From: Candidatus Heimdallarchaeota archaeon
GTDB lineage: Archaea > Asgardarchaeota > Heimdallarchaeia > Heimdallarchaeales > Heimdallarchaeaceae
Direction: 5' to 3'
Assembly: GCA_016840095.1 (NCBI GenBank)
Contig: JAEOSZ010000006.1
Location: 29,200-93,199, forward strand
DNA length: 64,000 nt
This document shows, in pieces, positions 1-64,000 of the stretch (the stretch's first letter is position 1; each line of letters opens with the position of its first letter). The translations under genes and the position numbers were made by a program. A model generated the notes under the pieces. It was not told where the DNA came from. It saw only the letters and a program-made list of their open reading frames with translations, and ran no database searches.

Positions 1-228
1 AGATAATTTGTTACCGCGATATGTTTCGTAAAGAATGTAAAAATATACAACAAATCCAAATAAAATTGCAGAAACAGAATATCTAAAATATCTATTTTTC
101 AGATATGGGAGAGCAGGACCAAATAAATCATTTAACTTAGACTGAAACCAGTTAGGTTCTCTAGAAGGAATTGGTTCTGAATTGGTTGTTCTTAGTTCAG
201 TATTTTCTTGTAATGAATCATTCAACAT
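1..228 (-). CDS. Partial protein with one predicted TM segment (N-terminal 76 aa; runs off the window start)
   Basis: Reverse complement from ATG at 228 reads MLNDSLQENTELRTTNSEPIPSREPNWFQSKLNDLFGPALPYLKNRYFRYSVSAILFGFVVYFYILYETYRGNKLS with no stop; not in the ORF track because it is truncated. Confidence 0.55.
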   Translation of the reverse strand, partial: MLNDSLQENTELRTTNSEPIPSREPNWFQSKLNDLFGPALPYLKNRYFRYSVSAILFGFVVYFYILYETYRGNKLS

Positions 229-379
229 ATTTACCTCATTGATTTTAGTAATCTTCCCAAATCAGAATCAGTTTTACTTTACAATCTTATTGATTAACAA
301 AATATAAACTCTTACAATGTTAAATCTAACGCTTCTTCAAATGCACAGTAATTATTGAAATCGATGAAGTTTGGATTGT

Positions 380-589
380 TCAGTCATCCTCGTAGATTAT
401 ATTATTGTATTTATTATCCACGTTTGGGAATCTAAAATCGGTTGATTGTTTTGATGCATAGTGTTCCCTATAAAAATCTCTTAGTGCAAGTCTTATTGCT
501 TCTGATCTTGAAGCATATCTACCCTGAAGAACCATTTCATCCAGTATTTCAACGAACTCACTCGGTAATCGTATTGAAATCAAATTCAT
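380..589 (-). CDS. Ribbon-helix-helix (CopG/NikR-like) transcriptional regulator
   Basis: Short protein ISIRLPSEFVEILDEMVLQGRYASRSEAIRLALRDF, typical RHH strand-helix-helix. Confidence 0.85.
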   Translation of the reverse strand: MNLISIRLPSEFVEILDEMVLQGRYASRSEAIRLALRDFYREHYASKQSTDFRFPNVDNKYNNIIYEDD

Positions 590-775
590 CTGTTAACCCC
601 TAAACAAATTTTAATCATCATGTTAATGTACGACTGTGCATTTATAGATTTGTAACACTCTTCGTCCTAGATGATTCAGTGGAATATCATCAATGAAACA
701 GGTTATTTAAGGTTTATGTCGGATGTATATCAGAATCAAAAAAACTAGAATATATTTTCCAGTTTCTTTTCAAGT

Positions 776-1393
776 TTATTTTATAGTAACCTGTTTATTG
801 CATTTCTCACAAGTAATGGTCATACCGCTGCTTAGAGGTTCTTTGCTTTTGCTCAAAATGTTTCCACAGTAACAAACATATCCCTGGAACCTAGCTGGAT
901 TGCCAAATACTAAACCATGATCTGGAACATCTTTTGAAACTAAACTTCCTGCACCTATCATTGAATGTTCTCCAACAGTAATTCCACAGATAATGGTTGC
1001 ATTAGCTCCAATTGAAGCACCTTTTTTCACTAGTGTTGGAACCAACTTCCATTCCGGATTTGTTGCTCGAGGTAGATAATCATTCGTAAAACAAACATGG
1101 GGACCAATAAATACATCATCCTCAAGTGTTACACCATGGTATACTGAAACAAAATTTTGAATTTTGACATTATTACCTATTGTAACTTCAAAATCTACAA
1201 AAGCAGATTTTCCAAAAATACAATCCTTCCCAATAGATGCACCTTTTCTAATTTGAACCTGATGCCATATTTTTGTTCCATCACCAATAGTTACATCATC
1301 CTCAATGAAAGCTGTAGGATGAACAAAATAACCTTTATCAGTATTCATAATGTGAAATCCCAATAAACAGATAAAAAGCTTTACTCTCTTCAT
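776..1393 (-). CDS. Hexapeptide-repeat (left-handed beta-helix) acyltransferase, WbbJ/WlbB-like N-acetyltransferase, with C-terminal zinc-ribbon-like tail
   Basis: Repeats VHPTAFIEDDVTIGDGTKIWHQVQIRKGASIGKDCIFGKSAFVD, IGANATIICGITVGEHSMIGAGSLVSKDVP; tail CYCGN...CEKC. Confidence 0.85.
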   Translation of the reverse strand: MKRVKLFICLLGFHIMNTDKGYFVHPTAFIEDDVTIGDGTKIWHQVQIRKGASIGKDCIFGKSAFVDFEVTIGNNVKIQNFVSVYHGVTLEDDVFIGPHVCFTNDYLPRATNPEWKLVPTLVKKGASIGANATIICGITVGEHSMIGAGSLVSKDVPDHGLVFGNPARFQGYVCYCGNILSKSKEPLSSGMTITCEKCNKQVTIK

Positions 1394-1408
1394 TAAGTCA
1401 AAGAAATC

Positions 1409-2182
1409 CTATTGCTTCATACTACAGATACAATTGATATCTCTCTCAACGTCAAAAGTATCAAAACTATTGTATTGCAAATCAGCGTGCAAAATCTTAT
1501 TGGCAAGCAATCTGTTAATGTCTTTAAAAACCAGATATTTTATTGCTTCATTAGCTTCGATTAATCCAAAAAAACCAGCAGTTATTCCCATAATCCCCTC
1601 TTCCCCAGTTGTTGGATATGTTCCTGGGCTAGGTATTTCTTTAAACACACATCGATAACAAGCAGTTTTCTGTGGTAAAACGGTTATCATCTGACCCTCA
1701 AATTGGAATACTCCTCCGATTACAAATGGTATTCCTAGTTTTATACAAGTATCATTAACAAGAAATTTTGTTTCAAAATTATCACTTGATTCAACTATAA
1801 AGTCATAATTTCTAATTATCCCTTCAATATTCTCTCTGTTTAAATGTAGCTCATGCAGTTCTATTTTGATGTCAGAATTTAATTTGGAGAGTTTGATAAG
1901 AGCGGATTCCGTTTTAGCCTTTCCAATATCAGATTCATAATGTAAAATTTGACGGTTCAGATTTGAAAGTTCAACTTTATCTTTATCTAATAAACCTAAA
2001 TTTCCAACACCTGCTGTAGCTAAGTAATATGCTACACTTGAACCCAAACCACCTAAACCAATAATTAAAACTTTACTTGACTTCAACACTTTTTGTCCTT
2101 CAACACCTATATCAGAGATTATAATTTGACGATTGTATTTTGATAATTCTTCTTTACTAAGCATTTTATAGTCACCTAACAA
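1409..2182 (-). CDS. ThiF/MoeB/HesA-family E1-like adenylyltransferase
   Basis: YNRQIIISDIGVEGQKVLKSSKVLIIGLGGLGSSVAYYLATAGVGNLGLLDKDKVELSNLNRQILH; CYRC Cys pair and C-terminal CIC. Confidence 0.9.
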   Translation of the reverse strand: MLGDYKMLSKEELSKYNRQIIISDIGVEGQKVLKSSKVLIIGLGGLGSSVAYYLATAGVGNLGLLDKDKVELSNLNRQILHYESDIGKAKTESALIKLSKLNSDIKIELHELHLNRENIEGIIRNYDFIVESSDNFETKFLVNDTCIKLGIPFVIGGVFQFEGQMITVLPQKTACYRCVFKEIPSPGTYPTTGEEGIMGITAGFFGLIEANEAIKYLVFKDINRLLANKILHADLQYNSFDTFDVERDINCICSMKQ

Positions 2183-2235
2183 TGAGAATCGAATTCAATA
2201 AATCTTTCTTATTAATGAGAAAAACTTGAACATTA

Positions 2236-2649
2236 CTAAATGCTTGCCACATATTCTTTCTCTATTAGTCTTCGAAACTTTTCTATTTTTCCATGAAGTG
2301 TTTTTGCTTCCTTTTCTATAATGTTTGGAAGCCTTCCGAAACCTAGTGCTTTTTCATAGCATTTTGAGAAATAATTAAGCTGAAATACAAGTTGTACAAT
2401 TCGGGCATATTGAAAGACTTGGTCTGGATCAGTCACTAGAGCTACCTTTAGAGAGATCTCATTTTGTTCTTCAGGACTCAAATCAATGTTTAGACCTTCA
2501 CGATTACACTGGTCAAACAACTTATTGAGCATGATGCGCCCTTTTTTCAATACTTGAGCAAGATCTTGAGCAACTTCAGAAAGTCCAGGGACTTCTTTTC
2601 CTATTGTTTCCGCGCTCTCGGTTATACTTTCAAGATGCATTGTTCCCAC
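2236..2649 (-). CDS. Hypothetical all-helical protein
   Basis: Intact 137-aa ORF in a colinear minus-strand set; no family recognised. Confidence 0.55.
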   Translation of the reverse strand: MGTMHLESITESAETIGKEVPGLSEVAQDLAQVLKKGRIMLNKLFDQCNREGLNIDLSPEEQNEISLKVALVTDPDQVFQYARIVQLVFQLNYFSKCYEKALGFGRLPNIIEKEAKTLHGKIEKFRRLIEKEYVASI

Positions 2650-2736
2650 TTGAGTTTGATATTATAAAAATTGTTACGCTTCTTATAAGTTTTTTCAGAA
2701 TTTCAAGAATAAAAATAAAGAAAAAGAGTTAGAGAT

Positions 2737-4830
2737 TTAAGGCTCTAAAAGCATTCTTAAGCTAATTAGATGACTATCGATTTCATTCTTCATTTTTTCG
2801 ATTGTTTGTGTTCTTTCTCTAACTAGTTTCATATATGATTCTTTTGTCATGCTTTTTTTGACTCTATATTCTTGACGAAGCATACGAAGATTTCTTCTTT
2901 CTTCGTAAAGTTTTCTCTCAGCTATCTCAATCTTCTGGACATGTTCTTTATATCTTCCACCTAGAATTACTAGAGATTCCTTTGTCTTTTTCAGCACTTC
3001 TTCTTCAGCTCTTTGACGTGCTTCTAGTTTAGCAATCAAATCCTTTCCTTCTTTTGCTTTCAATTTCTTTGCAGCTACTTTGGATCTAGTTTCACGTAAT
3101 CGTTCACGTAAAGAGAGTACTTCTTCATATTGTTTAACAAACTCCTCAATCTCATCTATTGGAATGAATTCCCTATCGTCTTCATCAATAACTAAATCCT
3201 TTGCTTTCTTTGTTGACCATCGAATTCCAAGATATATTGCAAAAATTGCTCCTACAATAATTACTTGTAAGAAATAAGTAATCAATATGTTTAATCTTGA
3301 ATATCTAAAGTTAATTATTACTGGTGCATTGTCATTTCCTGAGAAGTTAGTGAATTTGAAACTCATAATTCGTTTGAAACCAAGTGAGGTGAATTTGAAT
3401 TTCTTATCGTAACTGATATACATGTCTTGATATGGATCAGGATTGTTGTACTGTATATCTCCATAAACTGCTCCCTTTGGAAGAACAACATCTACATTGA
3501 GCTCATCAACGGTCCAATTCACAATGGAACATGGCGCAAATTGGAATTTGTAATCAATTGTTCCTGGTTCCTTAGTAGTGAATGTGCCCAAAGAAGATTT
3601 GTAAACAATTGTAAAGTCAAATGTGTCTCCATGGAACAATGGAGTTCTTGGAAAGATAACCAGTGCGTCATGTCCCGGATAAATGCTAGGACGTTGATTA
3701 TAATATCCTGGTTTGAATATGTTATCCTCTCTTTGATAAATCTGATTCAATGAACCGATTTCATCGTATAAATCAATAACTGTTGAGTTAACTGGCATAA
3801 TTATTGGAATTGCATTTAATGCATATAACTTGATAGTTATCTCATTGTAATCATCTGGTTTTTCAGGACCAAGAAAAACGATTGATTGAGTTTCTGTTAT
3901 CCTAACCAAGCCAAAGGGATCAATCTCAATTTTTCTATAAACATTTGTTGATTTAAACAATACTGTGTTAGCAGGATTTTCAATATCTCCTCCAGTACTG
4001 ACTGATGATAAAAAGACATTTAGCATTAAATCATCATCATACGATTGACTATAATTAAATGGGTTTCTAGTCACATTATCCCACTTTAACAAACCAGTTT
4101 CAGCATCATTAATTAGGGTGATTCCTTCTGTAGCATTGTTAGGTGTTATTACATGATCCACATCATCCAGAAACATATCTCCTCCTTGTTTTTCTACCCA
4201 AACCAAACCATCGACAATTGGAATGTTGTTTATTAGTGGATAGAACAATTCCTGATATGTGAGTACCTGTTCATTATTTACTAATTCATAAGTATAAGGA
4301 TAAGCAAATTCAGTATAGACATTAATGAAATACTGATCTCCTGTACTAATACTAGTCAGATCTAAATTGAAGGGAACTCTGAAAGTAGTGTAATTTATGT
4401 GTGTTTGATAGGTATAGTCCCTCATAGCTGTGCCATTTCCTATGCCTTCATAAGAAGCATTTGAAACACGGAAGCTTGTGAATGTTATATTGTCCGTATT
4501 AATATTAGGGAGAGTATAGTTGAAATAAGTAAGACTAGTATTATCATAAATATTCACTTCGATAGAATCTATTAATCCCAAAGTACCATATGTTTGCATC
4601 TCAACAGTTCTATTAACAACTGCAGTTGCATTGAACCCATAGGTAAAATTATTAGCTGAGTTTAAGTAAACTCTTTCACTAATTGGAGTAATGGGATCGC
4701 TTAGAATGTTTGGTTCAGTTGCTGTATTTCCTTCTGAATACCCTTGAACTAAACCTGACATTGTTATTATTGACATCGAAATTACAATTAGTACGGTCAA
4801 AGTAAAAATCTTACTTTTTATTTTCTTCAT
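2737..4830 (-). CDS. Ribophorin-I-like type I membrane protein (putative oligosaccharyltransferase-associated) with C-terminal cytoplasmic coiled coil
   Basis: Signal peptide, NxS/T-rich ectodomain, motifs FGLVRITETQSIVFLGPE, VIDLYDEIGSLNQ, VDELNVDVVLPKGAVYGDIQYNNPD, TM YFLQVIIVGAIFAIYLGI, then about 170-aa coiled coil ending KKSMTKESYMKLVRERTQTIEKMKNEIDSHL; order and motifs resemble eukaryotic ribophorin I (recalled sequence). Confidence 0.72.
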   Translation of the reverse strand: MKKIKSKIFTLTVLIVISMSIITMSGLVQGYSEGNTATEPNILSDPITPISERVYLNSANNFTYGFNATAVVNRTVEMQTYGTLGLIDSIEVNIYDNTSLTYFNYTLPNINTDNITFTSFRVSNASYEGIGNGTAMRDYTYQTHINYTTFRVPFNLDLTSISTGDQYFINVYTEFAYPYTYELVNNEQVLTYQELFYPLINNIPIVDGLVWVEKQGGDMFLDDVDHVITPNNATEGITLINDAETGLLKWDNVTRNPFNYSQSYDDDLMLNVFLSSVSTGGDIENPANTVLFKSTNVYRKIEIDPFGLVRITETQSIVFLGPEKPDDYNEITIKLYALNAIPIIMPVNSTVIDLYDEIGSLNQIYQREDNIFKPGYYNQRPSIYPGHDALVIFPRTPLFHGDTFDFTIVYKSSLGTFTTKEPGTIDYKFQFAPCSIVNWTVDELNVDVVLPKGAVYGDIQYNNPDPYQDMYISYDKKFKFTSLGFKRIMSFKFTNFSGNDNAPVIINFRYSRLNILITYFLQVIIVGAIFAIYLGIRWSTKKAKDLVIDEDDREFIPIDEIEEFVKQYEEVLSLRERLRETRSKVAAKKLKAKEGKDLIAKLEARQRAEEEVLKKTKESLVILGGRYKEHVQKIEIAERKLYEERRNLRMLRQEYRVKKSMTKESYMKLVRERTQTIEKMKNEIDSHLISLRMLLEP

Positions 4831-5046
4831 TATGGAAACCTCGTGTTTCTAATCTTTGTGCCAATGAGGAAGAACGATTTTAAATATTTTGGCCGTTTAT
4901 ACTTTTTAAATTTTTGAGAATAACTATTAAATCAACTATCTTACTTCAAATATTCGAAATTTGTCAATTTTAGCTTAGTAATAAAGAAATTTGATAAATT
5001 TCAAAACATTCGGAATATTTTTGTATTTTTAGTACATCAATATACT

Positions 5047-5862
5047 GTGTATTCCCTAAAAATATCTCCTGAAAAACTTGCAAGTATGATCGATCACACA
5101 AATCTTAAACCATTTGCAACTAAAAACGATATTCGAAAACTATGTGAAGAAGCATTAGAATTTAATTTTGCAGCTGTTTGTGTTAATTCAGAGCATATAT
5201 CATTTTGTACAGAGATTTTGAAAAAATCTGAAGTTGACATTGCAGCTGTAGTTGGATTTCCTTTGGGTGCTACTACGTCAAAAACAAAAGAGGTAGAGAC
5301 TAGAGAGGCAGTTGGCTTTGGAGCTAATGAAATAGACATGGTTATGGACATTGGGAGCTTTAGAGAAGGTAATTATTTTGAAGTAGGTAAAGACATTGGA
5401 AAGGTAGTTCAAGCTGCAGATGGTGCAATTGTCAAAGTGATTTTAGAAACTGGATTTCTAACAGATGAACAGATCACCAAAGCAAGTGAAATCTCAAAGA
5501 ATTCAGGTGCCCATTATGTAAAAACCTCAACAGGTTTTGGTCCAATGGGAGCCTTTATCGATCATATAATCCTGATGAGGCAAGCTGTTGGTAAAGATTT
5601 AGGCGTTAAGGCAGCTGGAGGAATTAAAACTGCTAGAACAGCTGTAAGATTGATTAATGCGAGCGCAGATAGATTAGGAGCTAGTGCAGGAGTATCGATT
5701 GTAAATCAATTAAGGAAGATAATTGATGAAGGAGGGTGGTTCTACTCAAGCGAAGACAAACCTGAAGACATATACTCTTGGGGAGCAGCAGATTCTAAAA
5801 AACAACCTAAGGATGTATATAACTTTTATATTAAAAAGAAACAAGAATTTATGAAGAGATAG
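5047..5862 (+). CDS. deoC: Deoxyribose-phosphate aldolase
   Basis: MIDHTNLKPFAT, FAAVCVNSEHI, VVGFPLGATTSKTKEVE, KVILETGFLTD, YVKTSTGFGPMGA, GVKAAGGIKT. Confidence 0.95.
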   Translation: MYSLKISPEKLASMIDHTNLKPFATKNDIRKLCEEALEFNFAAVCVNSEHISFCTEILKKSEVDIAAVVGFPLGATTSKTKEVETREAVGFGANEIDMVMDIGSFREGNYFEVGKDIGKVVQAADGAIVKVILETGFLTDEQITKASEISKNSGAHYVKTSTGFGPMGAFIDHIILMRQAVGKDLGVKAAGGIKTARTAVRLINASADRLGASAGVSIVNQLRKIIDEGGWFYSSEDKPEDIYSWGAADSKKQPKDVYNFYIKKKQEFMKR

Positions 5863-5879
5863 CTAAAGAGAGTAGAAAG

Positions 5880-8534
5880 ATGAAGCGTTTTGATGATAGA
5901 AAGCTTAAGCCTAAACTTACTCCAATGATGCAACAGTGGCAAGACATTAAGAAAGAGTATTCAGAGTACATAATATTCTTCAGGGCTGGAGATTTCTATG
6001 AAACTTTTAATGAAGATGCAAAAATTGCTTCAAAGGTTCTCAATATCACGCTTACTGCACGAACACTAGGTGAAAAGAAGTTCCCTCTAGCAGGAGTACC
6101 TTATCATGCAGTAGATGCTTACATTGCCAAAATGGTAGAAAATGGGTATAAGGTGGCAATGGTTGAACAATTGGAAGATCCACAGACAGCAAAGAAAGTT
6201 GTGAAAAGAGGAGTTGTTCAATTAATCTCTAGGGGGACAATTACATTACCTGAATCTTTAGCAAAGGGGCACAACAATTATCTAGTTGCAATTTACAAAG
6301 AAGGAGATTTAATAGGATTATCAGCTCTAGATTTATCTACTGGTGAATTTTTAGTATCAGATTTTGAAGGAGCAAAAGCAAAGAATTTACTGGAAGTTGA
6401 ATTGAACCGACTTAATCCTTCAGAAATTATTGTAACAAAAGATTTCTGGGAGAAATTAAATATCTATTATAATCAATATAAGTGTTCTATCACCTATAAG
6501 GATGATTATTTCTTCGATATTGAACAGAGTCTTCAAGAACTTAAAAGACTGTTTGATGTTCTAAGCTTAGACGGTTATGGTGTAAATGAATTCGTGCCCT
6601 CTATTGGAGCAGCAGGAGCTACTCTCAGATATATTAAAGAAACACAGATGAGGGAAAGTTTTCCTAATATCACAAAAATAAGTCAAATTATAAGTAAGGA
6701 ACACATGGTCCTCGATTTTAATTCAATTAGGAATCTTGAGTTAATAGAAAATCTGAGAGATAGAACTGAATATGGGACCTTGAAACAGGTTCTAGATAAT
6801 TGTAAATCTTCTGGTGGTTCAAGGCTTTTAACTTCATGGTTATTACGTCCAAGTCTTAATCATACAACCATTCAAAGTAGAATTGATGCAACTGAAGAAT
6901 TATTTACTGATTCATTATCAAGAGAAGAATTGAGAAATATTCTTGGTAAAATGAATGATATCGAACGTCTAATTGGTAGAATATGTCTTGGTAGAAATAA
7001 ACCACGAGATTTAATCGCTCTAAGAAATTCATTAGAACTTCTACCAGACATAAAATCGGTTCTGTCAAAATTCAAAACAGCTCTCATAAAAGACATCCAA
7101 AAGAAAATTGATCCATTACCGGAAGTTGTGAAAATAATAGCAACAGGAATCGAGGATGAAGTTCCTGTAAGTATCAAAGATGGAAATGTCATTAGAGAAG
7201 GGTATAATGAGGAATTAGATGAATTAAGAAAAATACAAAGAAGTGGAAAATCATTTCTTACATCATTAGAAGCAAGAGAAAAAGTACGAACTGGAATTAA
7301 GAATTTAAAAGTTCGATACAATAAAGTATTTGGATATTATATCGAAATCCCGAAAGCTTCTGCAAGCAGTGCCCCTCAGGAATATGAGAGAAAACAAACT
7401 CTTGTTAATGCTGAGAGATTTATTACTCCTGAACTTAAAGAATATGAAGAAAAGATTCTAAATGCTGAAGAAAAAATACTTGTTTTGGAAGAAAAATTAT
7501 TTGATCAAATTTCTGAAGAAGTTGCCCAATTTGCTGTAGCTATTCAATTAGATGCAAATTATTGTGCTATGATAGATGTTATCGGGACTTTTGCACAAAA
7601 CGCTGCATATTATGATTATTCAAAGCCAAATATTACCAAGGAGAGCATTATTGAAATTGAGAATGGAAGGCATCCTGTTGTTGAAAGATTATTAGAACAA
7701 TCATCTTTTATTCCAAATGATACTTTGTTAAAGGATGATTCAGAGAGAATTTTGATTATTACTGGTCCAAATATGGGTGGTAAAAGTACACTATTACGAC
7801 AAGTTGCTCTTATAGTTTTGATGGCTCAAATTGGAAGTTTTGTCCCAGCTAGTTCAGCAACAATAGGCTTAACTGATAGAATTTTCACAAGAATAGGAGC
7901 CCATGATGTTTTGGTAGAAAATCGTTCAACATTCATGGTTGAAATGTATGAATGTGCAAACATCCTAAATAATGCAACAGAAAAGAGTTTAGTCATTCTA
8001 GATGAGGTTGGCAGAGGAACATCAACTTATGATGGGGTAGCTATTGCATGGTCAATAACAGAGTATCTTCATGATCACATAGGTAAAAAAGGTCCTAGAA
8101 CCCTTTTTGCTACTCATTATCATGAACTAATAGAATTAGAAGAAAGAATGTCTAGAATCAAAAACTATCATGTTTCAATAAAGAATGTAAATGGAGACAT
8201 TCATTTCCTATACAAAGTGGAAGAAGGAGGTATCAGTGAGAGCTTTGGTATTCACGTAGCATCATTAGCTGGATTACCAAAGGATGTTATAACGAATGCA
8301 AATGATCGCTTATCTTTACTTCATGAACAAGAACTTGAAAAAAGTATAACAAAAGAAACTGATTCTGCAAAAGCAAAAGCCCCAACTAAACGAGTTTCCA
8401 CAAAGCATTCAGCATTCGAAGACATTATAGAAGAAGTTTCCAAATTAGAAATAGATGAAACTACCCCAGTAGAAGCTTTCAAAATCTTAAGTGACCTGGT
8501 TGAAAAAAGTAAAAAATCTTTGAAAACCAAATAA
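5880..8534 (+). CDS. mutS: DNA mismatch repair protein MutS (MutS1 type)
   Basis: N-terminal mismatch-recognition GDFYETF, Walker A TGPNMGGKSTLLRQ, LVILDEVGRGTSTYDGVAIAW, ATHYHEL. Confidence 0.97.
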   Translation: MKRFDDRKLKPKLTPMMQQWQDIKKEYSEYIIFFRAGDFYETFNEDAKIASKVLNITLTARTLGEKKFPLAGVPYHAVDAYIAKMVENGYKVAMVEQLEDPQTAKKVVKRGVVQLISRGTITLPESLAKGHNNYLVAIYKEGDLIGLSALDLSTGEFLVSDFEGAKAKNLLEVELNRLNPSEIIVTKDFWEKLNIYYNQYKCSITYKDDYFFDIEQSLQELKRLFDVLSLDGYGVNEFVPSIGAAGATLRYIKETQMRESFPNITKISQIISKEHMVLDFNSIRNLELIENLRDRTEYGTLKQVLDNCKSSGGSRLLTSWLLRPSLNHTTIQSRIDATEELFTDSLSREELRNILGKMNDIERLIGRICLGRNKPRDLIALRNSLELLPDIKSVLSKFKTALIKDIQKKIDPLPEVVKIIATGIEDEVPVSIKDGNVIREGYNEELDELRKIQRSGKSFLTSLEAREKVRTGIKNLKVRYNKVFGYYIEIPKASASSAPQEYERKQTLVNAERFITPELKEYEEKILNAEEKILVLEEKLFDQISEEVAQFAVAIQLDANYCAMIDVIGTFAQNAAYYDYSKPNITKESIIEIENGRHPVVERLLEQSSFIPNDTLLKDDSERILIITGPNMGGKSTLLRQVALIVLMAQIGSFVPASSATIGLTDRIFTRIGAHDVLVENRSTFMVEMYECANILNNATEKSLVILDEVGRGTSTYDGVAIAWSITEYLHDHIGKKGPRTLFATHYHELIELEERMSRIKNYHVSIKNVNGDIHFLYKVEEGGISESFGIHVASLAGLPKDVITNANDRLSLLHEQELEKSITKETDSAKAKAPTKRVSTKHSAFEDIIEEVSKLEIDETTPVEAFKILSDLVEKSKKSLKTK

Positions 8535-8545
8535 CAAAAATTTAT

Positions 8546-10396
8546 TTGGGTTCAATTAAACCAATGAATATCTGTGATTTTATGACTAATCAAATAATAA
8601 AACTAGACAAGCTCACAATAAACAAAATAGCTGCAGGAGAAGTTATTGAACGTCCTGCATCTGTTGTTAAAGAACTTGTAGAGAATTCAATTGACGCTCA
8701 AAGTAGTAAAATTACAATTAATATTCAAGAGGGAGGAAAAAAACTTGCTGAAGTCATCGATGATGGAAGGGGGATGGTGCCTGATGATGCCAAGTTATCA
8801 ATTAACAGGTATACTACGAGCAAAATAAATAATGCAGATGATCTATTTTCAATTAACAGTTTGGGTTTTCGTGGAGAAGCACTAGCAAGTATTGTTAGCG
8901 TTGCTCAAGTTGAGATAATCACTAGAACAGAAGAATCAGAATTAGGAACTCACCTTATAATTGAAGGTGGAGAAGTAATTTCAGATAAACAGACATCTGC
9001 TCCAAAAGGAACTCGAATTAGTGTAAAAAATCTCTTCTACAATGTTCCAGTTAGAAGGAAGTTTCTGAAAACAATCTCAACAGAAATCAACCATATCACA
9101 GAATATGTTACTAGATTGGCACTTGCCTACCCAAGTATCTCCTTTACACTTACTCATAACGGTAAAAATATTCTTACGGCTCCTAAGGGTGATTTAATAT
9201 CGCAGATTACAGCTATTTTTGGAGAAAAAATAGCAAAAGCTTGTTTACCAATAAACAAAAAAGAAAATGAATATGCTGTTACAGGTTTTATCACTAAACC
9301 AGAATTTTCTAGAAAATCTAAAGATTATATGTATATTTTTGTTAACAGGAGAGCAATAACTAACAAAATTATATCTGATGCTATCTTACGTGGATATGGA
9401 ACATCAATTCCTCAAACTAGATTTCCAATAATTTTCCTCTATTTTGACCTACCAGCAGATGAAGTCGATGTCAATGTACATCCAACAAAAAAGGAGATTA
9501 GGTTCAGCGATGAATCTAAAGTATATGCTTTGATAGAATCTGCATCCAAAGAAACCTTGGAAAAGAGTGGTTTAAAAATCTTCGAAACAGTTATTGAAAC
9601 AAGGCATAAACCAACAACTCTTGCTTCTGTAGAATCAAAGAGATCTGGGTTTTTAAAAAGAGAAACATCAACCTCCCTAAGTTCAATGGACAAACCTGGT
9701 TTTATAATTACTAGAAGTAAAGAACAAAGAATAGATAAATTTCTACCTTCAAAAGATACAGCAGTAGAAACCAAAATTGAAAGTGTCAGTGCAAAGAAGA
9801 GTATTAGAGTATTAGGAATTATCAAAGATACTTATATTATTGCGGAAACTCAAGAAGGGTTATTTCTGTGTGATCAACATGCTGCTCACGAAAAAATTAA
9901 TTACGAAAAATATGTAAGGCAAATTAAAAAGAATAAGGTTTCCGTTCAGCAATTACTTGCACCTGTTTCGATTGGTCTTAAACCTTCAGAATTTGAAATG
10001 ATAGAGAGCATAAAAGAGAACCTCAAATCTTTTGGTTTTGACATAGAAATCTTTGGTAAAAATGAGATATTAATTAGATCTATTCCATCTATTATGGGAG
10101 TGTCAATAGAATTTGATACTGCAAAGGATATCATTGATATTTTCAAGGATAATGTTTCAGAAATAAAAGAAAAAATGGAACTAGAAGATTTAGAAGTTAT
10201 AAGGGACATCATTTCACTTTTTGCATGCAGAAGATCAATAAAAGCTGGAGATAAAATCACTTTAGAAAGAGCCGAATTAATTCTGAAAGAATTATTGGGA
10301 TTGGAGGAACCATTTACTTGTCCTCACGGAAGACCCACCATTATTATTCTAAATGAAGAATACATAGAAGAGCTTTTTAAAAGAGATTATAGATAG
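8546..10396 (+). CDS. mutL: DNA mismatch repair protein MutL with C-terminal endonuclease motif
   Basis: IAAGEVIERPASVVKELVENSIDA, GFRGEALASI; C-terminus DQHAAHEKINYE, ACRRSIKAGD, CPHGRPTII. Likely start is an internal Met such as the one beginning MTNQIIKLDKLTINKIAAGEV. Confidence 0.96.
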   Translation: MGSIKPMNICDFMTNQIIKLDKLTINKIAAGEVIERPASVVKELVENSIDAQSSKITINIQEGGKKLAEVIDDGRGMVPDDAKLSINRYTTSKINNADDLFSINSLGFRGEALASIVSVAQVEIITRTEESELGTHLIIEGGEVISDKQTSAPKGTRISVKNLFYNVPVRRKFLKTISTEINHITEYVTRLALAYPSISFTLTHNGKNILTAPKGDLISQITAIFGEKIAKACLPINKKENEYAVTGFITKPEFSRKSKDYMYIFVNRRAITNKIISDAILRGYGTSIPQTRFPIIFLYFDLPADEVDVNVHPTKKEIRFSDESKVYALIESASKETLEKSGLKIFETVIETRHKPTTLASVESKRSGFLKRETSTSLSSMDKPGFIITRSKEQRIDKFLPSKDTAVETKIESVSAKKSIRVLGIIKDTYIIAETQEGLFLCDQHAAHEKINYEKYVRQIKKNKVSVQQLLAPVSIGLKPSEFEMIESIKENLKSFGFDIEIFGKNEILIRSIPSIMGVSIEFDTAKDIIDIFKDNVSEIKEKMELEDLEVIRDIISLFACRRSIKAGDKITLERAELILKELLGLEEPFTCPHGRPTIIILNEEYIEELFKRDYR

Positions 10397-10411
10397 GAGA
10401 AGTGGCAGATA

Positions 10412-10696
10412 ATGTTTGACAAAGCTAAAACCAAGGTTAAAGAATTCGTTGATAAAATTGATAGAGCAGCAGGAATTCAGCTCACAATGATTTTACTGAT
10501 TGTAGTTGCATATGGAGTTTTCTTGTCTGTACAAAAATTTCTTTTTGGATTTGAAGGATTCGCCACAAAAATAATCAGTGTAAATGTTTTATTAGCTGTT
10601 GGTATTTCAATCGAAATTGGTTACTTTATCTGGCACACAAACAAACAAGGTAAAGAGAAAAAACCTGTTTCTGATGAAAAAATTTTCAATGAGTAA
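10412..10696 (+). CDS. Small two-TM protein
   Basis: 94-aa ORF immediately downstream of mutL with two hydrophobic segments. Confidence 0.6.
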   Translation: MFDKAKTKVKEFVDKIDRAAGIQLTMILLIVVAYGVFLSVQKFLFGFEGFATKIISVNVLLAVGISIEIGYFIWHTNKQGKEKKPVSDEKIFNE

Positions 10697-10722
10697 GGAA
10701 ATTTGAAGTGTTTTACTATTAA

Positions 10723-11124
10723 TTATTTTCTTTTTCTTCCATAGATTTCTTTGAGTTGTTGTTCAGTAAGCATTATGGGGATACTTTCTTTGATATCATA
10801 TTGATGATTCTCATCTTCTGGACAATATAGTTTCCCACTGATAATCTCAATTTGAAAGCATTTTTTGCAATCTTCCATTGTGACATTCTTCTTAATATCA
10901 TCCCCTAATTTTACTGTCTCTTCTCCACTATCGTTTATTTCAACTAGTTGAAATTGTTTATAATTACAATAAAAATTGCAAATAACCTCTGTTTGCTCAT
11001 TTTTCATAGGAAGTTGTATTTCTTCTGATATCATTTCTTCCTCATTTATTTCTAATTTTAGAGGCCAAGATTTATCGATTGGACATGCTAGTAAATCCAT
11101 TAATCTATGTTTCATTAAAGTCAC
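10723..11124 (-). CDS. Trm112-like zinc-binding methyltransferase activator (full-length, eukaryote-like)
   Basis: N-term RLMDLLACPIDKSWPLKLEI and C-term FQIEIISGKLYCPEDENHQYDIKESIPIMLTEQQL match the Trm112 zinc-knuckle pattern. Confidence 0.8.
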   Translation of the reverse strand: MTLMKHRLMDLLACPIDKSWPLKLEINEEEMISEEIQLPMKNEQTEVICNFYCNYKQFQLVEINDSGEETVKLGDDIKKNVTMEDCKKCFQIEIISGKLYCPEDENHQYDIKESIPIMLTEQQLKEIYGRKRK

Positions 11125-11185
11125 TCTTTAACAATTTAATATGAATGTTTCTTTTAAGATTTTATTTCCAAATTACTATTTTTCT

Positions 11186-11917
11186 CTATTTTTGCATTAT
11201 TTCAGTAATAAAATCATTATCCAGTTTCTCATAACGTTCTATTGACCCAATATCTTCCCAGTAAACATCTTCAGGAACATAAGCAGACATTTGTTCTTTT
11301 TCTGCAAATTGAGGAAAGATATCCTTTGATAAATCAATGCTTGTATTTGAATCAAACTCATTCAAATAGTTAAAAACAATTGGTTCTAAAATGCTAATTC
11401 CAGTATTAACCAATAATGGTAACTCAGGTTTCTCTATAAATTTAGTAACATTATTCTCTTGATCAACTTCAGCTGTTCCTACTCGTATTTTCCAACCTTT
11501 AGATGCAAAAATAGTTGCCCATTTTCCATGGTTATTGTGTGAGGTCAACATTTCTGTGAAGTTAACATTTGTTATTATATCTGAATAGTAGATTATCATT
11601 CTTCTTTTGTTTATGACCTCTTGAGCATTAAGCAATGCTGTACCTGTTCCAACAGGTCCAGGTTTGTCAGGAATATAAGTTAAATTCACCCCCAATTTCT
11701 CTCCATCTCCAAAATAGCCTTGTATCTGTTCTTTTTTGTAGTTCACAAGAAGGATGATATCACTCACACCGTGTTTTTTGAAATGTCTTAATACATATTC
11801 TAGAATAGGTACCTGATCTAACCCAATCGGCATCATTACTTTCTGCATGTAATAAGTTAAAGGTCTCATTCGAGTACCTTCTCCCCCACAGAAAAGAATT
11901 CCAACTGTATCTGTCAT
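11186..11917 (-). CDS. Sugar nucleotidyltransferase (NTP_transferase family)
   Basis: GILFCGGEGTRMRPLTYYMQKVMMPIGLDQVPILEYVLRHF; VGTGTALLNA. Confidence 0.9.
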   Translation of the reverse strand: MTDTVGILFCGGEGTRMRPLTYYMQKVMMPIGLDQVPILEYVLRHFKKHGVSDIILLVNYKKEQIQGYFGDGEKLGVNLTYIPDKPGPVGTGTALLNAQEVINKRRMIIYYSDIITNVNFTEMLTSHNNHGKWATIFASKGWKIRVGTAEVDQENNVTKFIEKPELPLLVNTGISILEPIVFNYLNEFDSNTSIDLSKDIFPQFAEKEQMSAYVPEDVYWEDIGSIERYEKLDNDFITEIMQK

Positions 11918-12047
11918 CTTAATGAAAGAGAAATAAGTTATTGATATTTGTTGTGCACTTTTGTAAGCGAAAGAACTATGTTTGTTTTGAAAATCGCTTT
12001 TTCAGCTTAAGAAATTCTTATTAACATAGAAAACGTGTATACAAATC

Positions 12048-12701
12048 ATGGATACAGTCAAAACATCTACACTGGATGAAATTGCACTTAAGCTTAGAGA
12101 ACACATCGATATGTCTTACTGGGCAGGAAGAGGTAATAGACAATCATTTAGAGAAGATGTCAAGAAACTTGTTGCAGAGGAAAAACTAACAAAAGATGAA
12201 TATAATTATCTACTTAAGAACGAAAGAAGGGTTCTAGTCAAAACTCAACTTATTCATTTAATTCCAGAGTTACAATCACAGGAAGTTTTTGAAAATACAT
12301 TAAAACACCTCTCCAATGTTGTATTTGGAAAAAAATACAAGGAAGCTGAAACAAAGAAAGGAGCATTAGAAAACGATATTATTAGGCAAATAGCTCAGCA
12401 CCTAAACGCAACTTTACATCCTCAGATATCAACTGTAAATGACGGATTTGGTTTGATTAAGCATCTTATTAATGAGAGTCCAGACATCTCTCAAGAACTT
12501 CTTAAAATTTCTAATCAACTAATTGAGATTAGAGATGCCCTCTTAGAAAAAGGTCATAGTCCAATGTTGCTTCGTGAAATTGAACAACTTTCTACAAAAC
12601 TAGTCTTTGCTTCTAAAAGCACTAATCCCGATGATATTCCAAGCAAAGAAGAAATTTTGAGTATGTTAAATGAAATCCAAATAAGCTCTGGAGTTGAGTA
12701 A
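12048..12701 (+). CDS. Hypothetical helical protein
   Basis: 217-aa ORF with its own upstream intergenic region; no family recognised. Confidence 0.6.
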   Translation: MDTVKTSTLDEIALKLREHIDMSYWAGRGNRQSFREDVKKLVAEEKLTKDEYNYLLKNERRVLVKTQLIHLIPELQSQEVFENTLKHLSNVVFGKKYKEAETKKGALENDIIRQIAQHLNATLHPQISTVNDGFGLIKHLINESPDISQELLKISNQLIEIRDALLEKGHSPMLLREIEQLSTKLVFASKSTNPDDIPSKEEILSMLNEIQISSGVE

Positions 12702-12796
12702 AAACCTTACTTAATTCTTCTAATTTTATTCAGAATACACTACTTTGTTATAGTAATAATTTTAAATCGAAGGTTAGTTTCATTCTATAAGCCATT

Positions 12797-13978
12797 TTGG
12801 AGAGAAAAAAATTGAATTCCTATAAGATTATTGCTTCAGAATCAGTAACAGAAGGCCATCCTGATAAAATATGTGATCAAATTTCAGATGCAATTTTAGA
12901 TGCTATTTTAAGTGAAGATCCTAATGCACATGTCGCCTGTGAATGTTTTGTAACTACAGGATTAGTGTTAATTGGAGGAGAAATCACAACAACTAAACCT
13001 ATCATTATGGACTACGAGAAGGTTGTTAGAGATGTAATCAAAGAAATAGGCTATAATGATTCAAGAATAGGTTTTGATTACAGAGGTTGTGCAATTATTA
13101 ACATTATTCACTCACAATCGCCTGATATTGCTCAGGGAGTTAGAAGGAATGAAATTGAGGAACAAGGTGCTGGAGACCAAGGAATTATGTATGGTTATGC
13201 TACTAATGAAACACCTGAATTCATGCCTTTACCAATTGTTTTAGCCCATAAGTTAACACAAAAACTAACTGAAGTTAGGAAAAAGAAGATCTTACCTTTC
13301 TTAAGACCTGATGGAAAATCCTTAGTAGCAGTAGAGTATGAAAATGACATTCCATTCAGGATCGAAGCTGTTGTGATTGCAGCTCAACATACAGAAAAAG
13401 CCACTAATGAAGAGATAAGTGAGGGAATAAAGAAAGAAGTAATTGATAAAATAATCCCTCAAGATTTTATTGATGATAGAACAAAAATTTTCATAAATAG
13501 AACTGGTCGTTTTGTAACTGGAGGTCCTCATGGTGATGCAGGATTAACTGGGAGAAAGATTATTGTAGATACCTATGGGGGAGTAGATTCTCATGGAGGA
13601 GGAGCTTTTTCAGGAAAAGATCCTTCTAAAGTAGATAGATCTGCTTCATATGCAGCTAGATATACTGCTAAGAATGTTGTAGCAGCAGAATTAGCAGATA
13701 AGTGTGAAATACAAGTAGCCTATGCAATAGGTGAACCAGAACCATTAGCTGTTAATATCGAGTGTTTTGGAACCGAGAAGGTAGACATTAAAATTCTTAG
13801 AAAAGCTGTTTTGAAGGTTTTTGATTTCAAACCTGGAATAATAATAGACCATCTCAAACTAAAAAGACCGATATACAAAAAAACATCTTGTTACGGTCAT
13901 TTTGGAAGAAATTTACCAGAATTCACTTGGGAAAAAACTGATAAGATTGAAGAATTGAAAAAAGAAGTAAGTCTTTAA
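12797..13978 (+). CDS. metK: S-adenosylmethionine synthetase, bacterial/eukaryotic MetK type
   Basis: [109 protein letters not shown] start. Confidence 0.97.
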
Positions 13979-14035
13979 AATTCATTCATTTCTTCTTTTT
14001 CGATTCAAAAACCTTTTTTTATTCTTTTACTTCTG

Positions 14036-14710
14036 TTGTTCGAAAGCATGAAAAATAGTACAAGTTCCAGTGTTGAAAAAACAGTTCGAAAAATTCTTAC
14101 TGAAGAAAAACCTAAAACAGTAAGAAAACTTATTCAAAGGACACTAGAGCTTACAAAAGCAGAAGAAAAGCAAATCTATCAGATTATAAGAGATTTGGAA
14201 AGTAAAGAGGTAATCCAGCTTGGGGCACCAAAAATTACCAGAAAGTTACCTAAATCTATTTCTGAGTATTTATTTAAAATGAATTATTTTTCTATTGAAT
14301 TTTGGATCATTATAGGTTTCTGTGCCTCTTTCTTTCTTACAGTTCTATTAATTCCAGAAACCTCCCCAGTTCTTTTTATTAGAACTATATTTGGGGGTTT
14401 ATTCGGTATCTTGATACCAGGATGGGTAATAACTAGTTTCGTTTTTCCTAGATTAAATGAAGCAATTGATCAATATGAACGGATTTTGTATTCATTAGGA
14501 ATAAATGTTGGTATTCTGATTTTCTCAGGATTAATACTAAATCAAATTTGGGTAATAGAAACTCTTTCATTTGTCATAATTATAGGCTCGTTTACACTTT
14601 TTGCATTATTTTCAACTGTTTTTCTGAGGTTATTAATCAGCTCTGGAAAATTAACTTTTGATTTTTCGCAATCTAGAATAAACATATTCAGAAAGGGTGA
14701 TAAAAAATGA
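14036..14710 (+). CDS. DUF1616-like membrane protein with N-terminal winged-helix-like region
   Basis: IRTIFGGLFGILIPGWVITSFVFPRLNEAIDQYERILYSLGINVGILIFSGLILNQ resembles the DUF1616 TM core. Confidence 0.6.
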   Translation: MFESMKNSTSSSVEKTVRKILTEEKPKTVRKLIQRTLELTKAEEKQIYQIIRDLESKEVIQLGAPKITRKLPKSISEYLFKMNYFSIEFWIIIGFCASFFLTVLLIPETSPVLFIRTIFGGLFGILIPGWVITSFVFPRLNEAIDQYERILYSLGINVGILIFSGLILNQIWVIETLSFVIIIGSFTLFALFSTVFLRLLISSGKLTFDFSQSRINIFRKGDKK

Positions 14711-15231
14711 GGAAATATCGAAAAGCCATTCTGATTTTGTGGATTTTTGGTTTCACAATTATTATGTGTAATCAAGTTTGGATTGCTCAAAGTCAAACTG
14801 AACAGCAAGCGTCTGCAGCAATTCAAGAAGCTGAAAATAAACTTATTTATGCTTTAGAATTACTTGAAGATTTTCCAAACTATGATGTTGATTCACGCAA
14901 CATTATAATGCAAATTGATACTGCACGACAATTAATCAAAGAAGCTAAAGATAATTTTGATAGTAGTAATTTTACAGTTTCTTATCAGAAAGCTACTACA
15001 GCATCATTAGAGCTTGATACAATAATCGAAGAAATTCAGAATAAAACACAAACCCAAAGCCGAAATAAGACAATTATTTTTTCATTTGTGGGTGTGGTAT
15101 CTGGTTTTGCAGCAATTTTGTTTGGTTTCTTCTTCATAAACAAAATATATCCTTGGTTCGAAAAGAAGAAAATCGAGGAATATGGGAAGCTTGAGATTAA
15201 GTATGACAATTCAAGAGGTGATTCAAAATGA
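14707..15231 (+). CDS. Membrane protein: signal peptide, extracellular helical domain, C-terminal TM
   Basis: N-terminal hydrophobic segment, SQTEQQASAAIQEAENKLIYALELLEDF, TM IIFSFVGVVSGFAAILFGFFF; overlaps both neighbours by ATGA. Confidence 0.65.
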   Translation: MRKYRKAILILWIFGFTIIMCNQVWIAQSQTEQQASAAIQEAENKLIYALELLEDFPNYDVDSRNIIMQIDTARQLIKEAKDNFDSSNFTVSYQKATTASLELDTIIEEIQNKTQTQSRNKTIIFSFVGVVSGFAAILFGFFFINKIYPWFEKKKIEEYGKLEIKYDNSRGDSK

Positions 15232-15863
15232 CGAAGGAAAATAGAAAATTGATTAAGAAAATCAATTCAAAACTCTCTCAACGTCAAGTAAATAGACTAA
15301 TCACTCTATCAATAATCTTAGTGATTGTTGCATCTACACTTGGAATATCTTCCAGTATTTTCTTACACAAAACCACTGATGGATACTCTGAATTATCTCT
15401 TCTTATGTATGATAGTTTTTCAGAAACTTATGTGGCAGACAATTATCCTGAACAAATCTATTCTGATTCAAATGTTTCAGTTTATTTTATAGTCAAGAAT
15501 TATGAGAATGTTGTAATATATTACCAATTGCAAATAAAAATAGTAGAACTTACACAAAATGTTAGTTCACTGCAACCAATCCTTACATCTTCATCATTTA
15601 TTCTGTATGAAAACAATACTTTTGAAAAGATTATTTCTCCAGCTACAAACGCAGAAAAGAAAGAAACAGAATCCTTTGATGGAGATTTCTTATGGGGTCC
15701 AACCGAAATCATCTTGTTCATAAATTCTGAAGTTGTTAGTGGAATAGTGAGTCCCAATTTCCTCAAGATAGTTTTTGAACTCTGGGAATACAATACTAAA
15801 ACAAGTGAGTTCCAATATACTGGAATATTCACCTTTCTTGAATTGGATTACTGGGTGTTTTAA
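15228..15863 (+). CDS. Membrane-anchored extracellular domain protein, resembling the DUF1616 C-terminal region
   Basis: N-terminal TM then GYSELSLLMYDSFSETYVADNYPEQIYSDSNVSVYFIVKNYENVVIYYQLQIKI. Confidence 0.5.
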   Translation: MTKENRKLIKKINSKLSQRQVNRLITLSIILVIVASTLGISSSIFLHKTTDGYSELSLLMYDSFSETYVADNYPEQIYSDSNVSVYFIVKNYENVVIYYQLQIKIVELTQNVSSLQPILTSSSFILYENNTFEKIISPATNAEKKETESFDGDFLWGPTEIILFINSEVVSGIVSPNFLKIVFELWEYNTKTSEFQYTGIFTFLELDYWVF

Positions 15864-16510
15864 TGGTAAGAATACTAATTTTATCTGATATCCATAGTCA
15901 AAACATTACATTAATCAACATCCTTCAATTTGTTGAAAAACTCAAAGATCCACCAGAATTTTGCTTAGTTGCTGGAGATATAACCAATTTTGGAACTACT
16001 GATGAGCTTAATAAAATTCTGAGAATAATTACTGATAGCTTAAGCAAAGTATTTTTCGTGCTTGGAAATTGTGATCCCTATATCATAAGAGAAGAACTTG
16101 AGACAAATGCAATCCATTTAGAATCTAATGTTCAGGAGATTGAGTTTTTCAAAGTTGTAGGTTTTGGAACTCATAAACCAAAATTAAATCAAAAAATACT
16201 AAATAAATTAAGAAAGTCAAATGAAAACGTTTGTTTACTTACACATGCTCCCCCATATAATACTCAAGCAGATATGGTATCGCTTAACAGACATGCTGGA
16301 TCTATTGATTTAAGAAAATTTATTGAGAAGAATTCTCACATATTTTTAGTAGTATCAGGTCACATTCACGATTCACCATCCATTACTAGCTTGAATAATT
16401 GTGCTATAGTTAATCCAGGCCCAGTAACTAGGGGTAACTTCGCAATCATAGAGATTAACCAAGATTTTCAAGTGGAAGGAGAGATATACAATTTACATGA
16501 GATGAAATAA
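15863..16510 (+). CDS. Calcineurin-like metallophosphoesterase
   Basis: ILSDIHSQ, LVAGDITNFG, VLGNCD, LLTHAPPYNTQAD, VSGHIHDSP, NPGPVTRGNFA. Confidence 0.93.
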   Translation: MVRILILSDIHSQNITLINILQFVEKLKDPPEFCLVAGDITNFGTTDELNKILRIITDSLSKVFFVLGNCDPYIIREELETNAIHLESNVQEIEFFKVVGFGTHKPKLNQKILNKLRKSNENVCLLTHAPPYNTQADMVSLNRHAGSIDLRKFIEKNSHIFLVVSGHIHDSPSITSLNNCAIVNPGPVTRGNFAIIEINQDFQVEGEIYNLHEMK

Positions 16511-16512
16511 AG

Positions 16513-17175
16513 ATGATTGAAGAAAATTATAAGCTCAAGCATTTAACTGATTTAACTGAATTGAAGGAGGTATTTCAAAAAGCTCACGATTATGTAAGGG
16601 GGCAATTTAAACTTCATGAAGACAAGAAATCGCATTCATTTGATCACATAATTCGAGTAACAAATACCTGTTTGAAATTATCTCAAAAACTTGAAGCACA
16701 CGTGGATATACTCCTTCTTGCAGCAATTTTTCATGATGTAGGGAGACCTGTTGAAGAACTTAATGGAAGATGTCATGCTGAAGTAAGTGCAGAACTAGCT
16801 CGTGGATTTCTGGAAAAATTACATCTTTCTAAGTTGATAAATGAAGTAAATGAAGCAATACTTTCTCACAGATTCAGTAAAAAGATAGCTCCAAAAACTG
16901 TAGAAGCAAAAATATTACAAGACGCAGACGCACTAGATGCTCTTGGTGCAATAGGCCTCTATAGAACAATTAGTTTTAGTTGTGAGAGAGGACTTGATAT
17001 GCAAGAAGCATTGGTTCATTTTGATGAAAAACTCTTCAAACTACCCTCAAGGATGCATTTTTCAATAACAAAGCAGATTGCTGAGGACAAATGTACAATT
17101 CTTAGAGATTTTGTAAGAAAAACTGAACAAGAATTAAACAATTCTCATTTCAACGCATTTATTACTTCATTATAG
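16513..17175 (+). CDS. HD-domain phosphohydrolase
   Basis: SHSFDHIIRV...LLLAAIFHDVGRP...LQDADALDALGAIGLYRT. Confidence 0.92.
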   Translation: MIEENYKLKHLTDLTELKEVFQKAHDYVRGQFKLHEDKKSHSFDHIIRVTNTCLKLSQKLEAHVDILLLAAIFHDVGRPVEELNGRCHAEVSAELARGFLEKLHLSKLINEVNEAILSHRFSKKIAPKTVEAKILQDADALDALGAIGLYRTISFSCERGLDMQEALVHFDEKLFKLPSRMHFSITKQIAEDKCTILRDFVRKTEQELNNSHFNAFITSL

Positions 17176-17214
17176 TAAAAAATATTGAAGAAAGAATAAG
17201 GGTTCAAAGAAGAA

Positions 17215-17225
17215 TTTTAAATATA
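17215..17225 (+). promoter_or_regulatory. Putative archaeal TATA box upstream of the FKBP gene
   Basis: ttttaaatata about 50 nt upstream of the ATG at 17272. Confidence 0.35.
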
Positions 17226-17271
17226 GCTAACTTCATAGATTCTACTTGGATAAGACTCTAACGGTGAACTT

Positions 17272-17970
17272 ATGGCAACTATCGAAAACGGAAATATGGT
17301 AAACATCAACTATACTGGAAGAACAAAAGAAGATAACAAAGTATTTGATACCACATTCGAAAATATCGCGAAAAAAGAAGATGTTTTTGATGAAAAGGTA
17401 ATCTATAGACCTTTTACACTGATAATTGGAAAAAATTGGTTACCAGCTGGTCTAGAAGAAGAACTGGTAGGGATGAAGGAAGGACAGAAAAAAACAATAG
17501 AAGTTGAAGCTAAGAAGGGATTTGGTCTAAGGGACAGATCACAAATCAGGTTAATTCAAAGAAGAGAGTTTCAAAGACACCAAATTAAGCCAAAGGAAGA
17601 TATGAAGGTTGAGATTGGTGGTCAAACCGGTCGTATCCTAAAGGTTTCAAGTAGTAGAGTGAAAGTTGATTTTAATCACGATCTTGCAGGAATGGACTTA
17701 ATTTATGAAGTTGAGATAGTTAAAAAGATCACAGATGTAAAAGAACAGTTCATTTGCCTACTTGAGAAGAGGTTGCCAGGAGTTGATTTTTCAACAACTA
17801 AAATCGAAATTAAGGGGAAAATCATCGAAGTAGAATTACCAAAAGCTACTAGGTTCATGGAATATATACAGTTTACCAGAAATGGTGTTACTAGAGATTT
17901 GGGTGAAATAAGTACTAAATATGATAAAATCTCATTTATAGAACACTATGATATCGAGAAGAAGAAATAA
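17272..17970 (+). CDS. FKBP-type peptidyl-prolyl isomerase, long archaeal form
   Basis: NGNMVNINYTGRTKEDNKVFDTT; PFTLIIGKNWLPAGLEEELVGMKEGQKKTIEV; FNHDLAGMDLIYEVEIVKK. Confidence 0.92.
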   Translation: MATIENGNMVNINYTGRTKEDNKVFDTTFENIAKKEDVFDEKVIYRPFTLIIGKNWLPAGLEEELVGMKEGQKKTIEVEAKKGFGLRDRSQIRLIQRREFQRHQIKPKEDMKVEIGGQTGRILKVSSSRVKVDFNHDLAGMDLIYEVEIVKKITDVKEQFICLLEKRLPGVDFSTTKIEIKGKIIEVELPKATRFMEYIQFTRNGVTRDLGEISTKYDKISFIEHYDIEKKK

Positions 17971-17976
17971 TAGTCT

Positions 17977-18432
17977 TCATTGTTCAATTTTATTCGCTTC
18001 AACTAGAACTAAATTATATCCAAGAGGACATTTGATATCTCTTTTTTTCTCAATAATTTTGATTTTAGAAGTCTGCATATACTTTAATGAAACGCAATAG
18101 TCGTAATTTTCACAAAGGACTTCATTACACTCAATTGGGTTTCTAGTGAGGATTAAATTTTCAAGGTATTTTTGATTTTCAACTGCCACTGTATCGTTTA
18201 TTTTCTTTACTTCACAAACAACCATAACGCCGTTATCAATTAAACAAGGATGCTCTTTACCTCTAACTTCAACAATTTCATATGAAGAACCTAATTCAAG
18301 CTGTTGAATACAAACTTGAATATATTGACATTTTTTGCATGTTTGGGTTCCTCCTTGATGAGAAAACTTGTAACCTACTTTAGCTACATCCTTAGGTATA
18401 AATGAAAGTGTCATTTCGGAGTAGATTAACAA
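17977..18432 (-). CDS. UPF0179 family protein
   Basis: DVAKVGYKFSHQGGTQTCKKCQYIQVCIQQLELGSSYEIVEVRGKEHPCLI...VMVVCEV; conserved cysteines. Confidence 0.8.
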   Translation of the reverse strand: MLIYSEMTLSFIPKDVAKVGYKFSHQGGTQTCKKCQYIQVCIQQLELGSSYEIVEVRGKEHPCLIDNGVMVVCEVKKINDTVAVENQKYLENLILTRNPIECNEVLCENYDYCVSLKYMQTSKIKIIEKKRDIKCPLGYNLVLVEANKIEQ

Positions 18433-18462
18433 AATATATTCTTTAAGATTCGCAAAGGTGCG

Positions 18463-19533
18463 TTAGTTGATTATTCCTGTAACACTTGCCGTATTAACAG
18501 CTGCTTCATGGGTTAATCCTTCCTTTCCAAGAATGGTGAATCTTTGAGGACGTATTGTGTGGGCAATTTGGAGTGCTTTAATTACTTCTTCATCTTTTAA
18601 TCCTAGTTCTTTTGCCTTAACAGGTATGCCCAGATTATGTACAACATCACGAATATATTCCCAATCTAAGTCATGAAGATAAGCCATCATAATTGTTCCT
18701 AAAGCGCATTGTTCTCCGTGTAAAGCTGGTTTTTCTGCAAATGAGTCTAATGCATGACTAAACATATGTTCAGACCCACTACCTGGTCTTGATGAACCTG
18801 CTACACACATTGCCAACGAACTACTAATTAGAGCTTTTACAACTATTCTACTATATCCTTCTGCCTGACTTTTAATAAGATCTGCATTTTTAGTAATTAA
18901 CTGAACAGTCATGTCTGAAAGAGCAATAGAGTATTCACTAATCATTTCATTTTTTAGTCTGTGAGATAGCATCCAATCTTTGATTGCTGTTTTTTTTGCT
19001 ATAATATCTCCACAACCAGCTGCGGTAAATCTATATGGTGACTTATCCAGGATTGTTGTATCAGCTAGAACAGCAATTGGAGGTAATGCTTGGATTGAAT
19101 GTCTCTTATCTGAGCCAATAATTGAGGCTCTTGAACTCGCGACTCCGTCATGACTGGCAATTGTAGGTATTGAAATGAATCTTTGATTAGATTTGAAAGC
19201 TACAGACTTAGCAATATCAATAGGTCTTCCTCCTCCAAGTCCAATTACATAATCAGGTTTTATTTCCCTATGAACTTCTAATTGTTTGTCTACTTCATCC
19301 ATTGAACTGTCTTGAATAGTGGTTGTATACACACTGTGTTTACTGCTATTTGTTAAAATATCTTCAACTTCCTTTCCAACTTTATTTTTTAAGAACTCAT
19401 CAGTAATAAGTAGAGCTTTGCTTCCTAGTAACAATCGGTCTATGATATCAGGTAAGCTATTTAACATATCAGCTCCTAAACACAACAGTGTAGGTAATTC
19501 TATGAATTTAAATTCATTAATTATATTTGCCAT
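18463..19533 (-). CDS. egsA: sn-glycerol-1-phosphate dehydrogenase (archaeal lipid backbone synthesis)
   Basis: DYVIGLGGGRPIDIAKSVAF, ISIPTIASHDGVASSRAS, AAGCGDIIAKKTAIKDW, SGSEHMFSHALD, HGEQCALGT. Confidence 0.95.
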   Translation of the reverse strand: MANIINEFKFIELPTLLCLGADMLNSLPDIIDRLLLGSKALLITDEFLKNKVGKEVEDILTNSSKHSVYTTTIQDSSMDEVDKQLEVHREIKPDYVIGLGGGRPIDIAKSVAFKSNQRFISIPTIASHDGVASSRASIIGSDKRHSIQALPPIAVLADTTILDKSPYRFTAAGCGDIIAKKTAIKDWMLSHRLKNEMISEYSIALSDMTVQLITKNADLIKSQAEGYSRIVVKALISSSLAMCVAGSSRPGSGSEHMFSHALDSFAEKPALHGEQCALGTIMMAYLHDLDWEYIRDVVHNLGIPVKAKELGLKDEEVIKALQIAHTIRPQRFTILGKEGLTHEAAVNTASVTGIIN

Positions 19534-19596
19534 TCTAAAAAATAATCTAATAGGTTACTTTTATATTTTAACTTGAAAATGTAATCAAAATTATAG

Positions 19597-20571
19597 TTGA
19601 TGGAATTGTCTCTTCAAGAAGAAAATGATGTCTTTGAATTAGGTAAGAAACTAGGTTATCTACCATATATGATAAAGAGATATACGAAAATACTTGGAGA
19701 AAAGGGAACTGAAGAGATGATTAAATTCAATGAAACTAAACTTCCTCAAACAATTCGATTGAATTCTATAAGAAATCCTTACGAAAATACTGAAAATATC
19801 TTACTCAACAAAGGAATTAAGTTAGTAAAAGATTCTGAATTGCCAGAATCAAGGACTATTATCAAATCACCACATCCTATTGGAGCAACACCTGAATATC
19901 TTAATGGTTACTATATGCTACAAGGAAAAAATTCTATTTTTCCATCCCGGATTTTGAATCCTCAAGAAGACGAACTGGTTGGAGACTTTGCTGCTGCTCC
20001 TGGAGCTAAAACTACACACCTTGCACAATTAATGAATAACAAAGGAGCAATAATAGCCATTGATATCAGTGCCAATCGTTGCAGAAGTCTGAAATCTAAC
20101 CTATCGAGAATGGGTGTCAACAACACTATAGTTCTCCAAATAGATGCACGTAAAGCTAAGGATTTACATTTTCAGTTTGATAAAATTCTTCTTGATGCAC
20201 CTTGTTCAGGTTCAGGAGTTATAATTTCTGATCAAACTAGAAAGAATAGTAAAACAATGGAGGATATACTAAAGTATCATGATTATCAAGTTTCTTTACT
20301 TTCTGCAGCACTGAATGTTCTAAAACCTGATGGGGAACTTGTATATTGCACGTGTTCTTTAGAACCTGAAGAGAACGAGCTTGTAATCTCTGAGATATTG
20401 AAGAAAACAGATACAGAATTAACACAAATTGAGTTGCGTGCAAAGCCTGGATTAACACAATTCCTTGATATGGATTTGAACAAAGAATTAACCAAAACAA
20501 GAAGATTGTATCCTCATGAAACGAATGGAGAAGGATTCTTTATTGCAAAGTTGGTGAAAAATGATGAGTAA
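19597..20571 (+). CDS. NOL1/NOP2/Sun-family RNA m5C methyltransferase
   Basis: GDFAAAPGAKTTHLAQLMNNKGAIIAIDIS, ILLDAPCSGSGVI, LVYCTCSLEPEENE. Confidence 0.93.
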   Translation: MMELSLQEENDVFELGKKLGYLPYMIKRYTKILGEKGTEEMIKFNETKLPQTIRLNSIRNPYENTENILLNKGIKLVKDSELPESRTIIKSPHPIGATPEYLNGYYMLQGKNSIFPSRILNPQEDELVGDFAAAPGAKTTHLAQLMNNKGAIIAIDISANRCRSLKSNLSRMGVNNTIVLQIDARKAKDLHFQFDKILLDAPCSGSGVIISDQTRKNSKTMEDILKYHDYQVSLLSAALNVLKPDGELVYCTCSLEPEENELVISEILKKTDTELTQIELRAKPGLTQFLDMDLNKELTKTRRLYPHETNGEGFFIAKLVKNDE

Positions 20572-21109
20572 ACCTGTATTTCGAATCAGAACCAAAGAAG
20601 AAGACAATCTCATCAGAAGAACTGTTGAGATTTACTTTGGTACAAGAAGTCTTTCTGCTTTTGAAAGGCATATTTTCTGGATAAAAGAAGGAAAAATAAA
20701 AGAGGTTTTTGCTGTCCCCCAAAAGAGTTCAGATTTGATCTCAAAAACCACTAACATTGAAGTTTATTCTGCTGGAATTCCTATTGGCAGCATTTGGTCA
20801 GATACATTCCAACTTGAAATAGAAGGTGCAAAAATGGTTTCAGATTTTACTTCCAAAAAGGTCATAGTTAAAACTGACCAATTTTTGTATGGAAAACCTA
20901 TTTTTAAAGAAAATCTAATACATTTTGAAGAATCCTTTGATAAAAACAACTTAATAATAATTATGAGTAAAACTAATATTTTCTATGGAATTGGTAAAGC
21001 TAAAGTTAATTCAGCTGACATCAATTCTCTAAACCAGAATGCTGTCATTATAGAAGGTTCAAAGACAAAACCGTTTGATGTAGGATGGTATCTGAGAGGA
21101 GGAAACTGA
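20561..21109 (+). CDS. NIP7-like PUA-domain ribosome biogenesis protein
   Basis: SAGIPIGSIWSDTFQLEIEGAKM...KVIVKTDQFLYGKPIFKENL...IIIMSKTNIFYGIGKAKVNS; next to the NOL1/NOP2/Sun gene. Confidence 0.72.
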   Translation: MMSKPVFRIRTKEEDNLIRRTVEIYFGTRSLSAFERHIFWIKEGKIKEVFAVPQKSSDLISKTTNIEVYSAGIPIGSIWSDTFQLEIEGAKMVSDFTSKKVIVKTDQFLYGKPIFKENLIHFEESFDKNNLIIIMSKTNIFYGIGKAKVNSADINSLNQNAVIIEGSKTKPFDVGWYLRGGN

Positions 21110-21253
21110 ATAATATTTTTAATTAGTTACTTCAATTGCTGAAATTCAAATTTTCTCAAGCAAAATCAAAAAGTATTTAAATATAATTTAGAGAGTTAAT
21201 TTAGTTTTAAACCTTATTTAAGCAAATACGAGAGCTTTTGTTCATCGAAATAT

Positions 21254-23197
21254 TTGTTTTTAAGAAATCTATTAGGGTTGAACAGTTTGAGTTACAGAGA
21301 AGTATTAGAGAAAATATCTGAAGATATACATGCTGAGCTACCTGCTAATTCTGATATTACTACGATAGAATTTGAAGGACCAGAAGTTGCTGTTTATTCC
21401 AAGAATCCTCGTGTATTAGTAGACGATGAAACTATTGTAAAAGAACTAGCAAAAAAGCTTAGAAAAAGAATCGTTATTCGTTCAGATCCAAGTGTAAGAT
21501 CGGATAAAGATGAAACAATTTTTACAATTAATGAATTAGTTGGAAAAGAGGGAGAAATTACAAATATTGATTTTGATGAACTTGTGGGTGAAGTGATTAT
21601 AGAAGCTCTTAAACCAGGAGTGATTATTGGCAAATCAGGTGAGATGCTAAGAAACATAATAGCTAAGACTTTGTGGAGACCAAGAGTAATGAGGACTCCT
21701 CCTATTGAATCAAGAGTGATTAAGACAATAAGACACCTACATCAAGAAAATTCAAAGAAACGCCAAGAGGTTCTTAGAACTGTTGGGAAGAGGATACATA
21801 GACCTGTAATCTATAGAGATGATACTATCAGAGTAACAGCTTTGGGAGGTTTTGCAGAAGTTGGAAGAAGTTCAGCTTTAATCCAAACAGGTGAAAGTAG
21901 AGCTCTTGTTGATTGCGGAATCAATGTAGGAAGCAACTCGCCAAATAACACTTTTCCAAGATTCGATTTGCCAGAATTTGACATTGAACAGCTTGATGCA
22001 GTTGTGATATCACATGCTCATCTTGATCATTCAGGTTTTGTTCCTTATTTATTCAAATATGGATACAAGGGTGCAGTTTATGCAACACGACCAACAAGAG
22101 ATTTGATGACAATGTTGCAAATAGACTATTTAGATGTAGCTCAAAAAGAGGGAAAAACACTACCTTATGAGAAAAAAGATATTAGTGAAGCAGTTTTACA
22201 CACAATTGTTTTAGATTATGGAGAAGTTACAGATATTACTCCAGATATAAGATTAACTTTCCACAATGCTGGTCACATTGTCGGAAGTGCAATTCCCCAT
22301 CTTCATATTGGGGAGGGGATTTACAATGTGGCTTTTGCTCAAGATATTAAATTTGCTAAGTCCAATTTATTAGACCCCGCAAATGCTAGATTTCCAAGAT
22401 TAGAAACACTATTTATTGAATCAACTTATGGTAAACCTCAGGATATACTTCCTTCGAGAGTTGAATGTGAAAAGATGTTAAAGAACATAATCCGCGATAC
22501 AATTCAAAAGGGTGGTAAAATACTAATTCCAGTACTTGCTGTAGGCAGAGCTCAAGAAATTCTAGTTGTTTTAGAGAATCTTATGAGATCGGGAGAACTC
22601 CCACAAATTCCTGTTTATACTGATGGTATGATCCGAGAGGCTTCAGCTATCACAACTGCCCACCCTGAGTTTTTATCCAAAGCTTTGAGAGAACGAATAT
22701 TCCATGAGGGAGAGAATCCTTTCCTTGCAGAGCAGATGAAACATGTTTCGGGTAGTGAAGAAAGAGATTTGATAATTGAAGGAGATCCTGCAATAATTTT
22801 AGCAACAAGTGGTATGATGAATGGTGGTCCTAGTGTTCAATACTTCAAGGCTCTTTGCACCGATCCTAATAATTCACTAATTTTCGTGAGTTACCAAGGA
22901 AAGGGAACTCTGGGAAGTAAAATACAAAAGGGAATTACAGAGATTCAAATGGTTGAAAATGGAAGAACTGTCATGCATCATATAGAAATGGCAGTTCATA
23001 GTATCTCTGGTTTTACTGGTCATAGTGACAGAAGAGAATTAGAGAATTATATCCACAAAGTTACTCCAAAACCTGAAAGAGTTGTTGTTATTCACGGGGA
23101 AGAATCGAAAGTAACAAAATTTGCATCTTGGGTTTACAAGAACACAAAAAGAGAGAGTCTTGCACCTCCCAATGGAACAACTATCAGATTAAAATAA
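21254..23197 (+). CDS. aCPSF1/FttA: KH-domain + metallo-beta-lactamase + beta-CASP ribonuclease (transcription termination factor)
   Basis: N-terminal KH region GEVIIEALKPGVIIGKSGEMLRNI, MBL motif SHAHLDHSG, beta-CASP region, C-terminal GFTGHSDRRELENYI. Confidence 0.95.
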   Translation: MFLRNLLGLNSLSYREVLEKISEDIHAELPANSDITTIEFEGPEVAVYSKNPRVLVDDETIVKELAKKLRKRIVIRSDPSVRSDKDETIFTINELVGKEGEITNIDFDELVGEVIIEALKPGVIIGKSGEMLRNIIAKTLWRPRVMRTPPIESRVIKTIRHLHQENSKKRQEVLRTVGKRIHRPVIYRDDTIRVTALGGFAEVGRSSALIQTGESRALVDCGINVGSNSPNNTFPRFDLPEFDIEQLDAVVISHAHLDHSGFVPYLFKYGYKGAVYATRPTRDLMTMLQIDYLDVAQKEGKTLPYEKKDISEAVLHTIVLDYGEVTDITPDIRLTFHNAGHIVGSAIPHLHIGEGIYNVAFAQDIKFAKSNLLDPANARFPRLETLFIESTYGKPQDILPSRVECEKMLKNIIRDTIQKGGKILIPVLAVGRAQEILVVLENLMRSGELPQIPVYTDGMIREASAITTAHPEFLSKALRERIFHEGENPFLAEQMKHVSGSEERDLIIEGDPAIILATSGMMNGGPSVQYFKALCTDPNNSLIFVSYQGKGTLGSKIQKGITEIQMVENGRTVMHHIEMAVHSISGFTGHSDRRELENYIHKVTPKPERVVVIHGEESKVTKFASWVYKNTKRESLAPPNGTTIRLK

Positions 23198-23204
23198 TAT
23201 TCAA

Positions 23205-23696
23205 TTAAAATTGAAATCCCCAAATAGAATCTCTTAGATGATGGAGATTCTTGATTACTTTTCCCTTTTTTGTTTTTGAGAATTCCTTTGCAGATACCAG
23301 TGATTTACCTACTCCAAGGATAGAATTAGCTTTTTCCTCATGAATTATAACTATGGATCCTTTCACTATAGATTCATCAAAGTAAACAATTCCAGGAGCC
23401 ATAACATCAGCACCATTAGTAATAAACTTGATTGCACCAATATCAACTACAATTTTTGGAAGAGAATAAGCATGATTACGTAAATAGTGTATAGTTGGTA
23501 TTTTTTTATTTTCAAATTCAAACACCCAAATTCTACTATTACTAACTATATATGTTCCTTCGTCTGTTCTGACTTCTTCAATAATTAAATCCCGTTGAAC
23601 TGAATCTTCTACTTCCTCACCAAATAAATCAGCTAATTGAGAAAATAGCACTTTTTTATCTTTTTTAGAAAGATGATTTCTTGCTTTAATCTGCAT
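23205..23696 (-). CDS. MCT-1/Tma20-like PUA-domain protein (start placed at the internal Met, MQIKARNHLSKKDKK)
   Basis: IPTIHYLRNHAYSLPKIVVDIGAIKFITNGADVMAPGIV...KTKKGKVIKNLHHLRDSIWGF matches the MCT-1 PUA pattern; the longer ORF start (23768) would overlap the upstream HTH gene by 53 nt. Confidence 0.8.
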   Translation of the reverse strand: MQIKARNHLSKKDKKVLFSQLADLFGEEVEDSVQRDLIIEEVRTDEGTYIVSNSRIWVFEFENKKIPTIHYLRNHAYSLPKIVVDIGAIKFITNGADVMAPGIVYFDESIVKGSIVIIHEEKANSILGVGKSLVSAKEFSKTKKGKVIKNLHHLRDSIWGFQF

Positions 23697-23715
23697 ATCA
23701 ATACATTCCAAAAAA

Positions 23716-24159
23716 CTATTTTTGTAATCTGTCAAGAATAGAGGTGTATGATTCTTTGATTGCTTCATATCTTTCTTTTGAAGACATTCCTAAAACATAC
23801 ATTTGCTCCTCATTTTCAAGTCTTCTTGTATACTCTTCACTTAAAGCAGAAATAAATGTATCAATAGAATCTCGTACATTGGAAAGCAATTCAAGACCAG
23901 GTGAGGGTATAGTATAGATATATTTCAAAGTAGGATATGTATCAGCTTTTCTCTCTATCAAACCAATTTCAAGCATTTGTTTGAGATGTTTTTCAACAGC
24001 AGGTCTCGATATAGCTAACTCTTTGGTTAGTTCATCTGCTGTTAGTTTCATATTTCCCAAGAGAGTGAGAATTTTTCTCCTGGTACTATCACGAAAAATG
24101 GAATAGATGGTGTCTACAATTGGAATTTCTTCCTGAGAATCATCTATAATATCTGACAT
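23716..24159 (-). CDS. ArsR-like winged-helix transcriptional regulator
   Basis: STRRKILTLLGNMKLTADELTKELAISRPAVEKHLKQMLEIGLIERK. Confidence 0.9.
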   Translation of the reverse strand: MSDIIDDSQEEIPIVDTIYSIFRDSTRRKILTLLGNMKLTADELTKELAISRPAVEKHLKQMLEIGLIERKADTYPTLKYIYTIPSPGLELLSNVRDSIDTFISALSEEYTRRLENEEQMYVLGMSSKERYEAIKESYTSILDRLQK

Positions 24160-24265
24160 ATGTCTAACAGTTTTCTTTCTACTTAAATTGTTGTCGGTTT
24201 AAACTTCTCGGTTTAAGCTTGAAACTTAGGGCTTAAGTTCATTTCCCAAGTGATTAAAATAAACA

Positions 24266-24274
24266 TTATATAAA
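24266..24274 (+). promoter_or_regulatory. Putative TATA box for the bactofilin-like gene
   Basis: ttatataaa about 31-39 nt upstream of the ATG at 24305. Confidence 0.4.
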
Positions 24275-24304
24275 GTGCTGATAATATTGTATTAAGGTGA
24301 AAGA

Positions 24305-25207
24305 ATGAGTCAAAATGACATAAGAATGTACAAAGAACTCTTAGATCTCCTCGAAAAAAGAATGGATGAAGGAGATATCGATAAAGCTAGTTATGCTGAG
24401 TTAAAGGAAAGGTATACTCAAAAATTAGAAACAACTAGACAAGAGTTTGAATTTAGAAAAGATGCACCTAACATAAAAGTATCGGGGTCAAAAACATTCA
24501 CTCAAGATGCTATTATAGTTTCAGGTGCTGCTACGATTTCAGGAGGAAAAATTGAGAGAGACATAAGAGTTTCTGGATCAGGTAAAATATCTGGAGATGT
24601 TGAATGCAATGCTTTACGTTGTTCAGGGGCAATGAAAGCATATGGAAATATACTAGCACATGGAGAAGTAAAATGCTCTGGATCATTTAGATGTGATAAA
24701 AATCTGACAACTGATGAAAATGCTTCATTTAGTGGTTCAGCAAAAATCTATGGTGAAACTATAGTTAATGGTCACCTTACAGTGACTGGTTCATATAGAG
24801 GTACTAAGGACACTGTAGCTGTTAAAGGTGCCACTCTTACAGGTTCCACAATAATAGAGGGTAATCTTTTTTCAGAAAATTCTATTAAAATTGGTGGAAA
24901 AGCTCGAATTTTGAAAAATATAATCTGTGATAGTGTATTAATTGAAGGAAGAAGAACTGTATTTGAGTCTTTTTTCTTTAGAAGAGCAAAAAAACTAGTA
25001 ACTGTTGAAAAAAGTATTATCGCCCATAATGAAGTTGATATTCAAGATGTTAGGGTACTAAAGAATATCAAAGCTAGAACAGTAAGATTAGGTCCCAACA
25101 CAGTGGTAGAAGGAACAGTATACTATGTGGAAGATCTATTTATGGCTGATAGTGTAAGGTTAGAGAAAGAGCCAAAGAAAATATCTCAAGAGGAAATTAA
25201 ACTCTAG
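24305..25207 (+). CDS. Bactofilin-like polymer-forming protein with SHOCT-like N-terminal helix
   Basis: N-term LLEKRMDEGDIDKASYAELKERY; repeats VSGSGKISGDVECNALRCSGAMKAYGNILAHGEVKCSGSFRCD...GSTIIEGNLFSENSIKIGGKARI form a beta-helix. Confidence 0.8.
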   Translation: MSQNDIRMYKELLDLLEKRMDEGDIDKASYAELKERYTQKLETTRQEFEFRKDAPNIKVSGSKTFTQDAIIVSGAATISGGKIERDIRVSGSGKISGDVECNALRCSGAMKAYGNILAHGEVKCSGSFRCDKNLTTDENASFSGSAKIYGETIVNGHLTVTGSYRGTKDTVAVKGATLTGSTIIEGNLFSENSIKIGGKARILKNIICDSVLIEGRRTVFESFFFRRAKKLVTVEKSIIAHNEVDIQDVRVLKNIKARTVRLGPNTVVEGTVYYVEDLFMADSVRLEKEPKKISQEEIKL

Positions 25208-25250
25208 ATATTTTCTTCTTTTTATATTTCTCTAAGGTTTGGTATGCTTC

Positions 25251-26777
25251 CTATATCTGATACAATGAGGAGAATTTTTCTTTAAGATATTTTATATGGT
25301 AGTTTGGTGTGAGGTTTTCACCAGTTATGCTCTTAACCATATCTAAACAATCCAAGGTTCCACCTTTTTGGTGTATAGATGTTTCAAGCCATTCTCGGAT
25401 TGGAGTAAATTTACCATTTTGTAATGAATCTTGCCAATTGGGCAAATCTCTAGATAGTTTAGCAGTCAATTGGGAGGATATTAAATCCCCAATTCCATAA
25501 CCAAAGAAATAACCATAATATTGGCTATACCAGTGTAAATCTTGCATCAATCCTAATGTATCGTTTGGAACATCTACACCTAAGTATTGCCTATATTTAT
25601 CATTCCAAACTTGAGGTAAATCTCTTGTATCTATTTTCCCAGCAAACCAATCTCGTTCTATTTCAAATCGGATTATTATATGTAAAATATAAGTTACTTC
25701 ATCAGCTTGTATTCTTATAAAACCAGGATTCACTGCATTTAGAGCAAAGTAAAAATCATCAAGAGAAATATCTTTGAATATACCATCCGTATCTTTTTGA
25801 AATTGAGGATAATAATGATTCCAGAAATCTTTCGAGCTAGCGATTATATTCTCAAGAAATCTAGATTGTGATTCTCCAAAACTTGGAGATCCCATACGAT
25901 AAATAGGCTGGTTAAACCATTCTTCTTTTCCTTGCAATGAATGAATTGCATGACCACATTCGTGTGCTCCGGCTAAAAAAGCAGATAAAACATGGTCCTC
26001 ATGATACTTTACCGTAACTCTAACATCTTTGAAACCCCCTCCAATAGTCAATGGATGTTCAACTTCAGCAATGTTGCCCACAGCATTTTCAGAATAGAAA
26101 TCATATTCTAAGAAGCGTGAAAGGTTTTCAACCATTTTTACTTGAGATGATCGTGGAACCTTCCTACTGATAAATGATCTATCTGGTTTTATATCTGACT
26201 CAGTGCATTTTTTGATGAAAGGTATAAGAAAGGATTTAACTTCATCAAACAGTTTAGTGAGTATTTCTACTCCAAATCCTTTGTCTCGACTATCAATAAG
26301 TGCATCAAAAGGATCATCCATATTTTTGGATTTAGCCAATAGTCTATTAGCCTCATCATTAAGAGAAAATAAATCTTCTAAATCAGGAAGAACCATTTGA
26401 AAGTCAGATTTTGCTTTAGCTTTTTTCCAAATTTCAAGAGTTTTGTTTGATTGGGCAGCAAGTTTTCCAACTAATTCAGAAGGAAGAGTTGTTCTATCAT
26501 CATAAGCTCTCCTTATCAATTCTACGTTTCGCTTTTGGAGATTATCAAGAGAAGTATCTCTTTCACATGAATCTAATAACTTACCTACTTCAGGTTTGGT
26601 GATTAAACCATGTGTTTTTTGGCTTATATATTGAAATTGTTTTGCTCTTTGACCCACAGCAGCAGGTGGCATATGGGTATTCATATCCCAGTAAAGTACT
26701 CCACTAATTGAATTCAAAAGCTGAATTTCTTGATAAGTTTCCAATAATGCTTCGTATTCCCTACTCATTATTATCAT
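25251..26777 (-). CDS. M32-family metallocarboxypeptidase (Taq carboxypeptidase)
   Basis: GAHECGHAIHSLQG (HExxH), YWDMNTHMPP, RADEVTY-like IQADEVTYILHIIIRFEIE, YFFGYGIGDLIS. Confidence 0.95.
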   Translation of the reverse strand: MIIMSREYEALLETYQEIQLLNSISGVLYWDMNTHMPPAAVGQRAKQFQYISQKTHGLITKPEVGKLLDSCERDTSLDNLQKRNVELIRRAYDDRTTLPSELVGKLAAQSNKTLEIWKKAKAKSDFQMVLPDLEDLFSLNDEANRLLAKSKNMDDPFDALIDSRDKGFGVEILTKLFDEVKSFLIPFIKKCTESDIKPDRSFISRKVPRSSQVKMVENLSRFLEYDFYSENAVGNIAEVEHPLTIGGGFKDVRVTVKYHEDHVLSAFLAGAHECGHAIHSLQGKEEWFNQPIYRMGSPSFGESQSRFLENIIASSKDFWNHYYPQFQKDTDGIFKDISLDDFYFALNAVNPGFIRIQADEVTYILHIIIRFEIERDWFAGKIDTRDLPQVWNDKYRQYLGVDVPNDTLGLMQDLHWYSQYYGYFFGYGIGDLISSQLTAKLSRDLPNWQDSLQNGKFTPIREWLETSIHQKGGTLDCLDMVKSITGENLTPNYHIKYLKEKFSSLYQI

Positions 26778-26843
26778 TAACAGAAAAACGAATAATGTTC
26801 AAAAATGTTATCCATTGGATAGAAAAAGAAAAAAGGAAACAGG

Positions 26844-28103
26844 TTATTTGTTTCCAAGATAATTTGCTTTATCCCCTAACTGTTCTTCAATACGTAACAA
26901 CTGATTATATTTAGCAGTTCGTTCTCCTCTTGCAGGAGCACCTGTTTTTATTCTTTCAGCACCCAGTGCAACTGCTAAATCAGCAATGAAAGCATCTTCA
27001 GTCTCTCCTGATCTGTGTGAAATATTAATACCCCAACCATTATCACGAGCAAGATTAGCTGCTTGGATAGATTCAGTTAGTGTTCCTATTTGGTTTACTT
27101 TCAACAAGAGATAATTAGCCGCTTTCTTGTCTATAGCCATCTGTATTCTTTTTGGGTTAGTTACTGTTAAATCATCAGCTACTACAGATATATCTGGTAA
27201 CTTAGCATGTAGCTCTGCAAAAGAATCAAAATCATTTTCATCAAATGGATCTTCCATTGAAATTATTGGGTATTTCTCGGCAAGATCAATATAATAATCG
27301 ACAAGTTCACTTCCAGTTAAATTCTTTCCATCAACTTCGTATAAAGAATTTTCAAAGAATTCAGATGCAGCTGAATCCAGACCGATGGAGATTTGTTTTC
27401 CAGGTCTATATCCAGCATCTTCAATTGCTTCTACAAGCATATCCAAAGCTTCAGGAGCTGTATCAACTGGACTACCAAAACCACCTTCGTCGCCCAAGTT
27501 AATTGCAGACGGACCAAATTTCTTTAGATTGTTTCTAAGAACCTGATAGACTTCACAAGTTGCTCTCAATGCTTCATCATACTTTTTGAAACCATGAGGA
27601 ATTAGCATAAATTCTTGGATTTTTAGATTTCCACCTGCATGTTTTCCTCCATTAATCACATTCAGCATAGGAACAGGCAAACTTGTTGCTTCCTTATTCA
27701 AGTACTCATAAATTGGAAGGTTCAATCCATCCGCTGCAGCTTTACATACAGCTAATGAAACCCCAAGCATTGCGTTTGCTCCAAGTTTAGACTTGTTTTC
27801 TGTCCCATCAATTTCCAACATTAAATTATCTATTGCTTCCTGTTCAGTAACCTCCATCCCAATTACTTTGGGAGCAATTAGCTTGTTAATGTTATTTAGA
27901 GCTTTTAAGACACCCTTTCCAAGGAACCGTTTGTCTTTATCTCTTAATTCGAGTGCTTCATGTTCTCCGGTAGAAGCTCCAGAAGGCACTAAGGCACGAC
28001 CAAAGCCTTCTGATGTGTAAACATCAACCTCAACAGTAGGATTTCCTCTTGAATCTATTATCTCACGAGGAATTATTTTTGTTATTTTAGGCATAGTAAT
28101 CAA
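26844..28103 (-). CDS. eno: Enolase
   Basis: [73 protein letters not shown]. Confidence 0.98.
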
Positions 28104-28148
28104 TGAAGAAAATAAAGCAAGGTTATTAAGGATTTTTCCATGTATATC

Positions 28149-29147
28149 TCATTTCTTAAAATGCTCAAATCCTTCTTCTGAGAGAGTATAATTTGAGTAC
28201 TCTTTATCCAAAATAATGATGTTGTTATGAGTAGAATTAAAACAACCAATTTTCTGAATAAACAAATTATTGTCTTCTGCGTGTTTTAACAGCTCTTCTT
28301 CCAATTCTGGAATAATTGAAAAGATAAGTTCAAACTCTTCTCCTCCATTAAAAACTAAATCTAATAGATTAATATCTTCATCATTTACATAAGATTCCAC
28401 ATCAGGGTGAATAGGTACTTCTTTTACATCTATTCCCATTTTGTTTATTTCTGACAACTCCTTTAGAGTTATTAACAATCCATCTGAACTATCCATACAT
28501 GTATTGATTGATATTTCTTTGAATAAGTCTAGATAATTCATTTTTGCTTTCGGTTCAAGAGTAGCGGACAATACTAAATCGATCAGTTCAACAGGTATTT
28601 GTTCATTATGCAATAGTTTCTTGTATCCTAGAGAAGTTAATCCAAAAAGACCTGATGAAAAAATCAAATCTCCATCTTTTGCACCTTGTCTTGGAATAAG
28701 TTTTTCTTTTTCACAGACTCCAAATGAAATCAAATCTATTATGATATCATCTGCTTCATTTAAATCTCCTCCAAGATATAATGTTCCATAATCACTGCAT
28801 TGATTTCTTATTCCAAAAATTATATCTTTAGCTTTTGAAACTTCCAAATCTGAAGGAAATCCAATACTAGCAAGGCAACCTAAAGGTACTGTGTTCTTAG
28901 CAACTAAATCACTCACTGACATAGTAACAGCTTTTCTCCCTATTTGTTCTAAACTCATTCCTGGTAAAACATCTGTTTTATTAACTAACATATCAGCATT
29001 AATTACCAAAATATCTCTAGAAGGCAGTGGAAAAGTTGATGCATCTTCATTGAAAGGCAGTACAGGAGTGTCGACTAATTCAGTTAGCTGAGATAGAAAA
29101 GTTTTCTCTCCAATATCTTCCATTGTTGAATCTGATTTTTTACTCAT
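28149..29147 (-). CDS. thiL: Thiamine-monophosphate kinase
   Basis: DILVINADMLVNKTDVLPGMSLEQIGRKAVTMSVSDLVAKNTVPLGCLASIGFP, CMDSSDGLLITLKEL, NGGEEFELIF. Confidence 0.9.
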   Translation of the reverse strand: MSKKSDSTMEDIGEKTFLSQLTELVDTPVLPFNEDASTFPLPSRDILVINADMLVNKTDVLPGMSLEQIGRKAVTMSVSDLVAKNTVPLGCLASIGFPSDLEVSKAKDIIFGIRNQCSDYGTLYLGGDLNEADDIIIDLISFGVCEKEKLIPRQGAKDGDLIFSSGLFGLTSLGYKKLLHNEQIPVELIDLVLSATLEPKAKMNYLDLFKEISINTCMDSSDGLLITLKELSEINKMGIDVKEVPIHPDVESYVNDEDINLLDLVFNGGEEFELIFSIIPELEEELLKHAEDNNLFIQKIGCFNSTHNNIIILDKEYSNYTLSEEGFEHFKK

Positions 29148-29259
29148 TTTCTTCCCTTAACATGATTATAAAAAAGCAATATCAAAAGAATTTCTGCTAA
29201 TATCATGATTTCACTTTACAAAAAGAGAAAATAGAAGAAGGAAAATAGAATAACCCCTG

Positions 29260-30105
29260 TTATCCCATTACACTGGCAAAATAGAAGAAGAATACAAATA
29301 GTGCTATTGGAACTGCAATGGTTACAAATGCATTTACCCATGCCATTTTACCAATAACTCTCAACGATATAGATGCATATACTATCATTATAATCCATAG
29401 AATAATCATCAAGCCTTTAAAAATCCATAAAGGTATGCTTCCTCCTCCAAAATTAATAAAGTAAATGTAGTCCGCAAATTCTGAAAAACTAACAGAACCA
29501 CCTAGACCACCTGATGGTGCCATAAGCGTGAAGAAGATACCAAGAAATTCTCCAGCAGCGATTGGAGCAAGAGAATAACCGATAATAGCTCTGAACTGCT
29601 TTGTGGTTGCTTCTGAACCCAACATAGCACCAAACTTGGACATCAACCAAGTAGATATGAAAATAAACATCTTCAACATTATCCATATAACAAAAGGCAT
29701 GATGAAGAAAACAACCAAGAACAGGATAAAATTAAGTCCTATAGTAATAGTCCACTTTTCGGGATCTGAAAGTCCAGGTCCAAAAATGAATTCTGTTGAA
29801 TAATCTACACCTGATTTTAACATAACCATATAATATCTTAGTGCGAGAAACAATGAGTATAACAACAGTATAATGTTTCCTCCTTTCTTTTCTGTAGCAA
29901 TAGCTATTTCTTCACTAGTTCTGAAAGGATGTCTGAAGAAATTATACATTCTTATAAAAACTTCTTTCATTGATGGTTTGAAAGAGAACTTTTTCAGCTC
30001 ATATTCTAAAAGTCCAAAACCGCAAAACGGACAAACAGAGTATTCAAGTGGAACTGTCTCGGAACAACTAGGACATTTTTGTGTACTTTCACTCATGTTG
30101 CTCAA
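29260..30105 (-). CDS. Zinc-ribbon + Yip1-like multi-TM membrane protein
   Basis: N-terminal CPSCSETVPLEYSVCPFCGFGL; RMYNFFRHPFRTSEEIA; five or so TM helices; ATTKQFRAIIGYSLAPIAAGEFLGIF. Confidence 0.65.
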   Translation of the reverse strand: MSNMSESTQKCPSCSETVPLEYSVCPFCGFGLLEYELKKFSFKPSMKEVFIRMYNFFRHPFRTSEEIAIATEKKGGNIILLLYSLFLALRYYMVMLKSGVDYSTEFIFGPGLSDPEKWTITIGLNFILFLVVFFIMPFVIWIMLKMFIFISTWLMSKFGAMLGSEATTKQFRAIIGYSLAPIAAGEFLGIFFTLMAPSGGLGGSVSFSEFADYIYFINFGGGSIPLWIFKGLMIILWIIMIVYASISLRVIGKMAWVNAFVTIAVPIALFVFFFYFASVMG

Positions 30106-30195
30106 ATCTCTATATTGATTTATGTTTAATATCTGTTGTGGCTAGTTAATGAAAACCTTTGTGATAAATGTAAGGGGTAAAAGAAATATAAAAAA

Positions 30196-30957
30196 TCATC
30201 TTTTTGTTTTGACGAAACGCTTCTTCATAAGTCTAAGAATAGGGACAAAAGCAGTTATCAAAATCAGATAAGAAAAATCCATTGATACTCTTTTTGTAAA
30301 TCCTTCAATTTCTAAATTTGTACCCCTAAGTTCTATTGATAAATTATAGAACCCAAATGAAGTTATTCCTTTTAATAAGACTCCAGAAGTAGAATGATAA
30401 TATAGGGTAGTATATTGACCATAGTAATCAACAGTATCGAATTTCATAACGTCATAGAATTTGGGAGCATCACTAATTGAATGCTCAAAATTTCTAACTT
30501 CTTCTGTGGTAGTATTAGTAGATTGAACCATTGATTGAATATTTTGCCAATCTGAAGCATTAGCAAAGAATCCACCATTCCAGGTTCCAATACTAATAGT
30601 TAATCCAAATGCCGTATCAACATTTCTAACATTGATAAAAGTAGTATTAGTTGTAGAATTACCCAAAAACAGATAACCGCTTATGTTAGCTTCAGTTACT
30701 GACATTATTAAGAACTGTATAAAATCTCCAGCAGTAACAGACCAATTTCCAAAATAGTTAAAGGTTGGAGATGCACCATAAAAAACATTCTCAGTATCAC
30801 TTGCTTCTAAAACTTCATACGATAACAAATTTCCTAATTCCAATTCAATGGATGCTGTAACAGATTGAAAGTTTAAACATGTAATCAAGAAGAGAACAGC
30901 TGTTAATGCAAAGATGGTTGTTGATTTCTGGTTTTTTAGTAAATTCATATTGATCAT
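30196..30957 (-). CDS. Secreted/membrane-anchored hypothetical protein
   Basis: Signal peptide, NxS/T-rich extracellular region, C-terminal TM followed by KKRFVKTKR. Confidence 0.6.
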   Translation of the reverse strand: MINMNLLKNQKSTTIFALTAVLFLITCLNFQSVTASIELELGNLLSYEVLEASDTENVFYGASPTFNYFGNWSVTAGDFIQFLIMSVTEANISGYLFLGNSTTNTTFINVRNVDTAFGLTISIGTWNGGFFANASDWQNIQSMVQSTNTTTEEVRNFEHSISDAPKFYDVMKFDTVDYYGQYTTLYYHSTSGVLLKGITSFGFYNLSIELRGTNLEIEGFTKRVSMDFSYLILITAFVPILRLMKKRFVKTKR

Positions 30958-30987
30958 TCAGAATAATTCTTCTTAAGGGAATTTTGG

Positions 30988-31077
30988 CGGACCAGGCAGG
31001 ATTCGAACCTGCGACCCCCAGCTGTCTTCAGTTTAAACTTCCGAAGGCTGGTGCCTTATCCGCTAGACTACTGGCCC
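30988..31077 (-). tRNA. tRNA-Arg(TCG) with a 17-nt canonical intron
   Basis: Minus-strand GGGCCAGTAGTCTAGCGGATAAGGCACCAGCCTTCGG[aagtttaaactgaagac]AGCTGGGGGTCGCAGGTTCGAATCCTGCCTGGTCCG; acceptor, D, anticodon and T stems all pair; CCA not encoded. Confidence 0.95.
31024..31040 (-). other. tRNA-Arg intron, position 37/38, within a bulge-helix-bulge
   Basis: CTTC (32-35) pairs with intron GAAG giving the 4-bp central helix; 3-nt bulges GGA and ACA; intron hairpin AGT-TTAA-ACT. Confidence 0.9.
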
Positions 31078-31179
31078 ATGCTGATTTTCTTTTTCATTAT
31101 ACTTTTTATTTCTTCTGTTGAAAGCTTATACAGAATTGTTGTTAGAATAAGGAATATAATTTTGGAAAAAGAGATAGTT

Positions 31180-32424
31180 CTATCTTGGAATTCCATTCTC
31201 AATCCATGATTTCAGGAGTCTCTCAAATTCCTTTTTCTTCTTAATTGATTGTGTTTGATATGCATAAATTTGCGACATTGCTAATCCTCCTAGTTCAACG
31301 TATGCCTCATCCATATCACAAATGGCTGATATTCTGGCTTTCCAATTTTCATCAGTGTCAGCTTGTTCTGCATAAGACATAAACAGTTTCAAAATCTTTT
31401 CGATTTTTGAAGAAACAGCTGATTCTTCTGTAACAGGTTTTGTGCTTACATCTACTTTAGCAGGTTTAGATTCTTCTCTTGGTTTAGGCTTTGGTTTAGG
31501 CTCAGGTTTAGGCTCAGCTTTTGGAGGAGGTGTTGATTCTGCTTTAGGTGCGGGTGTAGACGATGGTTTATCTTCAAGTTCTGCAAATATGTTCTCCTTA
31601 ATCATAGGTTTTGAGGAGGCACTAGATGAGGTGGGCATTGATTCTTTCTTAGGAGAATAACTAATTTTAGCAGGTTCTGTCCTTACGGGAGTTGATTCCT
31701 TCTTTTCAGAAATTGGAGTAGCGAACTTTATTTGATCTGGTGAGATTGTTTCTGCTGTCTTAGGTGCTGGCATAGAACCAGTAGAAGTTGAAACAGACAT
31801 TGGTTTTGAAGGAGATGTATAAGCATCATTGGGAACTGATAAGGTTATGTGAGGCATCTGCCTTGCATTAATGATTGCTTCTAATCCAATATCGATTGAT
31901 TCAACTACTGTTTTCAATGCAGGTGTTTCAGCTCCAAATTTCAGTACTTTTTCCTTTAAGGTTTGACTTCCAGCAGTCATTAAACTGAGTTTCTTCTTGA
32001 GATCCACATTTTCTTCTTGCAGTTTTTCTTCTCCTTTTTCTGCTTCAGTTTCAATTGATTCAATTGACCCCATAAGTGCATGCATCTGCAATTTTAGTTC
32101 TTCCCTTTCAGCATTGAATAAATCTTGCTGCAATCTTGTATCTTCAATTTCTTTATCCAAATCAACTTTTTCCTTTTGTAAATCTTCAACTAATTTAGAT
32201 AACTGATCTAGTTCTGTTGTAAGTTCACGAACTTTTTCATCTGATTGTGTTTGAGACATTTTTTCTTGGAGTTTCTCAAATAACTTAATTCTACGCATTG
32301 CTAGTTGAGGAGAAATATTTTCCTTTTGCATGAAATTAAGAATATACTCTAAATCATGAGGTTGGATGCTGTACTTCTTAAGAAGCTCTTCTATGGAAAC
32401 TGGATTTTCAGTCATAACCTTCAA
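31180..32424 (-). CDS. Coiled-coil protein with Pro/Lys-rich linker and C-terminal helical domain
   Basis: Long heptad region QKMSQTQSDEKVRELTTELDQLSKLVEDLQKEK..., linker PKAEPKPEPKPKPKPREESKP, C-term SKIEKILKLFMSYAEQADTDENWKARISAI. Confidence 0.65.
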   Translation of the reverse strand: MKVMTENPVSIEELLKKYSIQPHDLEYILNFMQKENISPQLAMRRIKLFEKLQEKMSQTQSDEKVRELTTELDQLSKLVEDLQKEKVDLDKEIEDTRLQQDLFNAEREELKLQMHALMGSIESIETEAEKGEEKLQEENVDLKKKLSLMTAGSQTLKEKVLKFGAETPALKTVVESIDIGLEAIINARQMPHITLSVPNDAYTSPSKPMSVSTSTGSMPAPKTAETISPDQIKFATPISEKKESTPVRTEPAKISYSPKKESMPTSSSASSKPMIKENIFAELEDKPSSTPAPKAESTPPPKAEPKPEPKPKPKPREESKPAKVDVSTKPVTEESAVSSKIEKILKLFMSYAEQADTDENWKARISAICDMDEAYVELGGLAMSQIYAYQTQSIKKKKEFERLLKSWIENGIPR

Positions 32425-32459
32425 TAGATTATACTTAGAATTAACTTAATAAAGTTTAG

Positions 32460-33581
32460 TTGTTGACGGGAAAAGGAAACGTTTTTTTATCTGGAAAGTC
32501 AATTCTCTCCAAGGTGCTTTATGTGGTTGACACTAGAGGATTAATGATTAACAGGTTAATTGTTTTATTACAGATTTTCATCTTTCCAACATATTTCTTC
32601 ATTTGGATGAATGTTGAACCAATGAAAAGTGCATCTCTGAGTGGTTTCTTCTTCTGGACAAGTAATAATCCACTGGAGGGAACAGGTGAACTAATTATTC
32701 TACGGATATTGGCTCCTATAATATTTGCACTTCCATTCACATTAGCTTCCATAATAAGAGCAACTAGAATTGCAAATTCATATGAACTCATGTGGAGAGC
32801 TATGGGAAAGGTTAGAATCGACACCAAAGTTTTCTATATGGTTAATGCTATGTTCTGTTTATTCTTCTTAATTTTCCCTTTTACCGCTCCAATTATTGCA
32901 GTTTTTGGATCCTTCTTTGCGGTTAAGTTAATTTTACATGCTTTTGGTATCAAGAAAAATGTTCCTACTATTCTTGTTGTTATTCCTGGATTGTTTCTTG
33001 CAGCAATTCCATTAATGATTACAATATCATTTTTTGCTCAGTATTCTACAATATTTGTACCTATATGGCAAATTTGGACAGGGTATTCTCCAATCTTCTA
33101 CGGGATTGTTTTATGTTTAGCATGTGCTATGGCAATTGGAAATTTCATCATGTTTCTACGAGAAGGAGCATCTGAAGTATCTTATACAAAAACAATATCA
33201 GATCGCATAGGTTTGTTTATTAAAATTTTATTATTTGTTGGGATTCTTATGCTGTTTATCTTTGTAGATAATAATGGAGCATCTTTAGCTGATTGGAATT
33301 CTTCAGGACTTGCTATGTTCATAATTAACATCGTTGCCATAGTCTTAGGTGGTTTTGAAACAATTGTAAGATGGCGTAAGGGACATGCTAAAGAAGGTGG
33401 AGGTGGTGGAGGGGCTGGAACTCTTATGGTACCTATCTTCATTGGTGTAAATTTCTTTATCAGATATTTTGCACGACCAGACATAGTTGTTACAATTATA
33501 GTATCAATCTCAGCTCTTATCTTCTTTGGGCTTTTCATAGCTGCATACAGATATGCTAATGATGAAACACTATTTGAGTAA
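32460..33581 (+). CDS. Multi-TM membrane protein of unknown function
   Basis: About eight to ten hydrophobic segments; GGGGGGAG loop; no family recognised. Confidence 0.6.
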   Translation: MLTGKGNVFLSGKSILSKVLYVVDTRGLMINRLIVLLQIFIFPTYFFIWMNVEPMKSASLSGFFFWTSNNPLEGTGELIILRILAPIIFALPFTLASIIRATRIANSYELMWRAMGKVRIDTKVFYMVNAMFCLFFLIFPFTAPIIAVFGSFFAVKLILHAFGIKKNVPTILVVIPGLFLAAIPLMITISFFAQYSTIFVPIWQIWTGYSPIFYGIVLCLACAMAIGNFIMFLREGASEVSYTKTISDRIGLFIKILLFVGILMLFIFVDNNGASLADWNSSGLAMFIINIVAIVLGGFETIVRWRKGHAKEGGGGGGAGTLMVPIFIGVNFFIRYFARPDIVVTIIVSISALIFFGLFIAAYRYANDETLFE

Positions 33582-33631
33582 TTGAATCACTAAGGTTTAT
33601 CAAGGAATTGACAAACAATTCCTAACCAAAA

Positions 33632-33640
33632 TTTTTATAT
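33632..33640 (+). promoter_or_regulatory. Putative TATA box upstream of the subunit E gene
   Basis: tttttatat about 50-60 nt upstream of the ATG at 33692. Confidence 0.3.
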
Positions 33641-33691
33641 GCCGACTTATGAAGACCTTATCAAATTCTCCCTAAGTCTGAGAGGGTTCCA

Positions 33692-34315
33692 ATGAGTGAC
33701 AATCCAGAAATTACTAAAAAGATTGAAGAAAACACAGAGAAGCTAATAAAAGAAATTTTAGCTGATCAGAAAAAAGCAATCACTGAAATTAATAAAGGAA
33801 CAGAAGATAAAATCAAGGGAATTCAAGGCAAGATTGTAGAAGATGCAAAAACCAAAGCAGATTCTGAATTTATGAAAGAGAAAGCTAAGAAAGAACTTGA
33901 ACTTAAACTTCAAATTACAAAATATCGAGACGAACTGGTTTCTGATTTGATTAACAAAGCTAAAGAAAAGATATCTAATCTCATAGGGACAAAAGAATAT
34001 AGTAAAAATCTTGAAAAATTAGTTTTAGAAGCGGCTTTAACTCTTAAGCAACCTGAGATTTCCATCTTATGTAGAAAAGAGGACAAGGACATATTCTCTA
34101 AACAGTTCTTTGATAATGTTTCCAAACAATTTACAGATAAACAACTAAAGGTGAAATTTAACGTTTCAAGTAATTTCATCAAATCAATGGGTGGAGTAAA
34201 GGTGGAAACAGCTGATGGAAGAATCAGCATTGACAATACTTATGAGAAGAGGATTGAAAGGTCATTAGATGATTTGAAAAGAGAGTTATCATTATTACTT
34301 ACACAAGAAGGTTGA
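33692..34315 (+). CDS. atpE: A-type (V/A) ATP synthase subunit E
   Basis: N-terminal coiled coil and C-terminal MGGVKVETADGRISIDNTYEKRIERSLDDLKRELSLLL typical of A-ATPase E. Confidence 0.85.
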   Translation: MSDNPEITKKIEENTEKLIKEILADQKKAITEINKGTEDKIKGIQGKIVEDAKTKADSEFMKEKAKKELELKLQITKYRDELVSDLINKAKEKISNLIGTKEYSKNLEKLVLEAALTLKQPEISILCRKEDKDIFSKQFFDNVSKQFTDKQLKVKFNVSSNFIKSMGGVKVETADGRISIDNTYEKRIERSLDDLKRELSLLLTQEG

Positions 34316-34917
34316 TTTCTATGAATAAAAAAATCTGGATAAAAGCAAGTGTGTTTCTTTTATTAGCTGTCTTCATGTTAAACCCTCATGCAAACGTTTC
34401 AAGAGCACAATCGGATCAATATATAGGTGCTTTTAATGGCCGTATGTCAACTACTAGCATCATTAGAAACAGTAGAGTTACCATACAAGCAACACTTGTT
34501 AACTTCGGAGATTTAGATATTGAGGTTGTATCCTTTAATGCTGAGTTTGTTCACACAGGTGGTAATGACAGATTCAACACAACCTACACCATATCCTATG
34601 ATGCTTATCATAGAACAATCGAACCTGGAGATAGTATAACAGGTACTCTTAGAGAAGAAATTACCAGTCCAGAAGCAGAATATAATGTAACTATTTACTT
34701 CGAAGCTACAGATTCTTATCACCCGCATGACCAATTTGGTGCCATACCTATAGCTTACATAGCTGCAGAAAACATCACTGTATCTGTTGTTGACTTTGGA
34801 GGACCTTCAAACATAATTATAGGTGTTGGTTTAGCATTTGCAGGAATTGTAGGTATTGTAGTAATTGTAATCATCTATGGTTGGTTAAAGGAAAAACTTG
34901 CCAAAAGAAAGTATTAG
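34312..34917 (+). CDS. Secreted/membrane-anchored CARDB-like beta-domain protein
   Basis: Signal peptide; beta-rich ectodomain VTIQATLVNFGDLDIEVVSFNAEF...IEPGDSITGTL; C-terminal TM. Confidence 0.6.
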   Translation: MISMNKKIWIKASVFLLLAVFMLNPHANVSRAQSDQYIGAFNGRMSTTSIIRNSRVTIQATLVNFGDLDIEVVSFNAEFVHTGGNDRFNTTYTISYDAYHRTIEPGDSITGTLREEITSPEAEYNVTIYFEATDSYHPHDQFGAIPIAYIAAENITVSVVDFGGPSNIIIGVGLAFAGIVGIVVIVIIYGWLKEKLAKRKY

Positions 34918-34929
34918 TTGATTTAGTAT

Positions 34930-35400
34930 CTAAGTTAAACTCAATAACCAGTTTTGAGGAAGGTAAACCAAGCCTTCTTTAATCATTTGCAATATAATTT
35001 TTTCAAGTTTTTTTAAATTAATATCAAATAAATCACAGCTCTTAATCAAATCATCTAAGGTTCCGGAAATATTGTTTCTTATTAGATGCAAGACTGTTTC
35101 GGTTAATGAAGCAGAAGGAACATCTGGAAGCTCAATTCGTTTTTGTGAATGTTCTTCTATTAAATTGGAAATCAAGTCAATTTGAGTATCAGCAATGGTA
35201 AAGAATTTTTCTGCTAAACTTGAATTTAGAGTTTTAACTTCTAAAAAACCATCACAGTTAAATGAAGATTTTTCACAAATTATTGCTTCACCTGGAAAAT
35301 AAGTCTCTATTTTTCCACAACTTCTGCAGAATCTGTGCTGATATCTATCTGGTATTTCATTTATTGTTTCACAATTAGAGCATCGAAAAAGAATTCTCAT
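34930..35400 (-). CDS. Zinc-ribbon protein with C-terminal helical (wHTH-like) region
   Basis: FRCSNCETINEIPDRYQHRFCRSCGKIETYFPGEAIIC; overlaps the start of the upstream methyltransferase gene. Confidence 0.6.
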   Translation of the reverse strand: MRILFRCSNCETINEIPDRYQHRFCRSCGKIETYFPGEAIICEKSSFNCDGFLEVKTLNSSLAEKFFTIADTQIDLISNLIEEHSQKRIELPDVPSASLTETVLHLIRNNISGTLDDLIKSCDLFDINLKKLEKIILQMIKEGLVYLPQNWLLSLT

Positions 35401-36206
35401 TGATCTACTTCCTTGAACACTTTTCGAGCGAAAATCAGATAGCCAGTATGACCGATCATTCGAGTATTTGGCCTAATAGCATGTGGTTTAAGTTGAAAAT
35501 CTCTTTTAATTAGTTCGTGAGCTTTAATATCATCAAAATCGAATTCTGAAAATGTTGTAATAACTCGCTCAATTTGATTAAATGTTGGTAAGAAAACTGT
35601 TAGTATCCCACCATATTTTAGAGATTCATAAGCATGTGGAATCACAATGCAGGGATCCCCCAGATCAAGAACTATAGCATCAACATTTTTCTCTTCAAAT
35701 CCAGTTGAAACATCTTTTAGTTTCATTGATACGTTTGTTTCAACTCCGATACGAGAAAGATTTTCCTTTGCAGTTTCAAATGCTGTTTCTCTATTTTCAT
35801 ATGTGTAAACTTGTCCTGTTTGACCGACATATGTTGCAAGTATTGATGTTAAAGCTCCACTTCCAGTTCCTGCTTCAATAACACGACTACCTGGTTTTAT
35901 TCCTCCGTTCATCAAAATTGAACCTGCATCCTTTGTATAAATTATCTGAGAACTGTGCGGTATCTGTTTAAGAAAATCACTAGGAATAGGATCGTAAATA
36001 GTTAAGTAGACTGATTTGTTTGTAATTACTTTGGTTCCATATGGTTTTCCAATTATATGGTCAAAATCAAAAAATCCTTTGTGGCAATGAAATTGTTTTC
36101 CACTAATCGCTCTAGTTAACCATCTTTTTCTTTCATCTAAGACAATAAGTATGTCTGAACCATCCTTGATTATTCCTTTATCATTAGAAACTTTCATGAA
36201 ATCCAT
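35397..36206 (-). CDS. trmI: tRNA (adenine-N1)-methyltransferase TrmI/Trm61-like
   Basis: IIYTKDAGSILMNGGIKPGSRVIEAGTGSGALTSILATYVGQTGQVYTYENRETAFETAKENLSR; VLDLGDPCIVIPHAYESLKYGGILTVFLPTFNQIE. Confidence 0.9.
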   Translation of the reverse strand: MDFMKVSNDKGIIKDGSDILIVLDERKRWLTRAISGKQFHCHKGFFDFDHIIGKPYGTKVITNKSVYLTIYDPIPSDFLKQIPHSSQIIYTKDAGSILMNGGIKPGSRVIEAGTGSGALTSILATYVGQTGQVYTYENRETAFETAKENLSRIGVETNVSMKLKDVSTGFEEKNVDAIVLDLGDPCIVIPHAYESLKYGGILTVFLPTFNQIERVITTFSEFDFDDIKAHELIKRDFQLKPHAIRPNTRMIGHTGYLIFARKVFKEVDQ

Positions 36207-36257
36207 TCTAATGAAGAAAAGAAAGAATAAAAATGTATTTTTCTAGTAGAAAAAGCG

Positions 36258-37070
36258 CTAAATTTTCCTTCCGTACATTTTGTAGGTACTTCTTCCAATT
36301 AATTGTATAGCCTGCTTTCTTGTTAAGAGACGCCTTACAAGAAAAGTTACCATTTTATTAATAATACCAGGAGCAAAAATAGGTTTTTTCCCTAATTTTG
36401 CAATTGACTCTTTTGCTACTTTCATTGGATCCATTGGTTCAGGAACTAAAATACCAGGATTGTCTGGTTCTGTAGCAATATAATTTGGAGTTTTTGTATT
36501 TCCTGCTGCACAAGCTAAAACATCTATATTGTGGGCTTTTAGCTCATACCATAATCCCTCTGCCAAGATAGCATTATATGCTTTAGTTGCAGAATAATGA
36601 ACTGTTAAAGGGGTCCCTTGATAGCCAGCCATGGAACTAAGTAAGATGATTCCACCTCTTTTTCTACTCTTCATTAACTTGCCAAAATGATCAACTAGAA
36701 TTGTTGGTCCCCTGCAATTAATGTTAATAGTCCTAAGATGTTCCTCAATGTCAGAATTTAGAAACAATCCTATGGGAATAATAGCTGCATTATAAACTAG
36801 AATATTAATTTCAATATCCTTGGTATGTTCTTCTAGAATACTAATCACAGATAATTCAGCTAAATCCGCACTAATTGTTCGTACTTCCACACCATAAGTT
36901 GAAGTTATTTCAGTTGAAATCCTATTAAGTAAAGATTTTCTCCTTGCGACTAAAACCAAATTTAATCCTTTTGTTGCTAATATTCTAGCAAAGGCCTCAC
37001 CGATTCCTTGAGAACCACCAGCAATTAATGCCCAAGGTCCGTATTTTTGTTTAAATTTTTCTTTTTTCAT
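36258..37070 (-). CDS. Short-chain dehydrogenase/reductase
   Basis: WALIAGGSQGIGEAFARILA (TGxxxGIG-like), YNAAI, SSMAGYQGTPLTVHYSATKAYN (S...YxxxK). Confidence 0.93.
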   Translation of the reverse strand: MKKEKFKQKYGPWALIAGGSQGIGEAFARILATKGLNLVLVARRKSLLNRISTEITSTYGVEVRTISADLAELSVISILEEHTKDIEINILVYNAAIIPIGLFLNSDIEEHLRTININCRGPTILVDHFGKLMKSRKRGGIILLSSMAGYQGTPLTVHYSATKAYNAILAEGLWYELKAHNIDVLACAAGNTKTPNYIATEPDNPGILVPEPMDPMKVAKESIAKLGKKPIFAPGIINKMVTFLVRRLLTRKQAIQLIGRSTYKMYGRKI

Positions 37071-37190
37071 GTTAGGAATTGCATTCTATAGAAGTTGAAT
37101 ATAAAACTTAAGCAAATAAAAACTACAAAGGAATATTGGTGTATTTCTATTATATTGTAAAAGCATAGAAATAAAAGAGAAAAGAAGGAG

Positions 37191-38516
37191 TTAGAGGAAG
37201 TTTTTCTCTTTTAAAACATCTTTTAGTTTAGGAAATCCAATTTCTTCAAGCTCGTATTTCACTCTAACTATCGGTTTATTGACTTTAATCAATCGAGTAA
37301 TATCTATCGGAGTTGCAGAAACAACCACTTCACAATCTGTGTTATTAATAGTATCTTCTAAATCCTTAAGCTGTTGATCGAAGTAACCCATAGCAGGTAG
37401 AAGTGTTCCAATTTCAGGGTAATGTTCGAATGTTTCTTTCATACTACCTACTAGATATGGTCGAGGATCAACTAGTTCTTTTGCCCCAAATCTTCTAGCA
37501 GCTACAACACCGGCTCCATATTTCATTTCGCCGTGAGTTAAGGTAGGTCCATCTTCAATTACAAGAACTCTTTTCCCTTTAACTAACTTAGGATTATCTA
37601 CAAAAATTGGTGATGCTGCTTCAATTATTATTGCATTAGGATTAACTCTTCGAATATTCTCTTCTAGCTCCATCACATTCTTGTAATCTGTTGTGGTTAT
37701 CTTGTTCACAACAACAACATCAGCTAGGTTAAGAGTTGTTTCTCCGGGATGATATGTTGTTTCATGACCCACCCTATGAGGATCAGCTACTACAATTTGC
37801 AAATCTGGTTGGTAAAATGAAAAATCATTATTACCACCATCCCAAAGAATCACATCTGCTTCTTTTTCTGCTTCTCTTAAAATAGCTTCATAATCTACTC
37901 CAGAGTAAATGACTAAACCTCTATCAATATATGGTTCATATTCTTCTCTTTCTTCAATTGTTGTTTCATGTTTATCTAAATCAGAATATTCAGCAAATCT
38001 TTGAACTGCTTGTTTGGCTAAGTCTCCATATGGCATAGGATGGCGTATTGCCACTATCTTTTTACCAGCATCAGTTAGTAACTGAACAATTTTTCGTGAT
38101 GTTTGTGATTTACCACTTCCAGTTCTTACTGCACAGACACTAATCAAAGGTTTTGTGCTTTTTATCATGGTACCTTTAGTACCCAACAAGGTAAAAGCTG
38201 CTCCACATGCATTTACAAGTGATGCTTTATGCATGACGTATTCGTGTGTGACATCAGAATATGAAAAAACCACTTCATCTACATCATATTTTTTGATAAC
38301 TTCTACTAGTTCAGTTTCATCATAAATTGGTATACCCTCAGGATATAACTCGCCAGAGAGTTCAGCAGGATATTTACGATCTACAATATCAGGAATTTGA
38401 GTAGCTGTAAAAGCCACAACCTCATATGATTCGTTAGTTCGATAATATGTATTAAAATTGTGAAAGTCCCTTCCTGCTGCTCCCATAATCAATATTTTTC
38501 TTCGTTTTGTGCTCAT
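37191..38516 (-). CDS. Cyclic 2,3-diphosphoglycerate synthetase-family P-loop protein
   Basis: ILIMGAAGRDFHNFNTYYR, SVCAVRTGSGKSQTSRKI, VIRHPMPYGDL-like AIRHPMPYGDL, ILWDGGNNDFSFYQPDLQIVVADPHR, VVNKITT. Confidence 0.85.
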   Translation of the reverse strand: MSTKRRKILIMGAAGRDFHNFNTYYRTNESYEVVAFTATQIPDIVDRKYPAELSGELYPEGIPIYDETELVEVIKKYDVDEVVFSYSDVTHEYVMHKASLVNACGAAFTLLGTKGTMIKSTKPLISVCAVRTGSGKSQTSRKIVQLLTDAGKKIVAIRHPMPYGDLAKQAVQRFAEYSDLDKHETTIEEREEYEPYIDRGLVIYSGVDYEAILREAEKEADVILWDGGNNDFSFYQPDLQIVVADPHRVGHETTYHPGETTLNLADVVVVNKITTTDYKNVMELEENIRRVNPNAIIIEAASPIFVDNPKLVKGKRVLVIEDGPTLTHGEMKYGAGVVAARRFGAKELVDPRPYLVGSMKETFEHYPEIGTLLPAMGYFDQQLKDLEDTINNTDCEVVVSATPIDITRLIKVNKPIVRVKYELEEIGFPKLKDVLKEKNFL

Positions 38517-38610
38517 TGTTAGCCCTCAACGCCTTATATTCCGAACTATTAGACAAGTATTAAAAAATTTGTGATTTACTAGCAATAAATAGAATATTCT
38601 CTGAAAAGAT

Positions 38611-38871
38611 TTATTTTTTTGCAATTTTCCAGTTAATTCGCCATTGCATGAGAAAGATCACCCCAATAGCAACGAAGAGACCTACAAAAGTTGCTACAAT
38701 GAGCGAGATATTACGTGTTGTTGAAGAAGCATTTTTAGTTGCATAAAAAGCAATTAACATACCACCAATACTAAAGATAAATGGGGCAGTAAACCCTAAA
38801 GCAAGCATCTTCTTAGTAACTACAGGAGATTCCTTTTCACTCATTCTATCATCAAATTGAGTGAATAACAT
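38611..38871 (-). CDS. Small two-TM protein
   Basis: 86 aa with two hydrophobic segments; intergenic space both sides. Confidence 0.5.
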   Translation of the reverse strand: MLFTQFDDRMSEKESPVVTKKMLALGFTAPFIFSIGGMLIAFYATKNASSTTRNISLIVATFVGLFVAIGVIFLMQWRINWKIAKK

Positions 38872-38899
38872 TAAAATCTTATTGAAAGAATACTGTTAA

Positions 38900-39484
38900 C
38901 TAACCTTCATTCAAATTATAAAGATGGTTACATACTATTGTTATTACATGAGACGCTAGATAGTTTTTTTCACCTATACTAGTAGGAGTATATTCAAGAT
39001 TAAACAAAGCTTCTTCCTGTTCATCTGATAAATCATGTTGGCTTCCTAAGATAAAACATAAGGTAGAATCTTCCTTAGAAATTTCTTTTTGTTTGTTAAT
39101 TAACAAACCGTTTGGAGTTAGATAGAAAATTGATGATTTCTTATTAAGATTATCTAATAAATTTTTGAAACTAATATCTATATAATCAGCATTGTATTCC
39201 TGGGGATTTGCTAGAATTTCAATTGACATGTGAGTAGAATCAATTTCGCTTTGAAGAGTATTCATTTTCTTTGAAATTGGAATTTCCAATACTTTCTGTT
39301 CAAGATTATGAGACAAGTATACAAATAATCTAATTTCCTTTCCCAGTCTATTATTCCACCTGGCTAAATTCAGTAAACAGCGTGAAATAACATCTAATCT
39401 TTCTTGTCCTCCTATCACTGATTTAATGTTCTTTCGAGTGGAACTTCTAATGGTTGATGAAGGAATTAGAAAAGTTAAAGACAA
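38900..39484 (-). CDS. trmY: tRNA (pseudouridine-54-N1)-methyltransferase TrmY
   Basis: DVISRCLLNLARWNNRLGKEIRLFVYL; LCFILGSQHDLSDEQEEAL; SIGEKNYLASHVITIVCNHL. Confidence 0.85.
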   Translation of the reverse strand: MSLTFLIPSSTIRSSTRKNIKSVIGGQERLDVISRCLLNLARWNNRLGKEIRLFVYLSHNLEQKVLEIPISKKMNTLQSEIDSTHMSIEILANPQEYNADYIDISFKNLLDNLNKKSSIFYLTPNGLLINKQKEISKEDSTLCFILGSQHDLSDEQEEALFNLEYTPTSIGEKNYLASHVITIVCNHLYNLNEG

Positions 39485-39531
39485 ATTTTGGTTCCTCCAG
39501 AAAAGGAAAAGATTTGTAGAAGATAATAGAA

Positions 39532-39807
39532 TTATCTACCTCTTCTATCATCCTTTGCCCTAATATTTGTTCTACCCCTGTGTATCGAGCAGGAGATGCA
39601 GTAGTAAGCAATCTTCTTTTGGCGAGGAATAATTGTACCTTCATCTCTGAGTTCTTTAGCTAAACGATAATCAACAGCACTAGTGTAGATGCTATATTTT
39701 TTAGCTTTATCAGATGGAACTAACTTTCCACAAGAATGACATTGAACTCCTGTGGCTCTTCCTCGTTTTCCGCCAGACCTTCCTCCCGATTTTCTCTTTT
39801 TAGGCAT
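39532..39807 (-). CDS. rps26e: Ribosomal protein eS26
   Basis: MPKKRKSGGRSGGKRGRATGVQCHSCGKLVPSDKAKKY...IAYYCISCSIHRGRTNIRAKDDRRGR; CxxC pairs as in eS26. Confidence 0.88.
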   Translation of the reverse strand: MPKKRKSGGRSGGKRGRATGVQCHSCGKLVPSDKAKKYSIYTSAVDYRLAKELRDEGTIIPRQKKIAYYCISCSIHRGRTNIRAKDDRRGR

Positions 39808-39893
39808 GTTAAGTTTTCACCTTCATTATAATGTACCTAATGCAGAAATTCTGTGTGAATTTTTAAATTTGTTGAAAAAAGAGCGAGATATAT

Positions 39894-40268
39894 TTATGAA
39901 TCAATTTCCTTTGAAAATAATTTCTCATAGGTTTGCTTAAGATATAGTTCTGCATCACCCATTACCTCCTCTCCGAATTTAGTAATTATATAGTATTTTC
40001 TGTCTATTCTTTCATCACTATTTCTCATTTCAGTTTTTTCAACCAATCCTTCTCTTTCAAGAAGGTAGAGTATTGTATAATTTGTAACAGTTGCTGGACT
40101 AAAACCAAACCTTTCCTGAATCTCTCGTTTCAACTGATAGGCATATTTTGGTCCTTCTCTTAGGAGTTTCAATACCCATATCCATAGTAAATCAATAGTT
40201 AGATTCTTTACTAGACGTTGATAAGCTTTGGATTCTTTTGAATCTTCAATTGAATTTTCAGCACTCAT
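39894..40268 (-). CDS. PadR-family transcriptional regulator
   Basis: LLWIWVLKLLREGPKYAYQLKREIQERFGFSPATVTNYTILYLLEREGLVEK. Confidence 0.9.
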   Translation of the reverse strand: MSAENSIEDSKESKAYQRLVKNLTIDLLWIWVLKLLREGPKYAYQLKREIQERFGFSPATVTNYTILYLLEREGLVEKTEMRNSDERIDRKYYIITKFGEEVMGDAELYLKQTYEKLFSKEIDS

Positions 40269-40322
40269 CCTTTGTTGACATTTATAACTTGTTTAAAAAA
40301 CTTCAGTAGAAATGAAAAAAAA

Positions 40323-40745
40323 TCATTTCAGTGGAACATATAATGAAGATCTTGTTGCACCTATACCAGGAGCTCCGTGACGAACAACTTTTGTACTGGG
40401 AGAAAATTCACCTAGAAGATGTCCTATCATTTGTGGTTGAATTTCAATTTCTAAAAATTCACGTCCATTATAGACAGCCACAATTGCACCTACCATTTCA
40501 GGAAGTATCGGCATATCTCTCACATGAGTTCTAACAACCATTCTCTCTCCTCTATCACTAGATTCCATTGCTTGTCTAATGTCCTCTAATAGTTTCTTTC
40601 TTCTTGGTGTCCAGAATTCTTGTCGTGATAAACTCCTTCTTCTCCTTGAAGGGAGCAAATCCAATATCTCATCCATGGACATTTGTTTTAATTCTTCTAA
40701 TGTATATCCTCTATACCTAAATTTACGAGAAGACACCTTGTTCAA
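40323..40745 (-). CDS. rps19: Ribosomal protein uS19
   Basis: KFRYRGYTLEELKQMSMDEILDLLPSRRRRSLSR; VVRTHVRDMPILPEMVGAIVAVYNGREFLEIEIQPQMIGHLLGEFSPSTKVVRHGAPGIGATRSSLYVPLK. Confidence 0.97.
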   Translation of the reverse strand: MNKVSSRKFRYRGYTLEELKQMSMDEILDLLPSRRRRSLSRQEFWTPRRKKLLEDIRQAMESSDRGERMVVRTHVRDMPILPEMVGAIVAVYNGREFLEIEIQPQMIGHLLGEFSPSTKVVRHGAPGIGATRSSLYVPLK

Positions 40746-40824
40746 CCGAGCTAATTGCCTTGAGAGTTATTTTAAACCTTTTGATTTTTGTTCATATTCT
40801 ACACACGTTTTCATTGTGTAATAA

Positions 40825-41697
40825 TTAGAGAAAATAAGTTGTTGCCAGCCAGCCTATCAAGACAAGAAGAAGAGAAAGGAAAATTGGTATTGGTAATCCA
40901 GGAAATTTACCATATCTAAAGAGCATAGTTTCTGTAATTTTTATTCCAACTAATATTCCAATCATTGATACGAATCCAAGAATTGGATCTAACTCTTTTG
41001 TAATAAAAGTTACAAGAGAAGAATAGAAAATGAAATCTCCAATACCAATTGCAACTGATTGTTTTATCTCAAGTGGGGTAGAAATAGAGAAATTAGTTCT
41101 TCTGAAAATCTGGTTGATAGGCCCCCTAAACACAGAATATATGTCAAAAAGAGAGATTAAAACTATAAGTGTAATAAATGTAACAAAGGAAAAAACCATT
41201 CCAAATATTGTCCCCATAGCAATCCCAAGTATGAAGATGGTGGTATTTTTTGCTACTATTCCACCTTTTCCCATAATGAAAGACAATATAGCAAAACATC
41301 CAATGATCCCCCCAATTACTGCAGCAATAATCTCAATCCAAAAAACGTTTTCCAAGAATGTAATTTCAAAAAGATACCCATGAACCCAAAACATGCACAC
41401 TGAAGAAACAAAGAATGATAAAGCAAAAAATGTTTTTAAAACCAATATTAGATGTTTTTTCAGTGCAAAAACAATTAGAAATCCACTTCCAGCAGCTATG
41501 GAAACTATAATTACCCCTTCTAAAAGTTGAAACGAATAGTCTCCTTCTCCTCCAGGAAATAGAACGAGAAGTGTATCTAAATTTGAGTAGAGAATTCCAA
41601 CAATGTAACTTATAACAATAACTGGAAGAACAGCAAATGTAATTGTTTTATCAGTTTGATAAGCAATTAGTAGAAAACGATTTTTGTTCTCACTCAT
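40825..41697 (-). CDS. Presenilin/signal-peptide-peptidase-like GxGD intramembrane aspartyl protease
   Basis: Nine or so TM segments; first Asp in LISLFDIYSVFRGPIN, second in AIGIGDFIFYSSLV (GxGD), C-terminal PGLPIPIFLSLL (PALP-like). Confidence 0.82.
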   Translation of the reverse strand: MSENKNRFLLIAYQTDKTITFAVLPVIVISYIVGILYSNLDTLLVLFPGGEGDYSFQLLEGVIIVSIAAGSGFLIVFALKKHLILVLKTFFALSFFVSSVCMFWVHGYLFEITFLENVFWIEIIAAVIGGIIGCFAILSFIMGKGGIVAKNTTIFILGIAMGTIFGMVFSFVTFITLIVLISLFDIYSVFRGPINQIFRRTNFSISTPLEIKQSVAIGIGDFIFYSSLVTFITKELDPILGFVSMIGILVGIKITETMLFRYGKFPGLPIPIFLSLLLVLIGWLATTYFL

Positions 41698-41726
41698 GTC
41701 TCTTTCACTCTGTCTACACTTTCAGT

Positions 41727-42149
41727 TTATCCTGTATACTGTAATTTGACTTTGCTGTTCTCATCTAAATAATAATTGCTGATCCCATATGAAGAATGCT
41801 GCCATTCATCTGTTTGAATATTATAATGATAAAATGCCCAGTAATTAGGAAGTTCTTCACTATATCCATTAACACTTTTTACATAAGACCCAAAAGAATA
41901 GTTTGTTAATTCCAAATCTGCTACTAAGGAGAATGCAGTAAGTGCAGAAGAACCCATGGATACAGTAACATTATATTCTTCAGTATTGTTTATAGGTTTT
42001 AATGACCCATAGTAAATTATTGTTAACACAACAATTTCTTCATCATTTTCAATAGGTTTTACATTTTTAAGGTGAAAAGTAAGAGCTACTGATATAATCG
42101 TGATAATAATCAAGGCAATTGATAAAAAAATAATTTTTGATTTCTTCAA
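41727..42149 (-). CDS. Membrane-anchored DUF4430 (transcobalamin C-terminal-like) ligand-binding protein
   Basis: N-terminal TM; SMGSSALTAFSLVADLELTNYSFGSYVKSVNGYSEELPNYWAFYHYNIQTDEW...VKLQYTG. Confidence 0.65.
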   Translation of the reverse strand: MKKSKIIFLSIALIIITIISVALTFHLKNVKPIENDEEIVVLTIIYYGSLKPINNTEEYNVTVSMGSSALTAFSLVADLELTNYSFGSYVKSVNGYSEELPNYWAFYHYNIQTDEWQHSSYGISNYYLDENSKVKLQYTG

Positions 42150-42793
42150 GTTGAGCCACCTTCCAAGTTTGAAAAAGCTTCTTCATTAGAGAATGAAGGA
42201 ATCATTAGTTGTTTGATTCCTCTTGCTTTGAAAGCAGAATGAATCCAGTTTATCATTGTTTTAGTAAAACTAAACAAGATAAAATTGCTTACAACATGAG
42301 CTATAGTAAAAATAATACCGCTTCCTAGAAGTACCAAAAAATAAGAAAAAACAAAATCACTTCTTATTACAATAATTTGATATCCTATTGTTGTTAAAAT
42401 GTCGTAAACGATGGCAAAAAAACCTCCCAAAACCCCTAATTCCCAAAATGAAATTTTTAATAGTATTTTTCTCAATGAACTTGTTATCAAAGCCAAAAGA
42501 ACATAACTTATCAATTTAAAAAATATCAAATACCCTGCAGATCCAATTATTGCAATAATTATAAATTCATAAACTATAGGTACGGAAATCGCAACCATTA
42601 ATCCGTAATATACTCCAAACAGTAGGGAAACAAGAAATATAGTTACAGAAATGAACTCCATGTTTGGAACAAAAACAACAATGGTTGATAGAACGATACC
42701 TAAGCTAGCAAGTGAAGCAGAAATAGACATCTTAAGAATGATTTTTGTTCTATTTTGAGGATTTCTTAGATGTTCTACTAGTCGATTTATCAT
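42146..42793 (-). CDS. ECF-transporter S-component-like membrane protein
   Basis: About six TM helices; VTIFLVSLLFGVYYGLMVAISVPIVYEFI...GVLGGFFAIVYDILTTIGY; overlaps the DUF4430 gene by ATGA. Confidence 0.6.
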   Translation of the reverse strand: MINRLVEHLRNPQNRTKIILKMSISASLASLGIVLSTIVVFVPNMEFISVTIFLVSLLFGVYYGLMVAISVPIVYEFIIIAIIGSAGYLIFFKLISYVLLALITSSLRKILLKISFWELGVLGGFFAIVYDILTTIGYQIIVIRSDFVFSYFLVLLGSGIIFTIAHVVSNFILFSFTKTMINWIHSAFKARGIKQLMIPSFSNEEAFSNLEGGST

Positions 42794-42960
42794 TCTTTAT
42801 ACCCTGTTCATAGTGATTAATTATTTTATTATATTCAAAGCCATCATTATTAAAAATTCAGAGTATTAGTGCTTTTCCTTCCAAAATATATTGGTCAATT
42901 TACAATAATACCAATGGAGACTAACTCAACATTTTTCAATATATTTTATGCAGTAATCTC

Positions 42961-43446
42961 ATGGAAACTAGTTCCTCTTCTGAAGATACTAAGCTGTTTA
43001 AAGTGATTAGTGTAGATGTTCTTTCAGCTAGTCCGGATATTTTTACAGCAGAAGAGGATAGAAATATGATGGAATATACAGATATTCCTCTATTGAACTT
43101 TGAACTCGAGAATGGTGAAAACTTCTTGATGGCCAATATTCCAGTTTCTATAGCTTTAAACATTTCAAGGATTATTGGGGGAATCGAAGGAAATGATTCT
43201 CGTCTAACATTGGCTGAGCTTATTCCAGAGATCTGTGTAGTTGAAAAGATAATAATTGATTCTATAATTCCCTATTCAAATGCTTACCAAGCAACTGTAG
43301 AACTCAGATTGGAAGGATTTTCAGATGTTCAACATTATCAAATGATTCCAAGTCATGCTACATTGCTAGCCCTTTTAGCTAACGCTGATATCTTTGTATC
43401 AGAGAATATTATTAGAACAACTGATAATTTTGAAGACATGGATTAG
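42961..43446 (+). CDS. Bifunctional nuclease (DUF151/BFN)-like protein
   Basis: FKVISVDVLSASPDIF...IPLLNFELENGENFLMANIPVSIALNISRIIGG...YQATVELRLEGFSDVQHYQMIPSHATLLALLANADIFVSENII. Confidence 0.7.
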   Translation: METSSSSEDTKLFKVISVDVLSASPDIFTAEEDRNMMEYTDIPLLNFELENGENFLMANIPVSIALNISRIIGGIEGNDSRLTLAELIPEICVVEKIIIDSIIPYSNAYQATVELRLEGFSDVQHYQMIPSHATLLALLANADIFVSENIIRTTDNFEDMD

Positions 43447-43487
43447 ATGCAAATCTAAGAAATTTTTAAAATTGATAAACTATTTAA

Positions 43488-43712
43488 GTGGATAAGAAAT
43501 CTACTTTCATCAGTAAAGAACCTAAAGAAAGTGATGCAATGACAGAAGATGAGAAGAATAATCAGATAGAGGAAGAAATAGTTGAAGATGGTACTGAAAT
43601 TGATGATGAAGAATATGAAGGAAGAGATTGGAAAAAGGTTCTTACTGGCGTTTTGTTTGTTTTAATAGTTGTTGTTTTCTGGTATATAATTGAATTTGTA
43701 GCTAGAAATTAG
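43488..43712 (+). CDS. Small acidic single-TM protein
   Basis: Acidic N-terminus EEEIVEDGTEIDDEEYEGRDW followed by TM; GTG start. Confidence 0.5.
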   Translation: MDKKSTFISKEPKESDAMTEDEKNNQIEEEIVEDGTEIDDEEYEGRDWKKVLTGVLFVLIVVVFWYIIEFVARN

Positions 43713-43746
43713 AATATCGAGAAACGAAAAATCATTTAAGTGTTCA

Positions 43747-44523
43747 GTGTATCACTACTTTAGTCCTATGGCAAAAAGTCAGATACAAGTTAGTAATTTA
43801 ATCAAAACATATTCTTCTCGAGCTGAAGAATTAGCTGTGCTACGTGATATAAGTTTTGAAATTGCTAAAGGGGAAGTAGTATGCTTTCTTGGAACTTCTG
43901 GATCAGGAAAAACAACAACCTTAAACCTTCTAGCAGGTATTGATAAACCAACAGCCGGGAAAGTATATTATGACGGCAAAGATATACATGAATGGACTAC
44001 TGACCGATTATTTGAATATAGATTGAAGGAGATTGGTTTCATTTTTCAGGAATTCTATCTTCTTGAACATTTAAACGCTATAGAGAATGTAATGGTTCCC
44101 ATAATTCTAAATGGGGAATCTGAAGAAATAGCTCAGGATCTTGCCCTTGAGTTATTAAATCAAGTGGGATTAGGGAGAAAAGCTCTAAATTTACCCCAAG
44201 AACTAAGTTCTGGAGAAAAACAAAGAGTTTGTGTTGCAAGAGCGATAGTGAATAATCCTTCAGTCCTAATTGCAGATGAGCCAACTGGGACATTAGATAG
44301 CAAAACAGGGGGAGAAATAATGTCACTTTTGTTGCGTCTTGCAAAGAAAAACAAAATGGCAATGATCTATACGACACATGATCCGTATTTTACAAAAATG
44401 GCTTCAAGAATTATTGTTCTTCAAAAAGGAAAAATAATTGAACATAGTCCTGACGATTTTGCAGATATTGGATATGACAAAACTAAGTTTGAGTTCTTGT
44501 TCAAGGGTGAAAAAGATGAATGA
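43747..44523 (+). CDS. ABC transporter ATP-binding protein (LolD/MacB type)
   Basis: FLGTSGSGKTTTLNLLAGIDKPTAGKVYYDG, LSSGEKQRVCVARAIVNNPSVLIADEPTGTLDSKTG, TTHD; start may be the internal Met MAKSQIQVSNLIKTY. Confidence 0.96.
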   Translation: MYHYFSPMAKSQIQVSNLIKTYSSRAEELAVLRDISFEIAKGEVVCFLGTSGSGKTTTLNLLAGIDKPTAGKVYYDGKDIHEWTTDRLFEYRLKEIGFIFQEFYLLEHLNAIENVMVPIILNGESEEIAQDLALELLNQVGLGRKALNLPQELSSGEKQRVCVARAIVNNPSVLIADEPTGTLDSKTGGEIMSLLLRLAKKNKMAMIYTTHDPYFTKMASRIIVLQKGKIIEHSPDDFADIGYDKTKFEFLFKGEKDE

Positions 44524-47422
44524 ATTAGACAATTACGTAAGTAAAGAGAAACAACAATCCTTTCTAGAACGGGTATTTTCTGGATTTCTATATAATGTTC
44601 AATTGATATTTAAGAATATTAGAAACAGAAAAAAAAGCATGTTAATTATAACAATTGGTTTAGTCTTTTCCTTATCTATTTTATTTACTTCATCCATTTG
44701 GACAGAAACTTCTCAGTTGATAATAGCTGATGATTACATTGAAACACTTGATTATGAGATGTATGTGTCAACTTATCTCACAAACGCCATGGATGCAGTT
44801 TATGCATATACTGTTGATGATTATATTGTTAGACAAGTCGACTGGTATTTCCCAACTGTTGCTTTATTCAACTTTGAAGATAAAGGACCATATTATCGGT
44901 GGTATCCTGAGGAAAATCAAGAGAACATGAGTAACCCTGTATCATTAACATCAGCTCATCTTGTTTCCTCTAGAGCTATTGATAGAATCAAGCTGAATCT
45001 GGAAATAGAAGGTAATGCTAGCTTAAATTCAGGAGAAATAATGATGAGTTATGTCCAGGCTAAGCAATTGGAAGTTATCTACAACAAAACAATTTCTCCA
45101 GGTGATCAAGTAACAGTAGCAGTATCAAGAAGAATTCCCAATACAGATATTGGGGAACACCAAATGAGATTTTACGATATTAATGAAACCATTTTTGCGA
45201 ACTATACGATATCAGGTATTTACAAGTATGTAGGTTATAATACAGTTATTGCTAAGCTCCTTGGGGGACTTGGTAACACAGGTGGGATGCTGTTGGACTC
45301 TATTTTCTTTCCCTTAGAAGACCTAACAGGTATTGATCGATTTATTATTGATTCAAATGGTTTATTACCGAGATTACTAGTTAAAGTTGATGCACAACAA
45401 TTAAGATCGGGAGGTATTGGTCAAATGCCTGACAATCTCCATGCTCTTAGCGAAAGAATACAGATAAGATTCTTCCACGCGTATTGCTATATTCTTTCTC
45501 AAGAAATTCAAACGATGGCTAATGAATATGCAAGAACATTTAGCTCAACTACACTATTTGTGCCTGCGATTGTATCAACACTTTTCCTTACGATCCTAGC
45601 ATCACAGATGACGGTAAAGAAAAGAAAAGAAGAGATAGCTTTTCTGAGATTAAGGGGGGCTGTTAGTGGACAAATAATTGGAATATTCTTTGGTGAATTC
45701 TTGCTAGTAAGTACGTTTTCTCTTATTATAAGTATTGGGACGGGTATTTTAATGGCAGCACTTATTCCGTCATTTGGACATGATGGATTCTTTAGTAAAA
45801 CACTGTTTGTAAGATACTTTGAGTATCTCCAAATATCTCCTTATGATATTGAAATTTACACGGTATTGGTTTTAGGGATATATCTTGGAATGACACTTCT
45901 CAATGTCATCTCATTTGTTCGAAAAGATATTCATGAATCTTTGATTATGACTGTAAGAGGACAACGTCTTCTAGGAATAGGAATAAAAGTTGGCGCTTTT
46001 GTTCTAACTTTAGCAGGTTTCATCTTTTTAGTAGTAGACTATACAAATATAGCTAAAAACAGCTATAGCTTTGGTTTCAACACAATAGGAGCGAGCACAA
46101 ATGCTCTCTTAGCTTTCATTGCGGTAATTTTCTTCATCAGTTACTTTGTTTCAGTTGGAGTTAATTATTTACTTAAAACGCTTAAGAAACTCCATAGTTT
46201 TATTTTTAAACAAAACTCTTTCTTGATTCATAAAAATATCAAACGACATACTAAAAGCTTGAAAGATTTGACTTTCTTCCTGATTCTAATAATCTGTTTG
46301 TTAACTACATTTGTTACTATTCGATCAACAACTATGGAGAACATTGTTCTCGAAGATGCTTATAGAAGAGGTTCTGATATTAGAATAGATTCTTTCATTC
46401 CTGTAAATATCACAGAATATGAAGAGTATCTCGGATCAATTGAAGGCATAGATAAGATAGTTGGTTTCCAATCAATCAACGCAATTGTTGGTTCTCAGCA
46501 TGTAGATGTTTATGGTGTTGACCCTCTAAAATTCCTAGAAGTCGGTAGATGGACGGACAATAGCTTTGCAGATACGAGTCCAGAAACAGCTTTAACTACT
46601 CTAGCAGAAGGTGAGTCAAACATAATCTTAAGTGACTACATTGTTGAAAGATTGGAATTTGCAGTTGGAGAAAATATGTCTGTGACAGACTTTAGAGGCG
46701 GTCCATTCACGATGCAATTCAATGTTTCATCTATGATAAAGTCTGCTCCAGGTTTGGGAATAGCACATGGGTATGACCCTAAAATGAACAGAGAAAATTT
46801 TGAATGGGTGCTACTCAAAGAAGAAGTTTTTGTCAATGAATTAGACATACACAATGGAACACTATTTCTAGCAACAGCCGAAGAAGGTGCAGATTTAAAT
46901 CAAATTAAGGAAGAAATAGAGGAGCTTTATCCATTAATGACAGTAAATCCTGAATTGATAAATCCTGATTATATCGGATATTTCATAATAAAATACCTAC
47001 CACATATTTCAATTACATTGTTAATTGGGTCAGTAATACTAAATGCAATCGGAGTAATATATGTTCTAATATCGACTGACTTCATATTGGGACAAAGACG
47101 ACAAGAATATGCAGTCATTTTAGCTTTAGGAGGAAACCAAGGAAAGATTCGGAGAATGCTAGTTGGTGAAATTGCAATTTTCCTAGTATCCACATTGTTA
47201 GTTGGTATTCCTTTAGGTATATTGAGTTCACTATTAGCTTTGACTTTCTTGAAACCACTCTTAATTCCGCATGAAGTTATATCTATGACAATACATATTG
47301 ATTTCGGACTTCTTGCCATCATGATAGTAACATTATGTGTTGCAGCTTTACTCGGTGTTATACCTATAATAAGAAAGCAGATGAAGTATGAGATTGTTCA
47401 AGAATTGCGAGCAATAGTTTAA
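44516..47422 (+). CDS. ABC transporter permease (FtsX/MacB-like)
   Basis: True start at ATG 44516 (MNELDNYVSKEK), overlapping the ATPase stop; two FtsX-like TM triplets with large extracellular domains; EEIAFLRLRGAVSGQIIGIF, EYAVILALGGNQGKIRRML. Confidence 0.92.
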   Translation: MNELDNYVSKEKQQSFLERVFSGFLYNVQLIFKNIRNRKKSMLIITIGLVFSLSILFTSSIWTETSQLIIADDYIETLDYEMYVSTYLTNAMDAVYAYTVDDYIVRQVDWYFPTVALFNFEDKGPYYRWYPEENQENMSNPVSLTSAHLVSSRAIDRIKLNLEIEGNASLNSGEIMMSYVQAKQLEVIYNKTISPGDQVTVAVSRRIPNTDIGEHQMRFYDINETIFANYTISGIYKYVGYNTVIAKLLGGLGNTGGMLLDSIFFPLEDLTGIDRFIIDSNGLLPRLLVKVDAQQLRSGGIGQMPDNLHALSERIQIRFFHAYCYILSQEIQTMANEYARTFSSTTLFVPAIVSTLFLTILASQMTVKKRKEEIAFLRLRGAVSGQIIGIFFGEFLLVSTFSLIISIGTGILMAALIPSFGHDGFFSKTLFVRYFEYLQISPYDIEIYTVLVLGIYLGMTLLNVISFVRKDIHESLIMTVRGQRLLGIGIKVGAFVLTLAGFIFLVVDYTNIAKNSYSFGFNTIGASTNALLAFIAVIFFISYFVSVGVNYLLKTLKKLHSFIFKQNSFLIHKNIKRHTKSLKDLTFFLILIICLLTTFVTIRSTTMENIVLEDAYRRGSDIRIDSFIPVNITEYEEYLGSIEGIDKIVGFQSINAIVGSQHVDVYGVDPLKFLEVGRWTDNSFADTSPETALTTLAEGESNIILSDYIVERLEFAVGENMSVTDFRGGPFTMQFNVSSMIKSAPGLGIAHGYDPKMNRENFEWVLLKEEVFVNELDIHNGTLFLATAEEGADLNQIKEEIEELYPLMTVNPELINPDYIGYFIIKYLPHISITLLIGSVILNAIGVIYVLISTDFILGQRRQEYAVILALGGNQGKIRRMLVGEIAIFLVSTLLVGIPLGILSSLLALTFLKPLLIPHEVISMTIHIDFGLLAIMIVTLCVAALLGVIPIIRKQMKYEIVQELRAIV

Positions 47423-47439
47423 GATTTGGTTAGAACAGT

Positions 47440-48564
47440 CTAAGCGAGGAGTAATTCTCCTCTAGCTTTCTCTAGAACTTGTGATACCATAAACTCTTCA
47501 GAATCTTTCCAAGATTGTTCAATAAAGGAATAATTATCTGGATTGAATTCCTTTGTAACAGTTGTGTGAGGATCTAACATCATGATTTGAAGATCAGGGA
47601 ACAATGACCACAAAATATTGAAAAGTTCTAATTTATCTTTAGGTGGTAACAAGATTTTCCACAAGAAACCCCGTTCAGTTTCACGAAAATCTGATTCAAA
47701 CGGCAGAGCTAATTCTCTGAGTAGATATATTATTTTGGACATTGCTCTTTGACTGCAAATTGCTTTGAAAACTAGTTCATCTTCAAGTCCAAAAAATGAT
47801 CTGTCAAATTCCACCAGATAATTTCGAATAACACTCTTGCTAAGGAATTTCTTTCTTCTAGACAAAGTATATTGAGGAACATTAAGTTGTTTAGATAGAA
47901 GTGCGTATTTTTGGGTAGGATCATTTACGAGTTCTTTTAGAATTTGAAAGTCAAGATATTTGAGTTTATTGAGAACATTCTTTGGTTTTTCTCTTGATAT
48001 TTTTTGATAATAATCAAATTTTGGAACATAATCTACAACGTCAATATTTTTTTTCCATAAATCCCATTCAAAAAACCATTTACTGTTAGATCTATTCCAG
48101 TATTTAAGATCAATTCTTGTTTTTATTCCCTGCCCAATTGTTGAAGAGTGGACTATTTCTTCAACTAAATCACTATCAACTAGATAATTCAGAAAGGTAT
48201 TGAAATTATTAAATGAACCAATTGGAATATGAACTTTCAGAAAAATACCTGTGATTCCACCATAGCATCTCTGTCGAACTACTAAATAAGGGTGATAATC
48301 AAGAATTCTCTCTACAATCTGATACTTATCTATGGAATTAATTTTTAAGAGATAGATATGACTTTCTAAGCCTAGAGACTCAGGATGATATTCAGCATGG
48401 AAACTACTAATGATATTCTTCCCTAGAAGTGTATCCATACGCTTTTTTACTGTTGGAGAAGATATCTTGATTTTCTCTGCTAGTTTACTGTATGGTATTA
48501 TAGGATCCTTTAGTATATGCTGAAGTAAAAGGTATTCCTCTTCTCTAAGACTCAATGTGTTCAA
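47440..48564 (-). CDS. Lrp/AsnC-like regulator with two winged-helix domains
   Basis: LLLQHILKDPIIPYSKLAEKIKISSPTVKKRMDTLLGKNIISSF and LDFQILKELVNDPTQKYALLSKQLNVPQYTLSRRKKFLSKSVIR. Confidence 0.8.
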   Translation of the reverse strand: MNTLSLREEEYLLLQHILKDPIIPYSKLAEKIKISSPTVKKRMDTLLGKNIISSFHAEYHPESLGLESHIYLLKINSIDKYQIVERILDYHPYLVVRQRCYGGITGIFLKVHIPIGSFNNFNTFLNYLVDSDLVEEIVHSSTIGQGIKTRIDLKYWNRSNSKWFFEWDLWKKNIDVVDYVPKFDYYQKISREKPKNVLNKLKYLDFQILKELVNDPTQKYALLSKQLNVPQYTLSRRKKFLSKSVIRNYLVEFDRSFFGLEDELVFKAICSQRAMSKIIYLLRELALPFESDFRETERGFLWKILLPPKDKLELFNILWSLFPDLQIMMLDPHTTVTKEFNPDNYSFIEQSWKDSEEFMVSQVLEKARGELLLA

Positions 48565-48623
48565 TAGAATCTATGACATAGAGTTAAAAAATATTTGTTT
48601 TAAAAAAAAGAAAGAATGAGCGG

Positions 48624-49499
48624 TTATTTTCTCCTTCTTCTAAGAATTAAACCGCTAGATATAATTGAAAGCACCGCAATTGGAACCAACCACGGAAAGT
48701 CTGTTTCTGTAGGGGTTGGTGTTGTAGGTGGTGGAGGTGGAGGTGGTACATAAAGACCATATCTGACATCAACATCAAAAGCATCTACATAACCATATTG
48801 TTCTCCTGTTGAACGAATTGTAATTTTAAAGTAATCAAACAATCCAGAAGTTGCATTGTAGGCTACGGTAGCATTAAGCTTGAAGTCAGTTATATTTGTT
48901 GGAATGGTAATAGGTAGTTCTCCAGTATCGAAACTTGCCATCAAAGTGGTAAGAGTTGTTTCATTCAACTCAGGAGCAAAAAGATCTAATTTACCATACA
49001 GATAGTCTGCATTATAGACTGAATATAGATCCATATAAGTGATATTACCAATATCTGTCAAATTAAGCATTGATTCCCCAAGCATCAGATTTAGATCAGT
49101 CTGATTAATAAATTGACCAAAAGCACCCAAATAATCTGGTATTTCAGTATAAGTTAATGGTAAAGCTATTGGTAATCCTTGTGGCATAGGGAAATATACA
49201 CCTTCCGAAACCTCAACTGGCAAAAATAAAGTAGTATTTGGAGTTACTATATTTTGAAAGTCAGTTACGGTGTAATTATATCCTGTAGCATTAGTATCTG
49301 TAAATACAATTTTCATAGTTGTATTTGCTTTTAACATCAGGGTATAATCAGTACCATATATACTAAGTTGCTTTAACTCAAATATATAGGTCTTATCAGT
49401 CTCAAACCCCCAGGTTGCATTGGCATTCACAGGTGATATGATTGCCATTGAGAAGATAAGTAAAAGAACCCCGCTTGAGAATATTAAACTTTTTTTCAT
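48624..49499 (-). CDS. Secreted surface protein with Pro-rich stalk and C-terminal TM + basic tail (CTERM-type sorting signal)
   Basis: Signal peptide LIFSSGVLLLIFSMAIISPVNA, C-term VPPPPPPPTTPTPTETDFPWLVPIAVLSIISSGLILRRRRK. Confidence 0.7.
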   Translation of the reverse strand: MKKSLIFSSGVLLLIFSMAIISPVNANATWGFETDKTYIFELKQLSIYGTDYTLMLKANTTMKIVFTDTNATGYNYTVTDFQNIVTPNTTLFLPVEVSEGVYFPMPQGLPIALPLTYTEIPDYLGAFGQFINQTDLNLMLGESMLNLTDIGNITYMDLYSVYNADYLYGKLDLFAPELNETTLTTLMASFDTGELPITIPTNITDFKLNATVAYNATSGLFDYFKITIRSTGEQYGYVDAFDVDVRYGLYVPPPPPPPTTPTPTETDFPWLVPIAVLSIISSGLILRRRRK

Positions 49500-49649
49500 T
49501 TTATCACCGGTTAAGTATCAACTTAACTACTTAAATTAGCATATTTTCATTTATATACTATTCCTTAATACTAATTGTCTTATCACTTCGAGAAAACCCG
49601 AACTAGGCTGTTTTGCTTGATTTCAAATTTGCTAACATAAGAGCAGTAT

Positions 49650-51461
49650 TTAATCATCATAAGGTGATTTTTTTATACGAATTTGAGCTAGGGAGATAAT
49701 TTGATTCGCTATTTCTTCATTAATTGAAAGTAGTTTCTTTACATCCCCAACATCTGCATTTGCTATTTTCTCAAGAGTTTTATATTCTCGAAGAAGCTTT
49801 TGAACTTTAACTTTGCCAACACCTCTTATCATTTCGAAAATTGAAGTTTGAGTTTTTTTTGCTCTTAGGTGCTTATGATAGTTAATAGCAAATCTATGTG
49901 ATTCATCTCTAACATTTTGCACTAATTTGAGAACAGATGAGCTTTGGTCGAGTTCAATTGGATCATCAGACCATTCTACAAAAATCTCTTCATTCTTCTT
50001 TGCAATACTGATGATTGGAATAGATAATTCAAGTTTTTGTAAAACTTTGATTGCGACATTAAGTTGTCCTTTCCCACCATCAATAATTAGTAAATCGGGC
50101 TGAGGATCGCTTCCTAATGTTTCAGAAGTATATCTCCTCCCTATCACTTCCTCCATCATAGCATAATCATTTGGGTCGGTATAAGTTTTCCTAATCTTGA
50201 ATCTTCTATATAGTTTCTTCTGTGGGAATCCATTCTCAAAAACCACACAAGAACCAACAGAATCTTCTCCCATAAGCGTTGAGATATCAAAACCATGAAT
50301 TATTTGGGGTATCTTATCTAGTTTAAGAACAGATTTCATATCTTCCAGAACTGTATCAAAAGCCTCTAAATGCTTCAAATCCCTCTTATACTTTTGAAAT
50401 TCATTGTGTGCATTTTTCTCTGCAATATCAATGAGTGATTTCGCGATTTTTGTTTTGAAGGTTCTAATGTTAATCTCTTCAGTTTCTTTGAATCTTTCAA
50501 CAAAATTTGGACCAACTAAAATACTAAATTTCGGTTTCCTTTCACCATAGACCAGTGTTACAATCTCACCAGTTGTTTGAAGTTGAATTTCTTCTTCTTT
50601 TGAAAATATCAAATTTGAGATGTTATTAACACGGTGATTTCTTATTTCTAATTTGCTTAATGCTAAATCACCTTCGAATTCATAATGTCCTAAAACATCT
50701 ATATTTCTTTGATTGGAATGTACATCATCCTTAATGTTCAAGATTGACCTAACTGCTTGAACTAAGTCTCTGAGAGTAGCAGCTTTTTCAAAATTCGATT
50801 CTTGAGATGCTGTCCACATCTCTTCCTCAATGTTATCCAATAAATCAGCCACATCTCCCTTTAGAAAAGAAATAACATTCTTCACTGTTTTTCCATATTC
50901 TTCTTTTGATATTTCATTTTTGTAAGGTGACAAACATCTACCTAACCTGTCTCGCATACACCGAGTGGTCGACCCTTTTTTTGTTAACTGTTTCATCTTT
51001 CTACCACAGTTGCATATTGGAAAGAGTCTTTCTACTAATTTTGCTGTTTGTTTTAGCATAGTATTGTTAGGGAAAGGCCCGAAGTAAACACTCTTTGGTA
51101 CTCTTTCATCAGTTTCACGTGCAAATGAGATTTGGGGATACTCTTCTTCCATAGTAATCCTGATGAGTAAATTGGACTTGTCATCCCTTGATCTACTATT
51201 TAACATCGGAGATAATTGCTTTATTAACTTCATTTCAAGAAGCAGTGCTTCAGGATCACTTCGAGTAATGACCCAATCTACACGGTTTGCTAATTCTTGA
51301 AGTTTATCCTCTTTTCTATCAACTGTTGTTTGAAAATGTTGTTTAACTCTGTTTCGAAGATTCTTAGCTTTTCCTACATAGATTACCTTCTCGTCTTTAT
51401 CTTTGATTAGATAAACCCCAGATTCGGTGGGGATTTCCTCAAGATCAGAAAAAAGACTCAT
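49650..51461 (-). CDS. uvrC: Excinuclease ABC subunit C
   Basis: GIY-YIG GVYLIKDKDEKVIYVGKAKNLRNRVKQHF, IHGFDISTLMGEDSVGSCVVFENGFPQKKLYRRFKI, LLIIDGGKGQLNVA, UVR motif EMWTASQESNFEKAATLRD. Confidence 0.97.
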   Translation of the reverse strand: MSLFSDLEEIPTESGVYLIKDKDEKVIYVGKAKNLRNRVKQHFQTTVDRKEDKLQELANRVDWVITRSDPEALLLEMKLIKQLSPMLNSRSRDDKSNLLIRITMEEEYPQISFARETDERVPKSVYFGPFPNNTMLKQTAKLVERLFPICNCGRKMKQLTKKGSTTRCMRDRLGRCLSPYKNEISKEEYGKTVKNVISFLKGDVADLLDNIEEEMWTASQESNFEKAATLRDLVQAVRSILNIKDDVHSNQRNIDVLGHYEFEGDLALSKLEIRNHRVNNISNLIFSKEEEIQLQTTGEIVTLVYGERKPKFSILVGPNFVERFKETEEINIRTFKTKIAKSLIDIAEKNAHNEFQKYKRDLKHLEAFDTVLEDMKSVLKLDKIPQIIHGFDISTLMGEDSVGSCVVFENGFPQKKLYRRFKIRKTYTDPNDYAMMEEVIGRRYTSETLGSDPQPDLLIIDGGKGQLNVAIKVLQKLELSIPIISIAKKNEEIFVEWSDDPIELDQSSSVLKLVQNVRDESHRFAINYHKHLRAKKTQTSIFEMIRGVGKVKVQKLLREYKTLEKIANADVGDVKKLLSINEEIANQIISLAQIRIKKSPYDD

Positions 51462-53434
51462 CTAGTTTCCACCAGTTTCTCCAGTTCTTTGATTTTATCG
51501 CGATAAAGTGCAGCTTTTTCAAAATCTAAAGTACCTGCTGCTTCAGCCATTTTTTCTTTCAAGTCATCAATTACGTATAGAATATCTTGACTGGTTAGGT
51601 CATCAGGAACCTCTATCTTCTCATCTTCTTTGGGTTCAACTTGCATTAGTGTCTCAACTATTGACCTTACTTCTTTACGAATTGTTGTAGGCTCGATACC
51701 ATGTTTTTTATTGTATTCTTGCTGAATCCTTCTCCTTCTATTGTTCTCTGCTATTGCTTCTTTCATTGAATCTGTGAGATTATCAGCAAACAAAATTACA
51801 CTCCCATGAACATTTCTACTTGCACGACCCATTAGTTGGATTAAAGAGCCTTTTGATCTAAGAAAGCCTTCTTTGTCAGCATCTAGTATAGCAACTAAAG
51901 CTACTTCAGGAAGATCCAATCCTTCTCTTAAAAGATTGATACCTACAACTACGTCATATTTACCAAGTCTAAGGTCTCTTAATATTTCAATCCTATCTAA
52001 AGTATCCACTTCATGATGCAAATATACTGATTTAATTTTCATCTCCAGTAGATAGTCTGATAACATTTCCGCACTTTGTTTTGTAATGGTTGTAACCAAT
52101 ACTCTCTCTCCCTTACAAACTCTCTGATTTATCTCACTGACCAAATCAGTTATTTGTCCTTCTGTTCCCCTAACTTCTATTTTTGGATCAACAAGACCTG
52201 TTGGTCTAATAATCTGTTCTACCACCTGTTCAGAAACTTCGTATTCATAATTCCTAGGAGTAGCACTTGTAAAAACAACATTATGCATGTACTTCTCTGT
52301 TTCCTCAAATCGGAAAGGCCTGTTATCAAATGCAGAAGGTAACCTGAATCCATGTTCAATTAGATTCTTCTTTCTAGAATAGTCTCCAGCATACATCCCT
52401 CGAAGTTGAGGAATAGTTAGATGTGATTCATCGATAATCATCAAAAAATTTTCTGGAAAGTGATCTAACAAACTAAATGGCTTTTCACCAGGTTTTCTTC
52501 TATCGAAGTGACGGGAATAATTTTCTATCCCTGAGCAACCACCAGTTTCTCTCAAAAGCTCCAAATCATAGAGAGTTTTTTGCCTTAATCTGTGTCTCTC
52601 AACTACTTTGCCATCTTTTTCAAATTCAGCTAAACGCATATCTAACTCCAATTTTATATCTTCAAGAGCTGATTCAAAGAAAGCATCGTTTGCAAGATAT
52701 TGAGTTCCAGGATATATTGAAAGGTATTCATATTCTTTCATCATTTCTCCTGTTACAGAATGTCGAGAGGTTAAACGTTCTATCTCATCACCAAAGAATT
52801 CAATTCTATAAACATAATCACCATACAATGGAAAAATATCAATAGAATCACCTCTTACCCTGAAAGTTTTTCTTTCCAATGAAACATCATTTCTTTCGTA
52901 TTGGTTCTTAACTAACTCTAACATCAAATCCTGTCTATCTAAGGTGTCACCCACCTTCAGTGCTATTCTTCTAGAGCGATAAACATCGGGAGGACCTGTT
53001 CCATAGATACACGAAACAGTCGCACAGACAATAACATCTTCACGAGTAGCCAATGCTTCAAGTGCTGTATGACGTAGTCGTTCAATTTCCTTGTTGATAT
53101 CAACATCTTTCTCAATATAGAGATCCTTTGAAGGTAAATATGCTTCAGGTTGATAGTAGTCGTAGAACGAAACATAGTAACAAACAGCAGCTGAAGGAAA
53201 CAATGTTTTGAACTCACCAAATAGCTGTGCTACAAGTGTTTTATTAGGACCAATTACTAAAGATGGTTTCTTAATCTTGTCAATAACTGATGCCATTGTA
53301 AATGTTTTACCTGACCCAGTAACTCCCAGAAGTGTTTGATGTTGATAGTTCTTATTTATTCCTTCCACTAATTGAGATATTGCTTTTGGTTGGTCTCCTT
53401 TTGGAGTGAAAAGTGTTTCTATATCCAGTGGCAT
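51458..53434 (-). CDS. uvrB: Excinuclease ABC subunit B
   Basis: PKGDQPKAISQLVEGI, TLLGVTGSGKTFTMASVI, SFYDYYQPEAYLPSKDLYIEKD, GINLLREGLDLPEVALVAILDADKEGFLRS. Confidence 0.98.
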   Translation of the reverse strand: MPLDIETLFTPKGDQPKAISQLVEGINKNYQHQTLLGVTGSGKTFTMASVIDKIKKPSLVIGPNKTLVAQLFGEFKTLFPSAAVCYYVSFYDYYQPEAYLPSKDLYIEKDVDINKEIERLRHTALEALATREDVIVCATVSCIYGTGPPDVYRSRRIALKVGDTLDRQDLMLELVKNQYERNDVSLERKTFRVRGDSIDIFPLYGDYVYRIEFFGDEIERLTSRHSVTGEMMKEYEYLSIYPGTQYLANDAFFESALEDIKLELDMRLAEFEKDGKVVERHRLRQKTLYDLELLRETGGCSGIENYSRHFDRRKPGEKPFSLLDHFPENFLMIIDESHLTIPQLRGMYAGDYSRKKNLIEHGFRLPSAFDNRPFRFEETEKYMHNVVFTSATPRNYEYEVSEQVVEQIIRPTGLVDPKIEVRGTEGQITDLVSEINQRVCKGERVLVTTITKQSAEMLSDYLLEMKIKSVYLHHEVDTLDRIEILRDLRLGKYDVVVGINLLREGLDLPEVALVAILDADKEGFLRSKGSLIQLMGRASRNVHGSVILFADNLTDSMKEAIAENNRRRRIQQEYNKKHGIEPTTIRKEVRSIVETLMQVEPKEDEKIEVPDDLTSQDILYVIDDLKEKMAEAAGTLDFEKAALYRDKIKELEKLVETR

Positions 53435-53638
53435 GCTTATTTCTCCTATCTTTTAGATGTTAAAAAGTATGTTTATCAGTAAGAAAGATTTCATTTTAAA
53501 AACAAGGAATTTGTATTACTTACTCACTTATTCAGTTTTTATTATAAAATAGGATGTAAGTTTATCCTGAGCACGCAGTACAAATGTATTAGCGATGTAT
53601 TACAATAACTAAAGAAACAATTTCTTGATTCTAAATCT

Positions 53639-53848
53639 ATGGAATTCATTAACTATTTTGATATTCCACGTGAAGAACTCGATGAAATGGGTATGATGAA
53701 TTACCTTGAGAGACTTTACAGAAGAATTGGAGCCCCAAAAGGCAAGATTAGAGCATGGTATTCTCTACCTCACGAAGATAAGTGGATCAAAAGAATCTGT
53801 GTTTTTTACACTACTGATGAAATACAAGAAAAACAAGCTGTGAGATAG
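53639..53848 (+). CDS. Small hypothetical protein
   Basis: 69-aa ORF with intergenic space both sides; no family recognised. Confidence 0.45.
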   Translation: MEFINYFDIPREELDEMGMMNYLERLYRRIGAPKGKIRAWYSLPHEDKWIKRICVFYTTDEIQEKQAVR

Positions 53849-53943
53849 TTATTCTTTGTATTTCTTTGGATAAGTTCTTTTGTTTCAATAGATCAAGTAT
53901 TTTTGTCGGTCTTAAATACTGAAAAAATTATTTTAGAACAAGT

Positions 53944-54204
53944 ATGGTATCAACTATAAAAGCAAAACAACTCATTTTAGATGATTTAGATGTAAAACTA
54001 CCTCATCAAAAAAGAGCTCTTCTTTTATTGGAATCAGATATTTTGAGAGAAAGAATGAAAGGGTATGCTTTATTGACAACTTGTTATCATATGTGTTCTT
54101 CAGATATTCGTGAACATATTAGAAGGAAATGGAAAGGGGAAAAAGACCTAAAAGGAATAAAAAAAGCGTTCATCGATTACTGCAAAAAGATTTTTCATGG
54201 ATGA
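53944..54204 (+). CDS. Small hypothetical helical protein
   Basis: 86-aa ORF, convergent with the HEAT gene and abutting it (54204/54207). Confidence 0.5.
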   Translation: MVSTIKAKQLILDDLDVKLPHQKRALLLLESDILRERMKGYALLTTCYHMCSSDIREHIRRKWKGEKDLKGIKKAFIDYCKKIFHG

Positions 54205-54206
54205 AC

Positions 54207-54983
54207 TTATTCTTTGATTTCTTCTTGTAATGGAAAATAAACAGGGAATATTAGGCGTGCGAAACTTTGATACATTTGAACACTATAATCCTTCTGTTCA
54301 ATTAATCCTTCAAGTTTAACTATCTCAGATTCTGTATAACCTTTCATATCCGGGAATTCATCACGGTCGCCATAGTCCATAACCTTGCAGATTATATCGC
54401 CTACTTGTTCCAATTCGAGGTATGATTCAATCAGAATGTGAACATGTGGAGTTAGTTTTTCTGATTGTTCTTCCTCTGCAATTGAATTAGCTATTCTTAC
54501 TACAGAAAGTATTGCTGCTCTTCTAGTAATATAATCTCTTGCATAAACTACATTCTTCAAAGGGTAAAGAACATCAACATCATCCAAATAACCAATTGCC
54601 CTTATTGCTGCATATTGTAGATCATAATCACTTTCTTCAAGTATTTTTACAAGATAAGGTTTAGATGCATAATCTTTCAAATGTCCTAAAACTTCCAATG
54701 TTGAAAGTTTAATTGCTAATGAACTCTTTTCTATAAGATCATGAAGATAATCTAAGATTTTTGTCTTAAGCTCTGGAAACTTTGAAGCAAATTCAACTAG
54801 TGTTGACGCTGCAGCATTTCTTACATTCCAATCAGAATCAACAATAAGTGGGAATATTTTATTGATACTTTTTGCTTTACCATTCTTCTGAATGAATAGA
54901 GCAAAATAAGCTCTATCTAAAGGATCCTCACTTTTTTGTTTTCCACCAATACGTAATTTTCTGAAGAAATTCACCAAACTCAT
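54207..54983 (-). CDS. HEAT/PBS-lyase repeat protein
   Basis: SDWNVRNAAASTLVEFA, SSLAIKLSTLEVLGHLKDYASKPYLVKILEESDYDLQYAAIRAIGYLDD. Confidence 0.85.
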   Translation of the reverse strand: MSLVNFFRKLRIGGKQKSEDPLDRAYFALFIQKNGKAKSINKIFPLIVDSDWNVRNAAASTLVEFASKFPELKTKILDYLHDLIEKSSLAIKLSTLEVLGHLKDYASKPYLVKILEESDYDLQYAAIRAIGYLDDVDVLYPLKNVVYARDYITRRAAILSVVRIANSIAEEEQSEKLTPHVHILIESYLELEQVGDIICKVMDYGDRDEFPDMKGYTESEIVKLEGLIEQKDYSVQMYQSFARLIFPVYFPLQEEIKE

Positions 54984-56554
54984 AATTCAAACAACCCCTC
55001 TTTTATGAGATAGCTTATGGCACCTCTTTGCGGCTGAGTTAGTTTTCTTAAGAAAGTATAATCTATCTTTCTAACTTCAAACCTTTCTTCTTTTTCTTCA
55101 TCTAAATCGAATTTGTAAGCATCTTTCCTCTTTGTAACTTGAACAGCTCTTGTAACGACGGGTAGGTTGTACGGTGATAATGATTTGTACTTTGCTTTAT
55201 GAACTGCAAACAGTGTTGCTACATGGATTCCGCCTATTTTCTTAAAGACTATAATGTCTGCAAAAGCTGGAAGGATTGTTTTGAAGTCATCTCTGTAGAG
55301 TGACATATGATTATGTAGAATAACTAGTTGATCAATTCCTACTCCGTAATCATTAGCCTCGAACACATAGACTTTCTTATCATCCACTTTTACGTAACCT
55401 TTAGAAGAAATTCTAGGTTTATCATCAAGTAATTGACCAAAAGTGGAATATTTCCTTCTGAAAACTTTACTTACATACTCTTCTATTTGTCTCCAACCAT
55501 ATGCATAGACAGACCAAATATCTGTCCATCTGCTTCTAGAAGAGTGCCAGTGTTCAACTACAAACTCTGAATGAGCATTTTTATTGACTGCTTGTAAATC
55601 TTTGATTTCATCCCAAGTAAATTCTTCAAGAAACTCCAAGTCAGACTTAAATGAGATAAGTTTTTGAAAAACAGTTTCCTCATCCTCATATTTAGTTACA
55701 AGCTTGTTCATAGCAGCAAGACTAAATTCTCCAATTGGAGGTGCAAGAAAAGCTTTCAATTCATTAGGATAAATAATAGATCTATCTTCATGTCTGGTTG
55801 GGAGTTTGTACTCTTCTTTCTCTAGCAAATAATCAATAGCTTTCTTCTGGATATAATGAGCAAAACCTTCATCTATAAGTTCGTGAAGATTTTTCTTTCT
55901 TGCTACTTTGGCCCTTTCATTTATCAGATTAATTGCTTCAATTGAGAAATTATTGAAAAGAGTGTATTTTCGAGCATCTTCTGGTGGAGTGTAAAAATCT
56001 TCAACTCCTGCTTCAGTGAATAATCTAATTACACCGATTAAATCTTGGAAATACTGCCAAGCCCAAACGTGTCTGTTCTGTGAAACTTGGTTTAATTGAA
56101 ACACATTATTTGTCATTAATTCTTTGAGAACCAGATCTAATTGGTATAATTGTGCCAATATTCTCGGTGAGTTCGATTCGGTTTTCTCGTTCATGTATGC
56201 ATGAGCAAAGGCATGAATGAGCATTACTCGCAATGTTAATTCTTGTTCCTTAGTAATTTCTCTTGGAGGGACGGAAAGATAAACCAGGGTTGGTAGGGAA
56301 TTATATACTGTCTCTTTCCCTGTAGGAAGGAAATCGCTAATTCTAGCAGATCGAAGGTTAGTAATTTGTTCAGAAGTTAGTATAGCTTGAGGTGTTCCAG
56401 TATCTTCTATTACTCTATTAATTGAGATATGCATTTCTGGATTAACAAAAATCAGAATCCTGTAATTTTCTGGAGTTTCTCCGACTAGAGTTTTAAAGTC
56501 CTCTCTAGCTTTGTTATAAACCTCTATTACATCACTTAGTTCTTCTTTAAGCAT
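54980..56554 (-). CDS. Uncharacterised 524-aa protein with degenerate gluzincin-like signature
   Basis: LRVMLIHAFAHAYMNE (HxxxH with the Glu replaced by Ala) and NLHELIDEGFAHYIQKKAI (EGxAxY-like); overlaps both neighbours in a tight operon. Confidence 0.6.
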   Translation of the reverse strand: MLKEELSDVIEVYNKAREDFKTLVGETPENYRILIFVNPEMHISINRVIEDTGTPQAILTSEQITNLRSARISDFLPTGKETVYNSLPTLVYLSVPPREITKEQELTLRVMLIHAFAHAYMNEKTESNSPRILAQLYQLDLVLKELMTNNVFQLNQVSQNRHVWAWQYFQDLIGVIRLFTEAGVEDFYTPPEDARKYTLFNNFSIEAINLINERAKVARKKNLHELIDEGFAHYIQKKAIDYLLEKEEYKLPTRHEDRSIIYPNELKAFLAPPIGEFSLAAMNKLVTKYEDEETVFQKLISFKSDLEFLEEFTWDEIKDLQAVNKNAHSEFVVEHWHSSRSRWTDIWSVYAYGWRQIEEYVSKVFRRKYSTFGQLLDDKPRISSKGYVKVDDKKVYVFEANDYGVGIDQLVILHNHMSLYRDDFKTILPAFADIIVFKKIGGIHVATLFAVHKAKYKSLSPYNLPVVTRAVQVTKRKDAYKFDLDEEKEERFEVRKIDYTFLRKLTQPQRGAISYLIKEGLFEL

Positions 56555-57932
56555 GAATTATACTCTCCCTTAATATTTGCTCACCCAAATTCTTGATTTG
56601 TGCGGGATCTATTAGAATTGGTTTTGTAATACCTTTCAACATTTGTTTTGTATGTATGTAGATTTCTTTATTTCGTAATGCCTCAGTACCCATCAAGAAG
56701 TATGAGATATTCCAATTTCTGGAACGATCACCTTTCAATGAACTAAAAATTGCGTTCAACTGCTGTAAACATTCCCTAGTATCGGCGTTTGTTTTTGTTT
56801 CAACTTCATCAAAGTATCGTTTAAGTTCCCTGCTTTTCTTATATTCGAAAGGATAGACAGGAACATTGGGCATTCCATCTGTTACAATGGTAAATTGTAC
56901 ATCTATGTCTTTGTCTGTGTGTTGCTTTTTAGCATGTTCTATAGCTGTGATTATACTCTGAACCATGTGTGTTTTTCCTCTTGCTTCAGCAGTAAGAAGA
57001 AGTTGTTCCATTTTTTTATCATCATCAACCACAAAAGGATTCTTAATAATCGGAACAACTGCAAGTTTAAACATATCAAAACGTTTTCTCTTTCTTCTAT
57101 TAATCATTTTAAAATAGTAATAGAGACTAAGACTTGTTAACAGAGCGCCATCCAATCTAGACATTTTTCCTTCAAAAACAGTTTTTTTCATGGATTGACT
57201 CATATCAACTATGAGATAAACCAAAGATCTACGATCCTTTTTTATTCTTACAATGTCTTCTTGTTTAACTTTCGAAGGAGGGACAGTCTGGGAACTTAGA
57301 ATTGCACTCTTATAGGTTTCTTTTAGGCGAATTGAACCTCGAGGTCTTTTTTGAACTTCATCAATGGGTGCAACAGAAATCTGTTTCATCAGATATCTGC
57401 CTAAAATCTTCCCTAGAAGATCCATTACACTTTCTCTAGATATTCTTTTCTTCCTACCAAATGCATCAGTTATTTCAATGTCAACAATTTCAGTTAATTG
57501 ATTTAGTTTCTCTGCTAATTGTTGGAGGTCTACAGTTGCTTCATGCTTAAGCTCTTTTAGAAGTTCCTGGATATACTTGAGAATTTCCTCAACAGTCTGT
57601 AATTCATTTCTGTTGACTCTCTCTAGTACATCAGGCAGAACTCTTTCTCCAATAAATCGGAGAAGCTTCATTTCATTTATTAGTCGATCCTCTTCTTCGG
57701 CTGTAAGAAAAGTATTCATAATTTTTTGAACGATATTGTCAATTGCAACAGCATTTTTAGCAGCGATAGATAAGACAGCACCTTCTCGAGAACTTCTACC
57801 AAGATGTGGATTCCTCCATAAACGTAGTACTTGTGCAGCATCTTCAAATTCTAAAACAAACTCTTGATTAGAATAATGCTGCAGAGGATCTGCAAATTCT
57901 GTTTCTGTTACGAAATATATTCGGTGGGGCAT
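56547..57932 (-). CDS. VWA-domain protein with intact MIDAS (ChlD/CobT/YeaH-like)
   Basis: VYLIVDMSQSMKKT (DxSxS), ARGKTHMVQSI (Thr), TIVTDGMPN (Asp). Confidence 0.88.
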   Translation of the reverse strand: MPHRIYFVTETEFADPLQHYSNQEFVLEFEDAAQVLRLWRNPHLGRSSREGAVLSIAAKNAVAIDNIVQKIMNTFLTAEEEDRLINEMKLLRFIGERVLPDVLERVNRNELQTVEEILKYIQELLKELKHEATVDLQQLAEKLNQLTEIVDIEITDAFGRKKRISRESVMDLLGKILGRYLMKQISVAPIDEVQKRPRGSIRLKETYKSAILSSQTVPPSKVKQEDIVRIKKDRRSLVYLIVDMSQSMKKTVFEGKMSRLDGALLTSLSLYYYFKMINRRKRKRFDMFKLAVVPIIKNPFVVDDDKKMEQLLLTAEARGKTHMVQSIITAIEHAKKQHTDKDIDVQFTIVTDGMPNVPVYPFEYKKSRELKRYFDEVETKTNADTRECLQQLNAIFSSLKGDRSRNWNISYFLMGTEALRNKEIYIHTKQMLKGITKPILIDPAQIKNLGEQILRESIIHA

Positions 57933-57970
57933 TTTATCATCTCTAAAAGTTACTTGATAGAGTTTGAAGA

Positions 57971-59521
57971 TTAAATATAATCTACTCTGAGTAACTGTTC
58001 ATATGATGGTTTTAGTTTTTCCACTACTTGGTTTCGAATGTTTTCTTTATATTTATCCAAGCCTTCAAATTTCACTACTAGTTCTGCTAATTCAGCATCA
58101 CTTAATGCTTTCATTTTAGATATGTCTTCAGATATATCTTGAACATTAATAGAAACGTCTGATTCTTTGATAGATGTTCGTAAAACAATCTTAATTTGTT
58201 GTAGCGCATCGTTAATCATAGAAACTGGAACATCATATGCATCCATTGTACTTCTTATTCTTTCCAATGTAATCACGTTGATATCCTTTGTTTCGTCTTC
58301 TCTTGCTTGAAGCAAAACTGTTTCTCCTATGATATTGTTCATAGTACGAAGATCAATATGGGGATTTCTCTGAGGATCATGAATTTCATCAAGACCAGAA
58401 TAAAAGTCACTTCTAGCCATTCTGCTTTCAGAACGAATACCTTTTCTTTTTAGATTCTCTGGAAGTGAATTATTTCCTAAGAATGCTAGAAAATCAACTG
58501 CTAATCTACTAACAAAATCAGTAGTTTCTTTTTCCAATTCATGAAGTTGAATAATTGAGGGATTAGCTGTAATTTTTCTTCTGGATAGAATGATTTGTTC
58601 CTCAAACATATCTTTGATGATTTGCTCTCTGCTTTCAACAGAACGAGCAGGCCATAGAACTTCAGGAATACGATTAATGATTGGCTGACTTTCTTCACCA
58701 AAAACTGTCAAAGGAGCATTTGAGGTGAAAAGAACAGCACCATCAATGTATACTGGTTCACCTTGAATATTATACTTAATACCCATAGGTTCTTCAAGAA
58801 AACCCATCAGGGATTCTAATAGGCTTAGTGGTAGTCTCTGTATTTCATTAACAACAATAAAACCATGAGATAGAACTCCTACTTTATGTGAAGTTGCAGC
58901 ATATGTGGTTGATGTATCTTTTCCGAATAGTTCTTCTAGATTTTCTACACCAGCAAGAAGCATGTATAAACTTTCAGGATCAGTTCTTGGATCTAGTTGA
59001 GCTCTTCTTACTATGGTTTTAGTGGCTCCAAGTTTGCCTAATCGATTGACTACTTCTTTTGGAGGAATTTCAAGAACACTATTGGTATTATCTAAATCAA
59101 CTTCATTTCCATCAGCAGCAAGAATTGTTTCAATGTTATTTCTACAATATGGACAGAGAGATTGCATTACACGAATTCCAGCAAAAGGATTCGCAGGGAA
59201 ATTGTTCATTACATCTATTATATATCCAGCATCCTCTAAGAATGGACATCCTTCAATATGATATTTAAAGTTGTTAATCTCCCTAACAACGTGATCTAAC
59301 AATATTCTAGCAAACAAAGATTTGGCTTCACCAGTTGGACCAGTAAGAAGAACTTTACCTCCTACTGCTAACTTATCCATTACTACGTTCTTACCAATTT
59401 CATTTCCTCTAACGCTGACATCTTTTGAGACTCTATCACGGAATTCAGGATTCATAAGGATAGACCGAACAGAAAATCCTACATAATTATCCTTCATTAA
59501 TTTCTGTATTGTGAGTGTCAT
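57971..59521 (-). CDS. AAA+ ATPase, MoxR/PrkA-like, with Cys-rich insertion
   Basis: Walker A VLLTGPTGEAKSLFARIL; insertion GCPFLEDAGYIID...GIRVMQSLCPYCRNNIE; Walker B region HGFIVVNEIQRLPLSLLESLMGFLEEP; sensor LFTSNAPL. Confidence 0.88.
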   Translation of the reverse strand: MTLTIQKLMKDNYVGFSVRSILMNPEFRDRVSKDVSVRGNEIGKNVVMDKLAVGGKVLLTGPTGEAKSLFARILLDHVVREINNFKYHIEGCPFLEDAGYIIDVMNNFPANPFAGIRVMQSLCPYCRNNIETILAADGNEVDLDNTNSVLEIPPKEVVNRLGKLGATKTIVRRAQLDPRTDPESLYMLLAGVENLEELFGKDTSTTYAATSHKVGVLSHGFIVVNEIQRLPLSLLESLMGFLEEPMGIKYNIQGEPVYIDGAVLFTSNAPLTVFGEESQPIINRIPEVLWPARSVESREQIIKDMFEEQIILSRRKITANPSIIQLHELEKETTDFVSRLAVDFLAFLGNNSLPENLKRKGIRSESRMARSDFYSGLDEIHDPQRNPHIDLRTMNNIIGETVLLQAREDETKDINVITLERIRSTMDAYDVPVSMINDALQQIKIVLRTSIKESDVSINVQDISEDISKMKALSDAELAELVVKFEGLDKYKENIRNQVVEKLKPSYEQLLRVDYI

Positions 59522-59538
59522 GAGCTTTACCTTTTTTA

Positions 59539-60141
59539 TTATATATTTTGATCATTTTCTTCTTCTGTAGCAAATTGAACTTGCACAGGTTTGATTTTTT
59601 CTAATAATTTTTCTTTTTCTTCCCAAGACTTTACATGTCCAATATGTATTACTCTCTTTAACCATTTGAGAGCTTCAAGTAAATTAGGTACTTCTGGTAC
59701 TTCAAAGAGGTTCCATAACCTATCAGTTAAGCGAATTAGAGATAGATTTTCAATTAATTCTCCACGAGATAAAGCTCCTTGGAGGTTTGAATTGTAAGCA
59801 CAGATAGCAATTGGAAGACTTTTTGTTTCTGAATCCCAAATTACCTTTTCCCAGAAATAGTTTCTTTCGTGCTTAATCATTTCCTCTTTGGTTGCGTCAA
59901 TTAGATATAACAGTCCTTCAAATGGAACAAATTGCTTATGCTTGAATTTGAACCCTAAAGAATATGGTAATTCAGTGAGTGAACTATCCAATATAAATTC
60001 TGAGAGAGATGTACTTGATCTCATCAACAAGATTCTATTTCTAGTAGCAGGGATATTATCACCTAAAACTAAAATAGATACCTCTGGGTAACCTAGTCTT
60101 CTTTTAAGGGATTTTTTCCAATTCTGAACAAAGCTAGTCAT
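59539..60141 (-). CDS. Arf/Ras-like GTPase-fold protein lacking canonical G motifs (pseudoGTPase)
   Basis: EVSILVLGDNIPATRNRILLMRSS (P-loop position without GK[ST]), FEGLLYLIDATKEE, LPIAICAYNSNLQGALSRGELIENLSLIRLTDRLWNLFEV (NKxD position YNSN), LLEALKWLKRVI. Confidence 0.65.
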   Translation of the reverse strand: MTSFVQNWKKSLKRRLGYPEVSILVLGDNIPATRNRILLMRSSTSLSEFILDSSLTELPYSLGFKFKHKQFVPFEGLLYLIDATKEEMIKHERNYFWEKVIWDSETKSLPIAICAYNSNLQGALSRGELIENLSLIRLTDRLWNLFEVPEVPNLLEALKWLKRVIHIGHVKSWEEKEKLLEKIKPVQVQFATEEENDQNI

Positions 60142-60249
60142 TGGGTTTCGCTAAAGAGCATCATATGTGCATCTTTATCAATTTTGCGAATAAGAAGTTA
60201 TTACTAGTATAGAGGAAAAGTTTAGAATATCAGCAAAAATGAGAAACTA

Positions 60250-60744
60250 ATGAGTCAAAACATCCTTAACATAGTTGTTGCTGGTATTGAATACAAAAAT
60301 AAATGGTTGTTCATCAACCGTAAAAGAGGGGACTATCAGGAAAAATGGGCCCTTGTTGGAGGAAAGATGCAGTTTGATGAAACAATTAAAGAATCAATTT
60401 TGAGAGAGATAAAAGAAGAAACCGGTCTTGAAGTAGAATGGGTTGGTGTTAAGTCTATATTGAATGAGAAGCTCTTAGAAAAGGATACTAAAGAAACTAA
60501 GCAACAATTCATTATTATATTGTGTTCTGTTAAAGCAAGTAGTGATGTAGTTCAAGAGACAGACGAAGGAGAACTTTGTTGGTTCACTGATCAAGATATA
60601 CTGGAAAATAAAGAAAATATTATTCCATCAGACTTTTACATGATTACAGAACTAATTCCAAATGAATCTTTGCAACAAATTGTTGAGGTTGAATTGTTGG
60701 AGAAGAAAGATGAATTATATCTAGGTTTATTGAAGGAGTATTAA
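60250..60744 (+). CDS. NUDIX hydrolase
   Basis: Nudix box GGKMQFDETIKESILREIKEETGLEVEW. Confidence 0.95.
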   Translation: MSQNILNIVVAGIEYKNKWLFINRKRGDYQEKWALVGGKMQFDETIKESILREIKEETGLEVEWVGVKSILNEKLLEKDTKETKQQFIIILCSVKASSDVVQETDEGELCWFTDQDILENKENIIPSDFYMITELIPNESLQQIVEVELLEKKDELYLGLLKEY

Positions 60745-61694
60745 CTTATTATCTTCTCAAATTCTTTTGGATTTATTTTTGACCCACTTATAATAAGCAC
60801 AACTATGAATCCTTTAAATTTCTTAATTTGTTTAATAAATGAAGCTATTGTCAAAGCTCCTGCGCCTTCAACAATCATCTTATGTTCTTCATAAAGTAAT
60901 TTTAAGGCGTTCTTTATTTCTTCTTCAGAAACCAAGATATAGTCATCAACATAATTCTGACATAAATTAAAAGTAATTGAGTCTGGTTCAATTCCCCCAG
61001 CTGTACCATCAGATAAAGTTGGTTTTGATTCATAATCAATAATCTTACCAGCTTTGATAGATTCATACATTACTGGAGAATTTTCTGGTTGGCATCCAAT
61101 TATCTTAATCTCAGGGAACTTGCTTTTTAGATATCCTGAAATTCCTGAAATAAGCCCCCCTCCTCCAATTGGTATTAGAACACAATCTACTTTTTCAACC
61201 TGTTCTTCAATTTCCATGCCAATAGTTCCTTGACCAGCAATGATTTTTAGATCGTTATAAGGAGAAATGAAATCCAATTCATTGTTTTTAGCATATGTTC
61301 TTGCAAAGGTTTCTGCTTGAACACAATCAGTTCCATACAATTCAATGTTTATTTTTTGTTCTTTTAAAGCTTTAATTTTAACTGGTGAGGCATTTTCTGG
61401 CAGAAAAATCTTACCTATTAAACCCAATTTAGCTATTCCATATGCAAAAGCTGCACCATGATTTCCAGACGAAGCAGTTACAAAATCACGTTTATTCTGA
61501 TTGTTGCTAAGATAAATCAAGCTGTTCATAGCTCCTCTAATTTTAAAGGAACTAGTTTCTTGTTGATTTTCTAGTTTTAGATATACTTTACACTCACCCA
61601 AACCACTTAATATTGAGGAATATTCTACGGGAGTTCTTTTTATGTAGGGTCTAATTCTCTCCTCTGCTTCCATTATTTCCTTAAGTATATCCAT
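60741..61694 (-). CDS. Threonine dehydratase / serine racemase-like PLP enzyme
   Basis: QQETSSFKIRGAMNSL, TASSGNHGAAFAYGI, IPIGGGGLISGISGYLK. Confidence 0.93.
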   Translation of the reverse strand: MDILKEIMEAEERIRPYIKRTPVEYSSILSGLGECKVYLKLENQQETSSFKIRGAMNSLIYLSNNQNKRDFVTASSGNHGAAFAYGIAKLGLIGKIFLPENASPVKIKALKEQKINIELYGTDCVQAETFARTYAKNNELDFISPYNDLKIIAGQGTIGMEIEEQVEKVDCVLIPIGGGGLISGISGYLKSKFPEIKIIGCQPENSPVMYESIKAGKIIDYESKPTLSDGTAGGIEPDSITFNLCQNYVDDYILVSEEEIKNALKLLYEEHKMIVEGAGALTIASFIKQIKKFKGFIVVLIISGSKINPKEFEKIIS

Positions 61695-61754
61695 TTGTTT
61701 CCTGAGTCAATAACTTCCGATTTCTATTTAAATCTTAAAGTTTAATGATATTCA

Positions 61755-62594
61755 ATGGTTACAAATAATGATAATAATAATGATATAACTAAAGTGATAC
61801 TCCTGGGAACTGGAACACCCAAAGCTTTACCAGACAGATATGGTCCATCAACAGTTATATTGGTAAATAATACTCCATATGTATTTGATTTTGGTTCAGG
61901 AGTAGTTCGCAGGATGAGGGAAGCAAATATAGATTTAGAGTCTCTCACAACAGTATTCTTAACACATCTACACACAGATCACACTATAGGATATGCGGAT
62001 CTCATTTTTACAACTTGGGTTCTTAGGAGAAAAACTCAACTGAATGTTTATGGACCTCTAGGATTAGCTGACATGACAGAAAACATTCTTAGTGCTTACA
62101 AAGAGGATATCAGAGCAAGAATTGAGGGACTGGAACCAGCTAATAACACAGGATATAATGTTAAAGCCTTCGAAGTTGAACCTGGCTTAGTATATCAAGA
62201 TTCAAATATACAGGTTGAAGCATTTCCTGTCAAGCATGGTTTATTGAAAGCCTATGGATATAGAATCCAAACACCAGACAAAATCATAGTAATCTCAGGA
62301 GATACAGCACCATCTGAAGAACTAATTAATCATTATTCAGGTTGTGATATATTAATTCATGAAGTTTATTCAGCTGAAAGCTTTCTTGGTTTACCTCAAG
62401 TTTGGCAAAAATATCACAAAGAAATGCACACATCAACTTATGAGTTGGGAGAAATTGCTAGCAAGGTAAAACCTAAGCTTCTAGTTTTACATCATCAACT
62501 GTTTTGGGGAAGATCAGAAGAGGAATTAGTAGAAGAAATTAAAACAAAATATGATGGAGATATAGTTTCTGGTAAAGATTTAGACACTTTTTAG
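61755..62594 (+). CDS. Metallo-beta-lactamase-fold hydrolase (RNase Z/arylsulfatase-like)
   Basis: VILLGTGTPKALPDRYGPSTVI, VFLTHLHTDHTIGYADLIFT, ISGDTAPSEELI, LVLHHQLFWG. Confidence 0.9.
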   Translation: MVTNNDNNNDITKVILLGTGTPKALPDRYGPSTVILVNNTPYVFDFGSGVVRRMREANIDLESLTTVFLTHLHTDHTIGYADLIFTTWVLRRKTQLNVYGPLGLADMTENILSAYKEDIRARIEGLEPANNTGYNVKAFEVEPGLVYQDSNIQVEAFPVKHGLLKAYGYRIQTPDKIIVISGDTAPSEELINHYSGCDILIHEVYSAESFLGLPQVWQKYHKEMHTSTYELGEIASKVKPKLLVLHHQLFWGRSEEELVEEIKTKYDGDIVSGKDLDTF

Positions 62595-62636
62595 ATTTCG
62601 AGAAAAGGTTTTTACTGTAAATATATATGATATCCT

Positions 62637-63734
62637 ATGGTAGTAAATTCATCAAATGATGTAAACCAAGATAGTAATTTAGTGAAAGAAGATACCAAGA
62701 AAACACAGCTCGAAAAGGGAACTAGATATCTTTCTATAGATGTTTTCAGGGGACTAGCTATAGTTGCAATGATTTTTGTAAATGTAATAGCACCCTTCGA
62801 CAAAGTCCCAGCTTGGTCCAAACATGCACTAGACTATGGTTTAACTTATGTTGATTTAGTTACTCCCTTTTTCATCTTTGCAATTGGATTGACATATACC
62901 TTGTCATTCAACCGGTATTATGAGAAAAATGGTTGGTTTCAAGCATTTTTGAGATTTATTCGAAGATATGCAGCTTTCTTCGGAATGGGTATGATTGGAA
63001 CAATGTTTCTATTTACAGATCAAGGAATCTTTGCTGGATGGGGTGTTTTGCAAGCAATAGGCTTAGCTGGTATTTTTACTTTGTTTTTCATAAAATTTCC
63101 AAGGACAATTCGATTTGTAATTGGTATTGGATTGCTTGTATTGTATCAGTATATTCTTACGATCAATGTTGGAATGCGAATTATTTCAACACCTCTAGGA
63201 GGAACAATTACCATGCCTTTAGGAGATTTGAATTTTTATGATGAACATGGAGGTCTCATTGGGGGGATTGGATTTTGCATTTTACTTCTCCTCTGTACAG
63301 CAATAATTGATGATTTCCGTAAAACAAACAAATGGTGGATATTAGGAATGGGGGGAATCTTTACAAGTGCAGGAATCATTTGGCATGTTATTTGGAAGTT
63401 TACTGATTGGCCACCTTTCGGAGGTATTTCTAAAGAGAGAGTAACTCCTTCATACATACTGCTTACAGTAGGTTTGGGGGCAATATTTTTCTGGTTGCTA
63501 TGGTTTATCTATGACAAACATCAACTAACGAAAAATAAGAGTATTCTACAACCAATTGGAAGAAATTCACTTTTTATTTACATTATTCATCCAATAATGA
63601 TAGGATTAACACAATTGATTCTACATTTAGATACTCATGCAGCACTTGTTATGTTCCTAGGATTTGTTAGTGTTGTTATTTTATGGACAGTATCGTTCCT
63701 TCTTGATAGGAAGAAGTTTTACATTGTAATTTGA
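62637..63734 (+). CDS. HGSNAT/DUF5009-like multi-TM acyltransferase-family protein
   Basis: TRYLSIDVFRGLAIVAMIFVNVIAPFDKVPAWSKHA...TYVDLVTPFFIFAIGLTYTLS; C-term PIGRNSLFIYIIHPIMIG. Confidence 0.8.
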   Translation: MVVNSSNDVNQDSNLVKEDTKKTQLEKGTRYLSIDVFRGLAIVAMIFVNVIAPFDKVPAWSKHALDYGLTYVDLVTPFFIFAIGLTYTLSFNRYYEKNGWFQAFLRFIRRYAAFFGMGMIGTMFLFTDQGIFAGWGVLQAIGLAGIFTLFFIKFPRTIRFVIGIGLLVLYQYILTINVGMRIISTPLGGTITMPLGDLNFYDEHGGLIGGIGFCILLLLCTAIIDDFRKTNKWWILGMGGIFTSAGIIWHVIWKFTDWPPFGGISKERVTPSYILLTVGLGAIFFWLLWFIYDKHQLTKNKSILQPIGRNSLFIYIIHPIMIGLTQLILHLDTHAALVMFLGFVSVVILWTVSFLLDRKKFYIVI

Positions 63735-63743
63735 GGTTTGAAA

Positions 63744-64000
63744 ATGAAGGTAGTAAAAGATATAACACAGCTTATTGGAAATACACCTCTTTTGAGATTA
63801 GGAAGATTATTTCCAAACTCAGAGATTTATGGAAAATGTGAGTTCATGAATCCTCTAAGCGTTAAAGATAGACCTGTACTCCAAATTTTTGATGATGCTG
63901 AAGAACAAGGAAGAATTAAACCAGGAGATACAGTAATTGAATGTACTAGTGGAAATACAGGAATGGCAGTTTCTCTGATTGCAGCAATTAAAGGATATAG
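63744..64000 (+). CDS. Cysteine synthase/CBS-family PLP enzyme (partial; runs off the window end)
   Basis: MKVVKDITQLIGNTPLLRLGRLFPNSEIYGKCEFMNPLSVKDRPVLQIFDDAEEQGRIKPGDTVIECTSGNTGMAVSLIAAIKGY. Confidence 0.9.
   Translation, partial: MKVVKDITQLIGNTPLLRLGRLFPNSEIYGKCEFMNPLSVKDRPVLQIFDDAEEQGRIKPGDTVIECTSGNTGMAVSLIAAIKGY

What the first reader, a model, noticed from the sequence alone, without database searches (positions are those of the whole stretch)
59539..60141. Arf-like protein that appears to have lost every nucleotide-binding motif
Seen: the layout follows Arf (ILVLGD..., LLYLIDATKEE, LQGALSRGELIENLSLIRLTDRLWNLFEV, LLEALKWLKRVI). However, the P-loop position reads GDNIPATRN instead of GxxxxGK[ST], no DxxGQ switch II is visible, and NKxD is replaced by YNSN. 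Established: Asgard archaea have large small-GTPase repertoires. Inference: this is a pseudoGTPase retained as a protein-interaction module, here tied to an AAA+/VWA operon.
Basis: partly seen in the sequence, partly recalled or inferred. Interest (0 to 1): 0.78.

Follow-up and report, generated by a model that had tools for sequence, protein, structure and literature searches.

The report
Nucleotide-site-less Arf in PrkA-like operon
In Heimdall-group archaea, a relative of the eukaryotic membrane switch protein Arf lost every part needed to hold GTP, yet has been kept for a very long time as the first gene of an operon that looks like a remote version of the bacterial PrkA-YeaH-SpoVR stress machine, so it probably works as a fixed docking subunit and not as a switch.

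Summary
The 200-aa ORF at 59539-60141 (-) is an Arf homologue: Pfam Arf 26.2 bits; the ortholog profile matches Arf1 over its whole length (E 2e-11); hhalign to intact Asgard Arfs gives 98.4%, E 1e-14. It lacks G1, G3, G4 and G5. Twenty-four orthologs and near-orthologs from several families of one archaeal class (records titled Heimdallarchaeota) all lack them and form one clade (100/100). dN/dS is about 0.1. In the same genome 40 of 42 Arf-like hits keep the P-loop. It is therefore an ancient, maintained class-i-type pseudoGTPase, not decay or sequencing error. Nucleotide binding was not measured, and the AlphaFold2 model failed (pLDDT 38).

The new result is its context. It heads an operon (ARF-AAA-VWA-P524-HEAT) conserved in several families. 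The AAA protein is PrkA-like: hhalign score up to 78 to PrkA against 37 to RavA or NorR, and a shared YxIxGCPxxED...LCPxC signature. The next gene (VWA) resembles YeaH/DUF444, and P524 weakly resembles SpoVR, in the bacterial gene order prkA-yeaH-spoVR. Most likely the pseudo-Arf is an adaptor for a remote PrkA-YeaH-SpoVR-like stress module, docking through its conserved alpha4-beta6 face (inferred).

The parts
59539..60141 (-). Pseudo-Arf, 200 aa: Arf homologue without G1, G3, G4, G5
60091..60141 (-). N-terminal amphipathic basic segment (residues 1-17), possible membrane anchor, marked in the window's genus
   Evidence: hydrophobic moment 0.74 for residues 4-14; function inferred
60034..60063 (-). 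Position of the lost P-loop (residues 27-36, GDNIPATRNR)
   Evidence: alignment to intact Arfs
59698..59784 (-). Most conserved stretch, residues 120-148 (LQGALSRGELIENLSLIRLTDRLWNLFEV), corresponding to alpha4-loop-beta6 of Arf; candidate docking face
   Evidence: 68% mean column identity over the class against 37-49% elsewhere; invariant residues
57971..59521 (-). PrkA-like AAA+ protein, 516 aa; Walker A GPTGEAKS, Walker B-like VVNEIQR, insert YHIEGCPFLED...LCPYC
56547..57932 (-). VWA protein, 461 aa, MIDAS DMSQSM; YeaH/DUF444-like
54980..56554 (-). P524, 524 aa, tentative remote SpoVR-like protein
   Evidence: weak; position in the operon
54207..54983 (-). HEAT-repeat protein, 258 aa
   Evidence: Pfam HEAT_2 E 1.7e-15

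Best explanation
The protein is a class-i-type pseudoGTPase of the Arf family. Its nucleotide site was lost once, before the families studied here diverged (shown by sequence). It is a stably kept part of a PrkA-like AAA+ module: a PrkA-like AAA+ protein, a VWA protein with an intact-looking MIDAS, a SpoVR-like protein and a HEAT-repeat protein, encoded as one operon (operon shown; relation to PrkA shown, to YeaH supported, to SpoVR tentative). Mechanism (inferred): without nucleotide the Arf fold cannot switch, so it acts as a fixed adaptor. The alpha4-beta6 face (ELIENLSLIRLTDRLW) docks on a module partner, most likely the AAA+ or VWA protein encoded next to it. In the window's genus an amphipathic basic N-terminal helix may attach the assembly to membrane. 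ATP-driven remodelling by the PrkA-like ring would then act on targets gathered by VWA, P524 and HEAT, in a starvation or stress setting as for bacterial yeaGH.
For: Arf homology. Motif loss in all orthologs and single origin. Purifying selection. 40 of 42 Arf-like hits of the genome keep the P-loop. Operon conserved on one strand with overlapping or closely spaced genes in families f1 and f6 and in five f3 loci. Co-occurrence: of 197 genomes of the phylum, 35 have both pseudo-Arf and AAA, 2 have AAA only, 2 have Arf only, the rest neither. AAA is PrkA-like: hhalign 67.9 against a null maximum of 28.5; Priestia PrkA 77.9 and Paenibacillus PrkA 63.0 against RavA 36.9 and NorR 37.0; of three weak tblastn hits in 72,556 plasmids two lie in PrkA, the best at E 0.04. 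VWA-YeaH 33.6 against a null maximum of 21.4. Gene order equals prkA-DUF444-spoVR (PMC3188799; haloarchaea PMC3102087). Starvation role of yeaG/yeaH: PMC4664914.
Against: No binding, interaction or expression data. The structure prediction failed. SpoVR homology barely beats shuffles (28.9 against 25.1), and no Pfam SpoVR, DUF444 or PrkA model reaches threshold. E. coli PrkA taken alone scores only 27 against the AAA profile. Linkage is not universal: in f3 genus g5 the gene is about 1.8 kb away or on another contig; in f2 it is on another contig; in f4 it is about 9 kb away or not found. Co-occurrence lies within one class, so common descent could explain it. The amphipathic helix is absent in f6.
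Confidence: 0.6

Rival explanations
1. The pseudo-Arf acts on its own or with other proteins, for instance as a decoy or regulator of intact Arf-like GTPases; the operon only gives co-expression.
For: In f3 genus g5, f2 and f4 the gene is not next to the AAA operon; about 40 intact Arf-like proteins are available as partners in the window's genome.
Against: Tight same-strand linkage is kept in f1, f6 and five f3 loci, and 35 of 39 genomes with either gene have both. The switch face, which GEFs and GAPs of intact Arfs would read, is the least conserved part.
Confidence: 0.2
2. The protein still binds a nucleotide or another small ligand through a rebuilt site (class ii or iii pseudoGTPase), as G27 is nearly invariant and GDNxPATRNR is conserved in the window's genus.
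For: G27 kept in at least 90% of 23 sequences; P31, T33, R34, N35 and R36 invariant in 17 genus members.
Against: The replacement motif differs completely between families, f3 has a loop about four residues shorter, and G3, G4 and G5 are missing too.
Confidence: 0.12
3. The operon is a MoxR-vWA type system (RavA-ViaA or VMAP-like), perhaps in defence, and the PrkA likeness is only general AAA+ likeness.
For: AAA+ with VWA partner is the hallmark of those systems; general AAA+ Pfam models (Sigma54_activat, AAA_5) are the ones that match.
Against: hhalign to PrkA (63-78 for two PrkA proteins) against RavA and NorR (37), the GCPxxED/LCPxC signature, PrkA as two of three hits in an open search, and the gene order. 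Defence-library hits are only weak and generic.
Confidence: 0.12
4. Local gene decay, frameshift or metagenome assembly error.
For: The window's genome is a draft in 165 contigs, 89% complete and 8% contaminated.
Against: The same loss is found in all orthologs of independent genomes, with dN/dS near 0.1.
Confidence: 0.01

Closest known systems
Arf/Arl small GTPases (Pfam PF00025), including the many intact Asgard Arf-like proteins
   Same: Length, order of elements and the C-terminal half; profile match to Arf1 over its whole length
   Different: No G1, G3, G4 or G5; switch region shortened and unconserved; most conserved surface is alpha4-beta6
Class i pseudoGTPases: p190RhoGAP pG1/pG2, CENP-M, fungal dynein LIC (PMC5593906)
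   Same: GTPase-like protein without G motifs, predicted not to bind nucleotide, presumed scaffold role
   Different: Those are eukaryotic; this is a stand-alone archaeal Arf-derived protein encoded with an AAA+ module
prkA-yeaH(yhbH)-spoVR(ycgB) operon of bacteria and haloarchaea (PMC3188799, PMC3102087, PMC2375023)
   Same: Order AAA, VWA, third protein of about 500 aa; AAA signature YxIxGCPxxED and LCPxC
   Different: AAA is 516 aa against 631-650 for intact bacterial PrkA here, with no Pfam match to the PrkA models; P524 keeps little of SpoVR; extra HEAT and pseudo-Arf genes
MoxR-vWA ternary (VMAP) systems (PMC7159879) and RavA-ViaA
   Same: AAA+ with VWA partner in one operon
   Different: AAA scores much closer to PrkA than to RavA; no variable effector domains seen in the orthologous operons

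Membership tests
Arf family (PF00025) | Sequence homology to Arf over the Ras-like domain | tested here: met
Arf family (PF00025) | G1, G3 (DxxGQ) and G4 (NKxD) nucleotide-binding motifs | tested here: not met
   so it is an Arf-derived protein, not an Arf GTPase
Arf family (PF00025) | Ras-like three-dimensional fold | tested here: inconclusive
   AlphaFold2 on a shallow alignment gave pLDDT 38
PseudoGTPase class i | GTPase homolog lacking G motifs, conserved and under selection | tested here: met
   (fold by homology only)
PseudoGTPase class i | No nucleotide binding | not testable with these tools
   needs purified protein
PrkA (AAA_PrkA PF08298, PrkA C-terminal PF06798) | AAA+ core closer to PrkA than to other AAA+ families, with the GCPxxED / LCPxC insert | tested here: met
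PrkA (AAA_PrkA PF08298, PrkA C-terminal PF06798) | Match to the PrkA Pfam models, including the C-terminal kinase-like domain | tested here: not met
   no PrkA model found; called PrkA-like, not PrkA
YeaH/DUF444 | VWA domain with MIDAS and collinear homology to DUF444 | tested here: inconclusive
   MIDAS DMSQSM present; hhalign 33.6 against null maximum 21.4, E 0.002; Pfam gives VWA but not DUF444
SpoVR (PF04293) | Sequence homology and the HxxxxGH, NEGWA and NPYxxGF motifs | tested here: inconclusive
   weak collinear score; motifs partly present in f1, eroded in f3
MoxR-vWA ternary (VMAP) conflict systems | MoxR-clade AAA+ | tested here: not met
   AAA nearer to PrkA than to RavA, a MoxR-type AAA+
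MoxR-vWA ternary (VMAP) conflict systems | VMAP third component | not tested
   no VMAP profile was at hand

The most novel reading that the evidence does not exclude
A nucleotide-free Arf has been fixed as a structural docking subunit of a PrkA-like AAA+ stress-remodelling machine in the archaeal group counted among the closest relatives of eukaryotes, so that an Arf fold is used as a permanent scaffold and not as a switch.
Probability: 0.45. Interest if true: 0.75.

Novelty: new variant of a known kind. Interest (0 to 1): 0.62.

Why it matters
Asgard archaea hold large small-GTPase sets, which are usually discussed as switches in the debate on eukaryotic origins. This is a clear, ancient Arf-derived pseudoGTPase among them, so part of the set is not switches. 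It also extends the poorly understood PrkA-YeaH-SpoVR module to Asgard archaea in a remote form with new partners; a 2011 comparison listed those clusters as shared by all haloarchaea and found in no other archaea (PMC3102087). The module's biochemical function is unsettled even in bacteria, and an archaeal version with a pseudo-Arf and a HEAT protein gives a new handle on it. No paper on Asgard pseudoGTPases was found in the held library.

Tried and rejected
AlphaFold2 on 17 genus-level orthologs gave pLDDT 38 and was not used; no fold search was made with it. Profiles of AAA and P524 against the PDB gave nothing; VWA gave only weak generic VWA hits. P524 against Pfam and NCBIfam gave nothing meaningful. 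hhalign with single E. coli YeaG, YeaH and YcgB sequences was uninformative and was replaced by family profiles with shuffled and reversed controls. Viral contigs held no relative of the pseudo-Arf. G4-like strings in five orthologs (TKED, TKMD, NKKD twice, NKVD) lie at other places of the protein and were discounted. Placement of pseudo-Arf subgroups relative to each other is unsure because of long branches.

Full report
1. The observation. Pfam Arf is the only family found (26.2 bits, E 6e-6, residues 71-163). The N-terminal half is too divergent for single-sequence search, but a profile of 23 orthologs (A2) finds Arf and Arl proteins in the PDB, best Arf1 3lrp, E 2.2e-11, aligned from profile position 3 to 152, and hhalign to 17 intact Asgard Arfs gives 98.4%, E 9.5e-15 over 169 columns. 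In that comparison SILVLGDN lies on beta1 and the first Gly of the P-loop; the rest of GxxxxGK[ST], DxxGQ, NKxD and the G5 motif are absent.

2. Loss is old and shared. Orthologs were fetched from genome collections. They occur in families f1, f2, f3, f4 and f6 of the class to which the window's genome belongs; the named records are titled Candidatus Heimdallarchaeota or Asgard group archaeon. None has a P-loop, and no G3 or G4 string sits in the right place. The replacement differs between families (GDNxPATRNR in f1, GEKxxxRDYI in f6, G(K/N)TxPL in f3 with a loop about four residues shorter). A tree puts all 24 on one side of one branch (100/100) from the intact Arfs, which fits one loss followed by divergence. 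dN/dS against genus members is 0.08-0.15. In the window's genome 40 of 42 Arf-like hits have an intact P-loop; besides this protein the only exception is a marginal hit below the Pfam cut-off. The gene is therefore a maintained pseudoGTPase, not decay.

3. Where constraint moved. Across the class the invariant residues are W97, L124, E131, L135, R137, D140 and R141, and the stretch 120-148, which corresponds to alpha4, the following loop and beta6 of Arf, has 68% mean column identity against 37-49% for the other regions. The region of the old switches is the least conserved. In the window's genus the N-terminus is an amphipathic basic helix by hydrophobic moment (0.73-0.98 for residues 4-14), as in membrane-binding Arfs, but f6 members lack it, so membrane binding can at most be a trait of some families.

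4. The operon. Downstream on the same strand lie AAA+ (17 nt gap), VWA (38 nt gap), a 524-aa protein (8 nt overlap) and a HEAT-repeat protein (4 nt overlap). The five-gene order is kept in f1, f6 and five f3 loci, some of them cut by contig ends. In f3 genus g5 and in f2 the Arf gene lies apart, and in f4 a degenerate copy lies about 9 kb away on the same contig or was not found. Of 197 genomes of the phylum, 37 have the AAA gene and 37 have a pseudo-Arf match; 35 have both (counted). All are in one class, so this co-occurrence is confounded with descent.

5. What the operon is. The AAA+ has Walker A GPTGEAKS, a Walker B-like VVNEIQR (Asn in place of Asp), and a signature YHIEGCPFLED ... LCPYC. 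Bacterial PrkA has YAIKGCPMHEDP, and some have LCPxC. hhalign against a PrkA family profile scores 67.9 (E 8e-8, 474 columns), with block-shuffled nulls at most 28.5. Single PrkA proteins of Priestia and Paenibacillus score 77.9 and 63.0, while RavA (MoxR type) and NorR score 37; E. coli PrkA itself scores only 27. A plain tblastn of the AAA protein against 72,556 plasmids gave three weak hits, two of them inside prkA genes, the best at E 0.04. The VWA protein scores 33.6 against YeaH/DUF444 (null maximum 21.4), and the 524-aa protein 28.9 against SpoVR (null maximum 25.1); each is the best of the three possible partners. By eye the 524-aa protein has LIHAFAHA, DEGFAHY and YAYGW in the order of SpoVR HACYGH, NEGWATF and NPYALGF, but these erode in f3 and only the second is recovered in register by hhalign. 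prkA-VWA-spoVR is a known three-gene operon in bacteria (PMC3188799), and haloarchaea keep PrkA, DUF444 and SpoVR genes together (PMC3102087). Conclusion: the operon is a remote PrkA-YeaH-SpoVR-like module. The AAA link is firm, the VWA link supported, the SpoVR link tentative. The AAA protein is not filed as PrkA, because no PrkA Pfam model matches.

6. How it most likely works. Shown: Arf descent, loss of the nucleotide site, selection, conserved operon. Inferred: a fixed adaptor. Class i pseudoGTPases such as CENP-M and fungal dynein LIC are non-nucleotide-binding precedents (PMC5593906). yeaG and yeaH act in sustained nitrogen starvation in E. coli (PMC4664914), and the ycgB-yeaH-yeaG triplet is co-conserved (PMC2375023), which suggests a starvation or stress setting here as well.

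7. Limits. No structure, no binding, no interaction and no expression data. The profile comparisons are pairwise and not database-calibrated, so shuffled controls and other AAA+ proteins were used instead.

Noticed in passing
window 57971-59521 (AAA+): Walker A reads GPTGEAK[ST] and the Walker B-like VVNEIQR has Asn in place of Asp, conserved in the family; ATPase activity may be altered.
   Followed up: partly
L163-L166 (genomes G066, G074, G082): Other Asgard families carry proteins in open frames of about 1300 aa with a SpoVR-like part (AAHEKYGHG, SEGFAKW, NPYTYGF in L163), below the Pfam cut-off.
   Followed up: partly
L077 2297-3421, L078, L079, L085, L086: In family f5, which lacks the module, two intact Arf genes stand in tandem; one of them is the best intact match to the pseudo-Arf. 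A similar pair is in L076 (f7).
   Followed up: partly
L064, L066, L068-L072: In f3 the pseudo-Arf is next to a recurring gene for a signal-peptide-like protein of about 215 aa and another of about 250 aa; possible further partners.
   Followed up: no
L073-L075, L080, L083: In f6 an actin/MreB-like gene and several conserved genes lie on the divergent side of the operon.
   Followed up: no
L243 (G000 C85:21415-21900): A second Arf-like hit without a P-loop in the window's genome, below the Pfam cut-off; may be another degenerate GTPase or chance.
   Followed up: no
L011 8001-8600: The ortholog in one genome has a TAA three codons before the end of the window's protein; harmless length variation.
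   Followed up: yes
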